64,000 nucleotides of DNA, taken from positions 62,001 through 126,000 of the forward strand of contig NZ_JAHBYG010000004.1 in the NCBI RefSeq assembly GCF_019636075.1, in the 5' to 3' direction. Made by a program: the position numbers and the translations under genes. Origin of the DNA: Ferrovibrio sp. GTDB taxonomy: Bacteria > Pseudomonadota > Alphaproteobacteria > Ferrovibrionales > Ferrovibrionaceae. Below the pieces are notes generated by a model. That model did not search any database and was not told where the DNA came from. It saw only the letters and a list, made by a program, of their open reading frames with translations. Shown here piece by piece: positions 1-64,000 of the stretch (the first letter of the stretch is position 1; the number at the start of each line of letters is the position of its first letter).

Positions 1-1
1 G

Positions 2-43
2 GAACAGCTCGACGACCTGGCCCGCCGCCTCAGCCGCCGCTGA
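2..43 (+). CDS. C-terminal end of an unidentified protein (partial)
   Basis: Only the last 13 codons are in the window, reading EQLDDLARRLSRR and ending in TGA. The charged, leucine-spaced tail would fit the end of a helix. The stop codon lies inside the first of three tandem hairpins. The family cannot be recognised from so little sequence, and I cannot exclude that this open frame is accidental. Confidence 0.4.
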   Translation, partial: EQLDDLARRLSRR

Positions 44-112
44 GGCGCATATACACATGGCTCAGCCGTCGCTGAGGCGCAGATACACCTGCCTCAGCCG
101 CCGCTGAGGCGC
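26..112 (+). repeat. Three tandem 32-bp repeats, each a hairpin
   Basis: Three copies with an exact 32-bp period carry the core CTCAGC-CGYC-GCTGAG at 29-44, 61-76 and 93-108. Each core folds into a stem with a four-base loop. The first stem extends to 9 bp (26-34 with 39-47) and the third to 8 bp. The spacers read GCGCATATACAC or GCAGATACAC. The first copy overlaps the end of the upstream reading frame. The copies may act as mRNA 3'-end structures; no U-run follows. Confidence 0.85.
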
Positions 113-410
113 AGATACATATATATTATGACCGGGAGCGCTGTTCCCCGGGCAGCCCAAAGTGCCGGCAATGCAGCTTCCAGGGCCGAAAGCTGCTTGG
201 TTTCGCTTCCAGCGGTGATACAATCCAGCCAACAAAAGCCTATTTTTTGCTCACCGCCACAATTTTAGCATAATTTTTGACCGGCTATGCGGCGGTATGA
301 GCAAAAAGCCGGCGCCGAGGCAATGGGTCCGGTGGTGGATTCAGGGCTGAATCGCCTTTGAATCGCGTCTGACCCACAATTTGTTGCGGTGCACATGCCG
401 AGGCGGTTTC
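113..410. other. Non-coding amtB upstream region with two inverted repeats
   Basis: No convincing gene is present. An A+T-rich stretch at 244-307 has arms TTTTTGCTCA (244-253) and TGAGCAAAAA (298-307). These are extended inward by CCGCC/GGCGG, leaving a two-base bulge. A second inverted repeat, GATTCAG-GG-CTGAATC, lies at 338-353, about 60 bp upstream of the sigma-54 element. Either could bind a regulator such as NtrC, but neither matches the NtrC consensus well. A half-site GGTGCA is at 388-393. Confidence 0.5.
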
Positions 411-426
411 TGGCACGCTTCTTGTA
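411..426 (+). promoter_or_regulatory. Sigma-54 (-24/-12) promoter of amtB
   Basis: TGGCACGCTTCTTGTA matches the RpoN consensus TGGCACG-N4-TTGCW. The -24 half is perfect, spacing is correct (10 bp between GG and the -12 dinucleotide), and there is one change at -12 (GT for GC). It lies 157 bp before the amtB start. Known amtB genes are under NtrC/sigma-54 control in nitrogen limitation, so the site fits its gene. Confidence 0.8.
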
Positions 427-582
427 ACTCCCAGTTCAGGCGCGTGCCGGGTGGGCTGGCCGCTGCGGAGCAATCGAGATGCCCTCGCACTATCCCCGCA
501 TGGGGGGTGAGGGAGGCATCGAGGAGCATCCGGGCGGCGGCCGGCGGTTGGTGCGGGTCCATCAAGCAGGAGGTCTTCGACT

Positions 583-1938
583 ATGCCACGTCTCACCGTT
601 TCGGCGATCCCCGCCGTTTCCCGGACTCAAGGAAGCCAGCTCGGCTGGCTGTTGCTCGCGTTGGCGGCCATGCTGGCGCTGACGCCGTTCCATGCTTTCG
701 CCGCCGATGAGGCGCCGAAGCTCGATTCCGGCGACACCGCCTGGATGCTCACCTCCACCGCCCTGGTGCTGATGATGACCATCCCGGGCCTCGCGCTGTT
801 CTACGGCGGCATGGTCCGCAAGATGAACGTGCTCACCATCATGATGCAGTCCTTCGCCATCACCTGCCTGGTGAGCGTGCTGTGGATGATCATCGGCTAC
901 AGCCTGGTCTTCTCGGAAGGCAATGCCTTCATCGGCGGCTTCGGCAACCTGTTCCTGTCCGGCGTTGCCATCGACAGCGTGAACGATCTGGCCAAGACCA
1001 TTCCGGAAACCGTGTTCCTCACCTTCCAGATGACCTTCGCCATCATCACCCCGGCGCTGATCACCGGTGCTTTCGCCGATCGCATGAAGTTCTCGGCGCT
1101 GCTCTGGTTCACCGCCTTGTGGCTGATCTTCGTCTACGCGCCGATTGCCCACATGGTGTGGGGCGGCGGCCTGATGGGCGAGATGGGCGTGCTCGATTTC
1201 GCGGGCGGCACCGTGGTGCACATCAATGCCGGCGTGGCCGGCCTGGTGGCCGCCATCGTGCTCGGCAAGCGTGCCGGCTACGGCAAGTCGGCCCATGCGC
1301 CGCATAATCTGACGCTGAGCATCATCGGCGCCTCCCTGCTGTGGGTCGGCTGGTTCGGCTTCAATGCCGGCTCGGCTGCCGGTGCCACCACCAATGCCGG
1401 CATGGCCATGCTGGTCACCCAGATCGCCACCGCTGCTGCGGCGCTCGCCTGGGTGTTCGCCGAGTGGATCACGCGCGGCAAGCCCAGCGTGCTGGGCATC
1501 GTGTCGGGTGCCGTGGCCGGCCTGGTCGCCATCACCCCGGCTGCCGGCTTCGTGGATCCCATGGGCTCGCTGATCATCGGCATCGTTGCCGGCGTGATCT
1601 GCTTCATCGCCTCCACCAGCGTGAAGAACGCCCTGGGCTACGACGACAGCCTGGATGTGTGGGGCGTGCATGGCGTGGGCGGCATCGTCGGTGCGGTTCT
1701 CACCGGTGTGTTCGCCAAGGCCGCGATTGCCGGCAAGGACGAGCCGCTGGGCCTGCTGGACGGCAATGCCGGCCAGGTGCTGACCCAGGTCTATGGTGTG
1801 ATCATCACCATCGTCTTCACCGCGATCGTCACCCTGATCCTGCTGAAGATCATCGATTGGACCATCGGTCTGCGTGTCGACGAGGCTACCGAGCGTGACG
1901 GCCTCGATATCAACTTGCACGGCGAGACGGTGCAATAA
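583..1938 (+). CDS. amtB: Ammonium transporter AmtB
   Basis: This is an inner-membrane ammonium channel of the Amt/Rh family, 451 aa. A signal peptide (about residues 1-40, ending AFA) precedes the usual eleven hydrophobic segments. The recruitment Asp (LDFAGG, Asp205) and the pore twin histidines (VVHIN, His213; GVHGVGG, His363) are present with the expected 150-residue spacing. AGGAGGT-like purines lie just before the ATG. The gene has its own sigma-54 promoter, and a strong terminator follows. The partner PII gene glnK, often upstream of amtB, is not visible here; the preceding frame does not look like PII. Identity is secure from motifs throughout. Confidence 0.97.
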   Translation: MPRLTVSAIPAVSRTQGSQLGWLLLALAAMLALTPFHAFAADEAPKLDSGDTAWMLTSTALVLMMTIPGLALFYGGMVRKMNVLTIMMQSFAITCLVSVLWMIIGYSLVFSEGNAFIGGFGNLFLSGVAIDSVNDLAKTIPETVFLTFQMTFAIITPALITGAFADRMKFSALLWFTALWLIFVYAPIAHMVWGGGLMGEMGVLDFAGGTVVHINAGVAGLVAAIVLGKRAGYGKSAHAPHNLTLSIIGASLLWVGWFGFNAGSAAGATTNAGMAMLVTQIATAAAALAWVFAEWITRGKPSVLGIVSGAVAGLVAITPAAGFVDPMGSLIIGIVAGVICFIASTSVKNALGYDDSLDVWGVHGVGGIVGAVLTGVFAKAAIAGKDEPLGLLDGNAGQVLTQVYGVIITIVFTAIVTLILLKIIDWTIGLRVDEATERDGLDINLHGETVQ

Positions 1939-1951
1939 GACACGCACACTT

Positions 1952-1997
1952 GCGGCCCGGACCGACACACCCACCCGTCGGCCCGGGCCGCATCTTT
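1952..1997 (+). terminator. Rho-independent terminator after amtB
   Basis: A 15-position stem pairs 1952-1966 with 1977-1991, with one A/G mismatch and a 10-base loop. It is followed by ATCTTTT. It lies 13 bp past the amtB stop and separates amtB from the ATP-grasp operon. Confidence 0.85.
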
Positions 1998-2144
1998 TCG
2001 GCCCCCCCTCTTTCATCCCACCCCCCTCTTTCATCTAACATTGCCGCCCGATATAGTCTTACGAACGAGAGTTCGTCGGATTAGGTTCAATCTTGCCGTC
2101 AAGGGGCCGCCAGTTGCGCCGGCCGATCGGGGGAGAGTGACGCG

Positions 2145-3644
2145 ATGCCGGCCTTCGATGAGATGACCGATGCCGCGGGTGCCATCCGCGCCCCCTATCG
2201 CGGCTATGCGCAATGGCTGCAAACCGCGCAGAGCGACCGCCTGCAGCAGCGGCGCCATGAAGCCGATACCCTGTTTCGCCGCCTGGGCATCACCTTCGCG
2301 GTCTATGGCGAAGGCGGCGATACCGAACGCCTGATCCCCTTCGATATCGTGCCGCGCATCCTCTCGGCCTCCGAATGGGCGCGCCTGCGCCGCGGGCTGG
2401 AACAGCGCGTGAAGGCGCTGAATGCCTTCCTCGACGACATCTACCACGACAAGGCGATCCTGCGCGAAGGCAAGATCCCCGCCGACCTGATCACCGGCAA
2501 CGAGCAATACACCGCCGCCATGGCCGGCTTCAAAGTGCCGCATGGCATCTACAGCCATATCGCCGGCATCGACCTGGTGCGCACCGGCGAGGATGAATTC
2601 TTCGTGCTGGAGGATAATGCCCGCACGCCCAGCGGCGTCTCCTACATGCTGGAGAACCGCGAAGCGATGATGCGCCTGTTCCCGGAATTGTTCGGCGCCG
2701 TGCGCGTCGCCCCGGTGGGCCATTATCCCGATGCATTGCTGCAGACCCTGCGCGAATGCGCGCCGCCGAATTGCAACGACGAACCCACCGTCGCCCTGCT
2801 CACGCCCGGCGTGTTCAACTCGGCCTATTTCGAACATGTGTTCCTGGCCGAGCAGATGGGCATCGAGCTGGTGGAAGGCTCGGACCTGGTGGTGCGCGAC
2901 AACCGCGTCTACATGCGCATGGTGGGCGGGCTGAAGCGCGTGGACGTGCTGTATCGCCGGCTCGACGATGCCTTCCTCGATCCCCAGGCCTTCCGCAAGG
3001 ATTCGATGATCGGCGTGCCGGGCCTGTTCGCCGCCTACAAGGCCGGCAACATCACCATCACCAATGCGGTGGGCACCGGCGTGGCCGACGACAAGTCGAT
3101 CTACCCCTATGTGCCCGAGATGGTGCGTTTCTATCTGGCGGAAGAGCCTTTGCTGGCCAATGTGCCGACCTACATTCTGCGCCGGCCGGACGATCTGAAA
3201 TACACGCTCGAACATCTGCCCGAGCTGGTGGTGAAGGAAGTGCATGGCTCCGGCGGCTACGGCATGCTGGTGGGCCCGCGCAGCAGCAAGGCCGAGATCG
3301 AGGCCTTCCGCGCCAAGATCATCGCCAAGCCGGAAGCCTATATCGCCCAACCCACCCTGGCGCTCAGCACTTGCCCCACTTTCGTGGACCAGGGCCTGGC
3401 GCCGCGCCATGTGGATCTGCGGCCCTTCGTGCTGTCGGGCAACACCACGCGCATCGTGCCCGGCGGGCTTACCCGCGTGGCGTTGCGCGAAGGCTCGCTG
3501 GTGGTGAATTCCAGCCAGGGCGGCGGCACCAAGGATACCTGGATCCTGGAGCCCGGGCCGCTCGACGCACCGCCGGCAGATATGCAGGCCGCAGACACGC
3601 CAACGGGCCAGGCGCAATCGCAAACCAGCAGCGGGGCCGTGTGA
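2145..3644 (+). CDS. Circularly permuted ATP-grasp protein (COG2308, Anbu operon)
   Basis: The 499-aa protein belongs to the circularly permuted type 2 ATP-grasp family (DUF404/DUF407). Recognisable blocks include RLIPFDIVPRI near residue 65, the segment around FFVLEDNARTPSGVSY near 155, and the C-terminal KEVHGSGGYGMLVGP followed by the arginine-rich HVDLRPFVL. ATP-grasp enzymes join a carboxylate to an amine or thiol; the substrate of this family is unknown. Its stop overlaps the start of the alpha-E gene (TGATG), so the two are probably translationally coupled. It is the first gene of the cluster. The last 30 residues are low-complexity and Gln/Ala-rich. Family assignment is firm; function is not. 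Confidence 0.92.
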   Translation: MPAFDEMTDAAGAIRAPYRGYAQWLQTAQSDRLQQRRHEADTLFRRLGITFAVYGEGGDTERLIPFDIVPRILSASEWARLRRGLEQRVKALNAFLDDIYHDKAILREGKIPADLITGNEQYTAAMAGFKVPHGIYSHIAGIDLVRTGEDEFFVLEDNARTPSGVSYMLENREAMMRLFPELFGAVRVAPVGHYPDALLQTLRECAPPNCNDEPTVALLTPGVFNSAYFEHVFLAEQMGIELVEGSDLVVRDNRVYMRMVGGLKRVDVLYRRLDDAFLDPQAFRKDSMIGVPGLFAAYKAGNITITNAVGTGVADDKSIYPYVPEMVRFYLAEEPLLANVPTYILRRPDDLKYTLEHLPELVVKEVHGSGGYGMLVGPRSSKAEIEAFRAKIIAKPEAYIAQPTLALSTCPTFVDQGLAPRHVDLRPFVLSGNTTRIVPGGLTRVALREGSLVVNSSQGGGTKDTWILEPGPLDAPPADMQAADTPTGQAQSQTSSGAV

Positions 3645-4585
3645 TGCTCAGCCGCGCCGCCGACAATCTCTACTGGATGATGCGCTACGTGGAGCGCGCC
3701 GAAAACATGGCGCGCATGCTGGATGTCACCCATCGCATGAGCCTGATGGGCGCCGATGCCGGCATGAACCAGTGGAATGCCACGCTGATCATCGCCGGTT
3801 GCGAAAAGCCGTTTGCCTTGCGCGGCGGTGCCGCCAGCCCGCGTTCGGTGATCGATTTCCTGGCCTTCGAGCGCGAGAATCCCTCTTCCATCGCCGCCTG
3901 TCTGTTGGCCGCGCGCGAAAATGCCCGCGCCATGCGGGCGCAAATCACCAACGAGGCCTGGGAAAGCATCAATGCCGCCTGGCTGGAAATGCGCACGCTC
4001 TCGCTCGACAAGGTGGAAAGCGATGGCCTGCGCGGCTTTTTCGACTGGGTGCGCGACCGCTCGCATCTGTTTCGCGGCGTGGCGGAAGGCACCATGCAGC
4101 GCGGCGATGCCTATCGCTTCATGCGGCTCGGCACGCTGATCGAACGCGCGGATTCCACCGCGCGAATCCTGGATGTGAAATACCATATCCTGCTGCCATC
4201 CTCGAAGGATGTGGGCGGCGCGGTGGATTATTATCAATGGGGCGCGCTGCTGCGCTCGGTATCGTCTTTCCGCATCTATCGCCAGATCTACCGCGATGCC
4301 ATCACCCCGCTGCGGGTGGCCGAATTGCTGGTGCTGCGCGACGACATGCCGCGCAGCCTGCATGCTTGCTTCGGCGAGATCGTGGAGATTCTCGACGAGC
4401 TGCGCCGCGATTACCGCCGCGATTTTCCCTCGGTGCGGCTGGCCGAACGCATCCTGATGCAATTGCGCTATGGCAGCATCGACGACATCCTGTCGGTCGG
4501 CCTGCACGAATATCTCACCGAGGCGATCGATCGCAATATCGAACTGGGCGTGGCGATCGCGCAGGATTTCATGCATACGGCATAA
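3644..4585 (+). CDS. Alpha-E domain protein (COG2307, Anbu operon)
   Basis: This 313-aa protein is almost wholly helical and starts MLSRAADNLYWMMRYVERAENMAR when read across its first 24 codons, the hallmark opening of the alpha-E (DUF403) family. The ATG at 3644 overlaps the preceding stop and is chosen because the family starts exactly there; the open frame extends upstream only as a shadow of the ATP-grasp gene. Alpha-E proteins always travel with ATP-grasp partners and often with Anbu, suggesting a shared peptide-modifying or peptide-forming role, which is inference. The Anbu gene follows after 49 bp. Confidence 0.9.
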   Translation: MLSRAADNLYWMMRYVERAENMARMLDVTHRMSLMGADAGMNQWNATLIIAGCEKPFALRGGAASPRSVIDFLAFERENPSSIAACLLAARENARAMRAQITNEAWESINAAWLEMRTLSLDKVESDGLRGFFDWVRDRSHLFRGVAEGTMQRGDAYRFMRLGTLIERADSTARILDVKYHILLPSSKDVGGAVDYYQWGALLRSVSSFRIYRQIYRDAITPLRVAELLVLRDDMPRSLHACFGEIVEILDELRRDYRRDFPSVRLAERILMQLRYGSIDDILSVGLHEYLTEAIDRNIELGVAIAQDFMHTA

Positions 4586-4634
4586 GCATCGGACCGGCCT
4601 GAATGAGTCCGAATCCTAGGGAGTTTCCAGCATC

Positions 4635-5372
4635 ATGACCTATTGCGTCGGCCTCAATCTCGACGAAGGCATCGTCATGCTCGCCGATAGCCGCACCAAT
4701 GCCGGCGTCGACAGCATCGCCACCTTCGGCAAGATGCATCTCTGGCAGCAACCCGGCGAGCGCGTGCTGGCCCTGGCCACGGCGGGCAATCTGTCGCTCA
4801 GCCAGTCGGTGGTGTCGCTGCTGCGCGATGGTTTCACCGATGCCGATGGCAAATCCTACGATCTGATGCTGGCCACCCGGATGTTCGAGGCCGCCGGCAT
4901 GGTGGGGGCTGCGATCCGCGAAGTGGCGCGCCGCGATGGCGAGGCGCTGAAGGAAAACGGCATCGAGCCCAATCTCACCATGCTGTTGGGCGGCCAGATT
5001 GCCGGCCGGCCGCCGCAAGTCTACATGCTGTATTTCGCCGGCAATTTCATCCGCGCCACCCGCGACACGCCCTATCTGCAGATCGGCGAAGCGAAATACG
5101 GCAAGCCGATCCTGGATCGTGTGATCGTGCCGGAAACGCCTTTGCTGCAGGCGGCGAAATGCGCGCTGATCTCGATGGACAGCACGCTGCGCTCCAATAT
5201 CTCGGTGGGCCTGCCGCTGGATCTGCTGATCCTGCGCAAGGACGAATTCAAGCCCGCCCTGCATCGCCGCATCGATGCGGAAGATCCGTATTTCAACGAT
5301 ATTCGCCGCCGCTGGGGCGAAGGCTTGCGCTCGGTTTTCGCCACCGTGCCGGATCCTGATTGGGGCCTATAG
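4635..5372 (+). CDS. Anbu-type proteasome-like peptidase (COG3484)
   Basis: This 245-aa Ntn-hydrolase fold protein belongs to the Anbu (ancestral beta subunit) family. It begins MTYCVGL; removing Met would expose Thr2 as the N-terminal nucleophile. ADSRTNAGVD (residues 16-25) and LALATAGNLS are typical of the family. Published Anbu structures are open, helical dodecamers with weak or unknown peptidase activity. A transglutaminase-like gene is commonly found in such clusters; here it is absent between alpha-E and Anbu, and not found elsewhere in the window. An AGGGAGTTT-type ribosome site lies before the ATG. It is probably cotranscribed with the two genes upstream. Confidence 0.92.
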   Translation: MTYCVGLNLDEGIVMLADSRTNAGVDSIATFGKMHLWQQPGERVLALATAGNLSLSQSVVSLLRDGFTDADGKSYDLMLATRMFEAAGMVGAAIREVARRDGEALKENGIEPNLTMLLGGQIAGRPPQVYMLYFAGNFIRATRDTPYLQIGEAKYGKPILDRVIVPETPLLQAAKCALISMDSTLRSNISVGLPLDLLILRKDEFKPALHRRIDAEDPYFNDIRRRWGEGLRSVFATVPDPDWGL

Positions 5373-5387
5373 GCGCTTCTCTTTACT

Positions 5388-5655
5388 GTCATGCCCGGAT
5401 TTAGTCCGGGCATCCATCGTTGGGTAATGGCGCGGCGTTGGGCATGGACCCTCGGCCAAGAACGCGACTTGGGTCCGAGGGTGGCGGTCTTGGGTGGTTT
5501 CTCTGCCCGTCATGCCCGGATTTATTCCGGGCATCCATCATTGGGTAATGGCGTGGCGTTGGGTATGGACCCTCGGAACAAGTCCGAGGGTGACGGAAGA
5601 AGAAAAGCCGGCATAGATCCTCGGCCGAGAATGCCTTGGGTCCGAGGGCGAGGAA
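5388..5655. repeat. Palindromic intergenic repeat cluster R1
   Basis: Two A-type hairpins (TGCCCGGA-n5-TCCGGGCA) lie at about 5388-5420 and 5508-5542. Three B-type hairpins of the form ACCCTCGG...CCGAGGGT lie at about 5445-5485, 5568-5595 and 5614-5650. The loops read ATTTA, ATTTAT, ACAAG or a longer variant. The cluster fills the space between two convergent genes and may serve as a bidirectional 3' end. Related clusters occur at 22079, 29940, 41316 and 41930. Confidence 0.85.
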
Positions 5656-5676
5656 AGCGGTCGAGGAAAGCGGTGC

Positions 5677-6336
5677 TTACTTCGGCACATGCATCAAGGC
5701 ACTGGCCGGGATGATGCTCATGTTGTTGGCATTGGGCGGCTGCCAGAAGAATTGCAGCGTGGCGGTGTTGCGTTTCTGGAAATACTGCATGGTGATCGGA
5801 TACCAGCCCGGCGCGGCGATATCCAGCGCCACCGGATTGGCCATCGCATCGGCATGCACGAAGGGATCTTCCAGCACCATCTTGCCGCCGATATAGATGC
5901 GGATGCCATCGTTGGAATTCACGGTGATGTGGTAGGTGCCCGGCTTGTCGAAATTGATGAAGCCGGTGAACACCACGCCGAAGAATTGGAAATCCTGGCT
6001 CTCCCACATCACGCCGCTGCCCGACATTTCGTCGATCGGCGCCACCGGCTTGCCCGGGCGGCCCTTGGCCATCTCGGCCGGTTTGTCCAGCGAGGGCATG
6101 TCGTTGATATGGTCGTAGCGGCCATGGAAATACATCGTGGCCAGGCCGGGCTTCAGGCTGGCCGCGGCGGGCTGCGGCATGGCCGGCTTGACCGCATCGG
6201 CGGAGAAGGTGACTTCCTTACCCTTGCCGCCGCCGGCGCCGCTGGCGCAGCCGGCAAGCGCCAGCATCATGGCCGCAACGACAAATCGTTGAACCTTCAG
6301 AATCCGCCCGATTTGCCAGGGAAAGCTGAGACGCAT
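5677..6336 (-). CDS. PA14-domain lipoprotein
   Basis: The 219-aa protein has an N-terminal signal ending in the lipobox LAGC with the lipidated Cys at residue 30. A low-complexity Gly/Lys linker follows, then a PA14 beta-barrel domain (about residues 110-215). The domain signature NSNDGIRIYIGGKMVLED is clear. PA14 domains usually bind carbohydrate or act as non-catalytic adhesion modules, so a cell-envelope binding role is likely. GAGAGGG lies 8 bases before the ATG. Monocistronic by context: the repeat cluster R1 lies downstream and xth upstream with 37 bp between. Confidence 0.85.
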   Translation of the reverse strand: MRLSFPWQIGRILKVQRFVVAAMMLALAGCASGAGGGKGKEVTFSADAVKPAMPQPAAASLKPGLATMYFHGRYDHINDMPSLDKPAEMAKGRPGKPVAPIDEMSGSGVMWESQDFQFFGVVFTGFINFDKPGTYHITVNSNDGIRIYIGGKMVLEDPFVHADAMANPVALDIAAPGWYPITMQYFQKRNTATLQFFWQPPNANNMSIIPASALMHVPK

Positions 6337-6373
6337 GGGAAAGCCCTCTCGAAAGTCATGACCTGCGGAAAAT

Positions 6374-7228
6374 CTAACCCCCCGTGGCCGCCAAATCCAG
6401 CGTTGCCAGCACGGGCGCGTGGTCGGAGGCCTTTTCCTTGCCGCGCATGGCCTTCACCACCTGACAGCCTTTCAGCGCCGGCGCCAGATCGGGGCTGAGC
6501 CAGACATGGTCCAGCCGGCGGCCCTTGTCGGCCTTCTCCCAATCCGGCGAACGATAGCTCCACCAGCTATACAGCTTTTCGCTGGGGCCGACGAAATGCC
6601 GCATGGCATCCAGCCAGCCATGGGTTTTCTGCAGCGCCAGCAGGCCTTCGGTTTCGACCGGCGTATGGCTCACCACATCAAGCAGTTGCTTGTGCGACCA
6701 GACATCGCTTTCCAAGGGTGCGATGTTGAGATCGCCCACCAGCACATGGCGTTTGCCCTTGCGGCCCAGGCCTTTCGACCAGGCCGTCATCTCCGCCAGC
6801 ACATCCAGCTTATGCTGGAACTTGTCGTTCTTTTTCGGATCGGGAATATCGCCGCCGGCCGGCACATAATAATTGTGGATCACCGTGCCATCGGGCAGGC
6901 GCGCGGCGATATGGCGTTTGTCGTCGCGCCCCACCAGCTTGCGGGCCTCGGCCAGTTCGATGGGAAAGCGCGCGAAGATCGCCACGCCGTTATAGCCCGG
7001 CTGGCCCTGGATCAACCGATGCGCATAACCGTGCTGCACGAACAGGTCGTGGGGAAATTCGCTGTCGCGCACCTTGGTTTCCTGCAGGCACAGGATATCG
7101 GGAGCATATTGCTGCAGAAACCCATGCATCAGATCCTGGCGCGCACGCACCGAATTGATGTTCCAGGTCGCCAGGGTCAGCGCCCGCTTGGGAAAGTCTG
7201 TCTCTGTCTTGGGTTTTTTCGCAGCCAT
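6374..7228 (-). CDS. xth: Exodeoxyribonuclease III
   Basis: This is an AP endonuclease/3' exonuclease of the EEP superfamily in base excision repair, about 284 aa. Visible motifs are TWNINSVRAR near the N-terminus, LQETKV with the metal-binding Glu, GDLNIAP, and the C-terminal DHVWLSPDL and SDHAPVLATL with the catalytic His. The start chosen is the ATG at 7228 (MAAKKPK) because TGAGGA lies 6-7 bases upstream. Two other ATGs at 7234 and 7240 are possible, while an upstream in-frame extension to 7324 looks non-coding. The gene diverges from the small membrane protein gene at 7388. Confidence 0.95.
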   Translation of the reverse strand: MAAKKPKTETDFPKRALTLATWNINSVRARQDLMHGFLQQYAPDILCLQETKVRDSEFPHDLFVQHGYAHRLIQGQPGYNGVAIFARFPIELAEARKLVGRDDKRHIAARLPDGTVIHNYYVPAGGDIPDPKKNDKFQHKLDVLAEMTAWSKGLGRKGKRHVLVGDLNIAPLESDVWSHKQLLDVVSHTPVETEGLLALQKTHGWLDAMRHFVGPSEKLYSWWSYRSPDWEKADKGRRLDHVWLSPDLAPALKGCQVVKAMRGKEKASDHAPVLATLDLAATGG

Positions 7229-7387
7229 CGGCATCCTCATACGATGGCATGATGGTAGCGGATCGACCCGCGCAGGCAAAGTGTCGCACCTGGTTGCTTT
7301 TATGCGGCAATTGCCCATTCTCACCGTAACGGAGTTTCACCGTAACAGAGCGGCGCCGCAGCCGCCCGCCGGGATTGGAGTAGCCCC

Positions 7388-7621
7388 ATGCATTCGCGCG
7401 CCGACCGTATTTTCGCCATCGCCATCACCCTGGCCTTGCTGGGTGCGTTGCTGGGCGCGGCCTATATGGCCTGGCGTTTCTGGTTCGGCATGCAGCAGGA
7501 TCTCGATCCGGCAGCGGTTATCCCGATGATCCTGGGCGTGGTGCTCAGCCTGGTGCTGGGCGGCATCGTGGTGGCGATTTTCCTCTATGGCCGGCGCCAG
7601 GAGATCGGCACCAGGGATTGA
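7388..7621 (+). CDS. Small two-helix membrane protein
   Basis: The 77-aa protein has two hydrophobic segments, about residues 8-33 and 45-66, followed by a positively charged tail GRRQE. No family is recognised. Just upstream, TCACCGTAACNGAG occurs twice with a 16-bp period (about 7318-7345), in the divergent promoter region with xth. The short tandem motif (GGATTGAAAAA) at its 3' end runs into the next intergenic gap. It is probably real because of the clean hydrophobic pattern, but unassigned. Confidence 0.65.
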   Translation: MHSRADRIFAIAITLALLGALLGAAYMAWRFWFGMQQDLDPAAVIPMILGVVLSLVLGGIVVAIFLYGRRQEIGTRD

Positions 7622-7648
7622 AAAATCCGGGATTGAAAAAATCCTGGA

Positions 7649-8362
7649 TTAAAAAATCCGATAGCTGCCGCCCACCAGGCCGAGCGGCCAATGGCCGCGT
7701 TCGAACAGCCGGAATTTCAACGCGAATGGGTGCTGCCCATCTGCCTCCAACGCATCGCCCAGCAAGGCCTGCGCGGCCAGCACCAGGGCGGCTTGCTGCG
7801 TTGCCTGCATGGCGGCCTGGATGCCGGCTTCCAGCAGATCGTCATCGGCGAAGCCGGCGGCATCCATCAGGCCTTCCAGCTTTTCGCGCACGGCCTCGGT
7901 GGCCCGCGTGCCGGCATGGTTCAGCGCCACCAGCAGATCGTGTTCCGATACATCGCGTTCGGCCAGGCTTTCCATCAGCGCCTGCATCGCCTGTTCCTCG
8001 GTCTGCCAGAGTTCGGCATCCCAATCCGGTTCGCGGATGATATCGCTCAAGGCCTGCCAGCCATCGGGCCGGTCGATCTGCGGATCGAACACGCCGATGG
8101 CGGCGCAATACTCGTTCAGCAATGCGATATCGGCGCGTTGCAACGGCTGGCCGCAGGCGCCGAACCAGTCGATGCCGCCGGCCAATTGCGCCAGGCGGGC
8201 AATCGCGCGCAGGGCATCCACATCATCTGCGGCAACCGATGAATCTTCATCATCGTCGGATGCATCGCCCTCCATCCCATCATCATGGGAGGGATACAGC
8301 GCGTCGTCTTCGGGTTCGTCATCGTCGTTGGCAACGATAAAGCGCGGCGGCCGGTTATTCAT
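7649..8362 (-). CDS. Hypothetical acidic protein downstream of gentisate dioxygenase
   Basis: A 237-aa soluble protein. The first 50 residues are strongly acidic (runs of Asp/Glu, probably disordered), followed by an alpha-helical body rich in Ala and Leu, with CGQPLQRADIALLNEYC near residue 70. I do not recognise the family. It begins 27 bp after the gentisate dioxygenase stop and on the same strand, so it is likely the third gene of that operon. No signal peptide or membrane segment is seen. A role connected to aromatic degradation would only be guilt by association. Confidence 0.7.
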   Translation of the reverse strand: MNNRPPRFIVANDDDEPEDDALYPSHDDGMEGDASDDDEDSSVAADDVDALRAIARLAQLAGGIDWFGACGQPLQRADIALLNEYCAAIGVFDPQIDRPDGWQALSDIIREPDWDAELWQTEEQAMQALMESLAERDVSEHDLLVALNHAGTRATEAVREKLEGLMDAAGFADDDLLEAGIQAAMQATQQAALVLAAQALLGDALEADGQHPFALKFRLFERGHWPLGLVGGSYRIF

Positions 8363-8389
8363 CGCGGGTTACTCATCGTTAGCTGTCCA

Positions 8390-9469
8390 TCACTGGCGGT
8401 TGCCGCGGCTTTCGCGCCACAGCCCCAGCTTCTTCTGCACCGCGCGGTCCGAATAGCTGAACAACACCGCATCGCCATTGGGCGCATGATGGCTGTGCTT
8501 CACCCAGCTCGGCACCACGAACACATCGCGCTTGCGCCAATCGTAGCGCTGGCCGCCGATCATGCTGTAACCCTCGCCCTCCACGATGCTGAACACCGTG
8601 GCATCGGTGGATTGATAGCTGTCGCCATCGAAGCCCTTGGGTAGCAATTGCATGAAGGTGGCAATCGTCGGCATGGCGTAATCGCCGGTGACGGGATTGA
8701 CGTATTGCACCTTCAGGCCATGGATCGGATCCCATTCCTGGCTGCGGCGCATGGTTTCCAGCGCCTCGCGGGTGCGGCGATAGGGATAGTTGAAAACCGG
8801 CGAGCTGAGCCGCGGCGATTCATAATCCAGCGGCAGCAGGCCATTGCCATAGCGCGCCAGAGCATCGCCGGCCGGCCGGGTCTGCGGATGCATCTCTTCC
8901 GGATAGCGTTCCAGGAAAGAGCAATCCAGCGCCTGGATCAGCGGAATGTCGAGGCCATCCATCCACACCATGGGCTTGTCGCTGTCGTTGCCATGGTCGT
9001 GCCAGGTCCAGGAGGGTGTGATCACGAAATCGCCTTCCTCCATGATGGTCTTTTCGCCATCCACCGCCGTGTAGGCGCCCGAGCCTTCCACCACGAAGCG
9101 CAGGGCGGATTGCGCATGGCGGTGCGAGGGCGCCACTTCGCCGGGCAGGATCAGCTGCAGCCCGGCATAGAGCGAGGTGGTGATGCGCGACTGGCCGGGC
9201 ATGCCGGGATTTTCCAGGATCAGCACCCGGCGCTCGGCCTCGCGCGCGGTGATCAACGCGCCGGCTTCCATGATATAGGGCCGCACATCGTCGTAATGCC
9301 ACAAAGCCGGCTGGCAGGCGCTTTTGGGTTCCTTGATCACCAGCGCGCTCAGCACTTCCCAGAGCGGCGCCAGCTTGCTGCCGCCGATCCGCTGGTAATA
9401 GGCCTGGCGCGCCTGCTGCACGCTGGGTTCAACAACGCGGCCAGAATCTGCGACGAGAGGGCTGTTCAT
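8390..9469 (-). CDS. gtdA: Gentisate 1,2-dioxygenase
   Basis: A 359-aa bicupin that opens the gentisate ring to maleylpyruvate using Fe(II) and O2. The N-terminal cupin carries the metal ligands HRH (His116, His118) and His157 in TPSWTWHDHG. The second cupin near residues 260-345 holds VVPSWVKHSHH. Length and the phrase SALRFVVEGSGAYTAVDG match the family. It is preceded after 33 bp by a degenerate SDR gene and followed by a hypothetical gene, giving a three-gene operon. Fumarylpyruvate hydrolase and maleylpyruvate isomerase, which complete the pathway, are not in this window. Confidence 0.93.
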   Translation of the reverse strand: MNSPLVADSGRVVEPSVQQARQAYYQRIGGSKLAPLWEVLSALVIKEPKSACQPALWHYDDVRPYIMEAGALITAREAERRVLILENPGMPGQSRITTSLYAGLQLILPGEVAPSHRHAQSALRFVVEGSGAYTAVDGEKTIMEEGDFVITPSWTWHDHGNDSDKPMVWMDGLDIPLIQALDCSFLERYPEEMHPQTRPAGDALARYGNGLLPLDYESPRLSSPVFNYPYRRTREALETMRRSQEWDPIHGLKVQYVNPVTGDYAMPTIATFMQLLPKGFDGDSYQSTDATVFSIVEGEGYSMIGGQRYDWRKRDVFVVPSWVKHSHHAPNGDAVLFSYSDRAVQKKLGLWRESRGNRQ

Positions 9470-9502
9470 CGGATGCTCCTGTAATCTCGGGGTCGGTCGT
9501 TT

Positions 9503-10312
9503 TTATCGTTGGGCGAGGTGGTTTGCTTCCACCCCCGCCTGGAAATAATACGGCGAAAACGCTTCCCGCGTCGCCTGCCGCAATGTCGCAATATCCCAGG
9601 GCCGCTCCAGCCGGGCAATGCGCCGGGTTTCGCCGCCGATCTGCACGCCGCCCTGGCCCAGCAACCATACCGCGCGGTCGTGGCAGAGAAAAACCTGCCC
9701 CGACGGGCCGTCGCTTTCGGCCGCGCAGAGCCAGGCCGCCACGATGGCGGCATCCTCCGGCGCACAGCCATCCAGCGGCAGCAGCAGGTTGGCGCGCAGG
9801 CCGCGCGGCGCCAATTCGCGCGCCAGGGCCCGCACCAGGCCCAGCAATCCGGCATTGGCGGCGGCCCGGGCGGCGCCATCCTCGGCGCCGAAAATCCCCG
9901 AGGCATGGCCGATGAACAGCAGGCAGCCATCCCGGCGCAACACCGGCGCGGCGGCGGCGGCCAGGTAATAGGCCTGAAACAGCGGATCGCGCAAAGCGGC
10001 CTCGGCGGCCCAGGGTTCGGCCGCCAGAATGCCGCCGGTATCGGGTTTTTGCTGCGGCGCATGCACCAGGGCATCCAGCCCGCCGAAAGCCGCCCGGGCC
10101 TCGGCCACCGCGCCGGCGGCGCTGTCCCAGGCGCCATAGCCCCGGCCCCAGACCGGCAGGCCCAGCGCTGCCGCCAGGGCCGCATCCCCGGCAGGATCGC
10201 CTTCCGGCCGGGCCAGCAGCACGGCCTCGCTAAAGCCTGTCAAAACCTTGGCCAGGGCTGGCATTACCGGCGCGTCTCCGGCCAGCAGATAGCTGCGCGG
10301 GGGATTTTTCAT
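9503..10312 (-). CDS. Degenerate short-chain dehydrogenase/reductase (SDR-like)
   Basis: The 269-aa protein keeps the SDR skeleton: FGGLDALVHAP at the NNAG position, GHASG with the catalytic Ser (Ser138), and AGLLGLVRALARELAPRG after the active site. The YxxxK signature is replaced by Arg149-xxx-Asn153, and the N-terminal TGxxxGxG nucleotide loop is absent (YLLAGDAP). It may therefore be catalytically dead or use a different mechanism. The start at 10312 (MKNPPRS) is chosen because further upstream the frame runs through a terminator hairpin. It is the probable first gene of the gentisate operon. Confidence 0.75.
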   Translation of the reverse strand: MKNPPRSYLLAGDAPVMPALAKVLTGFSEAVLLARPEGDPAGDAALAAALGLPVWGRGYGAWDSAAGAVAEARAAFGGLDALVHAPQQKPDTGGILAAEPWAAEAALRDPLFQAYYLAAAAAPVLRRDGCLLFIGHASGIFGAEDGAARAAANAGLLGLVRALARELAPRGLRANLLLPLDGCAPEDAAIVAAWLCAAESDGPSGQVFLCHDRAVWLLGQGGVQIGGETRRIARLERPWDIATLRQATREAFSPYYFQAGVEANHLAQR

Positions 10313-10347
10313 GGGCCCCGATTTAGGCCTTAAGCCGTTATGCGGCA

Positions 10348-10400
10348 AGAAAAAAAGCGCCCGGTGGTCCAAAATCGGGGGGATGGACCAACCGGGCGCT
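10348..10400 (-). terminator. Rho-independent terminator downstream of hslVU
   Basis: The minus-strand stem pairs 10385-10400 with 10356-10370 (15 bp, one bulged A). It is followed at once by a run of seven T and CTT. It lies about 200 bp after hslU and 36 bp before the SDR start, separating the two operons. Confidence 0.9.
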
Positions 10401-10489
10401 GGCTTCGCGCGTCGGGGGAAGACGCGGTAAGCTGGCATGATGCGAATGGGGGGATGCACCATGCCGAAGGCGGAGAGGAACTCCACCAT
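10348..10489 (-). ncRNA. Candidate sRNA with C-rich hairpin loops, downstream of hslU
   Basis: On the minus strand four hairpins follow one another. H0 (10469-10487) has loop UUCCU. H1 (10434-10465) has 10 bp and loop AUCCCCCCAUUC. H2 (10408-10426) has 6 bp and loop UUCCCCC. H3 (10356-10400) has 15 bp, loop AUCCCCCCGAUUUU, and is followed by UUUUUUUC. A possible promoter TTGGCA-17 bp-CATATG (10519-10524 and 10496-10501) would start the RNA near 10489, giving about 140 nt. Alternatively it is processed from the hslU 3' UTR. C-rich loops suggest binding to Shine-Dalgarno sequences, as in cuckoo/CcsR-type alphaproteobacterial sRNAs. Confidence 0.6.
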
Positions 10490-10596
10490 GACTCGCATAT
10501 GGGTGCGAAAAATCGCTTTGCCAAGCCGGTTTGCCGATCACGAAGTCGCTACCGGGCCTGGATCGCCCGGTTTGTGACCCCTATCACGCTCTGTAA

Positions 10597-11925
10597 TCAG
10601 AGGATGAATTTGCTCAGATCGGTGTTTTTCGCCAGGTCGCCCACCCGGGTATTCACATAGGCGGCGTCGATTTTCAGCGTCTGGCCGCCATGGTCGCTGG
10701 CGGCGAAGCTGATCTCCTCCAGCACGCGCTCCAAAATCGTGTGCAGCCGGCGGGCGCCGATATTCTCCACGCCCTCATTCACCGCCGCCGCCAGGCCGGC
10801 AATCGCATCGATGCCATCGGGGGTGAAATCCAGCCGCACATCCTCGGTGCCCAGCAGCGCCACATATTGCTTCAGCAGGCTGGTTTCCGGCTCGGTGAGG
10901 ATGCGCTTGAAGTCGTCCTTGCTCAGGCCCTTCAATTCCACGCGGATCGGCAACCGGCCCTGCAATTCCGGCAGCAGGTCGGATGGCTTGGCGATATGGA
11001 AGGCGCCAGACGCGATGAACAGCACATGGTCGGTCTTCACCGGGCCATGCTTGGTGTTCACGATGGTGCCTTCGATCAGCGGCAGCAGATCGCGCTGCAC
11101 GCCTTCGCGGCTCACATCGCCGCCGCCGCGATATTCGGTGCGGGCGCAGATCTTGTCGATCTCGTCGATGAACACGATGCCATTCTGCTCCACCTGGCTG
11201 ATGGCTTCCTTCACCAGGCTGTCCTGATCCAGCAGCTTGTCGCTTTCCTCCTGGGTGAGCGCACGCATGGCATCGGCCACGGTGGTTTTGCGCGGCTTGC
11301 GCCGCCCGCCGCCCAAAGCCTTGCCCAGCACATCCTGCAGATTCATCATGCCCATCTGGCCGCCGGGCATGCCGGGAATCTCGAATAGCGGCAGGCCGCC
11401 CCCCAGGCCGCCGCTGCCGCCATCCGACAATTCGATCTCGATCTCGCGGGCATCGAGTTCGCCCTCGCGCAGCAGCTTGCGGAATTTCTGCCGCGTATCG
11501 GCGCTGGCCTTGTCGCCCACCAGGCTATCCAGCAGGCGCTCCTCGGCGGCCAGTTCGGCGCGCGCGGTCACTTCCTTGCGCTTGCGTTCGCGCACCATGG
11601 CGATGCCGGTTTCCAGCAGGTCGCGGATGATCTGTTCCACATCGCGGCCGACATAGCCCACCTCGGTGAACTTGGTGGCTTCCACCTTGATGAAGGCGGC
11701 GCCGGCCAACCGCGCCAGGCGGCGCGAAATTTCGGTCTTGCCCACGCCGGTGGGGCCGATCATCAGGATATTCTTCGGCAGCACATCCTCGCGCAACGCC
11801 TCGGGCAATTGCTGCCGGCGCCAGCGGTTGCGCAGGGCAACGGCCACGGCGCGCTTGGCATCATGCTGGCCGATGATGAAGCGGTCGAGTTCCGACACGA
11901 TCTCGCGCGGCGAAAAATCGGCCAT
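10597..11925 (-). CDS. hslU: ATP-dependent protease ATPase subunit HslU
   Basis: The 442-aa AAA+ unfoldase of the HslVU protease. Walker A GPTGVGKT is at residues 57-64, and the Walker B region VFIDEIDKI comes later. The I-domain between them shows the usual Gly-rich variable stretch. The C-terminus DLSKFIL is the conserved tail that docks into HslV. The start overlaps the hslV stop (TAATG), giving translational coupling. The longer upstream frame is a shadow of hslV. A structured RNA and terminator lie downstream. Confidence 0.98.
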
Positions 11926-12482
11926 TACAGTTTCTCCCCACTCAACTTTTCGAGCGTGACGTTGGTATTTGTATAGACGCAGATATCGGCGGCGATGCCC
12001 ATGGCGCGGCGCGCGATGGCTTCCGCATCCATGTCGTCGCGGTCGATCAGCGCACGCGCGGCAGCCAAAGCATAATTGCCGCCCGAGCCGATGCCGATCA
12101 GCCCGTCTTCCGGCTCCAGCACATCGCCATTGCCGGTCAGCACCAGGGAAACGCTGGCATCGGCCACCGCCATCATGGCTTCCAGGCGGCGCAAGTAACG
12201 ATCCGTGCGCCAATCCTTGGCCAGCTCCACGCAGGCCCGCGCAAGCTGCCCGGGATGGCGCTCCAGCTTGCTTTCCAGCCGCTCAAACAAAGTGAAGGCA
12301 TCGGCGGTGGCGCCGGCGAAACCCGCCAGGATGCTGCCATCGCCCAGCCGGCGCACCTTGCGCGCATTGGCCTTAATCACGGTCTGCCCCAGGCTCACCT
12401 GGCCATCGCCGGCAATCACCACCTGGCCATTCTTGCGCACCGCCAGAATGGTTGTGCCATGCCAGCTCTTGTCGTCGCTCAT
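11925..12482 (-). CDS. hslV: ATP-dependent protease subunit HslV
   Basis: The 185-aa proteasome-like peptidase subunit. The sequence [10 protein letters not shown] places the catalytic Thr at residue 10, so a nine-residue propeptide is removed; this longer N-terminus is usual in Alphaproteobacteria. [19 protein letters not shown] and [14 protein letters not shown] are family blocks. It is the first gene of hslVU; its stop overlaps the hslU start. Cytoplasmic dodecamer with HslU, degrading misfolded and regulatory proteins. Confidence 0.98.
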
Positions 12483-12576
12483 GCTCGTTCCTCTATGCAG
12501 GAAGCCAACATGTAGGGTGGTCGCGCGCCGGCTGCAAGGTACTGGAAGGATACTGGGGTGGGATTAGGATGGCGGG

Positions 12577-12843
12577 CTATTCGTAAACGGCGCTGCGATG
12601 GCCTAGGCCAACCACATGTACCACCAGCCGGTCTGCCTCCAGAGAGCAGATGACGCGAAAATCGCCGATGCGATAACGCCATAAGCCTTTCATATCGCCC
12701 CGCAAGGGCTTGCCCAACTGTGTGGGATCGCTCTGTCGTGCAACACGCTGATCCAGATAATCGAGAATTTCACGCTGCCAGCGGCGGTCTAGCTTGGCAA
12801 TTTGCTTTTCAGCTGTGCGGCTAAACTCAATGGTCCAGGCCAA
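12577..12843 (-). CDS. RelE/ParE-family toxin
   Basis: An 88-aa toxin if translated from the TTG at 12843 (MAWTIEFSRTAEKQIAKLD). This start gives the standard RelE N-terminus and overlaps the antitoxin by 17 bp. A longer frame to 12912 would run deep into the antitoxin. The C-terminal half carries GDMKGLWRYRIGDFRVIC and the basic, Arg-rich patch of mRNA interferases. Toxins of this type cleave ribosome-bound mRNA or poison gyrase; which one applies here cannot be told. It pairs with the ribbon-helix-helix gene upstream. Confidence 0.88.
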   Translation of the reverse strand: MAWTIEFSRTAEKQIAKLDRRWQREILDYLDQRVARQSDPTQLGKPLRGDMKGLWRYRIGDFRVICSLEADRLVVHVVGLGHRSAVYE

Positions 12844-13039
12844 GTTTCTTCCGCAAAGCCTTGATGCCGATGCGCGGTTCGCGACGCGCCAAAACTGCTT
12901 TTGCCAGGGCAATATCTTCGCGGTCTTCCAGATATTGCTGGATAGCGCGTTCCACGAAATGGCTCTTCGACCGCTTTGTAGCGCGAGCTAGCGCCTCCAG
13001 GCGGCGTTCAGTTTCCGGTTTGATGCGAACGGTCAGCAT
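12827..13039 (-). CDS. Ribbon-helix-helix antitoxin (RelB/CopG-like)
   Basis: The 70-aa protein begins MLTVRIKPETERRLEALARATKR, a ribbon-helix-helix DNA-binding domain, followed by SHFVERAIQQYLED and a charged toxin-binding tail. It is first in the operon, as expected for RelB-type antitoxins, and its end overlaps the toxin start. Its ATG lies inside a 29-bp palindrome that is likely its own operator. Autoregulation with the toxin as co-repressor is the family norm. Confidence 0.88.
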   Translation of the reverse strand: MLTVRIKPETERRLEALARATKRSKSHFVERAIQQYLEDREDIALAKAVLARREPRIGIKALRKKLGLDH

Positions 13040-13065
13040 AACGACGACATTATGCCGCCGTTATG
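13037..13065. promoter_or_regulatory. Palindromic operator of the RelE-type TA operon
   Basis: Arms CATAACG (13037-13043) and CGTTATG (13059-13065) frame an inner CG-n-CAT-T-ATG-n-CG. Symmetry holds around the central T at 13051 except for two mismatched pairs. It covers the antitoxin start codon, so a bound antitoxin would block both initiation and transcription. Confidence 0.7.
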
Positions 13066-13092
13066 TCGAATCCTCAAGTCTATATTGCCTGC

Positions 13093-16000
13093 TTACGCCC
13101 GCTTGGCCTGCTGGGCATCCGAGAGCGGGTGCTGCAATCGTGCGATCATTTCCTTCGGGCAGACCTGCCAGATCTTGGTGCGGGTGTTTTCCCAGTCGCT
13201 GAACAATTCCGCTGCATAGGCGGATTGGGTTTCGCGCACATGCTCCTCGATCATGCCGCGCAGCACGCCGTCCCAATAGGATGACGCGATGCGCTGATAC
13301 ACCACGCTCTCGTCGTTGATCGAGATCGGCAGGGTGTTGTCGGGGTCATACACGAAGGCCATGCCGCCGGTCATGCCGGCGGCGAAATTGTCGCCCACGG
13401 CACCCAGGATGGCCACGCGGCCGCCGGTCATGTATTCGCAACCGTTGGAGCCGCAGCCTTCCACCACCGCCAGCGCGCCGGAATTGCGCACGCAGAAGCG
13501 TTCGCCGGCCTGGCCGGCGGCAAACAGTTTGCCTGCCGTGGCGCCATACAACACGGTGTTGCCGATGATGGTGTTGGCCTGGGTCTGGCCGACCAGCGGC
13601 GAAGACGGCGCCGGCCGCACCACCACCATGCCGCCCGAAAGCCCCTTGCCCACGTAATCATTGGCATCGCCGAACACTTCCAGCTTCAGGCCCTGCACGG
13701 CGAAGGCGCCGAGCGACTGACCGGCCGAACCGGTGAGGCGCACGGTGATATGGCCGGGCTTGAGGCCGGTCATGCCGAATTTGCGCGTGATATGCGACGA
13801 CAGCCGGGTGCCGATGGCACGATGGGTGTTCTGGATATTGTAGGCGAGCTGCATCTTCTCGCCATGGCCAAACACCGGCGCTGCATCCTTCACCATCTGG
13901 GCATCCAGGGTGTCGGGCACTTCGTTGCGGCCCACCTGCGTGCAATAGCGCGCATAATCGCCGGCATCGGCCTGGGCCAGAATCGGGTTCAGGTCGAGAT
14001 CGTCGAGATGCTGGCCGCCGCGGCTCACCTGGGTGAGCAGATCGGTGCGGCCGATGATCTCGTTCAAGCTGCGCACGCCGAGCGAGGCCAGCAATTCGCG
14101 CACCTCTTCGGCGATGAAGCTGAACAGGTTCACCACCTTCTCCGGCGTGCCGGTGAATTTCTGCCGCAGCGCATCGGCCTGGGTGCACACACCCACCGGG
14201 CAGGTGTTGGAATGGCATTGCCGCACCATGATGCAGCCCATGGCCACCAGGGCTGCCGTGCCCACGCCGTATTCCTCGGCGCCCAGCATGGCGGCGATCA
14301 CGATGTCGCGGCCCGATTTCAGGCCGCCATCGGTGCGCAGCTTCACGCGATGCCGCAGCTTGTTCAGCGTCAGCACCTGATTCACTTCGCTCAGGCCCAT
14401 CTCCCACGACGTGCCGGCGTATTTCACGGATGTTTGCGGCGAGGCGCCGGTGCCGCCCACATGGCCGGAAATCATCAGCACATCGGCTTTTGCTTTCGCC
14501 ACGCCGGCGGCGATGGTGCCGATGCCGGCTTCGGAAACCAGCTTCACGCAGACATAGGCTTCCGGGTTGATCTGCTTGAGGTCGTAGATCAACTGGGCCA
14601 GGTCTTCGATGGAATAGATATCGTGATGCGGCGGCGGCGAGATCAGCATCACGCCGGGCGTGGCATGGCGCAGCTTGGCGATCAGCTCGGTCACCTTGAA
14701 GCCGGGCAACTGCCCGCCCTCGCCGGGCTTGGCGCCCTGGGCCACCTTGATTTCCAGCTCGCGGCAATTGGTCAGGTATTCGGCGGTGACGCCGAAGCGG
14801 CCCGAAGCAATCTGCTTGATCGCCGAATTGGCATTGTCGCCATTCGGGCGCGGCTTGAAATTCTCCGGTGCCTCGCCGCCTTCGCCGGAATCCGACTTGG
14901 CGCCGATGCGGTTCATGGCGATGGTCAGCGTCTCATGCGCTTCCGGCGACAGCGCGCCCAGCGACATCGCAGCCGAAACGAAACGCTTGCGGATTTCGGT
15001 GACGCTTTCCACCTGCTCGATGGGAATCTTCGGGCCGGCCGGGCGCAGTTCCAGCAGGTCGCGCGGGGCGATCGGCGGCAGGTCGCGCAGGCCAAGCGTA
15101 TATTTCTTGAACAGCGCGTAGTTTTCCGTCGCCACTGCGGTTTGCAGCATGTGGATCAGGTTGGCTTCCCAGGCATGCGCCTCGCCGCCGCGCCGGTAGC
15201 GGTAAATGCCGCCCACCGGCAAGGCGAGCACGTCGCCGCGCCAGGCCTTTTCATGCAATTCGAGAACCTTCTTCTGGATGCCGTCATACCCGATGCCGGA
15301 AATGCGCGACGGCATGCCGGGGAACAGGTCGGCCACCAGCGAACGGCTAAGGCCCAGCGCCTCGAAATTATAGCCGCCGCGATAGGACGAGATCACCGAG
15401 ATGCCCATCTTGCTCATCACCTTGAGCAGGCCGCCATCCACGGCTTCCTTGAAGCGATGAATGGCTTCCTCGGCGCTCAGCTTGCCGAGCAGGCCGCGAT
15501 TGACGCGGTCCACCAGGCTTGCTTCGGCCAGGTAGGCATTCACCGTGGTGGCGCCCACGCCGATCAGCACGGCGAAGTAATGCACGTCCAGGCATTCCGC
15601 CGAACGCACGGTGATGGAGGTGAAGGTACGTAGGCCCTGGCGCACCAGATGGCTATGCACCGCGCCCACCGCCAGGATGGTGGGGATCGCCGCGCGTTCG
15701 GCGCTCTGGCCTTCATCGGTCAGCAGCAGATGGCCGGCGCCGCCGCGCACGGCATTCTCGGCCTCGGTGCGGATGCGCTTGATGGCATCGCGCAGGCTGG
15801 CATGGTCGCCGCGCGCCTGTTCGATGGCGGGAAAGGTGATGTCGATCCGCGTGGTGGTGGCTTCGGTGTATTTCAGCACCCGGGCCAGATCGGCATTGCT
15901 CAGCACCGGGCTTTCCAGCAGCAGGATTTTCACCTGCTGGGCATCCTCGTCCAGCACGTTGTTCAGATTGCCCATGCGGGTGCGCAGGCTCATCACCCGC

Positions 16001-17631
16001 TTTTCGCGCAAGCTGTCGATGGGCGGGTTGGTCACCTGGCTGAATTGCTGGCGGAAGAAATGATGCAGGCCGCGATATTGCTCGCTCAGCACGGCAATGG
16101 GCGTATCGTCGCCCATGCTGCCCACGGCTTCCTTGGCGTCTTCCGCCATGGGCTGCAGGATCAGCTCCATATCTTCCAACGTCAGGCCGGCGCCCAGTTG
16201 CGCGCGGCGCAGCGCATCGCGGGTGAAAACCGGGCCGCTGGCCGGCGCATCCTTGATCTTGTCCAGCGTGGTGATGTTCTTCACCCACTCGCCGTAAGGC
16301 TGCTCGGCGGCCAGGCGGTCCTTGATCTCACGATCCTTGAACAGCCGGCCCTTCTTCAGATCCACGGCGATCATCTCGCCCGGCCCCACGCGGCCCTTGG
16401 CCACCACGCGGCTTTCCGGCACCGGCACCATGCCGGCTTCCGAACCGATCACCAGCAGCTTGTCGGTGGTGATGGTGTAGCGCAAAGGCCGCAGGCCGTT
16501 GCGGTCCAGGCCGGCCACGCACCAGCGGCCATCGGTGGCGCAGATCGCCGCCGGGCCGTCCCACGGTTCCATCACCGAATTGCCGTAGGAATACAGGTCG
16601 CGATGCGCCTCGGGCATGGTGGATTTGTTCGACCAGCTTTCCGGGATCAGCAGGGTCTTCACCATCGGCGCGGTGCGGCCGGCGCGTACCAGCACTTCGA
16701 ACACCGCGTCTAGTGCCGCCGAATCCGACGAGCCGGATTGCACGATGGGCTTGATGTCGTCGGAATATTCGCCGAAGGCGTCCGCCGACATCTTGATCTC
16801 GTGGCTCTTCATCCAGTTGATATTGCCGCGCACGGTGTTGATCTCGCCGTTATGGGCAAGCATGCGGAACGGCTGCGCCAGCTTCCAGGTGGGGAAGGTA
16901 TTGGTGGAATAGCGCTGGTGATAGATGGCGAACATCGAGACGAAGCGTTCGTCCTTCAGGTCGGGATAGAAATTGTCGAGCTGCTCGGCCAGGAACATGC
17001 CCTTGTAGATCACGCTGCGGCAGCTCATCGAGCAGATATAGAATTCGGTGATATGCGCGGCCAGCACGGCTTTCTCGATGCGGCGGCGGATCAGGAACAG
17101 CTCGCGCTCGAAAGCCGCGTCGTCATGGCCCAAGCGGTTCTCGATCAGCACCTGCTCGATCTCGGGCCGCGTGGCATTGGCCTTTTCGCCGATGATGGTG
17201 GCATCCACCGGCACCTGGCGCCAGCCATAGATGCCATGGCCGAAATCCAGGATCGCGGTCTCCACGATGGTGCGGCAGGTTTCCTGTGCCGCCAGGTCGG
17301 TCTTGGGCAGGAAAACCTGGCCCAGGCCCAGCTTGCCCTCGCCCGGCTCGAAGCCGGTGCGGCGCACATGCTCGCGGAAGAAATCCTGCGGGATCTGCAC
17401 ATGGATGCCGGCGCCGTCGCCGGTCTTGCCATCGGCATCCACGGCGCCGCGATGCCATACCGCCTTCAGCGCCTTGATGCCGGCCACCACCACATCGCGG
17501 CGCGGCTGGCCATCCAGCGAACAGACCAGGCCGACGCCGCAGGCATCGCGCTCGTCGGTGGGATCGTACATGCCCTCGGCCGCCAGCTTGGCGGCTTCGG
17601 CTTGATAGCGGGAGACGTATTGATCGGTCAT
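13093..17631 (-). CDS. gltB: Glutamate synthase (NADPH) large subunit
   Basis: The 1512-aa alpha subunit converts glutamine and 2-oxoglutarate to glutamate. A short propeptide precedes Cys31 (DERDACGVGL), the glutaminase nucleophile. The type-II amidotransferase domain fills about the first 430 residues, followed by the central domain and the FMN-binding synthase domain. The 3Fe-4S cysteines are in CIMVRQCHSNTCPVGVC. The C-terminal GXGXG beta-helix has GSNGCEYMTGGRVAILG. It follows gltD by 16 bp on the minus strand. With amtB nearby it is the ammonium-assimilation core of the window. Confidence 0.98.
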   Translation of the reverse strand: MTDQYVSRYQAEAAKLAAEGMYDPTDERDACGVGLVCSLDGQPRRDVVVAGIKALKAVWHRGAVDADGKTGDGAGIHVQIPQDFFREHVRRTGFEPGEGKLGLGQVFLPKTDLAAQETCRTIVETAILDFGHGIYGWRQVPVDATIIGEKANATRPEIEQVLIENRLGHDDAAFERELFLIRRRIEKAVLAAHITEFYICSMSCRSVIYKGMFLAEQLDNFYPDLKDERFVSMFAIYHQRYSTNTFPTWKLAQPFRMLAHNGEINTVRGNINWMKSHEIKMSADAFGEYSDDIKPIVQSGSSDSAALDAVFEVLVRAGRTAPMVKTLLIPESWSNKSTMPEAHRDLYSYGNSVMEPWDGPAAICATDGRWCVAGLDRNGLRPLRYTITTDKLLVIGSEAGMVPVPESRVVAKGRVGPGEMIAVDLKKGRLFKDREIKDRLAAEQPYGEWVKNITTLDKIKDAPASGPVFTRDALRRAQLGAGLTLEDMELILQPMAEDAKEAVGSMGDDTPIAVLSEQYRGLHHFFRQQFSQVTNPPIDSLREKRVMSLRTRMGNLNNVLDEDAQQVKILLLESPVLSNADLARVLKYTEATTTRIDITFPAIEQARGDHASLRDAIKRIRTEAENAVRGGAGHLLLTDEGQSAERAAIPTILAVGAVHSHLVRQGLRTFTSITVRSAECLDVHYFAVLIGVGATTVNAYLAEASLVDRVNRGLLGKLSAEEAIHRFKEAVDGGLLKVMSKMGISVISSYRGGYNFEALGLSRSLVADLFPGMPSRISGIGYDGIQKKVLELHEKAWRGDVLALPVGGIYRYRRGGEAHAWEANLIHMLQTAVATENYALFKKYTLGLRDLPPIAPRDLLELRPAGPKIPIEQVESVTEIRKRFVSAAMSLGALSPEAHETLTIAMNRIGAKSDSGEGGEAPENFKPRPNGDNANSAIKQIASGRFGVTAEYLTNCRELEIKVAQGAKPGEGGQLPGFKVTELIAKLRHATPGVMLISPPPHHDIYSIEDLAQLIYDLKQINPEAYVCVKLVSEAGIGTIAAGVAKAKADVLMISGHVGGTGASPQTSVKYAGTSWEMGLSEVNQVLTLNKLRHRVKLRTDGGLKSGRDIVIAAMLGAEEYGVGTAALVAMGCIMVRQCHSNTCPVGVCTQADALRQKFTGTPEKVVNLFSFIAEEVRELLASLGVRSLNEIIGRTDLLTQVSRGGQHLDDLDLNPILAQADAGDYARYCTQVGRNEVPDTLDAQMVKDAAPVFGHGEKMQLAYNIQNTHRAIGTRLSSHITRKFGMTGLKPGHITVRLTGSAGQSLGAFAVQGLKLEVFGDANDYVGKGLSGGMVVVRPAPSSPLVGQTQANTIIGNTVLYGATAGKLFAAGQAGERFCVRNSGALAVVEGCGSNGCEYMTGGRVAILGAVGDNFAAGMTGGMAFVYDPDNTLPISINDESVVYQRIASSYWDGVLRGMIEEHVRETQSAYAAELFSDWENTRTKIWQVCPKEMIARLQHPLSDAQQAKRA

Positions 17632-17647
17632 GGCTGGCTCCCTTCAC

Positions 17648-19093
17648 TCACTCGGCGGCGGCGGCAGAGGGTGCCGCCTTGGCCTGGATATAACGATGGA
17701 TCGAATCCGCGGCCTCGCGGCCATCGCGCACCGCCCACACCACCAGCGAGGCGCCGCGCACGATGTCGCCGGCGGCATAAACGCCCGGGATCGACGTGGC
17801 ATGGCTGCGGGCATTGGCCTTCACCGTGCCCCAGCGGGTGACTTCCAGATTCGGTGCCTTGAAGCCTGCCGGCAGATCTTCCGGGTCGAAGCCCAAGGCC
17901 TTCACCACGATATCGGCGGGCTGGTCGTAATCGGCGCCTTCGATCTCCACCGGGCTCTGGCGGCCCGAGGCATCCACCGGGCCCAGCTTCATCCTGCCCA
18001 CGCGCACGGCGGAAACATTGCCCTCGCCATGGAAGGCGCGCGGCAGGGTCTGCCAGGAGAATTCCACGCCCTCTTCCTCGGCATTCTTCACTTCGCGCAT
18101 CGAGCCCGGCATGTTGGCCTTGTCGCGGCGATACAGGCAATGCACGGCGGCCGCGCCCTGGCGGATGGCGGTGCGCACGCAATCCATCGCGGTATCGCCG
18201 CCGCCGATCACCACCACGCGCTTGCCCTTGGCATCCAGCGCGCCGCTCTCGAAATCCGGCACCGCATCGCCCAGGCCATGCTTGTTGCTGGCGGTCAGGT
18301 AGGTCATCGCCGGCACGATATTGCTCAAGCCTACGCCGGGCGCCTGGATATCGCGCGCCTTATACACCCCGGTGGCGATCAGGATCGCGTCATGCTTCTT
18401 GCGCAGATCGTCCAGGCTGGCATCGCGGCCGACCTCGAAATTCAGATGGAACACCACGCCGGCCTCGCGCAGCAAAGCCGAGCGGCGCTCCACCACGCTC
18501 TTTTCCAGCTTGAAATTCGGGATGCCATAGATCAGCAGGCCGCCCGGGCGGTCGTAGCGGTCATACACATGCACGGCATAGCCCAGGCGGCGCAGCTTGT
18601 CGGCAGCCGCCAGGCCGGCCGGGCCGGCGCCGATGATGCCCACCGATTGCGGGCGCTCGCCATGCAGCGGCTTGGGCGCCTTCACCCAGCCATTGGTGAA
18701 GGCGGTTTCGGTGATGTATTTCTCGATCGAGCCGATGGTGACGGTGCCATGGCCGGATTGCTCGATCACGCAATTGCCTTCGCACAGACGGTCCTGCGGG
18801 CAGATGCGGCCGCAGATTTCCGGCATCGAGTTGGTGGCCGACGACAGCTCGTAGGCCTCTTCCAGCCGGCCCTCGGCGGTCATGCGCAGCCAGTCGGGGA
18901 TATTGTTGTGCAAGGGGCAGTGAACCTGACAGAACGGCACGCCGCATTGCGAACAGCGCGAGGCCTGCTGGCCGGCCTTCTCGGCGGCGAATTCCCGGTA
19001 GATCTCGTCGAAATCCTGGGCGCGCTCGGCGGCTGCACGCTTGTCGGGCATCGACTGGGCCAGAGACACGAATTTCAACATTTTCTCGGCCAT
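17648..19093 (-). CDS. gltD: Glutamate synthase (NADPH) small subunit
   Basis: The 481-aa beta subunit carries electrons from NADPH via FAD and two 4Fe-4S clusters to GltB. The N-terminus has CSQCGVPFCQVHC and CGRICPQDRLCEGNC, ligating the clusters. GAGPAGLAAADKLRRLGY binds FAD, and GGGDTAMDCVRTA binds NADPH. The ATG at 19093 (MAEKMLKF) is preferred over the extended frame because the family starts there and CAGGAGCATCCGGCC precedes it. It is first in the gltD-gltB operon. The upstream 295 bp contain direct and inverted repeats. Confidence 0.97.
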   Translation of the reverse strand: MAEKMLKFVSLAQSMPDKRAAAERAQDFDEIYREFAAEKAGQQASRCSQCGVPFCQVHCPLHNNIPDWLRMTAEGRLEEAYELSSATNSMPEICGRICPQDRLCEGNCVIEQSGHGTVTIGSIEKYITETAFTNGWVKAPKPLHGERPQSVGIIGAGPAGLAAADKLRRLGYAVHVYDRYDRPGGLLIYGIPNFKLEKSVVERRSALLREAGVVFHLNFEVGRDASLDDLRKKHDAILIATGVYKARDIQAPGVGLSNIVPAMTYLTASNKHGLGDAVPDFESGALDAKGKRVVVIGGGDTAMDCVRTAIRQGAAAVHCLYRRDKANMPGSMREVKNAEEEGVEFSWQTLPRAFHGEGNVSAVRVGRMKLGPVDASGRQSPVEIEGADYDQPADIVVKALGFDPEDLPAGFKAPNLEVTRWGTVKANARSHATSIPGVYAAGDIVRGASLVVWAVRDGREAADSIHRYIQAKAAPSAAAAE

Positions 19094-19388
19094 GGCCGGA
19101 TGCTCCTGGGGCGAAAGCAAGACGTGCAGGGGGCGAAGGTAAGACGTGCAGGGGGCTGGGGGCAGGCAACGCCCGGCGCGCAGGGTTATGCCGCTGCAGG
19201 CCGGTCTGGCCCTGCTTTTATTATCCAACCGAGTCTTCTGCAAGCAAAAAATCACCAATAGGACAATATTACTGACCTATTAATGAATCCGATACGCGCA
19301 GCCCAACCGGCATCAGCACGCGGGCAGGGTGTTGTGGGCGGTATATAGTTCCGTTTCGGTCCTATTATTCGTCTTGAATTTCAATACA
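19094..19388. other. gltD upstream region with direct and inverted repeats
   Basis: No gene is seen. A 22-bp unit is duplicated in tandem at 19113-19134 and 19135-19156 (core AAGACGTGCAGGGGGC), placing CCCCCTGCACGTCTT twice just before the gltD ribosome site on the minus strand. An inverted repeat AATAGG/CCTATT spans 19257-19281, with another CCTATT at 19361-19366. These may be regulator sites within the promoter of gltDB. Confidence 0.6.
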
Positions 19389-20540
19389 TTAACGGGGTGA
19401 TGCGGCTCTGAGGCCAAAAAATGGGCGGAGCCAGGGCAACCGCCGCACCAGAGCAAAGCCAAGCCAGCAGGCCAGGGCAGTGGCGCCCAGGATCACCGCC
19501 ATCTCGGCCAGGGCGGACAGCCCGGCATCGCGCAGGCCATGGCCCACCAGCACGATCACGGTCTGGTGCAGGATATAGAAGGGAAACACCGCCTCGGTGA
19601 GATAGCGCCGGGCCGGGCCGTCATGGTTCAGCCAGATCTGCGCAAAGCCCAGCAGGGCCAGGATCAGGCCCCATTGCTGCAACGCCCAGGCGGCATCGCG
19701 CAGCGGCACCAATGCCGCCGGCTGCCACCCGAACCGCCAGAGCAGCAGCCCGCCATAACCCGCCAGGCCCAGCCCCAGGGCCGGCCAGCGCAGGGCGCGG
19801 ATGCCGGCCCATATAGCCGGCTGCCGGGCGATCAGGAAGCCGAACAGGAACAGCCCGCCATAGGCGGCATGCAGATACCAGTCATCCACCAGGGCATGGC
19901 TTTGGCCGAAGATCGGCCGCAGCCAGATCCGCAGCCCGGCCAGCAGCAGCCAGGGCAGCAGCAGCAGGCGCCAGCCACGCAGCCACCCGGCCAGTCCGGC
20001 CTCCATGGCCGGCCAGATGCCGCCGGGCAGCGCAGTGCGCGCCAGCAGCACCAGCATCGTATAGGCCCACAGATAGGGCACGAACCACAGGTGATTCCAG
20101 GTCGGCACCAGCAAGGGCTGCCCGCCCGGCCGCCAGCCATCGTAAAAGCTCAGATAGGCGATATAGAAATCCAGCCAGGAGCCGGCATAGCCCAGCTTCT
20201 CCACGATCTCGCAATAAGTCTGCGGCGGCACGATCACCAGCATGCCGAAAACCAGCGGCAGCAGCAGGCGCCTGCTGCGTTGGCCGATCAGGGCGCGCAT
20301 GCTCGGCCCGGCCTTGTCGGCCATGAAGCGCGTGGCCACGCCGGCAATCAGAAACAGCAGGCTCAGCCGCCAGGGATTGCTGAGCAGCATCAGCGGTTCG
20401 ATCAGCGGCCCGGCATGGCGGCTTTTCACATGCCAATCCCAGGTCACGAAGAACATGCCGATATGGTAGAAAATCAGCAGGCCGAACGCGATGATGCGCA
20501 GCCAATCCAGATCGAAGCGCCGCTCCGCCACGGGCGTCAT
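19389..20540 (-). CDS. Acyltransferase 3 family membrane protein
   Basis: The 383-aa polytopic protein starts RRFDLDWLRIIAFGLLIFYHIGMFF, shown here as the conserved D-x-x-R and YH motifs of acyltransferase 3 (OpgC/OafA-type). About ten hydrophobic segments follow. LTEAVFPFYILHQTVIV near residue 320 matches the conserved late helix. Such enzymes move an acyl group from acyl-CoA to an exported sugar or peptide; the acceptor is unknown. It lies 3 bp downstream of the ABM monooxygenase-like gene, and the two are probably cotranscribed. Confidence 0.88.
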   Translation of the reverse strand: MTPVAERRFDLDWLRIIAFGLLIFYHIGMFFVTWDWHVKSRHAGPLIEPLMLLSNPWRLSLLFLIAGVATRFMADKAGPSMRALIGQRSRRLLLPLVFGMLVIVPPQTYCEIVEKLGYAGSWLDFYIAYLSFYDGWRPGGQPLLVPTWNHLWFVPYLWAYTMLVLLARTALPGGIWPAMEAGLAGWLRGWRLLLLPWLLLAGLRIWLRPIFGQSHALVDDWYLHAAYGGLFLFGFLIARQPAIWAGIRALRWPALGLGLAGYGGLLLWRFGWQPAALVPLRDAAWALQQWGLILALLGFAQIWLNHDGPARRYLTEAVFPFYILHQTVIVLVGHGLRDAGLSALAEMAVILGATALACWLGFALVRRLPWLRPFFGLRAASPR

Positions 20541-20543
20541 GGC

Positions 20544-20906
20544 TCAGCTTTCAGACCTCGCATCATGGTGAACCGCGCGGCTGTCGTCGGGCGCCTGGGC
20601 GCGGTCGTTGAGGCCGTAATCGCGCAGCACCTGGGCCACCCGCAAACGGTAATCGGCGAAAATGCCGCCGCGCCCGGCTTGTTGCGCGGCACGATGAACC
20701 GACAGGTTGCGCCATTGCTGCACGGCCTGCTCGTCGCGGAAAAACGAGATCGACAGCATCTTGCCGGGATTGGTGATGCTCTGAAACCGCTCCACGGAAA
20801 TGAAGCCGTCGATCTGCTCCAGCTCGCCGCGCAGCCTGGCGGCGATATCCAGATAGGCATCGCGCCGGCCATCGGCCGGGGTCACTTCAAAGATGATGGC
20901 GATCAT
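20544..20906 (-). CDS. Antibiotic biosynthesis monooxygenase (ABM) domain protein
   Basis: The 120-aa protein is a dimeric alpha-beta barrel (ABM) of the YgiN type. EVTPADGRRDAYLDIAARL at the start and QIDGFISVERFQS near residue 32 are characteristic. SFFRDEQAVQQWRN follows, then an HRAAQQAGR helix. These domains act as quinol or heme-related monooxygenases or as unknown detoxifying proteins; the substrate is not evident. Its stop sits 3 bp before the acyltransferase start on the same strand. Confidence 0.88.
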   Translation of the reverse strand: MIAIIFEVTPADGRRDAYLDIAARLRGELEQIDGFISVERFQSITNPGKMLSISFFRDEQAVQQWRNLSVHRAAQQAGRGGIFADYRLRVAQVLRDYGLNDRAQAPDDSRAVHHDARSES

Positions 20907-20963
20907 GGGGCCTCCCGCCGTTCTTTCGCGCCAGTATAGCGGAAAAAAGCGGGGGGCGGCGGA

Positions 20964-21938
20964 TCAGCTGAAACGCGGCTCGAATTTGCCGCCGCCGCGG
21001 CGGAAGCGGATCAGCCAGGTGTCGATCAGGCCCTCGGCCGGGCGCGGCGCGATGCCCAGATCGGCAAAGCCCGGGGCGCCCGCGGTCGCCACATTGTCAG
21101 ACCCCAGCAGGGTGATCTGGTCACGGGTGATCGGCGCCTTGAACGGCAGCGGCAGGATTTCGAACACCCAAGCCAGCGGCTTCAGCAGCGCACCCGGCAC
21201 CGGCAGCAGCAGGCGCTTCTTCTGGATCGTATCCAGGGTCAGCCGCATCAATTCGGCGAAGCTGTACACTTTCGGCCCGCCCAGCTCGAAGGTCTTGCCG
21301 GCGGCGCTGTCCAGGGTCAGCGCGCGCAGGGCGGCCTCGGCCACATCGCCCACATAGACCGGCTGGAATTTGGTCTGTCCGCCATCGATCAGCGGCAGCG
21401 CCGGCACGAAACCGGCCATGGCGGCAAAGCGGTTGAAGAAGTCGTCCTCGGGCCCGAAAATCACGCTGGGACGCAGGATCACGGCGCCCGGCATATGCTT
21501 GCGGATGCCGGCCTCGCCGGCCGCCTTGGTCTGGGCGTATTTGGAGGGGCTTTCCGCATCGGCGCCGATCGCCGAGAGATGCACAAGCTGCTTCACCCCG
21601 GCTTCCTTGGCGCATTTGGCAATCACTTCGGCGCCGAAAGCCTGCACGGCGTTGAAACGCTGCGGCCCGCCCTCGGCCAGGATGCCCACGCAATTATAGG
21701 CGTAATCGGCGCCTTTCAGCGCATTGGCCACCGAAACCGGCACCCGCACATTGGCCTGCACGATCTGCACCTGGCCAACCTGGCCCATCGGCTTGAGAAA
21801 CAGCCCCTGATCCGGCCGGCGGATCGCCACCCGCACGCGCGCCCCCTGCTCCACCAGCCGCTTGACGATATACCGGCCGACAAAGCCGGAACCGCCGAAA
21901 ACCACGACAAGCTTGTTATGCAAGGCAGAATGCGACAT
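20964..21938 (-). CDS. Complex I NDUFA9-like NAD(P)-binding protein
   Basis: The 324-aa atypical SDR resembles the NDUFA9 family of complex I accessory subunits. It opens with the Rossmann motif VVVFGGSGFVGRYIVKRL, then YNCVGILAEGG and HLSAIGADAESPSKYAQTKAAGE, where YxxxK is present. RPSVIFGPEDDFFNRFA follows. The family is typical of Alphaproteobacteria. The ATG at 21938 (MSHSALHNK) is chosen because the upstream frame runs through promoter-like DNA; an ATG at 21962 is possible. In bacteria the role in NADH:quinone oxidoreductase is not certain. Confidence 0.9.
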   Translation of the reverse strand: MSHSALHNKLVVVFGGSGFVGRYIVKRLVEQGARVRVAIRRPDQGLFLKPMGQVGQVQIVQANVRVPVSVANALKGADYAYNCVGILAEGGPQRFNAVQAFGAEVIAKCAKEAGVKQLVHLSAIGADAESPSKYAQTKAAGEAGIRKHMPGAVILRPSVIFGPEDDFFNRFAAMAGFVPALPLIDGGQTKFQPVYVGDVAEAALRALTLDSAAGKTFELGGPKVYSFAELMRLTLDTIQKKRLLLPVPGALLKPLAWVFEILPLPFKAPITRDQITLLGSDNVATAGAPGFADLGIAPRPAEGLIDTWLIRFRRGGGKFEPRFS

Positions 21939-22078
21939 GGGGAAAACTCCGCGCCGGGGCATGGTCACAGGGGGTGTTGCGTTGCGCCGCACTATACCCG
22001 ATCCGGCGCCGCAGCCAATGCTTCGGATTGACCGCCTGAGGGGCTGGGCCTGGGGGGCGACGAAAGAAGAAGAACCAG

Positions 22079-22263
22079 GCATGGACCCAATCTCCCACAG
22101 CGTCACCCCCGGATTTATTCCGGGGGTCCATCTTTCAGCGGCTATGCTGCGTTGGGCATGGACCCTCGGCCAGGAGTGCTGCCTGGGTCCGAGGGTGACG
22201 GACTAAAATAGTGTCGGGCATGGCCCCTCGGCCAGGAGTGCTGCCTGGGCCCGAGGGTGACGG
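22079..22263. repeat. Palindromic intergenic repeat cluster R2
   Basis: A C-type hairpin (CCCCCGGA-n5-TCCGGGGG) at about 22104-22130 is followed by two long B-type hairpins with arms ACCCTCGG/CCGAGGGT (about 22160-22197) and GCCCCTCGG/CCGAGGG (about 22222-22260). Each B loop reads CCAGGAGTGCTGCCTGG, itself a small hairpin. It lies between flgD and the NDUFA9-like gene, both minus-strand. Confidence 0.85.
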
Positions 22264-22303
22264 TTGGGGCGGAAGGCCAGGAGTGCCGCCCCGGCCCGGC
22301 CGG

Positions 22304-22975
22304 TCAGGTCGGCTTGCGGGCCAGCACCACGTCGTCGGGGTCGATGGCGAGCTGGCCCACCACCAGATAGGTGCTGCCATTGATGGTTTCCACCGCGTCC
22401 ACCACGCCGCGCACCAGGGTGTCGGTGGTCAGCGCGGTGCCGCTGCTGTCCTTGGCCACCACTTCCAGGGTGTAGAGGCCGCCATCGCTTTCGGTGCCGC
22501 CATCGCTGTTGCTGCCGTCCCAGTCGAAATCATGGCGGCCGCTGCTGGCATCGCCGGTGGTGGTGTAGACTAGGCTGCCGCTGGAATCGTAGACATTGAG
22601 GGTGACGCTGGAGGCGCCGCTGGGCACGCCGTAAGACCAGCTGGCCACGCCGTCTTCCAGGTAAGTGGTGTCGCCCGGCGCCTGCACCTCCTGGCCGATA
22701 TAGGCCAGGGCATCGGAGGCCTTGCCGCTGGTCAGGGCTGCGAGGATTTCTTCCAGTTTGCCGGTCTGCTGAATCTGCTGCTCCACCTGGGAGAACTGCA
22801 CCAGCTGCGAGGTGAATTCCTTCGGGTCCATCGGATCGGTGGGATCCTGGTTCTTCAACTGCGTGGTGAGCAGTTTGAGGAAGGTCTCCATATCGGCGGT
22901 GAGCGTATTGCTCGCCGTGCTGGTGGAAGACGTGCTGGTGCTGGCGGTGCTGGTGCTGGAGGAAATCGTGGTCAT
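22304..22975 (-). CDS. flgD: Flagellar hook assembly scaffold FlgD
   Basis: The 223-aa export-secreted hook cap. A Ser/Thr-rich N-terminus (residues 1-28) leads into the FlgD core TFLKLLTTQLKNQDPTDPMD and FTSQLVQFSQVEQQIQ. A C-terminal beta domain with the GLYTLEVVAKDS strand follows. Length matches the family. It is the last gene of the flgE-flgK-flgL-flgD operon, 11 bp after flgL. The cap is required for hook polymerisation and leaves the hook once it is complete. Confidence 0.95.
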   Translation of the reverse strand: MTTISSSTSTASTSTSSTSTASNTLTADMETFLKLLTTQLKNQDPTDPMDPKEFTSQLVQFSQVEQQIQQTGKLEEILAALTSGKASDALAYIGQEVQAPGDTTYLEDGVASWSYGVPSGASSVTLNVYDSSGSLVYTTTGDASSGRHDFDWDGSNSDGGTESDGGLYTLEVVAKDSSGTALTTDTLVRGVVDAVETINGSTYLVVGQLAIDPDDVVLARKPT

Positions 22976-22986
22976 GGCGCGGCTCC

Positions 22987-24009
22987 TTATTTCAGATAAT
23001 TGACGAGCGAAAGCGAGAAGCTGTCGGACAGCACCGCATAGGTGGCTTCCAGGGATGCCTGCAGGCTTTTGATATTCACCGACACTTCCGCCACATCGGC
23101 TTCCTGGATGCCGGCGATACGCTTTTTCAGCAGGTCGGTGTTGCTGGCATGGCGGCTCTGCACCTCGGTGAGGCGCTGCTGCACATAGCCATTCTCCGAT
23201 GCGGTGGTTTGCAGCGAGGTGATGGATGTGCGCAGTTGCTTCAGCGCGTCGTCCACCCGGGTCTGGTAATTCGCCGGATCGCCGGAGATATCGGCGGTGG
23301 CATCGCGGAAGCGCACCAGCGCGTCGATCACCTGCTGGATGCCGGGATCGGTGGCGGCGATGCCGTAGCTCACGCGCTCGTTGTCGTCCACATACAGCGC
23401 GATGCCGTCGGTGTCGTAGAAATTATCCTGCGATGCGGCCGCGCTGTTCAGATAGGGCGGCTGCGGGCTGCTGGCGGCATCGGTGGCCACGCTGAGCGGA
23501 TCGTCGTAGCCCGTATCGCCCGGCACGGCACCGGCGGCATATTGCGTGGGGATCGAGGAAAGCTGGCCGCTGATCGGCGCATCGCCGTAATTGCCGCCGG
23601 AAAACAGATAGCGGTCGCCATCCTTCACCAGCAGCGCCGAACCGATCTGATCCAGCAGTGCATTGGCCTGGCTGGCGGGGGCGGAGGTGGCGGCAAAGGT
23701 GGTGTCGCGGTTCTTGATCATCAGGTCCATCGCCTCGGTGGCGATGTCGATGATGCGCTCCATGCTCACGGTGTAGAGCGATACGCGGTTCTGCACCGTG
23801 GTGGTGCCGCTCTGATAGGCGCTGGAGGCGGAAAGCTGGTTCTTCAGCCAGCCGAGTTCCTGCGCCTGGGATGCCACGCCCACCAGGCCGTTGCTTTTCA
23901 GGCCCGAGGAAAGCTGCGCATTCTGGGTGTTGAGCTGGCTGTTGAGCTGCTTGATGATCTGGGTGGCGGCCAGGTTGCGCGCCAGTTGCGTGGTGCCGGT
24001 GACAGCCAT
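22987..24009 (-). CDS. flgL: Flagellar hook-filament junction protein FlgL
   Basis: The 340-aa HAP3 protein of the flagellin superfamily. The N-terminal QIIKQLNSQLNTQNAQLSSG helix and the C-terminal LQASLEATYAVLSDSFSLSLVNYL helix are the paired coiled ends that lock flagellin subunits to the hook. A variable Ser/Asp-rich middle is usual. It follows flgK by 5 bp. Motif quality is good, although FlgL and divergent flagellins can be confused; the position beside flgK settles it. Confidence 0.92.
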   Translation of the reverse strand: MAVTGTTQLARNLAATQIIKQLNSQLNTQNAQLSSGLKSNGLVGVASQAQELGWLKNQLSASSAYQSGTTTVQNRVSLYTVSMERIIDIATEAMDLMIKNRDTTFAATSAPASQANALLDQIGSALLVKDGDRYLFSGGNYGDAPISGQLSSIPTQYAAGAVPGDTGYDDPLSVATDAASSPQPPYLNSAAASQDNFYDTDGIALYVDDNERVSYGIAATDPGIQQVIDALVRFRDATADISGDPANYQTRVDDALKQLRTSITSLQTTASENGYVQQRLTEVQSRHASNTDLLKKRIAGIQEADVAEVSVNIKSLQASLEATYAVLSDSFSLSLVNYLK

Positions 24010-24014
24010 GGTGA

Positions 24015-25442
24015 TTACCTTCCGATGCTCATCAGTTCGTCGTACATGCTGATGATGCTGTTCAGCACATTGGCCAGCGCGGCATAATTGTTTTGCAGCA
24101 ATTGCAGCTGCGCCAGTTCGGTATCGATATCCACGCCCTTGGTATCCTGCAGCTTGATCTCCACGGTGGATTTCAGGCTGCTGGCCGCGGCCTGATCGGT
24201 GGTGGCTTCGCTGGCGGCGCGGGCGTGATACGACAGGATGCCGCTGACCAGGCCGCTCAGCGTGGTGCTGCTTAAGCGCAAGCCGTTGGGGGCGCTGGCG
24301 GGATTGCTGGCATCGGCGGTGATCTGCGTGGTGGCCATGGCCTGCTGCACGGCGCCGGCGCGGCCGGTCAGCAGGTCGTCGGCGGTGGCGGCAACGATCA
24401 GCGAGCTGGCAATCCGTGCATCGGCCGGCGCGGTGGGATCGACCTCGAAAAACACCTCGGCATCGGCGGTGTCGGGATCGTCATAGGCGGCATTCACCAC
24501 ATCCATGATGTTTTGCGCCAGCGCATCCAGCTGGTTCATCATCTTGGCCAGGCCGGCGCGATTGGGGTCGCTGCTGGCAAGCGCGGCCGCGCTGGTATCC
24601 AGGAAATCCAGCTGACCCTGCAATGCGCCCCCGGCCAGGCCGGCGGTTACATCGCTGCCGCCATTGCCCGGGCCAGCATTCAGGATCGTGTTGCTATCGG
24701 CATCGTAGCGGAATGTCTGCGCCTGGGTGCCGGCCACGATCTGCACGCCATTGGCGGAATACACGCTCATCGCCCCGCGATCGTCCACCAGCACCTTGAT
24801 ATCGGTCTGTGCGGCGATCTTGGCCAGTTCGGCATCGCGCAGATCCTGCAGATCGGCCACGCTCTGGCCGGCATTCTGCTGCGCCACGATCTGGCTGTTC
24901 AGCGATGCGATGCGGGCGGCGGCATCGTTGATGCCGGTCAGGCCGGACTGGATGCTGTCTTGCGATGCCAGGCGCAGGCTGTTTTCCTGCGCCGCCAGCC
25001 GCGCGATTTCGCTCAGCATCTGTTTGCCGCGATTGATCACCTGGGCTTTCAGGTCGGCGGATTCCGGCGTGGCTTCCAGATCCTTCCAGGCCTGCTCGAA
25101 CTGGCTGAGCGCCTGGCCCAGCGCGGTCTGGTCGCTGCTGCTCTCGGAAGCGCCCAGCAGGCCGGCCAGCTTGTTCATGTTGGCCAGTTGCGCATCGGCC
25201 AGGCCGAGGCCGGATACCGAACTGTAATAGCTCTGGCTCAGCATGCTGTCGGAAACCCGCAGGATGCTGCTTACCCGGCCGGCCATCGGCAGGCCGTTCA
25301 CCGCCTGGGTGGTGAGCGTGGCATAGCGCCGCGAATAATCGGCATTCTGCGCGTTGGAGACATTGCCCGAGAGAATGGCGCTCTGGGTCTGCAAGCTGGA
25401 CAGCCCGGATGTGGCAGTGCTGAGTGCGGCCGAGAGCGACAT
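24015..25442 (-). CDS. flgK: Flagellar hook-associated protein FlgK
   Basis: The 475-aa HAP1 protein. It begins with a hook-family helix, SLSAALSTATSGLSSLQTQS, then the NVSNAQNADYSRRYATLTTQ motif. The C-terminal QLQLLQNNYAALANVLNSI helix closes the pair. The bulk between is a variable middle domain. It sits 26 bp after flgE and 5 bp before flgL, so the operon order is flgE-flgK-flgL-flgD. FlgK joins hook to filament. Confidence 0.93.
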   Translation of the reverse strand: MSLSAALSTATSGLSSLQTQSAILSGNVSNAQNADYSRRYATLTTQAVNGLPMAGRVSSILRVSDSMLSQSYYSSVSGLGLADAQLANMNKLAGLLGASESSSDQTALGQALSQFEQAWKDLEATPESADLKAQVINRGKQMLSEIARLAAQENSLRLASQDSIQSGLTGINDAAARIASLNSQIVAQQNAGQSVADLQDLRDAELAKIAAQTDIKVLVDDRGAMSVYSANGVQIVAGTQAQTFRYDADSNTILNAGPGNGGSDVTAGLAGGALQGQLDFLDTSAAALASSDPNRAGLAKMMNQLDALAQNIMDVVNAAYDDPDTADAEVFFEVDPTAPADARIASSLIVAATADDLLTGRAGAVQQAMATTQITADASNPASAPNGLRLSSTTLSGLVSGILSYHARAASEATTDQAAASSLKSTVEIKLQDTKGVDIDTELAQLQLLQNNYAALANVLNSIISMYDELMSIGR

Positions 25443-25468
25443 GGTTTATGCCTCCTGCTTGCGCGGCT

Positions 25469-26803
25469 TTAGCGGCGGATGTTGATGGTTTCCTGCAGCA
25501 GCTCGTCGGCCACCGTGATCATGCGTGCATTGGCCGAATAGGCCCGCTGCGCCACGATCATCTTGGAAAACTCTTCCGCGATATCCACGTTGGATTGTTC
25601 GATGGCGGCGGAGACCAGGCTGCCCAGGCCGCTGGAGCCAGCGGTGTTGAGCACGGCGGTGCCCGAGCCCGGGGTGGCGGCGAAGGCATTGCCGTCCACG
25701 CGGTCGAGTTCGGTGGGATCGCGGAACTTGGCCAGCGGAATCTGGAAGAACTTCTTCACATTGCCATTGTCGAAGGTGACCGAGACGAAACCGTTTTCGT
25801 CGATCGCCAGGCTTTTGAAATTGCCGCGCGGCACGCCGTTCTGCGCGATATCGTTCAGGCTCAGCGTGGTGCCGCCGAATTGCGTGGTGCCATTGGTGGA
25901 ATTGAAGCTGCCGAGATCGAGGTTGATCGCCTGGCTGCTGCCATCGCCGAAGAAATCCACATTGAAACTCAGCGCGGCATCGTCGCCGGCGGCCTGGCTG
26001 CCGGGTGCGGTCAGGCCGCCGCCGCCGGTGATGGCGCCGATGGTGCCGGCATTGCCCAGGCTGCCGAAGGTGAGGCTGGCCGGGCCGAAAGTCTGCGTGG
26101 CGCCGGTATCGTCCACCGTGGAGATGGTGACTTCCCATTCATTGGCGGCGTTGCGGGTCCAGGTCAGATCCAAGGTGCGGGCATTGCCCAGCGCGTCGTA
26201 AACCTGGATCGAATTGGCCGCCAGGGTGGCCGGCAGGTTGCCGCTGGTATCCAGGGCATTGGCCGGCAGGATGGCGGAATATTCGATATTGCTGGTGGCC
26301 ACCGGCGCATCCAGCAGATCGGATACCCGCACCTCGCTGGTGGCCGAGGTATCCACCACGCCGGTGGTGGGGTCCACCGTCCAGCCCTGCAGGTAATAGC
26401 CTGAGGAATTGACCAGATAGCCGGCCGAGTTCTGCGTGAAATCGCCCAGCCGCGTGTAATACGACGTATCCTCGAAAATCGTGTTGCCGGTGGTGGGGTC
26501 GATGCCGATGGCGCGCGATACCGGGATGAAGCCGTCGCCGGAAACCGCCACCGAGGTAGTGGAACTCACCTGCGCGATGGCGCCCTGGGCGTTGTTGGCG
26601 AAGAACGGACGGTTCTGCACGCCGCCGGGCGAATGGGTGTTCGCCTGGGCGCTGGATTGCGTCACCAGCGTGGAAAAGCGCGATTCCACCTTCTTGTAGC
26701 CGGGCGTGCTGGCATTGGCGACGTTGTCGGAAATATAGCCGATGGCGGTGGCCTGGCCGTTGAGGCCGGAAATCGCGCTTTGCAGGGCGGCAGAGATCGA
26801 CAT
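25469..26803 (-). CDS. flgE: Flagellar hook protein FlgE
   Basis: The 444-aa hook subunit. The N-terminal SISAALQSAISGLNGQ and DNVANASTPGYKKVE, and the C-terminal NVDIAEEFSKMIVAQRAYSA with ITVADELLQETINIRR, define the family. The ATG at 26803 is used because the alternative ATG at 26857 lies inside the -24/-12 promoter and cannot be translated from it. CCAGGAG precedes the chosen start. It is the first gene of the hook operon and would be controlled by sigma-54 and a FlbD-like activator. Confidence 0.95.
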   Translation of the reverse strand: MSISAALQSAISGLNGQATAIGYISDNVANASTPGYKKVESRFSTLVTQSSAQANTHSPGGVQNRPFFANNAQGAIAQVSSTTSVAVSGDGFIPVSRAIGIDPTTGNTIFEDTSYYTRLGDFTQNSAGYLVNSSGYYLQGWTVDPTTGVVDTSATSEVRVSDLLDAPVATSNIEYSAILPANALDTSGNLPATLAANSIQVYDALGNARTLDLTWTRNAANEWEVTISTVDDTGATQTFGPASLTFGSLGNAGTIGAITGGGGLTAPGSQAAGDDAALSFNVDFFGDGSSQAINLDLGSFNSTNGTTQFGGTTLSLNDIAQNGVPRGNFKSLAIDENGFVSVTFDNGNVKKFFQIPLAKFRDPTELDRVDGNAFAATPGSGTAVLNTAGSSGLGSLVSAAIEQSNVDIAEEFSKMIVAQRAYSANARMITVADELLQETINIRR

Positions 26804-26845
26804 GGTGGGCTCCTGGTTCCGATGGGTTGTCTCGGCAGCCGCAGG

Positions 26846-26861
26846 AGCAAAAGCCATGCCA
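26846..26861 (-). promoter_or_regulatory. Sigma-54 promoter of the flgE operon
   Basis: On the minus strand TGGCATGGCTTTTGCT matches TGGCACG-N4-TTGCW with one change, and GG and GC are separated by exactly 10 bp. Transcription should start near 26836, about 33 bases before the flgE ATG. Flagellar hook operons in Caulobacter and related Alphaproteobacteria use sigma-54 in the same way. Confidence 0.88.
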
Positions 26862-26912
26862 ATATAGGAAAATATACTTAAGTATTTGACTGTTTAAGAG
26901 AAATTGCCAATA

Positions 26913-26929
26913 GGTTAACAGCTTTAACC
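26913..26929. promoter_or_regulatory. Inverted repeat upstream of the flgE promoter
   Basis: GGTTAA-CAGCT-TTAACC, 6-bp arms with a 5-base centre. It lies about 55 bp upstream of the sigma-54 promoter, the right distance for an enhancer-binding activator. I infer a FlbD-like or other regulator site; the sequence does not match a consensus I can name. Confidence 0.4.
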
Positions 26930-27225
26930 AAAACGGGTATGCTTGCAGCGGCAAGTTTTGCCCGGCAAAAACGCCTAAGTGACAGAATTTGCATGGTTTA
27001 TTTCAATTTACCATAGCCAGTTACAAAACTGGCCGAAATCCGATTCGCCAGGCTGCTCCACCTTTAGGCGTGAAGTGTTATTACGGGATGGAACAAAATT
27101 GGGGGGAGCAAAGCTGTTGCAGGCTGTAATATTGCGACAATATAGCGCCGGCCAGGCAATATTATTCGCTTATTGTTCTTTTGGGGGTGGCGCCAGTTAT
27201 TCCAGTGCCGTTATTCCGGTGCCAG
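26930..27225. other. A+T-rich intergenic region with no clear gene
   Basis: The 296 bp between the flgE promoter region and the CHAD gene are visibly richer in A+T than the surroundings. I see no gene with family features. A short palindrome TTTTGCC-C-GGCAAAA lies near 26955. At 27192-27236 the motif CCNGTTATTCNNGTG occurs three times in succession; the last copy runs across the CHAD stop codon. Confidence 0.5.
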
Positions 27226-28752
27226 TTATTCAGGGGGCAGGGCGGCTTTCCAGAACGGCTTCAGCTCGGCATAGGCTTCCCAGGCGGCGGGCAGGCCGGC
27301 CAGCTGGCCATGCTGGCGGGCGGCGAACCAGCCGGCGATGGCCGCCGCCACGGGGTCTTCCGCCGGCATGCCCAGCAGGTTACGCAGCAATTGCGCCCCC
27401 ACCGCGGCGTCGTTCAGCGCGCCCAGCGCATCCTGCAGGCGGGCCAGGCCCTGGGCATGGCGGCGGGCGGATTTGCTCCTGCCCTTGAAAAGCGGCCGGT
27501 AGAATTCCACGGCGTAACGCAGCTTCTTGGCCAGGATGCGCAATTCATGCAATTCGGCTTCGCTGCATTCGCCCAGGCGGCGACCGAGCTTTTTCAATTT
27601 GCGGCGGCGGCGTTGCAGCAGCAGGGCGGCATGCTGCAGGGCGGGCGGCGGTTCGGTTGCGGGCGGCTGGTGGCATAACGCCTCCAGCGCCAGGCGCAGG
27701 CGGGTGAAGCGCGGGCTACGGAAAGCCGATAGCAGGGCCTGCTGCGCGGCGGCGCGTTTTTCATCCAGATGGATCGCCAGATCGTGCAGCCCCTGCAGAT
27801 CGGGCAGCGCCCGGCGCAGCGGCGCCAGGGTTTCCTCCACGAATACGTCAAGGTCGCGGCGGCGGCCCAGCGGTGCGTTCAGCCAGGCCAGTTCGGCGCG
27901 GACGGTCTGCACGGCATCGGCCGGCAGCAGGCCGCGATGCAGCGCCAGCACCGAACGCAGGCGCCGCAGCGCCACGCGCATCTGATGCACGCCTTCGCTG
28001 TCTTGCGCCGCCAGCAGGCAGCTTATGTTGCCATCAACCTGCGCCAGCGCATGGCGCAGCATGGCGCAACAGGCGCTCAGCGCATCCAGTTCGTGCAGGT
28101 TTTCCGGCTGCGGCAGCGCCAGCGGAATCTGGTTGGCCCAGAGCGGCTTGTTCGGCACCAGGCCAAGCTGCTGCGCCAATTGCACCAGCGGATGCGCGCC
28201 ATCCCAATACAACATGCAGGTTTCGGTAAGCTGCGTCGCCAGCCCGAGGCTGTTTGTGCGCGGGCCGTCGATCTGCACGGCGTGATACTGCCGGCCCTCC
28301 AGGGTGATCGCATGCAGGGTGATGGCATGCGGCTGCGGGCTGGCGGAATCCGGCAGGCTGCAAGATTCGCTGATCAAGGTGCCGCGTGCCAGGATTTGCA
28401 ATGCGCCCAGATCCTCGATCATTGGCGGATCGGGCAAGGCCGGCAGCAAGGGCAGCAACAGCGGTGTGTCGTCGATGGCGGCGCAAAGCCAGCCGGCCTG
28501 GCGCAGATTGCCCTCGGCGGTATCCAGCAGCCGCAGCACATGGCTGCGTTTGCGCCAGCGCCGGGCTTTACCGGTTTTCAGGCCGGGCTTGGTTTTCAGG
28601 CCGGGCTTGGTTTTCAGAACAGGCCTGGTTTTCAGAACAGGACTGGTTTTCAGGGCCTGAAGATCGGCTGCCGCTTTCTTGCCAATGCTTGCCAAACGCA
28701 GAAACAGCGCCGGATCGGCGCTGAGGGCAGGTGCTTCGGCATCGGCTGGCAT
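27226..28752 (-). CDS. CHAD-domain protein with tandem LKTKPG repeats
   Basis: A 508-aa protein. The CHAD domain occupies about residues 225-500. Its motifs include EGVHQMRVALRRLRSVLALH and a second half with ELHELRILAKKLRYAVEFYRP, rich in conserved His and Arg that bind polyphosphate. Residues 35-60 form four to five tandem LKT(K/R)P(G/V) hexapeptides, encoded by an 18-bp DNA repeat (about 28573-28653). Residues 85-210 may be a degraded CYTH domain. A polyphosphate-granule link is known for CHAD proteins; a role here is inference. Confidence 0.85.
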   Translation of the reverse strand: MPADAEAPALSADPALFLRLASIGKKAAADLQALKTSPVLKTRPVLKTKPGLKTKPGLKTGKARRWRKRSHVLRLLDTAEGNLRQAGWLCAAIDDTPLLLPLLPALPDPPMIEDLGALQILARGTLISESCSLPDSASPQPHAITLHAITLEGRQYHAVQIDGPRTNSLGLATQLTETCMLYWDGAHPLVQLAQQLGLVPNKPLWANQIPLALPQPENLHELDALSACCAMLRHALAQVDGNISCLLAAQDSEGVHQMRVALRRLRSVLALHRGLLPADAVQTVRAELAWLNAPLGRRRDLDVFVEETLAPLRRALPDLQGLHDLAIHLDEKRAAAQQALLSAFRSPRFTRLRLALEALCHQPPATEPPPALQHAALLLQRRRRKLKKLGRRLGECSEAELHELRILAKKLRYAVEFYRPLFKGRSKSARRHAQGLARLQDALGALNDAAVGAQLLRNLLGMPAEDPVAAAIAGWFAARQHGQLAGLPAAWEAYAELKPFWKAALPPE

Positions 28753-28821
28753 GGCGGCGAAGTCTAACCCGCCGCCATGGCCAGCGGCAATCGCGCGAAA
28801 TATTGCAGTTTTATGAAACCA

Positions 28822-29226
28822 TCACGTGATGGCCAGATAGAGCAGCCAGGCGCTGGCGATCAACAACACCAGGAAGGTGAGCAGCACACCCGCCGCCCGG
28901 CCGGCCGAAGCCCCGGCGCTCTGGCTATAGCCGATGGCATGGGCCAGACGGCTCAGCACCAGAGCCGCACCCAGCCCATGCAGCGCCAAGGCGGGCGCGC
29001 CGGCCAATTCCAGCAACGCCAGCAGCAGCAGCGTGAGCGGCACGTATTCCACGAAATTCGCCTGCACGCGGACGGCGCGGTTCAACTCGCCATGGCCGCC
29101 ATCGCCGATCCCTACCTTGTATTTATTGCGCAGCAGCACAACGCGCACAGACAGCACAAGCAGCAGCAATCCGCACAAGGCGGCATAAAGCGGCGCGGCA
29201 TAAAGCGGCAGGGTGGTGATCGACAT
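28822..29226 (-). CDS. MAPEG family membrane protein
   Basis: The 134-aa protein has four hydrophobic segments. The family motif region LRNKYKVGIGDGGHGELNRAVRVQANFVEYVPL (read in pieces: GIGDGGHGEL, RVQANFVEYVPL) is conserved, with the glutathione-binding Arg and Asn. Members are membrane glutathione transferases or eicosanoid enzymes; bacterial functions are mostly unknown. It stands alone, 51 bp from rnk upstream and 69 bp from the CHAD gene downstream, all on the minus strand. Confidence 0.9.
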   Translation of the reverse strand: MSITTLPLYAAPLYAALCGLLLLVLSVRVVLLRNKYKVGIGDGGHGELNRAVRVQANFVEYVPLTLLLLALLELAGAPALALHGLGAALVLSRLAHAIGYSQSAGASAGRAAGVLLTFLVLLIASAWLLYLAIT

Positions 29227-29277
29227 GGCAGATGGCTCCGGGCCTGGGGTGAATCCGGCGCAGTCTAACCCAAGCGA

Positions 29278-29700
29278 TCAAACATCGTAACGCCCCTCGC
29301 GCTCGGGCTGATAGGCCACCTTGTGCAGGGTGATGGCGCGGCGCTGGCCGCTGGGCATCGACCAGGCGATGCTCTGGCCTTCGCGCAGGCCGATCAACGC
29401 CGCGCCCACCGGCGTGCCCACCGATATCTTGGCCGATTCCAGATCGGCTTCGTCGGGCCAGACCAGGCTCAGCCAATGCGGCTTGCGGCTATGCTCGTAG
29501 CCGAACACCAGATGGCTGCCCATGGTGGCCACGTCGGCCGGCACCGATTGCGGCGGCACCAGGCTGGCGCGGTTGAGTTCGCTATCCAGCATGTCGGCCA
29601 CATTGGGCTGGCGCGGCTTCAGGCTCTGCGCCAGGGCGAATAGCCGCTCGAAATCCGGCTCGGTAACGATGATGGCGGGGCGGGGATGTAAAAAGCTCAT
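29278..29700 (-). CDS. rnk: Nucleoside diphosphate kinase regulator (Rnk/GreA C-terminal family)
   Basis: A 140-aa soluble protein. The C-terminal half (VGTPVGAALIGLREGQSIAW, then RRAITLHKVAYQPE) is the GreA/GreB C-terminal fold that binds RNA polymerase. The N-terminal half has the short coiled helix of Rnk (NVADMLDSELNRASLVPP). In E. coli, Rnk interacts with RNA polymerase and affects nucleoside diphosphate kinase levels. CCGGAG lies 8 bases before the ATG. A stable hairpin lies about 80-120 bp upstream. Confidence 0.85.
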   Translation of the reverse strand: MSFLHPRPAIIVTEPDFERLFALAQSLKPRQPNVADMLDSELNRASLVPPQSVPADVATMGSHLVFGYEHSRKPHWLSLVWPDEADLESAKISVGTPVGAALIGLREGQSIAWSMPSGQRRAITLHKVAYQPEREGRYDV

Positions 29701-29776
29701 GGCAATACTCCGGTAATTTGGGCTCAGGCAGCATGCGCTGCATGAAAAATCGAAAGGATGGGATTTTTAAGATTTA

Positions 29777-29819
29777 GCCCCGGGGCAGAGCGCGAAAATC
29801 GCGCGTGCGTGTCCGGGGC
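29777..29819. other. Two-tier hairpin upstream of rnk
   Basis: An outer stem GCCCCGG (29777-29783) / CCGGGGC (29813-29819) encloses an inner hairpin GCGCGA-AAA-TCGCGC (29790-29804). It may be an rnk leader structure, or a terminator, although no U-run follows on either strand. A separate palindrome CCTGCATGCAGG lies at about 29828-29839. Confidence 0.5.
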
Positions 29820-29939
29820 CTAGCGGCCTGCATGCAGGCGGCTGGCTCGGCAGAAAGACGCAATGAGGCCGGCGCGGTTCATGCCATCAATATGGGCATG
29901 CAGGTACTGAAGCGCAAGGGGTGATGGAAACGAGAGAGG

Positions 29940-30375
29940 TCGTCATGCCCGGACTTGTTCCGGTGGTCCATCTTTCAGCATTTATGTTGCATCAGGCATA
30001 GACCCTCGCAACAAGTGCGAGGGTGACGGTGGGTGGAAATCTCAGCCCCATCCGTCATGCCCGGGCTTGTTCCGGGCATCCATCGTTGGGCACCCACGCT
30101 GTGTCCGGCATGGACCCAATCTCCCACAGCGTCACCACCGGATTTATTCCGGTGGTCCATCTTTCAGCTTACGGGTTGTTTCTGGCATGGACCCTCGCAA
30201 CAAGTGCGAGGGTGACGGTGGGTGGAAATCTCAGCCCCATCCGTCATGCCCGGGCTTGTTCCGGGCATCCATCGTTGGGCATCCACGCTATGTCCGGCAT
30301 GGATCCTCGGAATAAATCCGAGGGTGACGGAAAACAAAGAATATCGGGCATGGACCCTCGCAACACAGGCGAGGG
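29940..30375. repeat. Palindromic intergenic repeat cluster R3, including a 118-bp duplication
   Basis: This is the richest repeat cluster. It holds A, B and C hairpins in alternation. The B-linker-A block beginning GACCCTCGCA at 30001 recurs at 30190, and about 118 bp are identical except for two bases. The first A unit (29941-29975) is a hybrid: its left arm is A-type and its right arm C-type (TGCCCGGA against TCCGGTGG), so the outer stem is broken. The cluster lies downstream of scpA (minus strand). Confidence 0.88.
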
Positions 30376-30389
30376 GATTGCCTGCGAAA

Positions 30390-32558
30390 TTACGCCGCCT
30401 GCGTCTTGCTGCGGCGGTCGCGCACCAGGCGCATGATTTCCGCCGCCGAGGCCGGAATATTGGTACCCGGGCCGAAGATCGCCGCCACGCCGGCATTGCG
30501 CAGGTAATCGTAATCCTGCGGTGGAATCACGCCGCCGCAGATCACGATGATGTCGTCGGCGCCCTGGTCGCGCAACGCCTTGATCAGCGCCGGCACCAGG
30601 GTCTTATGCCCGGCGGCGAGGCTGGATACGCCCACCACATGCACGTCGTTGTCGATGGCATCGCGGGCGCCTTCCTCGGGCGTCTGGAACAACGGGCCCA
30701 CGTCCACGTCGAAGCCCAGATCGGCATAGGCGGTGGCCACCACCTTGGCGCCGCGATCATGGCCGTCCTGGCCCAGTTTCAGCACCAGCATGCGCGGCCG
30801 GCGGCCTTCCTCGGCGGCGAAGGCCTCGATCTCGCGTTGGATGCGCTGAAAGCCTTCATCGCCTTCATAGGCCGCGCCATACACGCCGCTGATCGAGCGG
30901 ATGGTGGCCTGATGGCGGCTGAACACGCGCTCCATGGCATCCGACATTTCACCAACGGTCACGCGCGCCCGCGCCGCGTCCACGCAGAGCGCCAGCAGAT
31001 TGGCATTGCCGGCGGCGCCGTCTTCCAAAGCCTTGATGGCGGCGTCCGCCTTGGCCTTGTCGCGTGTGTTGCGGATGGTGCTGAGGCGCGCCACCTGCTG
31101 TTCGCGCACGCGGGTATTGTCCACTTCCAGCAGATCGGGCACATCCTGCGTGGGGGCGCGATACTTGTTCACGCCCACGATCACATCCTCGCCCTTATCC
31201 ACCCGGGCCTGGCGGCGCGCGGCGGCTTCCTCGATGCGCAGCTTGGGCATGCCGCTTTCCACCGCCTTGGTCATGCCGCCCATGGATTCCACTTCCTGGA
31301 TCAACGCCCAGGCATGTTCGGCCAGCGCATGGGTCAGCGCCTCCACGTAATACGAACCCGCCAGCGGATCGACCACCTTGGTCACGTAGGTCTCTTCCTG
31401 GATGATGAGCTGCGTGTTGCGCGCGATGCGGGCGGAGAATTCGGTGGGCAGCGCGATGGCTTCGTCCAGCGCATTGGTATGCAGCGATTGCGTGCCGCCC
31501 AGCACGGCGGCAAGCGCCTCCACGGCGGTGCGCACCACGTTGTTATAGGGATCCTGCTCGGTCAGCGAAACGCCCGAAGTCTGGCAATGGGTGCGCAGCA
31601 TCAGCGAGCCCGGCTTCTTCGGATTGAACTCTTTCATGATGCGATGCCAGAGCAGGCGCGCGGCGCGCAGCTTGGCCACTTCCATGAAGAAGTTCATGCC
31701 GATGGCGAAGAAGAAACTCAGGCGGCCGGCAAAGGCATCCACATCCAGGCCGCTATTGATGGCGGTGCGCACATATTCCAAACCATCGGCGAGCGTGAAG
31801 GCCAGCTCCTGCACGGCGGTGGCGCCGGCTTCCTGCATATGATAGCCGGAAATCGAGATCGAATTGAATTTCGGCATATTCTGCGCGGTATAGCCGATGA
31901 TGTCGGCGATGATGCGCATGCTGGGCGCGGGCGGATAGATATAGGTGTTGCGCACCATGAATTCCTTCAGAATGTCATTCTGAATGGTGCCCGAAAGTTT
32001 GTCCGGCGAAACGCCCTGTTCCTCGGCGGCCACGATATAACAGGCCAGCACCGGCAGCACGGCGCCGTTCATGGTCATCGACACGCTCATCTTGTCGAGC
32101 GGGATGCCGTCGAACAGGATTTTCATGTCCTCGACGGAATCAATCGCCACGCCGGCCTTGCCCACATCGCCCACCACGCGGGGATGGTCGCTGTCGTAAC
32201 CGCGATGGGTGGCGAGATCGAAGGCCACGCTCACACCCTGCTGGCCGGCGGCGAGATTTTTGCGATAGAAGGCGTTGGATTCCTCGGCGGTGGAAAAGCC
32301 GGCATATTGCCGGATGGTCCAGGGCCGATTGGCATACATGGTGGCGCGCACGCCGCGGGTGAAGGGCGCCTGGCCGGGCAGGCCGGTGGCCTCCATGCCC
32401 TCCAGATCGGCCGCCGTATAAAGCGGCTTCACCGCGATGCCTTCGGGGGTTTCCCAAATAAGTTGCGAAAGCGGCTTGTCGCCCAATTCCCTGGCGGCCA
32501 GCTTTGCCCAGGCCTCAGGAAAACTGGCGTCTGGAAATTGAACGGTCTTCTCGGTCAT
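30390..32558 (-). CDS. scpA: Methylmalonyl-CoA mutase
   Basis: The roughly 722-aa single-chain mutase interconverts succinyl-CoA and methylmalonyl-CoA using adenosylcobalamin. The substrate-binding TIM barrel fills the first 510 residues or so, with [17 protein letters not shown] and [16 protein letters not shown]. The C-terminal cobalamin domain carries DGHDRG near residue 600 with the cobalt-ligand His. The ATG at 32558 (MTEKTVQ) is preferred; one at 32570 would add four residues. The gene stands alone; the chaperone MeaB and methylmalonyl-CoA epimerase are not in the window. The repeat cluster R3 abuts its 3' end. Confidence 0.97.
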
Positions 32559-32571
32559 AATCGGCCCCACC

Positions 32572-32733
32572 CGACATTATTTTGCATTGCAACAGCCAGT
32601 ATGCGCCGGTTTGGCCCAGTGTCAAATGGGGGTGGGTTGTGCGAGTCTTGTTGTTGTTTTTTGCTTGCCGGTACGGCAAGACTTCTCTTGGAAGGACGGC
32701 ACAAATCGAAAATTAGGAATTAACAGAAAAGCA
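32572..32733. other. Intergenic region between scpA and the AbiE cassette
   Basis: No gene is visible. It contains a short hairpin CTTGCCG-GTA-CGGCAAG (32664-32680), preceded by a T-rich run. The sequence grows richer in A+T toward the AbiE promoter. Confidence 0.5.
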
Positions 32734-32793
32734 TTGACATTGGACGTATATATCCTGTAAACGTCAGAGACGTTTACAGGATATATACGTCCA
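32734..32793 (+). promoter_or_regulatory. AbiE promoter with 25-bp-arm palindromic operator
   Basis: TTGACA at 32734-32739 and TGTAAA at 32756-32761 form a likely promoter. A perfect inverted repeat overlaps it: 25-bp arms 32741-32765 and 32769-32793 with AGA in the middle. AbiEi antitoxins of this class repress their own promoter through inverted repeats, so this is the likely operator. The arms are identical in sequence over all 25 pairs, which is exceptional. Confidence 0.85.
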
Positions 32794-32820
32794 TATATAA
32801 AATCATCTGAAGAACATCCT

Positions 32821-33705
32821 ATGCAGCGTCCGCAGAGAATTCGGTCATCGAGCCTGAGCCGGGCGGCGCAGAGTATAGCCGAACAGCTTGCAAAAATGCG
32901 CTTGCCGATTGTTTCGCGGCATATGCTTTATGGATTGATAGCCAATCTGTTTGAAAATCGCGAAGGGCTTTATCTGCGTGGCCCGCAAATGAGCCAGGCG
33001 GAATATACGCGCTTCAGAAAAGCACTACTGGCCGCGCGGATCATAGCAAACGATCCGGATTATCGCGGGCTGGCCTTCCGGGTGCTTTCGGTATCGGATG
33101 CCCCGGCTGACGAGATTTGCTGCCTCGTCGATCCCACATGCCATGTTTCGTATCTATCCGCGATGCAGCGCTATGGTTTGACGGACCGAAGGCCGGAAAG
33201 CTTGCAGATATCGCGGCCGAAGCCGAATCCGGCCCATGCAAAGAAAAGCCAGGAAGAACGGCTTATTCCGTTTCCTCAGGCCATCAAGCATCCCGAAACG
33301 GTTCGGGGCCGCAAGATCGCCCTTTATGAATTCAGCGGCCAGGCACAAACAATCACCTTGCGCGGCACCAGAACCAGAATTGTGTCGATAGGACGGTGTT
33401 TCGTGGACATGCTGCTGGAACCGCAAAGATGCGGCGGCATGCAGCATGTGCTTGCCGTCTGGGGGGAACATGCCGCGCGTTTCAAGTCCGAGATCATCCA
33501 GGAAGTGGAGAGCCTTGGCAAAGCGGCGATAAAAGTGAAGGCGGGTTACATCCTTGAAGAACGCATGGGTTTGCAGGATGCGGCTTTCACCCATTGGCAA
33601 AAGCTTGCCAGCACGCAAAGCTGGGGCAGCCTCGATGCGGATGCGCCGGTAGATCCGCTGCAGGACATCAGATCGCACCGCTGGGAAATCACCATAAATG
33701 CCTGA
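32821..33705 (+). CDS. AbiEi-family antitoxin (type IV TA)
   Basis: The 294-aa protein has an N-terminal helical DNA-binding region (residues 1-90) and a C-terminal antitoxin domain. Visible family blocks are CCLVDPTCHVSYLSAMQRYGL, as two parts PTCHVSYLSAM and QRYGLTD, and CFVDMLLEPQRCGG. In AbiE systems the AbiEi protein blocks the nucleotidyltransferase toxin and represses the operon. Base composition is more A+T-rich than the neighbours, suggesting transfer. Its last 8 bases overlap the toxin start (ATGCCTGA). Confidence 0.82.
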   Translation: MQRPQRIRSSSLSRAAQSIAEQLAKMRLPIVSRHMLYGLIANLFENREGLYLRGPQMSQAEYTRFRKALLAARIIANDPDYRGLAFRVLSVSDAPADEICCLVDPTCHVSYLSAMQRYGLTDRRPESLQISRPKPNPAHAKKSQEERLIPFPQAIKHPETVRGRKIALYEFSGQAQTITLRGTRTRIVSIGRCFVDMLLEPQRCGGMQHVLAVWGEHAARFKSEIIQEVESLGKAAIKVKAGYILEERMGLQDAAFTHWQKLASTQSWGSLDADAPVDPLQDIRSHRWEITINA

Positions 33706-34561
33706 GCCGAAAATCGCCGATATACAGGCATGGTCGGAAAAGGTCCGGGATGACCCGGTTGCTTATTTGCAACGCCAGGCAACGGAAATCATCCTGGATG
33801 CCATGGCACATACGGATGGTTTGCGCGAAAGGGTGTTTCTCAAAGGCGGTACATTGATGGGGTTGCTGTATGGCAGTCCGCGCCAAACCGGCGATCTGGA
33901 TTTCTCCACGGATATCAAGGCCGCCGATCTGCCTGGGACTTTCTTTCGAGCCGAGCTGGAGCCGCAATTTTTAACATCCGCTATCCGGCTCGGCATGCCG
34001 GATATATTGGTCAATGTACAATCCGTGACCCACAAGCCGAGAAAAGATGGCTTTGCCGAAAAACGCTTTCCCGCATTTGAAATCAAATTTGGCTATGCCT
34101 TACGCGGGGGCCCGGAGGAAAGGCGACTTCAGGAGCGCCAAGCCACGACCGTTATAGCCGCGGATATAAGCTTCAATGAACCGATCGGCGCTACCCAACC
34201 TGTGCGGTTGGGCATGGATGGCAGCATCATTATGGTCTATTCCTTATTAGATCTCGTAGCCGAGAAATTTCGGGCGTATTTGCAGCAGATTCATCGACAA
34301 CGGTCGCGGCGGCAGGATATTTACGACCTGCATTATCTGTTGCGTACCTATGATGTGGATAAGGCTGCTCTGCTCGCATTAATTAGAGAGAAGTGCTTGG
34401 CCAGGGATATTTCACCCAACAGAAGCTCCCTTATCGAACCCGGCTTGATGCAGAATGCGCAAAAAGAATGGAATACGATGAAACTGGAAATCGGCGATTT
34501 GCCAGATTTCAAAACCTGCTTCGAGCCCGTTAACGCTTTCTATCGGTCATTGCCATGGTGA
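33698..34561 (+). CDS. AbiEii-family nucleotidyltransferase toxin
   Basis: The 287-aa toxin carries the minimal nucleotidyltransferase motif: LKGGT (Lys49-Thr52) followed by GDLDFS with metal-binding Asp66 and Asp68. The later DIYDLHYLLRTYD block is typical of AbiEii/MenT-like enzymes. These transfer nucleotides to tRNA or other targets and abort phage growth. It overlaps the antitoxin by 8 bp. The stop overlaps the start of the ModE-like gene by 7 bp, showing that the cassette is fused tightly to the mod operon. Lower G+C content than flanks supports acquisition. Confidence 0.88.
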   Translation: MPEPKIADIQAWSEKVRDDPVAYLQRQATEIILDAMAHTDGLRERVFLKGGTLMGLLYGSPRQTGDLDFSTDIKAADLPGTFFRAELEPQFLTSAIRLGMPDILVNVQSVTHKPRKDGFAEKRFPAFEIKFGYALRGGPEERRLQERQATTVIAADISFNEPIGATQPVRLGMDGSIIMVYSLLDLVAEKFRAYLQQIHRQRSRRQDIYDLHYLLRTYDVDKAALLALIREKCLARDISPNRSSLIEPGLMQNAQKEWNTMKLEIGDLPDFKTCFEPVNAFYRSLPW

Positions 34562-34929
34562 AGAAACTTACCAAAACCCCCGGCAGCGCCCTCCGCCTGC
34601 GGGTGCATCTGGATGCCGAGGCGTTTTTGGGGCCGGGCAAGGCCGATCTGCTGGAAGGCATCGCCGCAACCGGGTCGATTGCGGCCGGCGGGCGGCGGCT
34701 GGGCATGAGTTACAAGCGCGCCTGGCTGCTGGTGGAAACCCTGAACGGCTACTTCGCCGAGCCGCTGGTAACGGCCGCAACCGGCGGCAAGGCCGGCGGC
34801 GGCGCGCAGCTGACCAGGCTGGGCCAGGAGGTGCTGGCCCGCTATCGTGCCATGCTGGCCGCCAGCGAAGCCGCCTGCGCCAAGGATATCGCCGCCCTGC
34901 GCAAGCTGCGCGCGAAAAAAACCCGGTAA
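34555..34929 (+). CDS. modE: ModE-type winged-helix regulator (N-terminal domain only)
   Basis: The 124-aa protein is the DNA-binding half of ModE: DLLEGIAATGSIAAGGRRLGMSYKRAW is the winged helix-turn-helix, written here in pieces as GSIAAGGRRLGMSYKRAW. GGGAQLTRLGQEVLARYR follows. The C-terminal molybdate-binding Mop domains are missing, as in many alphaproteobacterial one-domain ModE proteins. It begins 7 bp inside the end of the AbiEii gene. It is likely to repress modABC when molybdate is plentiful, through the inverted repeat downstream. Confidence 0.85.
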   Translation: MVKKLTKTPGSALRLRVHLDAEAFLGPGKADLLEGIAATGSIAAGGRRLGMSYKRAWLLVETLNGYFAEPLVTAATGGKAGGGAQLTRLGQEVLARYRAMLAASEAACAKDIAALRKLRAKKTR

Positions 34930-34953
34930 CGCTTATTCGATATGGTTTTTAGG

Positions 34954-34991
34954 CTATAACGCTTGAGCTTGCCGTCGGTCTGCCGTTATAG
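34954..34991. promoter_or_regulatory. Inverted repeat in the modA promoter (ModE site candidate)
   Basis: CTATAACG (34954-34961) and CGTTATAG (34984-34991) are perfect 8-bp arms separated by 22 bp. ModE sites in E. coli have TATAACG-like half-sites, so this is a candidate operator for the modABC operon. A further CATAACGG lies at about 35000, close to the modA ribosome site. Confidence 0.6.
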
Positions 34992-35010
34992 TTTTTGAAA
35001 CATAACGGAG

Positions 35011-35805
35011 ATGGATATGCTGCGCCGCCGCTTTTTTGCTTTCATGCTTGTTGCCGGTCTTGCCTTGCCCCAGGCCGTCCAGGCCCAACAGACCGGGGCT
35101 CAGGATCTGCTGATTTTCGCCGCCGCCAGCCTGAAGAACGCGCTGGAAGAGATTCATGGCGCGGAAAACGTGGCAGCCAAGGTGTCGTTCGCCGCATCCT
35201 CTGCGCTGGCCAAGCAGGTCGAGGCCGGTGCGCCCGCCGATATCTTCATTTCCGCCGATATTCCCTGGATGGATTATCTCGACGAGCGCAAGCTGGTGAG
35301 GCCCGGCACGCGGTCTTCGCTGCTGGGCAACAAGCTCTCCCTGGTGGCGGCAGCCGATAGCAAGCTGGCCATCGATCTCAAGCCCGGCGCCGATCTGGCC
35401 GCCCTGCTCGGCAAGGATGGCCGGCTGGCTGTGGGCCAGGTGGAAAGCGTGCCGGCCGGCAAATACGCCAAGGCGGCTTTGACCGAATTGAAACTCTGGC
35501 CCAGCGTGGAAAGCCGCCTGGCGCAAGCCGATAGCGTGCGTGCGGCGCTGGCCCTGGTGGCGCGCGGCGAAACCCCGCTGGGTATCGTTTACCGCACCGA
35601 TGCGGCGGCCGATGCCAAGGTGAAGGTGATCGCCGATTTCCCCGAAAACACCCATCCGCCGATCATCTATCCGGCTGCCGCCCTGGCGGCTTCCAAGCAT
35701 CCGGGCGCGGAAGCCTATCTGGCCAAGCTGCGTTCGGCCAAGGCGACGGCGATTTTCGTCAAGCATGGCTTTACCGTGCTGCCGGCGGCGGCCAAGATCA
35801 ACTGA
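35011..35805 (+). CDS. modA: Molybdate ABC transporter substrate-binding protein
   Basis: The 264-aa periplasmic protein has a signal peptide (residues 1-25, ending VQA) and the ModA core: LLIFAAASLKNAL near the start, SFAASSALAKQV with oxyanion contacts, FISADIPWMDYL, and GIVYRTDA. It binds molybdate or tungstate and hands it to ModBC. AACGGAG lies close upstream of the ATG. It is first in modABC; modB begins 22 bp after its stop. Confidence 0.95.
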   Translation: MDMLRRRFFAFMLVAGLALPQAVQAQQTGAQDLLIFAAASLKNALEEIHGAENVAAKVSFAASSALAKQVEAGAPADIFISADIPWMDYLDERKLVRPGTRSSLLGNKLSLVAAADSKLAIDLKPGADLAALLGKDGRLAVGQVESVPAGKYAKAALTELKLWPSVESRLAQADSVRAALALVARGETPLGIVYRTDAAADAKVKVIADFPENTHPPIIYPAAALAASKHPGAEAYLAKLRSAKATAIFVKHGFTVLPAAAKIN

Positions 35806-35827
35806 ACGAGGCAATTCGGTTGATCTT

Positions 35828-36523
35828 GTGTTGAGTCTGAGCCCGGAAGAAACCACGGCCCTGCTGTTGAGCCTGAAGGTGGCCGGCACCGCCACCTTCG
35901 CCAGCCTGCCTTTCGGGCTGTGGATCGCCTGGCTGCTGGCGCGCAAGGATTTTCCCGGCAAGGCGGTGCTGGATGCCGTGGTGCATCTGCCGCTGATCCT
36001 GCCGCCTGTCGTGACTGGTTATGTGCTGTTGCTGCTGTTCGGCCGCAAGGGCTGGCTGGGCGCGCCGCTGAGCGAATATTTCGGCATCGTGTTTGCCTTC
36101 CGCTGGACCGGCGCGGCTTTGGCCTGCGCGGTGATGGGCTTTCCGCTGCTGGTGCGCGCGCTGCGATTGTCGTTCGAAGCGGTGGATCGCAAGCTGGAAC
36201 AGGCCGCCGGCACTTTGGGTGCGCCGCCCTGGGCGGTGTTTGTCACCGTAACCCTGCCCCTGTTGTTGCCGGGCCTGCTGGCCGGGCTGGTGCTCAGCTT
36301 CGCGCGCGCGGTGGGCGAGTTCGGCGCAACGATCACCTTTGTCTCCAATATTCCCGGCGAGACGCAAACCCTGCCCACCGCGATCTACACCTTCCTGCAA
36401 ATTCCCGATGGCGACGGTCCGGCCCTGCGCCTGGTGCTGATCTGCGTGGCCTTGGCGGTGAGCGCGCTGCTGCTCAGCGAATGGCTGTCGCGTCTGGCCG
36501 CCAAACGCATCGAGGGTGGTTGA
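35828..36523 (+). CDS. modB: Molybdate ABC transporter permease
   Basis: A polytopic permease of about 231 aa with five to six hydrophobic segments. The EAA loop AAGTLGAPPWAVFVTVTLP is the contact to ModC. The N-terminus begins inside non-coding DNA after modA. The GTG at 35828 is chosen as the first in-frame start beyond the modA stop; TTG at 35831 is an alternative. The longer frame into modA is unlikely. The stop TGA is one base before the modC ATG, so expression is coupled. Confidence 0.93.
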   Translation: MLSLSPEETTALLLSLKVAGTATFASLPFGLWIAWLLARKDFPGKAVLDAVVHLPLILPPVVTGYVLLLLFGRKGWLGAPLSEYFGIVFAFRWTGAALACAVMGFPLLVRALRLSFEAVDRKLEQAAGTLGAPPWAVFVTVTLPLLLPGLLAGLVLSFARAVGEFGATITFVSNIPGETQTLPTAIYTFLQIPDGDGPALRLVLICVALAVSALLLSEWLSRLAAKRIEGG

Positions 36524-36524
36524 G

Positions 36525-37604
36525 ATGAGTCTGCAGGTGGATATCCAGCACAGCCAGGGTGCCTTCGATCTCGCCCTGCGGTTTGAATGCGGCGCCGGAA
36601 TCACGGCTTTGTTCGGCCGTTCGGGCGCGGGCAAAACCACGCTGATCGATCTGATCGCCGGCCTGCGCCGGCCGCAGCAGGGCCGTATCGCCGTGGCCGG
36701 CCGCGTGCTGGTGGATACCGCGCAAGGCATCTTCCTGCCGCCGCATAAACGCAGCCTGGGCTATGTGTTTCAGGAAGCGCGGCTGTTTCCCCATCTGGAT
36801 GTGCGCAGCAACCTGCTGTATGGCCGCCGCTTCGCCGATGGCCTGCGGCTGCGCCATGATGGTTTCGACGAAACCGTGGCCATGCTGGGGCTGGAGCCGC
36901 TGCTGGCGCGGCGGCCGGGCAAATTATCCGGCGGCGAAAAGCAACGCGTGGCGATCGGGCGGGCGTTGCTGGCGCGGCCGCGCCTGCTGTTGATGGACGA
37001 ACCCCTGGCCTCGTTGGATGCGGCGCGCAAAGCGGAAATCCTGCCCTATATCGAGCGCCTGCGCGACGCGGCGAAGATTCCCATCGTCTATGTCAGCCAT
37101 GCTTTGCCCGAGGTGATGCGGCTGGCCGATCATCTGGTGCTGCTGGGCGCCGGGCGGGTGCAGGCCGATGGCAAGCCGGCCGAACTGGCGGCGCGGCTGG
37201 ATCTGCCGCTGCTCGGCGGCGGCGAGGATGCCGGCGCGCTGCTGGAAGGCAGCTTGGTTGATCATCTGCCCGCCCATGGCCTCAGCCGCGTGCGCAGTCA
37301 GGCCGGGGATCTGCTGCTGCCGAAAATCGATCTGCCGGCGGGCAGCATGTTGAAGCTGCGCATTCCCGCCCGCGATGTAACACTGTTTCTGCAACCGCCC
37401 GAGGGCAGTTCGGCGCTCAATCTGTTGCGCGGCCGGGTGGTGGAAATGCTGCCCCATGGCGATACCGCGATGGATGTGCGGCTGGATTGCAACGGCGTGG
37501 CCTTGCTGGCCCGCATCACGCGGTATTCCGCCGAACGCATGCAACTGGCGCCGGGCGCGGAGGTCTGCGCCGCCATCAAGAGCGTGGCGATGGACCGGGG
37601 TTGA
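36525..37604 (+). CDS. modC: Molybdate ABC transporter ATP-binding protein
   Basis: The 359-aa ATPase: Walker A GRSGAGKT at residues 31-38, signature LSGGEKQR, Walker B LLLMDEPLASLD, and a switch His in SHALPEV. The C-terminal region (about residues 290-355, NLLRGRVVEMLPHGD) is the molybdate-binding TOBE/Mop domain. The ATG at 36525 follows the modB stop by one base. The operon ends here, and a palindromic operator for the next TA pair starts 13 bp beyond. Confidence 0.95.
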   Translation: MSLQVDIQHSQGAFDLALRFECGAGITALFGRSGAGKTTLIDLIAGLRRPQQGRIAVAGRVLVDTAQGIFLPPHKRSLGYVFQEARLFPHLDVRSNLLYGRRFADGLRLRHDGFDETVAMLGLEPLLARRPGKLSGGEKQRVAIGRALLARPRLLLMDEPLASLDAARKAEILPYIERLRDAAKIPIVYVSHALPEVMRLADHLVLLGAGRVQADGKPAELAARLDLPLLGGGEDAGALLEGSLVDHLPAHGLSRVRSQAGDLLLPKIDLPAGSMLKLRIPARDVTLFLQPPEGSSALNLLRGRVVEMLPHGDTAMDVRLDCNGVALLARITRYSAERMQLAPGAEVCAAIKSVAMDRG

Positions 37605-37616
37605 TTCTGACTAGAA

Positions 37617-37652
37617 TTATGACCATAATTATGGTCATAAATAGGGTCATAA
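37617..37652 (+). promoter_or_regulatory. Palindromic operator of the Phd/VapC TA pair
   Basis: A perfect 24-bp palindrome spans 37617-37640 with arms TTATGACCATAA and TTATGGTCATAA. A third half-site GGTCATAA follows at 37645-37652. It sits between modC and the antitoxin and probably binds the Phd-type antitoxin. Confidence 0.8.
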
Positions 37653-37668
37653 TTTCCCGGAGGCGCCC

Positions 37669-37941
37669 ATGGCAAATTACGGCGTGGCCGAAGCCAAGGC
37701 CAAGTTCAGCGAATTGATCGATCGCGCCCAACAAGGCGAGACAATCGTGATCCTGCGCCATGGCAAGCCGGTCATCCGCTTTACCCCGGAGCCGGCGGCA
37801 GAAGAGCAGCAGAACACCGCCCCCAAGGTGCCCGGCAAGGTAGATGTGGCGGCTTTGCGCAAGGGATTGGTGAAGCAGCGCAAAGGGGCGCTAAGCGCCG
37901 TTGAAGCCGTGCGCCGCATGCGCAATGAACAGCGGTTCTGA
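37669..37941 (+). CDS. Phd/YefM-family antitoxin
   Basis: A 90-aa antitoxin: the N-terminal MANYGVAEAKAKFSELIDRA is the Phd/YefM DNA-binding region, then GETIVILRHGKPVIRF. The charged C-terminal tail with Lys/Arg-rich VRRMRNEQRF would wrap the PIN toxin. CGGAGG precedes the ATG with good spacing. It is first in a two-gene operon with vapC 8 bp downstream, and has a palindromic operator. Confidence 0.92.
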   Translation: MANYGVAEAKAKFSELIDRAQQGETIVILRHGKPVIRFTPEPAAEEQQNTAPKVPGKVDVAALRKGLVKQRKGALSAVEAVRRMRNEQRF

Positions 37942-37949
37942 TCGACCGG

Positions 37950-38378
37950 ATGCAGCGGCCCATCTATCTCGACACCAATATCGTGCTGTCACTGTTTCTG
38001 GCCGAAGCGCAATCCGAAGAATCCATCACCTGGCTGGAACAGCAGGATACCGGCGCGCTTTGGATCAGCGGCTGGGTGCAGATGGAATATCTGGATGTGC
38101 TTGGCCGTAAAATCCGCCGCGGCGATATCACCCGCCGCGATGCCGTGACTGCAAGGGAAAGTTTTCTGCTGTGGCAAAATCAGATTGCCGGCTTGGTGAG
38201 AATCCAGAGCGATGTGTTTCCGATTGCCAGCGCCATGCTTGAAACCTTTGATGGCGGCCTGACCGCGCCCGACGCCCTGCATCTGGCGATTTGCGCCCGC
38301 CATGATCTGGCGCTGAAAACCTATGACCGGGATTTGGCGAAAATCGCCCGCAAATACGGCATCGCCAGCAGCCGCTAG
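37950..38378 (+). CDS. vapC: PIN-domain toxin (VapC family)
   Basis: The 142-aa ribonuclease toxin. Asp8 (YLDTNIV) starts the acidic quartet, followed by Glu near residue 47 and the C-terminal APDALHLAIC and YDRDL aspartates. PIN toxins cut tRNA or rRNA when freed from antitoxin. It follows the Phd-type antitoxin; vapB-type partners are more usual, but Phd-PIN pairs are known. Confidence 0.93.
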   Translation: MQRPIYLDTNIVLSLFLAEAQSEESITWLEQQDTGALWISGWVQMEYLDVLGRKIRRGDITRRDAVTARESFLLWQNQIAGLVRIQSDVFPIASAMLETFDGGLTAPDALHLAICARHDLALKTYDRDLAKIARKYGIASSR

Positions 38379-38462
38379 AACACTTCCCGGCGCGACGGCG
38401 GGCCTTTAAAATGCCGCGAGAGTGCGTATGGGGTTTTCCATGATTTCGCTTGCGGCTCCGCC

Positions 38463-41306
38463 ATGAACATGCAGGCACCTGTGGTGGCCTCGGCAGGGCG
38501 CGTGCTGTGCGTGCTGGGCCCCACCAATACCGGCAAGACCCATCTGGCCGTAGAGCGCCTGCTGGCGCATCGCAGCGGCATCATCGGCCTGCCATTGCGG
38601 CTGCTGGCGCGTGAGATTTATGACCGCGCGGTGGCGCTGAAAGGCCCGGACCGCGTGGCCCTGGTGACGGGCGAAGAGAAGATCGTGCCGCCGCGCGCCA
38701 TGTGGTTCGTCTGCACGGTGGAGGCGATGCCGCTGGATCGCTCCTACGATTTCCTCTGCGTGGATGAAATCCAGCTTTGCGGCGACCCCGAACGCGGCCA
38801 TGTGTTCACCGAACGCCTGCTGCATGCGCGCGGGCGCGAGGAAACCATGTTCCTCGGCGCCGATACCATGCGGGCCTTGATCCGCCGCCTGGTGCCGGCG
38901 GCGGAATTCATCGCAAGGCCGCGCTTGTCGGCATTGGAATATGCCGGGCCGAAAAAATTGTCGCGGCTGCCCAAGCGTTCCGCCGTGGTGGCATTCTCGG
39001 CGGGCGATGTGTATGCGATTGCCGAATTGCTGCGGCGCCAGCGCGGCGGCGCGGCCGTTGTGCTGGGTGCGCTCAGCCCGCGCGCCCGCAATGCCCAGGT
39101 GGCGCTGTTTCAGAACCGCGATGTGGAAGTGATGGTGGCGACAGATGCCATCGGCATGGGCCTCAATCTCGATATCGAGCATATGGCCTTCGCCGAGACC
39201 AGCAAGTTCGACGGCCATGCCATCCGCAATCTCACGCCGGGCGAGATGGGGCAGATTGCCGGCCGCGCCGGGCGCCATATGCGCAACGGCACATTCGGCG
39301 TCACCAACAATCCCCATGACGGCGCCATGGCGGAGATTCCGCCGGAGTTGATCCAGCGGATCGAGGAACACCGTTTCGATCCGGTGCCGGCCGCGCGCTG
39401 GCGCAATTACGATCTGGATTACCGCAGCCCGGAACGATTGCTGCGCAGCCTGGAGGCGCCGCCGCCGCGCGAGGGCCTGATCCGCGCCCGCGATGCCGAG
39501 GATTACCTGGCGCTGAAACTGCTGCTGCAGGACGAGGAAATCCGTAACCGCGCCAGCAACAGGGATCGCATCGACCTGCTCTGGCAGGTCTGCGCCATCC
39601 CGGATTTCCGCAAAAGCCTGTTCGATGGCCATGTGCGCCTGCTGGCTCGGATTTATGGCCATCTCTGCGACGATGGCGGGAAATTGCCGCGCGACTGGGT
39701 TGCCGGCCAACTGGCCCGGATCGACCGCGTGGACGGCGATATCGATACGCTTTCGGCGCGACTAGCGCATATTCGTACTTGGACATACATTTCACACCGC
39801 GCTGGCTGGCTTGACGACGCCGCTCATTGGCAGGAAAACACCAGGGCGATGGAAGACAGGCTGTCGGACGCTCTGCACGAGCGGCTGACACAAAAGTTCG
39901 TGGACCGGCGGGCGGCATTCTTCGCCCGGCATCTCCACGATCCCGGCAGCCTGACAGTACGCTTGGCGGAGGACGACACGCTCATGGTTGAAGGCGAAAG
40001 CATCGGCCGTATCGAAGGATTGCGGTTCCGGCAGGCCGGGCATGAAACCGGCGAGGAGGAGCGTGCGCTGCGCGCCGCCGCCAATCATGCGCTCGGCCCG
40101 GCCCTGGAAGAACGCGCGCGCGAGATTTTGAAGCTGCCGGATGATCGCTTCGGCCTGTCGCCGGAAGGCGGCATCCTGCTGAAGGAAATTCCGGTGCATG
40201 CCCATGGCGCCGTGCTGGCGCTGCTGGTGAAGGGCCCCAGTGCGCTGGAGCCGCGTTTGCGCCTGCTGGCCGACGATGCGTTGGACGCCGAATTGCGCAA
40301 GGCGGTGGAAGAGCGGCTGCAGGGTTGGCTGGATGCCCATCTGCGCCAGCATCTGACCGATTTGTATCGCCTGCGCGATGCCGATCTGAAGGGGGCTGCG
40401 CGCGGTCTGGCCTTCCAGCTCGCCATGGAATTCGGCGCGCTGACCCGCGAAGCGGTGAACGATCTGCTGCGCAGCCTGGATCAGGCCGCCCGGCATCCGC
40501 TGCGCAAGCTGGGCGTGGTGTTCGGCGAGATGCATATCTATCTGCCCAAGCTGCTCAAGCCCAAGCCGACGCAATTGAAGACCCTGCTGTTTTCGGTGGC
40601 GCGCGAAAAAACCCCGCTGGCGCCGCCGCCGCCGGGCCTCACCTCGCTGGATATCCTCGAGCCGCGCCCCGATGCCTGGTGGCTGGCCGCCGGTTTCCTG
40701 CGGGTGGAAAACCGCGCCTACCGCCTGGACATCGTGCAGCGCGTTGCCGAAGGCTGCCGCAAGGCCGAACAGGATGCCAAGCATCCGCCGCGCCCGCTGG
40801 TGATCGCCTCGGTGCAGCCGATCAAACCGGCGGAAGCCGCGCCGGCTGAGATCACTGCCGAAACCGCGCCTGACGAAGCAGCCCCGGACGTTGTTCCGGA
40901 AGCAACCCCGGAGGCGCCGATCCTGGAAGCGGCCCCTGAAGCGATTGCCGATGCGGCTGCTGCCGATGTTGCTGAAGCCGCGCCCGAAGCGGTTGCCGAT
41001 GCAGCGCCTGCCGCCGCGCCGGAAAAGCGCGCCACGCCGCGCCCCGATGGCTCTTTCCCGCCGGCGGTTGAATGGATGAATCTCGCCGGCTGCGGTGCCG
41101 AGCAATTGCGCTTGCTGCTGATCAAGTTGGGCTATCGCCCGGTGAAGCGTGCACCGGCGCCTGGCGAGCCGGAGATCGACATGTTCGTGCGCTCGGGCAA
41201 GGCGATCCAGGCCAAGCGCCAGCGCGAACAGGAACGCCGCCAACGCGACGAGGCGATCATCAAGGACAGCCCGTTTGCCGCGCTCGCCAAGCTGAAAATC
41301 CGTTAG
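38463..41306 (+). CDS. SUV3-like ATP-dependent RNA helicase
   Basis: The 947-aa superfamily 2 helicase has Walker A GPTNTGKT (residues 19-26), a DEIQ box in CVDEIQL, and motif VI QIAGRAGR. This arrangement is that of mitochondrial SUV3 and its alphaproteobacterial relatives. A long helical region follows (about 480-780). Residues 785-860 are a low-complexity Ala/Pro/Glu tract (variations on EAAPEA), then a conserved domain near the C-terminus (EQLRLLLIKLGYRPV). It starts 84 bp after vapC. Probable role in RNA degradation or ribosome assembly. Confidence 0.9.
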   Translation: MNMQAPVVASAGRVLCVLGPTNTGKTHLAVERLLAHRSGIIGLPLRLLAREIYDRAVALKGPDRVALVTGEEKIVPPRAMWFVCTVEAMPLDRSYDFLCVDEIQLCGDPERGHVFTERLLHARGREETMFLGADTMRALIRRLVPAAEFIARPRLSALEYAGPKKLSRLPKRSAVVAFSAGDVYAIAELLRRQRGGAAVVLGALSPRARNAQVALFQNRDVEVMVATDAIGMGLNLDIEHMAFAETSKFDGHAIRNLTPGEMGQIAGRAGRHMRNGTFGVTNNPHDGAMAEIPPELIQRIEEHRFDPVPAARWRNYDLDYRSPERLLRSLEAPPPREGLIRARDAEDYLALKLLLQDEEIRNRASNRDRIDLLWQVCAIPDFRKSLFDGHVRLLARIYGHLCDDGGKLPRDWVAGQLARIDRVDGDIDTLSARLAHIRTWTYISHRAGWLDDAAHWQENTRAMEDRLSDALHERLTQKFVDRRAAFFARHLHDPGSLTVRLAEDDTLMVEGESIGRIEGLRFRQAGHETGEEERALRAAANHALGPALEERAREILKLPDDRFGLSPEGGILLKEIPVHAHGAVLALLVKGPSALEPRLRLLADDALDAELRKAVEERLQGWLDAHLRQHLTDLYRLRDADLKGAARGLAFQLAMEFGALTREAVNDLLRSLDQAARHPLRKLGVVFGEMHIYLPKLLKPKPTQLKTLLFSVAREKTPLAPPPPGLTSLDILEPRPDAWWLAAGFLRVENRAYRLDIVQRVAEGCRKAEQDAKHPPRPLVIASVQPIKPAEAAPAEITAETAPDEAAPDVVPEATPEAPILEAAPEAIADAAAADVAEAAPEAVADAAPAAAPEKRATPRPDGSFPPAVEWMNLAGCGAEQLRLLLIKLGYRPVKRAPAPGEPEIDMFVRSGKAIQAKRQREQERRQRDEAIIKDSPFAALAKLKIR

Positions 41307-41315
41307 CGGCCTTCA

Positions 41316-41525
41316 CCGTCATGCCCGGACGTGTTCCGGGCATCCATCGTTGGGTCGCCGCGCTGTGTTAGGCATGGACCCAATCTCCCACAGCGTCACC
41401 CCCGGATTTATTCCGGGGGTCCATCTTTCAGCTTACGGGCCGTGTCGGGCATGGACCCTCGCAACAAGTGCGAGGGTGACGAAAACAAGAGAGATCGTCA
41501 CGCCCGGACTAAACCCGGACTAAAT
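41316..41525. repeat. Palindromic intergenic repeat cluster R4
   Basis: Consists of an A unit (about 41317-41350), a C unit (CCCCCGGA-TTTAT-TCCGGGGG near 41400-41420), a B unit (ACCCTCGCA-ACAAG-TGCGAGGGT, about 41453-41478), and a decayed half unit (GCCCGGACTAAACCCGGAC, 41502-41520). It lies between the helicase and the GIY-YIG gene. Confidence 0.85.
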
Positions 41526-41616
41526 ATGCGCGCGACGGTTTTGGTGTTGCGCGGACTGAAATGGCCATGCCACAGTTCTTTGCCTCGGACGAACTTACCC
41601 AGCATCAAGAGGGCGC

Positions 41617-41904
41617 ATGGCCGGTGGTTGGGTATACATCATGACCAACCAGTGTAACGGCACCCTTTATATTGGGGTTACTGCCGATTTAGCGCGGCGC
41701 GTCACCGAGCATCGCGATGGCACGGTGCAGGGCTTTACGCATCGCTATGGCTTGAAGCGGCTGGTTTATGCGGAACCCTTCGAGGATATCCGGTTAGCCA
41801 TTCAGCGCGAAAAGACCATGAAGCGTTGGCCCCGGGCCTGGAAGATTCGCACCATTGAGACGCGCAATCCCGATTGGGAAGATTTGTATAGCCAGCTTAT
41901 CTGA
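41617..41904 (+). CDS. Single-domain GIY-YIG nuclease
   Basis: The 95-aa protein is a complete GIY-YIG domain: WVYIMTN is the first motif strand, then GTLYIGVTADLARRV with the catalytic Arg, and the later EHR and Glu residues (QREKTMKRWPRAWK). The length is that of the lone-domain URI family. Palindromic repeat clusters R4 and R5 lie on both sides within 100 bp. I infer a possible link between the nuclease and repeat spread, but no target is known. Nothing suggests it is part of an intron or transposon. Confidence 0.88.
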   Translation: MAGGWVYIMTNQCNGTLYIGVTADLARRVTEHRDGTVQGFTHRYGLKRLVYAEPFEDIRLAIQREKTMKRWPRAWKIRTIETRNPDWEDLYSQLI

Positions 41905-41928
41905 AGCCACCCGCCTGCGTTGGCTGAG

Positions 41929-42085
41929 GCATGGACCCTCGCAACAAGTGCGAGGGTGACGCTGGGTGGAGATCACAGCCTCACCCGTCATGCCCGGATT
42001 TATTCCGGGCATCCATCGGTGGGCAACGATGCGGCTTCAGGCATGGACCCTCGGCCAAGAGCGCTGCCTGGGCCCGAGGGTGACG
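41929..42085. repeat. Palindromic intergenic repeat cluster R5
   Basis: A B unit (ACCCTCGCA/TGCGAGGGT at about 41935-41960) is linked to an A unit (about 41987-42020) and a long B unit with CCGAGGG arms (about 42046-42082). The B-linker-A order is that of cluster R3. It lies between the GIY-YIG gene and the secA 3' end. Confidence 0.85.
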
Positions 42086-42122
42086 GATTAAACAAGCCCT
42101 AGGATGGCGGATTAAAGCCGCG

Positions 42123-44837
42123 TTATTTGCCGTGGCAGTATTTGTATTTCTTGCCGGAGCCGCAGGGGCAGAGGCCGTTGCGCGGGCTGTGTTTCCAGGT
42201 CGATTCATCGGCCGGGTCGACGCGGTGCGAGCTGACCGGGCGGGCTGCCAGGGTGCCGTCCTGCGGCAGGGTCTGGCCGCTGCTATCCTCGAATGGGCCG
42301 CCGCGGCTTTCCTGCGTCAAAGGCTGCGACGGTTCGGCGAATAGGCCCTGCGGCGGCTGTTCGGGGCGGATTTCCACCCGGGCCAGCATGGCGGTGACAT
42401 TCTCGCGCGTGCGCACCAGCATCTGCTCGAACAGCGCAAAAGCCTCGCGCTTGTATTCGTTGAGCGGATCCTTCTGCGCATAGGCACGCAAGCCGATGGC
42501 CTGGCGCAGGAAATCCAGGTGATGCAGATGTTCCTTCCAGCTCTGGTCGAGCACCTGCAGCAGCAGGCTGCGCTCCACCATGCGCATCAGCTCGGGGCCG
42601 AAATTGGCGGCCTTTTCGGCAAAGCGGCGATCCACGATATCGTGCAGCCGTTCGCGGATCGCCTGGTCGGCGATGCCTTCTTCCTTGGCCCAATCCACGA
42701 TCGGCAGATCCAGCGCGAAGAGGCGGCGCACTTCTTCCTGCAGGCCCTCGGCATCCCACTGCTCGGCATAGGCCTTCTCGGGGATATGCTTGTCCACCAG
42801 ATTGTCCACGATCTCGCGGCGCATGTCGGTGATGGTGTCGGCCACGTTGTCGGTGCCTATCAATTCGATACGCTGCTCGTAGACCACCTTGCGCTGGTCG
42901 TTCATCACATCGTCGAATTTCAGCAGGTTCTTGCGGATTTCGTAATTCCGCGCTTCCACCTTCTGCTGGGCCTTTTCCAGCGCCTTGTTGATCCAGGGAT
43001 GCACGATGGCCTCGCCATCCTTCAGCCCCAGCTTGCGCAGCATGCCATCCATGCGTTCGGAGCCGAAGATGCGCAGCAGGTCGTCTTCCAGCGAGAGGAA
43101 GAATTTCGAGCCGCCGGGATCGCCCTGGCGACCGGAGCGGCCGCGCAGCTGGTTGTCGATGCGGCGGCTTTCATGGCGTTCGGTGCCCACGACGTAAAGA
43201 CCGCCGGCGGCCAGAACCTTTTCCTTTTCAGCCGCTACTTCGGCGCGGATGGCGGCTTCCTTGGCGATGAAGGCATCGCCCTGCAGACCCTCGCATTCCG
43301 CCTTGATGCGCATCTCGGCATTGCCGCCGAGCTGAATATCGGTGCCGCGACCGGCCATGTTGGTGGCGATGGTCACCGCGCCCAAACGGCCGGCCTGGGC
43401 CACGATGCCGGCTTCCTGCTCGTGGAACCGCGCATTCAGCACGGCATGCTGCACATTCTTGCGCTTGAGCAGGGCCGACAGCAATTCGGATTTTTCGATG
43501 GAGACCGTGCCCACCAGCACCGGCTGGCCCTTGGCGCGGCATTGCGCGATCAGTTCGGCAATCGCCTCGAATTTTTCGGCGCCGGTGCGATAAACCTCGT
43601 CGTCTTCGTCCTTGCGCTGCACCGGCACGTTGGTGGGAATCTCCACCACGTCCAGCTTGTAGATATCGCCGAACTCGGTGGCCTCGGTGGAGGCCGTGCC
43701 GGTCATGCCGGCCAGTTTGGGATACATGCGGAAATAATTCTGGAAGGTGATCGAGGCCAGGGTCTGGTTCTCGGTCTGCACGCTGACGCCTTCCTTGGCC
43801 TCCAGCGCCTGATGCAAGCCATCGGAATAGCGCCGGCCTTCCATCATGCGGCCGGTGAATTCGTCGATGATCACCACCTTGTCGTCCTTCACGATGTAAT
43901 CCACATCGCGGGAGAACAGCTTGTGTGCGCGCAAAGCCTGGTTGGCGTGGTGCACCACGGCGATATTGTCGATGTCGTAAAGCTCGGTGTCTTCCTTCAG
44001 CAGGCCGGCTTCGCGCAGCAAATCCTCGATATGGCTGGTGCCGGTTTCGGTGAAGCTGACGGCGCGCTGCTTTTCGTCCTTCTCGTAATCCTCCGGCGCC
44101 AGATGCGGAATCAGCACATTCACCTTCACATAAAGGTCGGTGGTGTCTTCCGAGGGGCCGGAGATGATCAGCGGGGTGCGCGCCTCGTCGATCAGGATCG
44201 AGTCCACTTCGTCCACGATGGCATAGGCAAACGACCGCTGCACCATGGAGTCGCGCTGGAACTTCATGTTGTCGCGCAGGTAATCGAAGCCGTATTCGTT
44301 GTTGGTGCCGTAGGTGATGTCGCAGGCATAGGCGGCGCGGCGCTCTTCGTCGTCGATGCCGTGGGTGATGATGCCGGTGGTCAGGCCCAGAAAGCCGTAA
44401 ACCCGGCCCATCCATTCGGCGTCGCGGCGGGCCAGATAATCGTTCACCGTCACCACATGCACGCCCTTGCCGGGCAGCGCGTTCAGGTAGGTGGCGAGCG
44501 TGGCCACCAGGGTCTTGCCCTCGCCGGTCTTCATTTCGGCGATCTTGCCCGAATGCAGCACCATGCCGCCGATCAGCTGCACATCGTAATGGCGCTGGCC
44601 CAGCACGCGCTTGGCGGCTTCGCGCACCACCGCGAAGGCTTCCGGCAACAGGTCGTCCAGATCGGCGCCCTTAGCCAGTCTATCCCGGAATTCCGCCGTT
44701 TTAGCCGCCAAAGCGGCATCGTCCAGCTTGGCGATATCCGGTTCCAAGGCATTGATGGCCTGGACTTTTTTGGAAAAGGCCCGGACCGAGCGGTCGTTTG
44801 CCGAACCAAACAGCTTCTTGGCGAGCGCGCCGAACAT
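42123..44837 (-). CDS. secA: Preprotein translocase ATPase SecA
   Basis: The 904-aa motor of the Sec pathway. Walker A MKTGEGKT is at residues 102-109; [19 protein letters not shown] is the DEAD-box region. The preprotein crosslinking, helical scaffold and C-terminal linker domains follow. The C-terminal zinc site is [14 protein letters not shown], needed for SecB and lipid contact. The start at 44837 ([11 protein letters not shown]) is the standard one; the frame open to 44918 is not needed. It is transcribed alone. Repeat cluster R5 lies at its 3' end. Confidence 0.98.
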
Positions 44838-44914
44838 GCCATACCTCTGATTGTCGGCAGGAAAATCGGGCGCAGAAAGGCCCGGGTGACAGATAAGGGG
44901 CGCATGGCCCCCTG

Positions 44915-44956
44915 TCAACGTATCGGGGTCAACGTATCGGGGTCAACGTATCGGGG
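44915..44956 (+). repeat. Three tandem copies of a 14-bp repeat
   Basis: TCAACGTATCGGGG occurs three times head to tail (44915-44928, 44929-44942, 44943-44956) in the divergent promoter region between secA and dapE. The copies are identical. It could be a regulator array or slipped-strand expansion. Confidence 0.9.
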
Positions 44957-44994
44957 TGCAACCGCCATTGACCATTATATGATCAAGAGGTTAC

Positions 44995-46191
44995 ATGCCG
45001 CCTTTCGCGTTGGAGATTCTGCCCGTGATCGACCCCGTAGCCTTGGCGCAAGACCTGATCCGCCGCCCCAGCATCACGCCCGCCGATGCCGGCGCGCTGG
45101 GCGTGCTGCAAACGGCGCTGGAAGGCCTGGGTTTCACCTGCCATCCTTTGCGGTTTTCCGCGCCAGGCACGCCGGATATCGACAATCTGTATGCCCGCTG
45201 GGGCAAGGGCGATCTAGGCCGGGCTGGGCGCAATTTCTGCTTTGCCGGCCATACCGATGTGGTGCCGGTGGGCGATGCCAAGGCCTGGAGCGTGGATCCC
45301 TTCGGCGCCGAAATCCAGGCCGGCCGGCTTTATGGCCGGGGCGCCGCCGATATGAAATCGGCGATTGCCGCCTTTACGGCCGCCGCCGAGGGTTTCCTGG
45401 CCGCCCGTCCGGGCTTCGAGCATACGATCAGCCTGCTCATCACCGGCGACGAGGAAGGCCCGGCCATCAACGGCACGGCCAAGGTGCTGGACTGGCTGGC
45501 CGAACGCAAAGAGACGCTGGATGCCTGCGTGGTGGGCGAACCCACCAATCCGCTGCGCCTGGGCGACATGATCAAGATCGGCCGGCGCGGCTCGCTGAAT
45601 GCACGCATCACCGTGCATGGCATGCAGGGCCATGTCGGCTATCCGCATCTGGCGGATAATCCGATCCCGCGCCTGATCGATATCCTGGCCGCGCTGAAAC
45701 GCCGCCGGCTGGATAGCGGCAATGCGCATTTCGAGCCGAGCAATCTGGAAATCGTGACGGTGGATGTGGGCAATGCCGCCACCAACGTGATTCCCGCCGC
45801 CGCCCATGCCGCCGTGAATATCCGCTACAACACCGAACATACGGCTTCGCAATTGCGCGCCTGGATCGAAAGCTGCTGCCGGCTCGGCGGCGGCTTCGAC
45901 GATGGCCGCGTGGAGGTTGTGTTTCAGGAAAGCGCCAATCCGTTCATCACCAAGCCCGGCGCCTTCGTGCAGGCGATGGCCGAGGCGGTGGAAGCCATCA
46001 CCGGCAAGGCGCCGGAATTGTCCACCACCGGCGGCACGTCGGATGCGCGTTTCATCCAGGCCTATTGCCCGGTGATCGAATTCGGCCTGGTGGGGCAGAC
46101 CATGCACAAGGTGGATGAAAACTCCCTGGTGGCGGATATCCGCGCTTTAACCGAAATCTATCGCGGCATGCTGGAGCGTTATTTCGCCTAA
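44995..46191 (+). CDS. dapE: Succinyl-diaminopimelate desuccinylase
   Basis: The 398-aa M20 peptidase-family enzyme of lysine/peptidoglycan biosynthesis. [10 protein letters not shown] holds the first metal His/Asp, GRGAADMKS the bridging Asp, and [10 protein letters not shown] the catalytic Glu. The late His is in [14 protein letters not shown] ribosome site AAGAGG precedes the ATG with 5 bases; the GTG at residue 11 is an alternative start. It diverges from secA. The other dap genes are not in this window. Confidence 0.95.
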
Positions 46192-46284
46192 GGTCATATG
46201 CGAATCCTCTTGCGCGGAGAGTGAAACAGGCGTAATGACGCCGCCGCGGCCGCCGACATGCGCGGTTAATGGTGTGGTTTCCAC

Positions 46285-48333
46285 ATGACGTCTTCCGGTG
46301 CGAATGGGGTTCTTCCCCAAACCGGTACTTCCTCTCCCGACATCGCCAAGCCCAACCAAGTCGCTACGCAGGAGCATTCCGCTTCCGGCGCGGCACATGG
46401 CAATGGCAACGGTAATGGTCATGGCAATGGCCATGATGCGGGCAAGAAGGCCGGCTTCTGGGCGCTCACTCTGGGCTCTATCGGCGTGGTTTACGGCGAT
46501 ATCGGTACCAGCCCGCTTTATGCCTTCCGCGAGGCCATGCATGCCGCCAACAAGGCGCATGGCCATGTGGCCCATGGCGTGGCGCGGTTCGAGGATGTGG
46601 TGGGCGTGCTCTCGCTCATCCTCTGGGCGCTGATCATCATCGTAACGCTGAAATACGTGCTGCTGCTGCTGCGCGCCGACAACCAGGGCGAAGGCGGCAC
46701 CTTGTCGCTGATGGCTTTGGCACGGCGCGCGCTGGGCCATAACGCGCATCGGCGCGTTGGCACGCTGATGGTCGCATTGGGCATGGCGGGCGCCGCGCTG
46801 TTCTACGGCGATGCGCTGATCACGCCGGCGATTTCCGTGCTCTCGGCGGTGGAAGGCCTTACCTTGGTCACCACCGCTTTCGATCCCTATGTGCTGCCGC
46901 TCACCATCGTCATCATCGTGGGGCTGTTCGTGGTGCAAAGCCGCGGCACCGAAAAAGTGGCGCGGTTCTTCGGCCCGATCACGCTGGTCTGGTTCGTTGC
47001 CATGGCTGTGGGCGGGCTGCTGCATATCGCCGATCATCCGGCGGTGTTCGCCGCTTTCAATCCGTATTACGCGGTGAATTTCCTGCTGCATAACGGCCAT
47101 ATCGGCCTGGTGGCTTTGGGCGCGGTATTCCTGGCCGTCACCGGCGCCGAGGCGCTGTATGCCGATCTCGGGCATTTCGGCCGCAAGCCGATCCAGTTCG
47201 CCTGGAGCGCCGTGGTGTTTCCCGCCCTGGCGCTGAATTACATGGGCCAGGGCGCCTTGGTGCTGGCAAAGCCGGAGACGCTGGAGAATCCGTTTTTCCT
47301 GCTCTATCCCGATTGGGCCTTGCTGCCGATGGTGGCGCTCGCCACCATGGCCACGGTGATCGCATCGCAGGCGGTGATTACCGGCGCCTATTCGCTCACC
47401 CGCCAGGCGATCCAGTTGCGGCTGCTGCCGCGCATGGAGGTGCGCCACACATCGGAAAGCCAGGAAGGCCAGATCTACATGCCGCAGGTGAATTTCCTGC
47501 TGCTGGTGGGCGTGCTGTTCCTGGTGGTGCTGTTCGGTTCGTCCAGCAAGCTTGCCACCGCCTATGGCATCGCGGTGACCGGCACCATGGTGGTGACGGC
47601 CTGCATGGCCTTCGTGGTGGTGTGGAAGCATTGGCATTGGCCGCTCTGGCTGTCGCTCGGCCTGCTGCTGCCGTTCCTGGCCATCGACTTCGTGTTCCTC
47701 GGCGCCAACCTGCTGAAATTCTCCGAAGGCGGTTATGTGCCGGTGCTGTTCGCCATGTTGATGATGCTGGTGATGTGGAGCTGGACCCGCGGCGTGCGCA
47801 TCGTTTTCGACAAGACGCGCAAGACCGATGTGCCGCTCACCGATCTGATCGTTTCGCTGGAAAAACGTCCGCCGCCCACCGTGGCCGGCACGGCGGTGTT
47901 TCTCACCAGCGATCCGCTCACCACGCCCACGGCGCTGCTGCACAGCCTGAAGCATTACAAGGCGCTGCATGAAGAGGTGGTGATCCTCACGGTGGAAACC
48001 GCCAACCAGCCGCGCGTGCCGATCATTGATCGCGTGCGCATGGAAAAACTCGGCGGGCGGTTCAGCCGGGTGCATCTGCGCTTCGGTTTCATGGAAGAGC
48101 CGAATGTGCCGGCCGCGCTGGCGCTGTGCCGCAAGCTGGGCTGGAAATTCGACATCATGAAAACCTCGTTCTTCCTGTCGCGGCGCGCGCTGCGCCGGGC
48201 GGCCAAAAGCGAGATGCCGGCCTGGCAGGACGATCTGTTCATCCTGCTGGCCAACAATGCATCGGATGCCACCGCCTATTTCCACATCCCCAGCGGGCGG
48301 GTGGTGGAGATCGGCGCTCAGCTGATGGTGTAA
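46285..48333 (+). CDS. kup: Potassium transporter Kup
   Basis: The 682-aa KUP/HAK/KT transporter. Residues 1-55 include an unusual His-Gly-Asn repeat ([13 protein letters not shown], His38-His50). The first transmembrane motif [18 protein letters not shown] follows. About twelve membrane segments follow; DAKGE-like acidic blocks are absent here. The C-terminal soluble tail carries ARLGFMEEPN-like motifs, visible as [13 protein letters not shown]. The protein is longer than usual (about 630 aa) mainly because of this N-terminal extension. It stands alone. Confidence 0.93.
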
Positions 48334-48407
48334 CCACCCTTGCGTTGAATGGCGGGTCGGGGCAGGGTAGGGGCCCCGATTCGCCGCAATTATGGGATGT
48401 TTTCGCC

Positions 48408-49004
48408 ATGGACCAGACCCTGCGCCAAAGCCTGCTTGCCATGCTGGATCGCCAGACCCGCATGCGCCAGGAGCTGGCTGCCGATGGCAGCCTGTTCTTC
48501 GGCTATAACGACCGCATGCGCGAGGTGCATAATGCCAATGCCCGGGCGCTGGCCGAAATCGTGGATCAGCATGGCTGGCCGGATATCGCCAAGGTGGGCG
48601 AGGATGGCGCGGCCGCCGCCTTCCTGATCGCGCAGCATGCCATCGGCCTGCCGCGTTTCATGCGCGCCTGCCTGCATCTGATCACCGATGCCGCCGAGGC
48701 CGGGCGGATTCCGCGCTGGCAGATGGCGCTGATCACCGACCGCGTGGCCATGCTGGAAGGCAAGCCGCAGCTTTACGGCACGCAATTCGACTGGGATCCG
48801 TCGGGCGAACTCAATCCGCTGCCGATCCAGGATCCGATCAACGTGGATGCCCGCCGCATCGCCTGCGACCTGATCCCGATGGCTCAGGCCATCCCGCAGC
48901 AGCGCAAGGAAACCGCCGAACGCGGCGAAACCGCGCCCAGCAACTGGGCCGGCCGGCAAACCGAATTCGAAGCCTGGGCCAAGGCGGTCGGCTGGCGCGA
49001 ATAA
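48408..49004 (+). CDS. DUF6624 domain protein
   Basis: The 198-aa soluble protein has DQHGWPDIAKVGEDGAAAAFL and LPRFMRACLHLITDAAEAG, motifs of DUF6624. LYGTQFDWDPSGELNPLPI and DPINVDARR are family blocks. The start at 48408 (MDQTLRQSLL) is chosen; the frame open further upstream overlaps kup. No signal peptide. The function of the family is unknown to me. Confidence 0.85.
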   Translation: MDQTLRQSLLAMLDRQTRMRQELAADGSLFFGYNDRMREVHNANARALAEIVDQHGWPDIAKVGEDGAAAAFLIAQHAIGLPRFMRACLHLITDAAEAGRIPRWQMALITDRVAMLEGKPQLYGTQFDWDPSGELNPLPIQDPINVDARRIACDLIPMAQAIPQQRKETAERGETAPSNWAGRQTEFEAWAKAVGWRE

Positions 49005-49007
49005 GCC

Positions 49008-49352
49008 TTACGTCTTCAGCGCCAGAAAGCCGCGCAGGGATTTCAGCACCGCACGGCGTTCGGCCTTTGCCAGATGGCCCAGCGGTCGCGCCATTGCGGC
49101 ATCGATCGTAGCGATTTTGCTGGGCCGGCATAACGACGCAATCGGCAGGCCGGCAGCAGTCAAATCCGCTATCACAACATCACCTGCACGCTTGCGGTTT
49201 TCCGCGCTCGTGATCATGACCACCCAAATCTGGCCGGTCTGCGCTTCCAAATCGGGCAGCGAAATCACCAGCGCCGGCCGGCGTGGCGCCAAATCGCGGT
49301 CGGTATAGGGGAACGGCACCGAAACCGTTTCCCAGGCCTCAAAGCGAGGCAT
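49008..49352 (-). CDS. PemK/MazF-family toxin
   Basis: An mRNA interferase of about 114 aa. WETVSVPFPYTDRDLAPRRPALVIS is the N-terminal barrel opening, seen here as FPYTDRDLAPRRPALV. GDVVIADLTAAGLPIASLCRPSKI follows in parts. The start at 49352 (MPRFEAWE) is the best match to the family; upstream ATGs at 49364 and 49373 are possible. It overlaps the antitoxin gene by 14 bp. The partner is the AbrB-type antitoxin. Confidence 0.85.
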   Translation of the reverse strand: MPRFEAWETVSVPFPYTDRDLAPRRPALVISLPDLEAQTGQIWVVMITSAENRKRAGDVVIADLTAAGLPIASLCRPSKIATIDAAMARPLGHLAKAERRAVLKSLRGFLALKT

Positions 49353-49563
49353 AGCCTTTGGCATCGGTTTCACTCGCCCATTCGGAGAAAGTGGCGAAGG
49401 GATCGTCCTTCACCTCATCGCTGGCCTGCAGCGGCACGAGTGTGATCTTGCGGCCCTCGATGCGATATCCGACCAGATCACCCGGCTTCAAGCCGAGTGC
49501 TTCGCGCACTTCCTTGGGCAGCACGGTCTGGCTTTTACTGGTCAGGCGTGATGTGCAGAGCAT
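49339..49563 (-). CDS. AbrB/MazE-type antitoxin
   Basis: A 74-aa swapped-hairpin antitoxin: SRLTSKSQTVLPKEVREALG is the AbrB/SpoVT fold, then LKPGDLVGYRIEGRKITLVPL. The acidic C-terminal tail (EVKDDPFATFSEWAS) is the toxin-binding part. An upstream ATG at 49575 would add four residues. It is first in the operon; a perfect 21-bp palindrome lies 20 bp upstream. Confidence 0.88.
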   Translation of the reverse strand: MLCTSRLTSKSQTVLPKEVREALGLKPGDLVGYRIEGRKITLVPLQASDEVKDDPFATFSEWASETDAKGYASL

Positions 49564-49582
49564 GGTGGCGACCATCCTTTCA

Positions 49583-49603
49583 AAAGTAAGATATTCTTAC
49601 TTT
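49583..49603. promoter_or_regulatory. Palindromic operator of the PemIK operon
   Basis: AAAGTAAGA-TAT-TCTTACTTT, perfect 9-bp arms around three bases. It lies 20 bp before the antitoxin start on the minus strand and is the likely binding site for the AbrB-type antitoxin. Confidence 0.8.
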
Positions 49604-49622
49604 CGCCTTTCGGCAAGGCCGC

Positions 49623-50372
49623 TCAAAAATAATCCACGGCCGTCAGGCATAATCCATCCGGCGGCGCGGTCGGCCCCGCCGCGCGGCGGTCGGCGGCGGC
49701 CAGGGCCTTGGCTACGTTGCCGGGCTGCCATTTGCCTTCGCCCACCAGTTTCAGCGTGCCCACCATGATGCGCACCTGGTGATGCAGGAAGCTGCGGGCC
49801 TGGGCGCTGACATGAATCTCCGGCCCCATCCGGCGCACGGCGATATGCGCCAGCGTGCGCATGGGCGATTTCGCCTGGCATTCGGCGGCGCGGAAGCTGC
49901 TGAAATCATGATGCCCCAGCAGATGCCGGGCGGCTTCATGCATCGCCTCGGCATTCAGCGCCACCGGCACATGCCAGACCAGGCCGGCTTCGATCCCCGG
50001 CGGCGGATGGCGATCCAGGATGCGATAGAGATAATGCCGCGCCGTGGCATCCAGCCGGGCATTGAAATCATCCGCCGCGCGTTCGATGCGCAGCACCGAA
50101 ACCGGGCGGGGCCGCAGATGGAAATTCAGCCCCGTGAGCAGGCGTTCGGGTGCGAAATCGGCATCCAGATCCACATGCACCACCTGGCCGCGCGCATGTA
50201 CGCCGGCATCGGTGCGGCCGGCGGCGAAAACCTCCGGGCAGGGGCCGCGCTGGCCCAGCATGGCATGCAGGGCTTCCTCGATCACCTGCTGCACGCCCAG
50301 GCCGCTGGCCTGGCGTTGCCAACCGACGAAGCCGCCGCCGTGATATTCGATGGTGAGGCGATAGCGCGGCAT
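49623..50372 (-). CDS. truA: tRNA pseudouridine synthase A
   Basis: The 249-aa enzyme makes pseudouridine at positions 38-40 of tRNAs. The catalytic Asp55 is in AAGRTDAGVHARGQV. YRLTIEYHGGGFVGWQRQ at the start and FLHHQVRIMVGTLKLVGEG near the end are conserved. The ATG at 50372 is the usual start. It follows fmt by 4 bp on the minus strand, so def-fmt-truA form an operon. Confidence 0.97.
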   Translation of the reverse strand: MPRYRLTIEYHGGGFVGWQRQASGLGVQQVIEEALHAMLGQRGPCPEVFAAGRTDAGVHARGQVVHVDLDADFAPERLLTGLNFHLRPRPVSVLRIERAADDFNARLDATARHYLYRILDRHPPPGIEAGLVWHVPVALNAEAMHEAARHLLGHHDFSSFRAAECQAKSPMRTLAHIAVRRMGPEIHVSAQARSFLHHQVRIMVGTLKLVGEGKWQPGNVAKALAAADRRAAGPTAPPDGLCLTAVDYF

Positions 50373-50376
50373 CGCG

Positions 50377-51294
50377 TCAGCCGAGCGTTTCGCCCATGTC
50401 CAGCGCGAAGCCGCGCAGGAAATCGGCGGCCTGCATGGCCGGCCGTCCGGCGCGTTGCAGCCGCAGCAGCCGCAAGGCGCCTTCGCCGCAAGCAACAATG
50501 CCCTCGGCGATGATGCGGCCCGGGTCTCCACGGCCGGCAACCGGTTCGGCTTCCAGCAGCTTGATGCGCTCGCCCTTATACTCGAACCAGGTGCCCGGTG
50601 CCGGATTGAGGCCGCGCACCGCACGATCCAGCGCGGCGGCGGATTTATGCCAGTCGAGTTTGCCTTCCTCGCGGTTCAGCTTGGCGGCATAGGTCACGCC
50701 TTCGCTTGCCTGCGGCATGGGCGCCAGCCTGCCCTCGGCATGCTCATGCAGCGCGCGCAGCATCAGCGGCGCGCCGATGGCGGCCAGGCGGTCGTGCAGT
50801 TCAGAGGCCGTCATGCGTGGATGGATCGGGATGGTTTCGCGCGCCAGCACCGGGCCGGTATCCAGCCCGGCATCCATCTTCATGGCGCAAACGCCGGTTT
50901 CGGTGTCGCCGGCCAGGATGGCGCGCTGGATCGGCGCCGCGCCGCGCCAGCGCGGCAGCAGCGAGGCATGCAGGTTGAAGCAGCCGAGTTTCGGCGCATC
51001 CAATATGGCTTGCGGCAGCAGCAGGCCATAGGCCACCACCACGGCGGCATCGGCGTTCAAGGCCGCGAATTCCGCCTGCGCTTCGGGGGTTTTCAAACTG
51101 GTGGGATGCCGGGCCATGATGCCATGGCGCTCGGCGGCGGCCTGCACCGGCGATGGCGTGAGGCGATGGCCACGGCCGGCCGGGCGCGGCGGCTGGGAAT
51201 ATACGCAGGCGATTTCGTCGCCGGCGGCAATGAAAGCCTCCAGCACCGGCACGGCGAAATCCGGCGTGCCCATGAAGATCAGGCGCAGGCTCAT
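50377..51294 (-). CDS. fmt: Methionyl-tRNA formyltransferase
   Basis: The 305-aa enzyme formylates initiator Met-tRNA. The N-terminus [20 protein letters not shown] and [20 protein letters not shown], which binds tetrahydrofolate with catalytic Asn/His, are clear. The C-terminal tRNA-binding domain follows. It is 10 bp after def and 4 bp before truA. With def it completes the N-formyl methionine cycle. Confidence 0.98.
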
Positions 51295-51304
51295 GCCGGC
51301 CCGC

Positions 51305-51826
51305 TCAGACGTTGGCTTCTTGCAGGCGCTTGGCCTTCACCAGCTTGCGCAGGATCATGTTGCGCTTCAAGGCCGAGATATGGTCCACGAACAGGATGCC
51401 ATCCAGGTGATCCATCTCATGCTGCAGGCAGATCGCCTTCAGGCCGGTGGCATGCAGCTCGGCCGGCGCGCCGTCGCGGGTGAGATACTTGATCTTGATT
51501 TCGGCCGGGCGCACCACCTCGGCATAATGCTCGGGCAGCGACAGACAGCCTTCCTCATAGCTCTGGTCGTCGTCGGATACCCAGATCACTTCCGGGTTGA
51601 TGATGAAAAGCGGGTCGCGCTCCTCGCCCTCGCGCGCCACATCCATCACCAGCATGCGTTTGGCAATGCCGACCTGAATCGCCGCCAGGCCGATGCCGGG
51701 CGCCGCATACATGGTTTCCAGCATGTCGTCCAAGGTCTGGCGCAGGGCATCGTCCACCGCTTCCACAGGCGTGGAGGCGGTGAGCAGGCGCGGATCGGGT
51801 ACGGTGATGATCGGCAGCAAGGCCAT
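51305..51826 (-). CDS. def: Peptide deformylase
   Basis: The 173-aa iron enzyme removes formyl from nascent peptides. GIGLAAIQ (Gly44-Gln51), EEGCLSLP (metal Cys94) and QHEMDHLDG (His136 and His140, with Glu137) are the three motifs. The start at 51826 (MALLPIITV) is the conventional one. It is first in def-fmt-truA and diverges from rmuC. Confidence 0.98.
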
Positions 51827-51916
51827 GACACGGAAAACCTTGGAAAACTGAAGGATGTTTCCAGGGAATAAAGGGCCGCACTGGCGATCCGTCAAGCCCG
51901 CTGCTATCTAATTGGC

Positions 51917-53461
51917 ATGGATAACACGCTGTTTCTCGTCATCGCCGTGGCCGCTTTGGCGGTTTTGGCCGGATTGCTGGGCCTGATGCTGCTGCGTGGG
52001 CGCGGCAATGCGCCGCCGGATGCCGGTTTACTGGCGGAAAAAGCCGGGCTGGAAGCCCGTATGGCGGATTTGCAATCCCGCCTGGAAGATGCCCTGCGGC
52101 GCGGCCAGGCCCAGGAGGCGGAACTCGCCAGCCAGCGCCAGCGGGTGGAAGACGCAGTGGAAACCCGCGCCCGGGCACAAACCGAACTGGCCGGCATGGC
52201 GAAAACCCTCAGCCTGGCCCAGGCAGCGCGCGAAGCCGCCGAGGCCGCACGCATGGAAGCCGAGCAGGCCCGCCATCAGGCCGAGCAGCAGGCCGCGTTG
52301 GCGCGACAGCAATTGAAGGATTCCGAAAGCCTGATCCAGCAGATGACCGAAGCCGCCAAGGCCGCCACTTTGGAAAGCGGCAAGCATCTGGTGGGCCAAT
52401 TGCTGGAAAGCCACAAACGCGAGGCCGAGGCGGCCAAGAAGCAAAGCGACGAAGCCGTGAAGCAGACCACCGAGGCGCTGTATCAGCGCTTCGAGCAGGT
52501 GACCGGCAGCGTTGCGGCTTTGGGCGCCCAGGTGGCGCAGACCCAGGCGGCGGCGCAAACCATCTATCGCGCCATCTCGCATCCCGGCGGCGCCGGCCGC
52601 ATGGCCGAGATCGGTTTGGAGAATCTGCTGAAATCCTTCGGCCTGGAACCGGGGCGCGATTTCATCGTGCAATATCATGCCGAGGCGACCAGCGAACGTG
52701 GCGCGCTGCGGCCCGATGCGGTGGTGTTCCTGCCCGGCGATGCGGCTTTGGTGATCGACAGCAAAGCTTCGAAGGCGCTGCTGGATTTGGCCGAAGCCGA
52801 GGATGCGGAAGGCGCTGATGCCGCTTTGGCCAAGCTGGGCCAGCGCATGGCACTGCATCTGAAATCGCTGGTCAGCAAGGAATACAGCCAGGCGGTGCTG
52901 CAAAGCTATCGCACGCTGAAGCGCGGCGGCGATGTGAAGCGCACGCTGATCGCCATGGCCTTGCCCAACGAGGGCGCGGTGGAAAAGCTGCGCCAAGCCG
53001 ATCCGGGCCTGGAACGCCGCGCGGCGGAATTGGATATCGTGATTGCCGGGCCGTCGGCGCTGGCGGCCATTGTGGCGGTGGCGCGGATGGAAATCGATGC
53101 CAGCCGCCAAGTGGAGGATCACGAAAAGATCGTGGAAGCCGTGCGCCGGCTGATGGAAAGCCTGGGCGTGGCCCTGGTGGCGGCGGAAAAAGCCGCCAAG
53201 GGTTTGCAGGGCGTGGCTTCATCTTTCGAGGATTTCACCCGCTCGGTGAATGCGCGCCTGTTGCCGCGAGCGCGTGCGCTGGGCAAGTGGGGCATCCGTC
53301 CTGCTAAGGCGCTGCCGATGGGCCTGCCGAGTTTCGTGGTGGATAAGCGCGAGGCCGATTTGATCGAGGGCGAAGCCGAGGACGTTTCGCTGCCCTTGCT
53401 GGGCAATGACGCCAAGGATGGCGGCCAGAAGGATTCTGGGCAAAAGGATTCTGGCCAGTGA
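51917..53461 (+). CDS. rmuC: DNA recombination protein RmuC
   Basis: The 514-aa protein has an N-terminal membrane anchor (residues 5-27), a coiled-coil region (about 35-190, with alternating Ala/Gln/Glu) and a C-terminal RmuC nuclease-like domain. Family motifs: GRMAEIGLENLLKSFGL, DAVVFLPGDAALVIDSKA, MALPNEGAVEKL. RmuC limits inversions at short inverted repeats. It diverges from def and ends overlapping exoD by four bases (GTGA). Confidence 0.93.
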   Translation: MDNTLFLVIAVAALAVLAGLLGLMLLRGRGNAPPDAGLLAEKAGLEARMADLQSRLEDALRRGQAQEAELASQRQRVEDAVETRARAQTELAGMAKTLSLAQAAREAAEAARMEAEQARHQAEQQAALARQQLKDSESLIQQMTEAAKAATLESGKHLVGQLLESHKREAEAAKKQSDEAVKQTTEALYQRFEQVTGSVAALGAQVAQTQAAAQTIYRAISHPGGAGRMAEIGLENLLKSFGLEPGRDFIVQYHAEATSERGALRPDAVVFLPGDAALVIDSKASKALLDLAEAEDAEGADAALAKLGQRMALHLKSLVSKEYSQAVLQSYRTLKRGGDVKRTLIAMALPNEGAVEKLRQADPGLERRAAELDIVIAGPSALAAIVAVARMEIDASRQVEDHEKIVEAVRRLMESLGVALVAAEKAAKGLQGVASSFEDFTRSVNARLLPRARALGKWGIRPAKALPMGLPSFVVDKREADLIEGEAEDVSLPLLGNDAKDGGQKDSGQKDSGQ

Positions 53462-54090
53462 GTTCTGCCGGCAATGGCCAGGATAGTTCGCCGGGTAGTC
53501 CGCCGATTTCGGCTCTGGTGGCCGGGCTGTGCGAGGGCGACCCGCAATCCGAGATGACCCTGCATGATCTGCTGGATACGTTTTCCGAACGCGCCTTCGG
53601 CTTCCTGATCCTGGTTTTCGCGCTGCCCAATGGCATACCGGCGCCGATCGCCCCCGGGCTGTCTGCCGTGCTGGGCCTGCCGCTGGTGCTGCTGGCGGCG
53701 CAGATGATGATCGGCCTGCCGCATCCCTGGATGCCGCGCGCCTGGCTGGCGCGCAAGCTGAAGCGCGAACAGGTGGCGCGCATGCTGCGGCCTTCGGTGC
53801 CGGTGCTGCAAAGGATCGAACGCTATATCAAGCCGCGCCTGCATGTGTTTGCCCCCGCCGATGCCAGCCGGTTGCTGGGCGCGCTGCTGCTGTGGAATGC
53901 CTTGCTGCTCAGTCTGCCGATTCCGTTCGGCAATCTGCTGCCGGCCTGGGCGATCATCCTGCTGGCGCTGGGCGAAATGGCGCGCGATGGCCTGCTGGTA
54001 TTGTGCGGCCTGGTGATGAGCGTGCTGGCCGGTTTCTGGGTCGGCTTTCTGCTCTGGGGCGGCACGGCGCTGATCGAAAAACTTTTCTGA
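53458..54090 (+). CDS. ExoD-family exopolysaccharide synthesis protein
   Basis: The 210-aa membrane protein has four hydrophobic segments. LIDTFSERAFGFLILVFALPNGIPAPIAPGLS-like text is seen here as ERAFGFLILVFALPNGIP and APIAPGLSAVLG, the ExoD signature. The GTG at 53458 overlaps the rmuC stop, so translation is coupled. ExoD in Sinorhizobium affects exopolysaccharide and alkaline tolerance; the role here is assumed by family. Confidence 0.88.
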   Translation: MSSAGNGQDSSPGSPPISALVAGLCEGDPQSEMTLHDLLDTFSERAFGFLILVFALPNGIPAPIAPGLSAVLGLPLVLLAAQMMIGLPHPWMPRAWLARKLKREQVARMLRPSVPVLQRIERYIKPRLHVFAPADASRLLGALLLWNALLLSLPIPFGNLLPAWAIILLALGEMARDGLLVLCGLVMSVLAGFWVGFLLWGGTALIEKLF

Positions 54091-54100
54091 GGGACACCGC

Positions 54101-54526
54101 ATGACACCCGATGCCATCATCGCCGCGCTGAACATGCAGCCGCATCCCGAAGGCGGGCATTTCGTGGAGACGTTCCGCGATGCGCCCTATTCCGATGCAG
54201 GCGGCCGCAGCCGTTCCACCGCGATCTATTTTCTGCTCAAGGCCGGCGAGCGCTCGCATTGGCATCGGGTGAAGGATGCGGTCGAGATCTGGCATTACCA
54301 TGCCGGCGCGGCGCTCAAACTCGGCATTGCATCAGATGGCCAGAAACCGCGCTGGCAGCGGCTGGGGCCGCATATCCTGGCCGGCGAGAAGCCGCAGGTG
54401 ATCGTGCCGGCCAATCATTGGCAGGCGGCGGAATCCTTAGGCGACTGGACATTGGTGGGCTGCACCGTGGCGCCGGGCTTCGAATTCGCAAGCTTCGAAC
54501 TGGCCCCGCCGGGCTGGACGCCGTGA
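54101..54526 (+). CDS. Cupin domain protein (DUF985 type)
   Basis: The 141-aa cupin has the DUF985 signature HPEGGHFVETFRD and RSTAIYFLLKAGERSHWHRV with the metal histidines, then EIWHYHAGAALKLGI. The late GCTVAPGFEFASFEL closes the barrel. Similar to a sugar-epimerase-like cupin; function unknown. It begins 10 bp after exoD, possibly cotranscribed. Confidence 0.9.
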   Translation: MTPDAIIAALNMQPHPEGGHFVETFRDAPYSDAGGRSRSTAIYFLLKAGERSHWHRVKDAVEIWHYHAGAALKLGIASDGQKPRWQRLGPHILAGEKPQVIVPANHWQAAESLGDWTLVGCTVAPGFEFASFELAPPGWTP

Positions 54527-54540
54527 TTCACGGCTTCTTG

Positions 54541-54602
54541 CGCCATAGATCATTGGCGCCGAGGATGGCGCCGCCATAGATCATTGGCGCCGAGGATGGC
54601 GC
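54541..54602. repeat. 31-bp tandem duplication at the 3' end of the EamA gene
   Basis: A 31-bp unit beginning CGCCATAGATCATTGGCG occurs at 54541-54571 and again at 54572-54602. The copies are identical. It overlaps the 3' end of the EamA transporter gene and, being 31 bp long, shifts its reading frame. Confidence 0.9.
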
Positions 54603-55455
54603 CGCCCACGATCAACGCGCAGGCCAGGGCGATGCGCAGGCTGAATTCGCCCTTGCCGAACAGGATCAGCAGCAGCGTGGAGAGCAGCGGCGCGGCATAG
54701 GCCATGCTGCCCAGCGCGCGGATATCGCCGCGCTTCATGCCGATATCCCACAGGAAGAACGCGCCGCCCGCCGGCCCCAGGCCGAGCGCGACGATGGCCA
54801 GCCAATGCAGGCTTTCCGTGGGCCAGAGCGTGGTTTCGAACAGGCCATGGCCGATCCAGGCCAGCAGGGCCGCCGCGCCGCAAAAGCCGCCGATGGAATC
54901 GGTGGCCACATCGGGCAGTCGGCGGCTCAGCACCGAATAGCTGGACCAGGTGAAGGCGCAGGCGAAGGCGGCGGCGAAGCCCGGCAGATGCGCCGGATCG
55001 AATTGCACACCACGGCCAACGAACAGCACCAGCGTGCCGAGCAGGCCCAGCGCCACGCCGGCGATATGGAACCAGCGCAGCCGCCCATCCTGGTTCTGGC
55101 CCGGCAGCAAGGCGGAGAATACCACGATCAGCAAAGGCCAGAGATAGTTGATCAGGCTGGCTTCCACCGGCGGCGCAAGTTTCAGCGCGATGAAATACAG
55201 CGCGTGATAGCCGAACAGGCCGAAGATGCCCAAGGCCCAGGCCGCCAAGGGCAGACGCAGATGCCGCAGCGGGTTTTCGCCGCGCGCCAGCCAGGTGCAC
55301 AGCGCCAGGGCAAAGGCGATGGTGAAGGTAAGCGCGGTCAGTTGCAGCGGCGGCACCGGCCCGGTGAAGGCGGTGAACACCGCAAGCGAGGCCCAGAGCA
55401 AGATGGCCCCGGCGCCGATCAGCGTGGCGCGGAAAGTCGCGCGGTCGTTTGCCAT
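54550..55455 (-). CDS. EamA/DMT family transporter
   Basis: The 301-aa inner-membrane protein has ten hydrophobic segments in two halves (EamA repeat). LLWASLAVFTAFTGPVPP and YHALYFIALKLAPPVEASL, in parts, are typical of drug/metabolite transporters. The last residues WRRHPRRQ arise from a 31-bp tandem duplication; without it the frame would end WRKKP. The end of the gene overlaps nothing but lies opposite the cupin 3' end. Substrate unknown. Confidence 0.9.
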   Translation of the reverse strand: MANDRATFRATLIGAGAILLWASLAVFTAFTGPVPPLQLTALTFTIAFALALCTWLARGENPLRHLRLPLAAWALGIFGLFGYHALYFIALKLAPPVEASLINYLWPLLIVVFSALLPGQNQDGRLRWFHIAGVALGLLGTLVLFVGRGVQFDPAHLPGFAAAFACAFTWSSYSVLSRRLPDVATDSIGGFCGAAALLAWIGHGLFETTLWPTESLHWLAIVALGLGPAGGAFFLWDIGMKRGDIRALGSMAYAAPLLSTLLLILFGKGEFSLRIALACALIVGGAILGANDLWRRHPRRQ

Positions 55456-55465
55456 GGAAAAAGCG

Positions 55466-55951
55466 TCAGGCCGCTTTGGCGCCGTCGAGGCGGAAATACA
55501 GCGGCGATTGCTCCTGCTCGATCAGGCTCAGCCTGCCATGGATCTGCACCGGCATGGTGCTGTATTCCACCGGCGCGGCGGCCCGCACCGCCACGATGCG
55601 CGACAGGTCGCTCACCAGGCAGCCGGCGCAATGGAATTGCAGCGCACCGAGCAGGAATTCGGCATGCTGCGGCGCCTCGCGGAACGGCATCATATAGCCA
55701 TAGATATCCACGTCGCGGCCATGCAGGCTGCGCAGCGCGGCGGGAAAGCGGCTCATCTCGCCATCGATGAAGCGGGTTTCGCCGGCCTGCGCCAGCAAAT
55801 CCCAATCCAGCGCGTCGGCCCTGGGCTCTACATTGCGGCGCAGATGCTGCGGCAGTTCTTCCATCGACATGGCGCTGGCCGGGCGGGACAAGGCAGCCAA
55901 GCCGCCGGCAGCGGTAACGGCAAAGGTGGACAGCAGATGACGGCGCAGCAT
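55466..55951 (-). CDS. Secreted DUF3299-like protein
   Basis: The 161-aa protein has a short signal with twin arginines (MLRRHLLSTFAVTAAGG, possibly Tat) and a mature domain with VDIYGYMMPFREAPQHAEFLL and HCAGCLVSDLSRIVAV, seen in DUF3299-type lipocalin-like proteins. The start at 55951 is chosen because the longer frame runs into intergenic DNA. It ends 10 bp before the EamA start on the same strand. The fold is probable; no function is known. Confidence 0.65.
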   Translation of the reverse strand: MLRRHLLSTFAVTAAGGLAALSRPASAMSMEELPQHLRRNVEPRADALDWDLLAQAGETRFIDGEMSRFPAALRSLHGRDVDIYGYMMPFREAPQHAEFLLGALQFHCAGCLVSDLSRIVAVRAAAPVEYSTMPVQIHGRLSLIEQEQSPLYFRLDGAKAA

Positions 55952-56102
55952 GGCAGCCTCGCAAGGATTGGCCGGATCGCGACAAGCCGGATCGCAACAA
56001 CTGGCGTTATTGTATAACCTGATTGCGGCAGAACAAGGGCTATTCCGCCGCAGCGCCGGCCCGGGCCTTGACCGGTGTACCCAACAGGCGCAGTAAACCG
56101 CC

Positions 56103-57368
56103 ATGAATGCTTCCACCGCGCCAGACATGAAGCCATCGGATTCCGGGCCATTCGCCCGCAATGGCTGGCCTTTGGTGATCGCGCTGTCGGTGGCCCAGCT
56201 GGTTTCCTGGGGCTCGATTTTCTACGCCTTCGCCGTGCTGCTGGAGCCGATGGAGGCCGAGCTGGGCTGGAGCCGCCCGCTGCTCAATGCCGGCCTGTCC
56301 ATGGGATTGCTGGTGTCCGGTTTCTGCGCCCTGCCGGTGGGCAAGCTGATCGACCGCTATGGCGGCCGCTGGACCATGAGCTTCGGTTCGCTGCTGGCTA
56401 GCCTGCTGCTATTCGCCTGGTCGCAGGTGGAAAGCGTGCCGGCCTATTTCGCCATCTGGCTCGGCCTTGGCCTGGCGAAATCCATGACGCTCTACGAACC
56501 GGTTTTCGCCGTGGTGACGCGGCTGTTTCCGCAAGGCTATCGCCAGCGCATCACGGTGATCACCCTGGCCGGCGGCTTGGCCAGCACGGTGTTCATCCCC
56601 TTCACCGCCTGGGCGGTTTCGGCCCATGATTGGCGCGATGCGCTGCAGATGCTGGCGCTGTGCAATCTGCTGCTGTGTTTGCCGGTGCATGCGCTGTGGT
56701 TGCGCGATGGGGGGCTGCGCGATGGGGGGGCGGGCGACCGCGGCAGCCACGAAGCGAAAACCGAGGCCGCGCCGCAGGACAAATCGCCGTTGCAGCGCGC
56801 CCTGCGCCATCCCAGCTTCTGGGGCATTCTGCTCTGCTTCACCTGCCATGGCGCCACGATGGCGGTGATGGCCTTCCATTTCATTCCGCTGCTGGGCGAA
56901 AACGGCATCGGTCTGGCCGCCGCCGTGGCGGTCTATGCGCTGATCGGGCCATCCCAGGTGGCCGGGCGGTTGCTGCTGCTCTTCGGGCGCGGGCTGCCGT
57001 TTCTGATCACCGGGCAGATCGTGATGGCGCTGTTTCCGGTGGTGATCCTGGTGCTGATCCTGTGGCCGGGCGAACTCTGGCTGCTGTTCGGTTTCGCCAT
57101 CGTGTATGGCAGCATCAATGGCATCGCCACCATCCTGCGCGGCACGGCGGTGCCCGAGATGCTGTGGCGCGAAGGCTATGGCGCGATCAACGGCGCGATC
57201 AGCCTGCCGGCCAGCATCGCCAACGCGCTGGCGCCGGCCGCCGCCGCCCTGCTGTGGCAATGGTCGGGCGGCTATGATGCGGTGCTGTGGGTGATGTTCG
57301 GCCTGCTGCTCACCAGCGCAGCCGCCTTCTGGTTCGCGGCGGCGAAGAGCGGTTCGAAACGGGATTGA
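56103..57368 (+). CDS. MFS transporter
   Basis: The 421-aa transporter has twelve hydrophobic segments. The A-motif-like KLIDRYGGRWTMSFGS after helix 2 and the cytoplasmic loop between helices 6 and 7 are visible. That loop holds LRDGGLRDGGAGDRG, encoded by a near-perfect 14-bp DNA repeat. ALIGPSQVAGRLLLL and NGIATILRGTAVPEML place it in the major facilitator superfamily. Substrate unknown. Its stop lies 3 bp before the MqsR operator. Confidence 0.9.
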   Translation: MNASTAPDMKPSDSGPFARNGWPLVIALSVAQLVSWGSIFYAFAVLLEPMEAELGWSRPLLNAGLSMGLLVSGFCALPVGKLIDRYGGRWTMSFGSLLASLLLFAWSQVESVPAYFAIWLGLGLAKSMTLYEPVFAVVTRLFPQGYRQRITVITLAGGLASTVFIPFTAWAVSAHDWRDALQMLALCNLLLCLPVHALWLRDGGLRDGGAGDRGSHEAKTEAAPQDKSPLQRALRHPSFWGILLCFTCHGATMAVMAFHFIPLLGENGIGLAAAVAVYALIGPSQVAGRLLLLFGRGLPFLITGQIVMALFPVVILVLILWPGELWLLFGFAIVYGSINGIATILRGTAVPEMLWREGYGAINGAISLPASIANALAPAAAALLWQWSGGYDAVLWVMFGLLLTSAAAFWFAAAKSGSKRD

Positions 57369-57370
57369 AA

Positions 57371-57387
57371 AACACCATTATGGTGTT
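57371..57387. promoter_or_regulatory. Palindromic operator upstream of mqsR
   Basis: AACACCAT-T-ATGGTGTT, perfect 8-bp arms around one base, between the MFS gene and the mqsR GTG start. It is the likely MqsA operator, controlling the pair. Confidence 0.75.
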
Positions 57388-57398
57388 ATCCTGAATCG

Positions 57399-57716
57399 GT
57401 GACCGAGAAACGCAAACCGACCTACGACCTGGCTGCCTTTCAAGCTGCCTTTGCTGCGCCGGCGGATTTACGGGCCACCGGCTCGGCACTGAAAGGCGCG
57501 GCGCAACTGGGTTTCGGCCGGGCGGAAATCGTGGCGACGATACAAAGCATGGAACGACGGCATTTCTACAAATCCATGACCTCCCATGCCGATCACAGGC
57601 TCTGGCAGGATGTCTACCATGTGCCCTCCGAGGCCGGCCTTCTGTATGTGAAATTCACCGCGGATGTGCTGAGCGAATTCCTGCTGCTGTCGTTCAAGGA
57701 GAAAGACAATGGCTAA
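57399..57716 (+). CDS. mqsR: MqsR-family toxin
   Basis: The 105-aa toxin begins at GTG 57399 (VTEKRKPTYDL). YDLAAFQAAF, GAAQLGFGRAEIVATIQSM and ERRHFYKSMTSHADHRLWQDVYHV are MqsR motifs, the fold being RelE-like. It cleaves mRNA at GCU in E. coli. Its end overlaps the mqsA start by 8 bp. Unlike most TA pairs the toxin comes first, which is usual for mqsRA. Confidence 0.92.
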   Translation: MTEKRKPTYDLAAFQAAFAAPADLRATGSALKGAAQLGFGRAEIVATIQSMERRHFYKSMTSHADHRLWQDVYHVPSEAGLLYVKFTADVLSEFLLLSFKEKDNG

Positions 57717-58215
57717 TCCCGTCTGTCCGAAAACCGGCAAGCCGATGCGGCGTGGTCGCCGCCGCATGACGCTGACCTACAAGGGCCATTCCGCCAGCTT
57801 CGATATGCCGGGCTGGTATGCTGCCGGCTCCGACGAAAGCATTCACGATGGCAAGGATATGGAAGTATCGGATCGTGCCCTCCATCGCCTGAAGGCCCAA
57901 GTGGAAGGCGTGCTCGAGCCTGAAAACATCCGAAAGATACGCCGCAAGCTCGGCCTTACCCAGCGCATGGCCGGCACATTGATCGGCGGCGGTCCGAATG
58001 CCTTCCAGAAATATGAAAGCGGTGAAGTGCTGGCCAGCCATGCCATCACAAGCGCATTGCTGCTGCTGGATCAACGCCCGGAAGGGCTGCAATTGCTGCG
58101 CCGGCATCGGCAGGCCGTGATGCCGAAACGCAAATCCCCCGCCAGTGGGGTTGGCGGCCTGGGTCGGCTGAAAACAAAACCGCCCGCCAGTGGGGCTGGC
58201 GGGCGGTCTGGTTGA
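57709..58215 (+). CDS. mqsA: MqsA-family antitoxin lacking the zinc ligands
   Basis: The 168-aa antitoxin has the C-terminal HTH: IRRKLGLTQRMAGTLIGGGPNAFQKYESG. The N-terminal domain starts CPKTGKPM, retaining one Cys where E. coli MqsA has two CxxC pairs. LTYKGHSASFDMPGWYA is present. Zinc binding is unlikely in the same form. The final 30 or so codons run through two hairpin-forming G/C palindromes, the second being the speE terminator on the other strand. Confidence 0.88.
   Translation: MANPVCPKTGKPMRRGRRRMTLTYKGHSASFDMPGWYAAGSDESIHDGKDMEVSDRALHRLKAQVEGVLEPENIRKIRRKLGLTQRMAGTLIGGGPNAFQKYESGEVLASHAITSALLLLDQRPEGLQLLRRHRQAVMPKRKSPASGVGGLGRLKTKPPASGAGGRSG
58171..58206 (-). terminator. Rho-independent terminator of speDE, inside the mqsA 3' end
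   Basis: The stem CCGCCCGCCAG/CTGGCGGGCGG (58180-58190 with 58196-58206), loop TGGGG, is followed on the minus strand by TTTTGTTTT. It lies 37 bp past the speE stop. The same DNA encodes the C-terminal tail of MqsA. A weaker similar hairpin lies at 58138-58157. Confidence 0.85.
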
Positions 58216-58242
58216 GCGTCGCTGGTTGCGGCGTTCTTAGGA

Positions 58243-59109
58243 TCAGTAAGGCTTCACGCCCGGGATCAGCTTGCGCACGAAATTCGGCAGGCCGAACGCG
58301 GCGGTGGCGATATCCGGATTGTAATAGCGCAGGCCCTTCAGCGCCGCCTTCTTGAAGCGGGCCGCCACGCTCTTGGAAGCCGAGGCCTTGGCCAGATCCT
58401 GATCGGAGGCCCAGGTCAGCGACATGAAGCCGCAGACATAGGTGGGCACCACGGCCAGGTAGCTGCCGCTGTTTTTCCAGATCTTCTGGAACAGCTTCAC
58501 GGCATCGGTGAGTTCCGGGCCCTGCATATGCGGCACGCCGTTTTGCGCCACCAGGATGGCGCCGGGCTTCATCACGCGCTTGCAGTTTTTGTAGAACTCG
58601 GCGCTGAACAGCACGGTGGCGGGGCCGACCGGATCCGGACGGTCCACGATGATCAGGTCGTAGCGTTCCTCGGTGTCGCGCACCCAGGCGGCGCCATCGC
58701 CGACCACCAGGTTGGTGCGCTTGTCCTTGAAGGCCTTGCCGCAGATCGACGACAGGAACTTCTTCGACACGTCGATCACCACATCGTCGATCTCGACCAT
58801 GGTGGCGCGGCGCACGGATTTGTGCTTCAGCACTTCTTCCAGGATGCCGCCATCGCCGCCGCCGACGATCAGCACGTCGCGCACCTTGCCATGGGCCAGG
58901 ATCGGCAGATGGGTCAGCATCTCGTGATAGACGAACTCGTCGCCCTCGGTGCATTGCACCACGCCGTCCAGGCCCAGGATGCGGCCATAACGGGCGGATT
59001 CGAACACCACCACCTTCTGGTATTTCGACTTGCCTTCGAAGAGGATTTTCTTGATCTCATGGCTCTGCCGGAAACCGGCATAGAGCGTTTCGTTAAACCA
59101 CTTGGTCAC
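58243..59109 (-). CDS. speE: Spermidine/putrescine aminopropyltransferase
   Basis: The 288-aa enzyme transfers aminopropyl groups from decarboxylated AdoMet to putrescine. VLIVGGGDGGILEEVLKH binds the nucleoside, and VVGDGAAWVRDTEERYDLIIVD and NGVPHMQGPEL follow. The start is GTG at 59109; it overlaps the speD stop (GTGA), so the genes are coupled. It is the second gene of speD-speE. A terminator follows. Confidence 0.97.
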   Translation of the reverse strand: MTKWFNETLYAGFRQSHEIKKILFEGKSKYQKVVVFESARYGRILGLDGVVQCTEGDEFVYHEMLTHLPILAHGKVRDVLIVGGGDGGILEEVLKHKSVRRATMVEIDDVVIDVSKKFLSSICGKAFKDKRTNLVVGDGAAWVRDTEERYDLIIVDRPDPVGPATVLFSAEFYKNCKRVMKPGAILVAQNGVPHMQGPELTDAVKLFQKIWKNSGSYLAVVPTYVCGFMSLTWASDQDLAKASASKSVAARFKKAALKGLRYYNPDIATAAFGLPNFVRKLIPGVKPY

Positions 59110-59543
59110 AGAATCAAACCCCGCTTCAGTTCGGTGCACTGGATGTTGTCGGGCAGGAAGGCGCGGCGCAGCACCGGGATCGCCTTCGCCGGCTGGCAAT
59201 CGCCGCACACGAACACGTCCAGCGCGGCATAGCCCTTTTCCGGCCAGGAATGGATCGACATGTGGCTTTCCGCCAGCACGGCCACGCCGGAAATGCCGCC
59301 ATTCGGCTCGAAGTGATGCAGGTCGATGTTGAGCAGCGTGGCGCCGATGGCTTCCACGGCTTCGGTCAGGGTCTGCTTCACCAGGGCCAGGTTGTCGAGA
59401 TTCTTGCCGCCCCACAGATCGATGATCAGGTGCTGGCCGGCGAAGCGCATGCCTTCGCGGCAGATGAAATGCTCGTCTTCCGGCGCCACATCGGTGGTGT
59501 TGGGCACTTCATAGATGGCGGGCTTGGCGGCGTTCTTGCTCAT
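59106..59543 (-). CDS. speD: S-adenosylmethionine decarboxylase proenzyme
   Basis: The 145-aa pyruvoyl enzyme makes decarboxylated AdoMet for SpeE. GQHLIIDLWGGKNLDN and the autocleavage site AESHMSIHSWPE (cleavage expected between Glu92 and Ser93) identify class 1 SpeD. The start is the ATG at 59543 (MSKNAAK); GTGGAGAGACGAGT lies before it. An in-frame extension to 59789 is excluded because it runs through the structured leader. It is regulated, I infer, by that leader. Confidence 0.95.
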   Translation of the reverse strand: MSKNAAKPAIYEVPNTTDVAPEDEHFICREGMRFAGQHLIIDLWGGKNLDNLALVKQTLTEAVEAIGATLLNIDLHHFEPNGGISGVAVLAESHMSIHSWPEKGYAALDVFVCGDCQPAKAIPVLRRAFLPDNIQCTELKRGLIL

Positions 59544-59547
59544 ACTC

Positions 59548-59700
59548 GTCTCTCCACGGGATCGCGAAAGGCCGATCCCAGCAAGGGTTGAAAACGTGGA
59601 GAGACTGTTGGGAAAGCCCCGTGGTTCCGGCCGGTATGTTTCGATCAAGCGATAATCGAAAAAAGCCCGGCGGCCATGCGCCACTTTCCAAACAGTCTCT
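59548..59700 (-). ncRNA. Structured speDE leader RNA with two exclusive folds
   Basis: On the minus strand 59684-59700 pairs with 59600-59616: 17 positions with one mismatch. The enclosed 67 bases form a 5-bp stem (GCCGG/CCGGC) and a 7-bp hairpin (TTTCGAT/ATCGAAA). Alternatively 59595-59605 pairs perfectly over 11 bp with 59548-59558, which contains the speD ribosome site GUGGAGAG. The two folds share 59600-59605 and exclude each other. Between them a 7-bp hairpin (59558-59564 with 59573-59579) sits. A ten-codon frame (MAAGLFSIIA, 59677-59645) lies in the loop with GGAAAG before it. Confidence 0.6.
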
Positions 59701-59819
59701 AGGAGGGGGGTATGGGGCCATTTACCCCCCGATGCAAGAGAAAATTCACCTTTCGGGACAGTTTTTTTCACCTGTGTCGCCCCCATCACACCGCATCGGG
59801 CAAATGTGGCGAAGACATG
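59701..59819. other. Region upstream of the speD leader with a G6/C6 hairpin
   Basis: Arms GGGGGGTA (59705-59712) and TACCCCCC (59723-59730) form an 8-bp hairpin. A possible -35-like TTGCAT lies just upstream on the minus strand. No gene is visible. The promoter of speD must lie here. Confidence 0.5.
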
Positions 59820-60845
59820 TCATAAATAGCTGCCGGCCAAGGTAAAAACCTCGCCATTCAGGCCAAGTTTGAAGCGCGCCACGCCGGCGCCTTCCTCGGT
59901 ATTGGCGCCGCCCAGGTCGAAATGCTCCACACCCATGGCTTGCAGGGCCAGCAAGGCATGCCAGAGCAGCCGGTGATGGGCGCGCAGCAGACGCCCCGCC
60001 GTGCCGCTCCAGCCGGCGGCGTAGGTGGCGCCACGGCCATGGCGCAACACCAGCAGGCCGGCAGCCGGGCGTTCCTCGGTCTGGCCACCCATATAGGCGG
60101 TGAAGAGATGCGCGCTCTCGCCGGCTGCGCCGGTTGTCCTGGTTGCCCCGGTTGTCCCGGCGGTTGGTGCGCAGGCGGCGGCAAAGGCGCGATAGAAGGC
60201 ACCATCGGGGCCGAGGAAGCGCTTTTCGATGCGTTGCACGTCATGCGCCTGCATCAGGGCGGCGAAGGCGGTATCGTTCCATTCCTCGACAATCTGCAGC
60301 GGCGCCTTCTCGGCGGCCTTCAGCGCATTGCGCCATTTGCCATCCAGGCGCGCGCGCAATTGCTGCGCCGGCAGGGTCAGGTCCAGCCGCAGGGACGACC
60401 AGCCGGTCACCATCTGCTGCATGCCCAGCGCGGCCATCTCGGCTTCCGCCAGGCTGCCGCCATTCAACTCCGGCAGCCACCACAGCCATTGCGCGCGATG
60501 CAGCGGTCCGCGCGGATAGGCGGCGCGGATGGCACGCAAAGCCGCCTGGCGGGTTTCGGCCGGCAGGCCCGGCACGAAAAGCGGTCCGCGCACCAGGCGC
60601 ACGAGTTTCCAGGGGCTGCATGCGGGCCCCAGCGGGCCGACAAAGGCCTGCGCCAGGCCGATCGGCGCATCGCGCGGGCCGATCAGCCAGCGCTGCGGCC
60701 GGAACCGCGACACGGCGGCCACCGCCGCGCCATAGGCCCAGCTTTGCTCCAGGGTTTCGCGCCGCACCCGCGCCATGGCGGCGGCCCAGGCATTCCTGCC
60801 TGCGGCATCCTCGGGCAGCAGATCGATTTCGGGCGAATCCGGCAT
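59820..60845 (-). CDS. FemAB/GNAT-like acyltransferase
   Basis: A 341-aa soluble protein with the double GNAT layout of FemX-type enzymes. QLRARLDGKWRNALKAAEK (residues 165-185) and the later DLGGANTEEGAGVARFKLGLNGE are characteristic of the FemAB family of lipid II or wax/peptide acyltransferases. WSSLRLDL precedes the first. Acceptor unknown. It stands alone and diverges from the small membrane gene at 60891. Confidence 0.8.
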   Translation of the reverse strand: MPDSPEIDLLPEDAAGRNAWAAAMARVRRETLEQSWAYGAAVAAVSRFRPQRWLIGPRDAPIGLAQAFVGPLGPACSPWKLVRLVRGPLFVPGLPAETRQAALRAIRAAYPRGPLHRAQWLWWLPELNGGSLAEAEMAALGMQQMVTGWSSLRLDLTLPAQQLRARLDGKWRNALKAAEKAPLQIVEEWNDTAFAALMQAHDVQRIEKRFLGPDGAFYRAFAAACAPTAGTTGATRTTGAAGESAHLFTAYMGGQTEERPAAGLLVLRHGRGATYAAGWSGTAGRLLRAHHRLLWHALLALQAMGVEHFDLGGANTEEGAGVARFKLGLNGEVFTLAGSYL

Positions 60846-60890
60846 GTTTGCAGCATATCGGCGAACGCGCTTTTCGGCTATTCAGGAGCC

Positions 60891-61091
60891 ATGGCGTTGT
60901 TCCGACGTTTAGACCGCATCCACGGCCATGTGATTCCGGCGCCGCGCCTCACGCGCCATGCGCTGAAGCGGTTCCTGCTCTGGCTGCTGCTGCCTTTCCT
61001 GCTGCTCTGCCTGGCCGGCGATGTGGCGCTGTATTTTCTGTTCCGCGAGGTATTCGACAGCTGCTACGGCCTGCTCTGCCTGTTTTCCTGA
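60891..61091 (+). CDS. Small membrane protein (66 aa)
   Basis: The ATG at 60891 has AGGAG 5 bases upstream. A basic N-terminus (about 28 residues, with RRLDRIHGH and RHALKRF) precedes one strong hydrophobic segment (residues 29-52), then a short tail with two cysteines. No family is recognised. It diverges from the FemAB-like gene and is followed after 39 bp by the LysE-like gene. Confidence 0.65.
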   Translation: MALFRRLDRIHGHVIPAPRLTRHALKRFLLWLLLPFLLLCLAGDVALYFLFREVFDSCYGLLCLFS

Positions 61092-61130
61092 TATGATGTA
61101 GCGGCAATCGACGAGCGGGAGCGGCCCAGC

Positions 61131-61781
61131 ATGGAATTCCTTCCGAACCTGATCGGCCTGGCCGGCATGCATATCATGATGGCGATGCTGCCCGGCCCCA
61201 ACACCGTGCTGGTGAGCTGGTATGCCGCCACGCAATCCCGGCGGCATGGCCTGAAGGCGGTGGCGGGTGTGGTGCTGGCTTCGTTGGTCTGGGTTAGCCT
61301 GGCGCTGTGGGGCGTGGGGGCGTTGCTGGTGGAAGCCGGCGGGCTCTATCGGCTGCTGCGGATCGCGGGTGCGGCCTATCTGATCTATGTCGGTTACCGC
61401 ATGCTGCGCGCGGGCTGGGCCGGCAAAACCAGCGCCCCGGGCACGCCGCCGACGCTGACCAACCGCAGCCCCTTCCTCACCGGCATCACCACCACGCTGA
61501 GCAATCCGAAATCGGCGGTGTTCTGGACCAGCGCTTTCCTGCTGGCGGTGCCGGCCCATGCGCCGGGCTGGGTTTATGCCGCGATCCTGCTGATCGTGGC
61601 GGTGCAATCCACGCTTTGGTATGGGGCGCTGGCGCTGTTTTTCTCGGCCGGATTCGCCCAGCGGCTTTATTTGCGCATCACCGGCTATCTCGATCTGGTG
61701 GCCGGCGCGGTGATGATCGCGCTGGGCCTCAAGCTGGCCGACGAGCTGCGCCGCGAGATCGTTGCCGAAACCGTGCGCTGA
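61131..61781 (+). CDS. LysE/RhtB-family exporter
   Basis: The 216-aa protein has six hydrophobic segments. MAMLPGPNTVLVSWYAATQ at the start is the LysE/RhtB signature (PGP), with LRIAGAAYLIYVGYRML and TTLSNPKSAVFWTSAFLLA. These export amino acids or related compounds; the substrate cannot be read from the sequence. It ends 59 bp before the tRNA 3' end. Confidence 0.92.
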   Translation: MEFLPNLIGLAGMHIMMAMLPGPNTVLVSWYAATQSRRHGLKAVAGVVLASLVWVSLALWGVGALLVEAGGLYRLLRIAGAAYLIYVGYRMLRAGWAGKTSAPGTPPTLTNRSPFLTGITTTLSNPKSAVFWTSAFLLAVPAHAPGWVYAAILLIVAVQSTLWYGALALFFSAGFAQRLYLRITGYLDLVAGAVMIALGLKLADELRREIVAETVR

Positions 61782-61840
61782 ACAGCGACAAGCTGAACAG
61801 CGGCAGACAGAACCATACCGGATTTTCAGGGGGGGAGGAT

Positions 61841-61916
61841 TGGTGGAGCCAAGCGGGATCGAACCGCTGACCTCCTGCATGCCATGCAGGCGCTCTCCCA
61901 GCTGAGCTATGGCCCC
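61841..61916 (-). tRNA. tRNA-Ala(GGC)
   Basis: Read on the minus strand, the 76-nt sequence begins GGGGCCATAGCTCAGCTGGG and folds to a full cloverleaf. The anticodon loop ATGGCAT gives GGC. The acceptor stem contains G3-U70, the alanine identity pair. The T-arm GGTTCGATCC is standard, and the CCA end is encoded. Confidence 0.97.
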
Positions 61917-62094
61917 TTATCCAATCATCGTCTGCCGGCCTGGGGGCGGGCAGTTTAAAGCGTGCCGGCTAGGCCAGCGGGCGCGGACCATAAGACCAAG
62001 CCCGCGCCATTGCAAGTGTTTCGGGACAGCCTTTCGACACTTGTCCGATGCTTGCGGGAAAGGCCGGAAAACCGGCCCTTCCCACGCAGCGAAA
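61917..62094. other. Spacer between tRNA-Ala and the TIGR02300 gene
   Basis: No gene is visible. A hairpin CAAGTGT/ACACTTG spans 62013-62043, and a long G+C stem with arms about GGAAAGGCCGG/CCGGCCCTTCC lies at about 62057-62083. The latter may terminate the minus-strand gene at 62095, although it has no U-run. Confidence 0.5.
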
Positions 62095-62421
62095 TCAGCG
62101 TTCCTCCTCGCCGGCCGGGCTGGCATCCACGTCGATCTCTTCGGCCACATCGCCTTCCTCGAGATCGTCTTCTTCCAGGAAATCGTCGTCGATGTCATCG
62201 TCGGCAATCTCGCCGTCGATGATTTCCTCGGGCAAGGGCTTGGCCACCGCCTTGGGCGCCGGCTTTTCTTCCACCTTGGCCGGCCGCCGCGACTTCACGA
62301 TGGCTTCGGGATTGAACTCGGTGCCGCATTTCGGGCACAGGATCGGTGCCTTGTTGAGATCGTAGAAAACCGCGCTGCAACTCAGGCAACGCCGCTTGGT
62401 GCCCCATTCCGCTTTCGCCAT
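62095..62421 (-). CDS. TIGR02300 family zinc-ribbon protein
   Basis: The 108-aa protein has CLSC and CPKC (residues 12-15 and 29-32), a zinc ribbon, with [11 protein letters not shown] and [14 protein letters not shown]-type text. A long acidic tail (Asp/Glu runs) follows. It is conserved in Alphaproteobacteria, often beside the tRNA and aroA genes; its function is unknown. It diverges from aroA, the start at 62421 (MAKAEWG) giving the typical N-terminus. Confidence 0.9.
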
Positions 62422-62557
62422 CGGTAACACTCTCCTGCTTACGCAATTCGGTGGACGCCACGCCTGGCGAGGCTCGCCGTGGCCAGGGCGGCGCGATTGT
62501 GTTAAAGAAGCGCGCCCTGTCAACCCCCGATCCAGCCGAGCCCGGCGTTATTTATCC

Positions 62558-63925
62558 ATGACAGCATCACATTCTGCCGCCCCGCGGCCGCATCAGGCCC
62601 TGCCGGGCAAGCCGCTGGCCGGCAAGGCCAGCGTTCCCGGGGATAAATCCATTTCGCACCGTGCGCTGATTTTCGGCGCCCTGGCGGTGGGCGAAACCCG
62701 CGTCAGCGGCCTGCTGGAAGGCGAGGATGTGCTGCGCACGGCGGCCGCCATGCGCGCCATGGGGGCCGAGGCCGAACGCTTGCCGGATGGCAGCTGGCGG
62801 GTGCGCGGCGTGGGCGTGGGCGGTTTCGCCGAGCCGGCCGATGTGCTGGATATGGGCAATGCGGGCACCGGCGCCCGGCTGGTGATGGGCCTGGTGGCCA
62901 GCCATGCGATGACCGCGATTTTCACCGGCGACGCCTCGCTGCGCCGCCGCCCGATGGGTCGGGTGATCGAGCCTTTGAGCCTGATGGGCGCACGTTTCAT
63001 CGGCCGTTCCGGCGGCCGGCTGCCGCTGGCGGTGGTGGGCGCGCAACAGCCGCTGCCGATCAGCTACACCCTGCCGGTGGCCTCGGCGCAGGTGAAATCC
63101 GCCTTGTTGCTGGCCGGGCTGAACGCGCCGGGCATCACCAGCGTGATCGAGCCCGAACCGACCCGCGACCATACCGAAAACCTGCTGCGGCATTTCGGCG
63201 CCAAGGTGGAGGTGCATGACGACGAACGCGGCCGGGTGATTACCCTTGCCGGCCAGCCGGAATTGCGCCCCGCCGATATCGACGTGCCGGGCGATCCCTC
63301 CTCGGCAGCCTTCCCGCTGGTGGCGGCGCTGATCGTGCCGGGCTCCGAGATCACCATCACCGGGGTGGGCATGAACCCGCTGCGCACCGGGCTTTTCGAC
63401 ACGTTGCTCGACATGGGCGCCGATCTGACTTTCAGCAACCGCCGCGAACAGGGCGGCGAGCCGGTGGCCGATATCACCGCGCGGCATTCCAGGCTGAAGG
63501 GCATCACCGTGCCGCCCGAACGCGCCCCCAGCATGATCGACGAATATCCGATCCTGTTCGTGGCCGCCGCCTGCGCCGAAGGCAAAACCATCGTGCGCGG
63601 CGCCAAGGAATTGCGCGTGAAGGAATCCGACCGCCTGGCCGCCATGGCGCGCGCCCTGGCCGCCAATGGCGTGGCCCTGGAAGAGCTGGAAGACGGCCTG
63701 ATCATCACCGGCAATGGCCAGGCACCCCAGGGTAGCGCCCTGGTCGGCGGCGCCAGCGTGGCCACCGAACTGGACCACCGCATCGCCATGTCCGCCCTGG
63801 TGCTCGGCCTCGCCGCCAAGAACGGTGTGGCGGTGGACGACGTGGGCATGATCGACACCTCGTTTCCGGGATTTGTGGCCCTGATCCAAGGGCTGGGCGG
63901 AAATTTGACGCCGAAAACCGCCTAA
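62558..63925 (+). CDS. aroA: 3-phosphoshikimate 1-carboxyvinyltransferase (EPSP synthase, class II)
   Basis: The 455-aa enzyme of chorismate synthesis. It resembles the class II (CP4) form: [64 protein letters not shown] and [13 protein letters not shown]. The residue equivalent to CP4 Ala100, which makes that enzyme glyphosate-insensitive, is Gly103 here. The ATG at 62558 is the standard start; a frame open to 62396 crosses the neighbour's upstream region. No gene overlaps downstream within the window. Confidence 0.97.
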
Positions 63926-64000
63926 AATTTCGGCAAATATGGTGAATCGCCCCAGTTGAATTGCTGCGCCATAAAAGCCATTAACGGTATAATTTCGCTG
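63926..64000. other. Region after aroA, cut by the window end
   Basis: Seventy-five non-coding bases, A+T-rich toward the end, with TATAAT-like text near 63990. In many relatives cmk follows; no coding start is visible here. Confidence 0.4.

Follow-up and report, generated by a model that had tools for sequence, protein, structure and literature searches.

The window, that is the whole 64,000-nucleotide stretch of Ferrovibrio DNA analysed here, carries on its minus strand the genes speD and speE, coding for S-adenosylmethionine decarboxylase and spermidine synthase. The ATG of speD lies at 59543 and is preceded by a leader of 157 nt. The two genes share the overlap GTGA (59109-59106), so that the leader probably serves both of them. 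Upstream (5') of the speD promoter and on the same strand lies a gene for a FemAB/GNAT-like protein (PF13480; 59820-60845), while a convergent MqsR toxin/MqsA antitoxin pair (57399-58215, plus strand; PF15723, then PF15731/TIGR03830) is located just past the end of speE. The features of the leader and of the two genes are as follows:

59732..59737, minus strand: -35 element TTGCAT of the predicted promoter, unchanged in nine leaders
59709..59714, minus strand: -10-like element CATACC, 17-nt spacer, near-invariant (one leader is one C shorter)
59684..59700, minus strand: 5' strand of helix P1, AGAGACTGTTTGGAAAG, from alignment and pairing tests
59669..59683, minus strand: conserved 5' strand of the inner helix and internal loop (UGGCGCA UGGCCG..; in most species GCGAA), from alignment and RNAalifold
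59645..59677, minus strand: small open frame MAAGLFSIIA, not conserved and probably incidental
59617..59632, minus strand: conserved 3' strand of the inner helix and internal loop (..CCGGAACCACGGGG), from alignment and RNAalifold
59600..59616, minus strand: 3' strand of P1, CTTTCCCAACAGTCTCT, from alignment and pairing tests
59595..59605, minus strand: anti-Shine-Dalgarno strand GTCTCTCCACG, overlapping the 3' strand of P1, with 9-17 bp in 9/9 leaders
59559..59580, minus strand: linker hairpin GGGATCGGCC..CGATCCC between anti-Shine-Dalgarno and Shine-Dalgarno, replaced by a different hairpin in other species
59548..59558, minus strand: speD ribosome-binding site CGTGGAGAGAC, the anti-Shine-Dalgarno partner, from pairing
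59106..59543, minus strand: speD, S-adenosylmethionine decarboxylase (TIGR03330, PF02675)
58243..59109, minus strand: speE, spermidine synthase (TIGR00417), with a GTG start overlapping the speD stop codon

The position of the two promoter elements suggests a transcript start at approximately 59702, at the foot of P1. The TTGCAT/CATACC promoter was not listed by a strict sigma-70 consensus scan; a TTGC(AT)-like box occurs at the same place 5' of speD in several other genera.

P1 is formed by positions 59700-59684 with 59616-59600 of the minus strand, with 16 of its 17 positions paired and a U.C mismatch at the remaining one. The computed fold of the leader (-68.9 kcal/mol) is more stable than that of shuffled sequences (-56.2 +/- 4.1 kcal/mol; z = -3.1), only 1 of 200 shuffles being as good. 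We aligned the leaders of nine Ferrovibrio genomes, numbered L001 (that of the window) to L009. P1, an internal loop (UNGCG(A/C)A(C) opposite CGGGG), the inner pairs UGG/CCA and CCG/CGG and a second, two-base bulge (AA or UA) were found to be near-invariant; this conservation extends neither to the terminal loop nor to the linker that leads to the ribosome site. The invariant columns amount to 54/63 in the stem and internal loop as against 27/57 at fourfold-degenerate sites of speD (odds ratio 6.7, p = 1e-5). The same hairpin was independently recovered by RNAalifold, and 97.9% of its cells pair, compared with 29-53% when the strands were slid. Compensatory changes convert G-C to A-U at the foot of P1 and also occur in the inner stem (CC/GG, UU/AA and UC/GA). 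Two-sided changes at three stem pairs account for 8 cells, a level reached by 0/500 shuffles, in a sample of only nine leaders of which two are almost identical. Since 13/16 P1 pairs never vary among the nine leaders, covariation cannot test those pairs. The alignment bears out the structured leader put forward in a preliminary description of this DNA: a conserved, structured and covarying hairpin is present in 9/9 Ferrovibrio leaders, and such a combination is a trait expected of riboswitches. Overall, the leader structure is very probably a functional RNA.

A second helix pairs positions 59605-59595 with 59558-59548 in 11 perfect pairs that include the speD Shine-Dalgarno sequence. Positions 59605-59600 are common to this ribosome-site helix and to P1, so that the two cannot both form fully. 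Both helices and their mutual exclusion had been proposed in the preliminary description, and we found them to be real at these positions of the minus-strand speD-speE mRNA. The ribosome-site helix measures 11, 16, 17, 14, 11, 12, 9, 9 and 9 bp in L001 to L009, respectively. When the downstream part of the window's leader was shuffled, a helix of at least the same length arose in 10/2000 shuffles; the corresponding counts ranged from 0 to 10/2000 across L001-L006 and from 59 to 83/2000 across L007-L009. Pairing cells make up 90.6% of the helix in a composite alignment, compared with 40-58% when the strands were slid, and only one two-sided change was observed. Most leaders carry tandem U.G/G.U pairs in this helix; the window's leader has Watson-Crick pairs there. 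On the opposite strand the tandem G.U pairs would read as A.C mismatches, which places the constraint on the mRNA.

The leader was identified in 9/9 Ferrovibrio genomes with a detectable speD, from a sample of 10 genomes of which the tenth is 72% complete. It was absent from four other genomes of the same family, belonging to four other genera and all with a detectable speD; in these, speD starts lie behind shorter or unrelated leaders that follow a similar TTGC(AT) box. The expectation that homologous speD leaders keep both helices was thus upheld within the genus (9/9), but not in other genera of the family, which are without the element. A covariance model built from the nine leaders and searched against family, class and phylum at E 0.01-0.1 gave no match outside the genus among 385 class and 398 phylum genomes, and its weak matches in speD loci of other genera were at chance level. 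In the source genome the model matched a single place, listed once for each strand, with no other copy. An exact pattern search of 84,980 species genomes returned 3 records in or near Ferrovibrio and 2 chance matches devoid of the P1 stem. To judge by this distribution, the element appears to be a genus-level invention of Ferrovibrio, a structured leader that would have arisen within one genus, downstream of a promoter with a -35 box similar to the one in related genera.

The leader was then compared with known regulatory RNAs. Rfam gave no family for it, neither at gathering threshold nor at E up to 10, and six other leader loci gave only sub-threshold chance matches outside the leader. No SAM-family match was obtained on the leader at E up to 10, the Rfam SAM models recognising no SAM-I aptamer fold in it. 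The leader did not match SAM-II (RF00521) either, although one SAM-II match is present elsewhere in the same genome, on contig C27. The speF family (RF00518) matched neither the window nor the leaders, and an order-level genome search gave none either, although that search carries no weight by itself since its controls were silent too. No paper on a speD leader of this type or on Ferrovibrio riboswitches was found in the open-licence literature. The earlier statement that no leader of this kind has been described for speD therefore agrees with both the Rfam and the literature searches, and a genus-restricted, previously undescribed, structured cis-regulatory leader is well supported.

For bacterial spermidine synthesis, RNA control has been validated for a single Gram-positive riboswitch class, a variant of SAM-I that acts as a transcription-terminating off switch and was reported from 13 examples (PMC10853860). 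Like the Ferrovibrio leader, it controls spermidine-synthesis genes including speD and speE and has a narrow distribution (PMC10853860). It is however built from the SAM-I stems P1-P4, whereas the Ferrovibrio leader is a single bulged hairpin near the ribosome site, with no conserved terminator and a predicted on response. SAM-II shares with the leader an alphaproteobacterial host, a compact size, a link to AdoMet and occurrence in the same genome, but is a pseudoknot of less than 70 nt. The closest relatives in style are the speF, serC and ybhL leaders of Alphaproteobacteria, which are structured, lie at putative transcript starts and have no ligand found. Specifically, ybhL (RF00520) is a hairpin of about 60 nt with two bulges, confined to one order and placed at a putative transcript start, and serC (RF00517) is a short hairpin, also at a putative transcript start, with the ribosome site inside it (PMC1273637). 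Both precede other genes and show no sequence match to the Ferrovibrio leader, which in addition has two mutually exclusive helices sharing a strand. The speF leader belongs to a polyamine gene, is conserved from near its putative transcript start and has an absolutely conserved outer stem; its gene, by contrast, encodes ornithine decarboxylase, and its upstream region spans about 400 nt in two large domains (PMC1273637). The Ferrovibrio element therefore offers a small, testable alphaproteobacterial candidate 5' of speD-speE, both folds of which are defined to the base.

We next considered the balance between the two folds. With each of them forced in turn, the ensemble energies of the P1 fold and of the ribosome-site fold lie within 2.5 kcal/mol of each other in every leader. 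When the 5' strand of P1 was deleted, the calculated opening cost of the ribosome site rose by 3-9 kcal/mol in L001-L006, and by only 0.2-1.2 kcal/mol in L007-L009. With a strong effect in 6/9 leaders and a weak one in 3/9, the case for a switch is good in part of the genus but weak in one clade. The preliminary description had the P1 fold free the ribosome site, which holds in so far as the blocking helix is shortened; it is not removed, however, because P1 is compatible with a shorter helix, CCACG/CGUGG (in the window's DNA letters, CCACG and CGTGG) or CUGCC/GGUGG. As a putative expression platform, the leader combines strand sharing in 9/9 cases and a strong computed effect in 6/9 with an inner stem that stays formed in both predicted states in most leaders. 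Since this inner stem persists and the internal loop lies about 16 pairs from the exchanging strand, the route by which binding at the loop would be transmitted is not evident; it would take either a large ligand, for instance a protein, or a rearrangement outside the energy rules.

We propose that the leader sets the translation of speD, and of the coupled speE, in cis through exchange between P1 and the anti-Shine-Dalgarno helix, a reading to which we assign a probability of about 0.55. Transcription would start at the foot of the long bulged hairpin, whose near-invariant stem-internal loop and second bulge resemble a binding site. The outer five to six pairs of P1 would compete by branch migration with the helix that reaches over the Shine-Dalgarno sequence. 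With the hairpin complete, only the short blocking helix would remain and speD would be translated; once the foot of the hairpin opens, its 3' strand, rich in pyrimidines, would mask the ribosome site. Control of speD would be direct and that of speE would probably follow by translational coupling through the GTGA overlap, in keeping with the earlier suggestion of a riboswitch-like leader for both genes. The hairpin, its conservation and compensatory changes, the complementarity to the ribosome site and the near-balance of the two folds are seen directly in the sequences, their comparison and the calculations; we infer that the folds exchange in cells, that the exchange acts on translation, that the stabilised hairpin is the on state and that something binds the internal loop. 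Because stabilisation is predicted to switch expression on, a precursor or a protein is a likelier trigger than spermidine; as a leading guess we would name a protein, or putrescine or AdoMet as the precursor. The sensing of a polyamine or of AdoMet is suggested by the identity of the genes alone.

Several readings share this anatomy and differ in the trigger, so that our confidence in them overlaps with that in helix exchange itself. One tentative possibility is a metabolite riboswitch, in which the loop and bulges would bind AdoMet, putrescine, decarboxylated AdoMet or a polyamine and a stabilised P1 would open the speD ribosome site. The near-invariant internal loop and bulges in a 5'-end hairpin, the speD-speE context and the balanced alternative fold are all consistent with it, but partial exposure of the ribosome site and the distant loop keep our confidence low. 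In addition, a single gene context in a single genus gives no independent association, and Ferrovibrio already has SAM-II elsewhere. An on response to ligand would amount to positive feedback for spermidine, whereas the one spermidine riboswitch validated so far works as an off switch, and its authors considered a riboswitch that raises a spermidine-making enzyme upon spermidine binding to be unlikely (PMC10853860). The alphaproteobacterial serC and speF leaders, moreover, bound none of the metabolites tried (PMC1273637). A new riboswitch class, in which a single bulged hairpin would serve as the aptamer (for AdoMet, putrescine or a polyamine) and turn spermidine synthesis on by pulling the anti-Shine-Dalgarno strand off the speD ribosome site, is doubtful. 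Binding of an RNA-binding regulator or of a product enzyme to the bulged hairpin, with a resulting shift in the fold balance, is a possibility as tentative as metabolite binding. Sequence as well as pairing is kept throughout P1, the 13/16 unvarying pairs exceeding what a pocket and its closing stem would need, and protein binding has been suggested for the serC element (PMC1273637); against this, there is no candidate protein.

The hairpin might instead respond to no signal and serve as a stability element or constitutive tuner, protecting the 5' terminus against 5'-end-dependent decay and fixing the level of translation. The predicted transcript start at the stem foot, the strong fold and the weak switch in three leaders fit such a role, but the invariant loop and bulge bases and the conserved complementarity between stem and ribosome site would be left unexplained, and we regard it as improbable. 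Far less plausible is a DNA operator, an inverted repeat bound by a transcription factor: the repeat lies directly 3' of the promoter and its stem bases are invariant, but the spacing of the arms varies by about 20 nt, and the compensatory changes of the inner stem, the strand-specific G.U pairs and the ribosome-site complementarity all argue for RNA. Attenuation through a leader peptide, MAAGLFSIIA or its equivalents, seems just as remote. An ATG does follow GGAAAG by a few nucleotides in five leaders, and the small frames of L002 and L006 extend up to the speD start. The start codon is however ATG in 5/9 leaders and CTG in 4/9, and the frames run for 9, 10 or 43 codons, or into speD, with unrelated residues after MAAG or LAVG. 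The small frame put forward earlier as a sensor is therefore rejected, neither its start nor its length nor its residues being conserved in the nine leaders; the bases that are conserved around it are explained by the hairpin.

Further alternatives were discarded. An RNA thermometer was rejected as P1 occupancy in most leaders differs only slightly between 20 and 45 C. A second alternative pairing, between the invariant internal-loop strand ACCACGGGG and the stretch before the ribosome site, spans 9 nt in L006-L009 and about 7 nt in the window's leader and is not conserved in the other four, where it is absent. In L006-L009, ACCACGGGG is exactly complementary to CCCCGUGGU, which lies just 5' of the ribosome site. 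An intrinsic terminator or transcription attenuation was rejected as a shared mechanism, U-runs after a hairpin being present in some leaders but missing in L001, L003 and L005. The linkers of L002, L004 and L006-L009 contain, between the anti-Shine-Dalgarno and Shine-Dalgarno sequences, a terminator-like hairpin with a run of U only a few bases beyond it.
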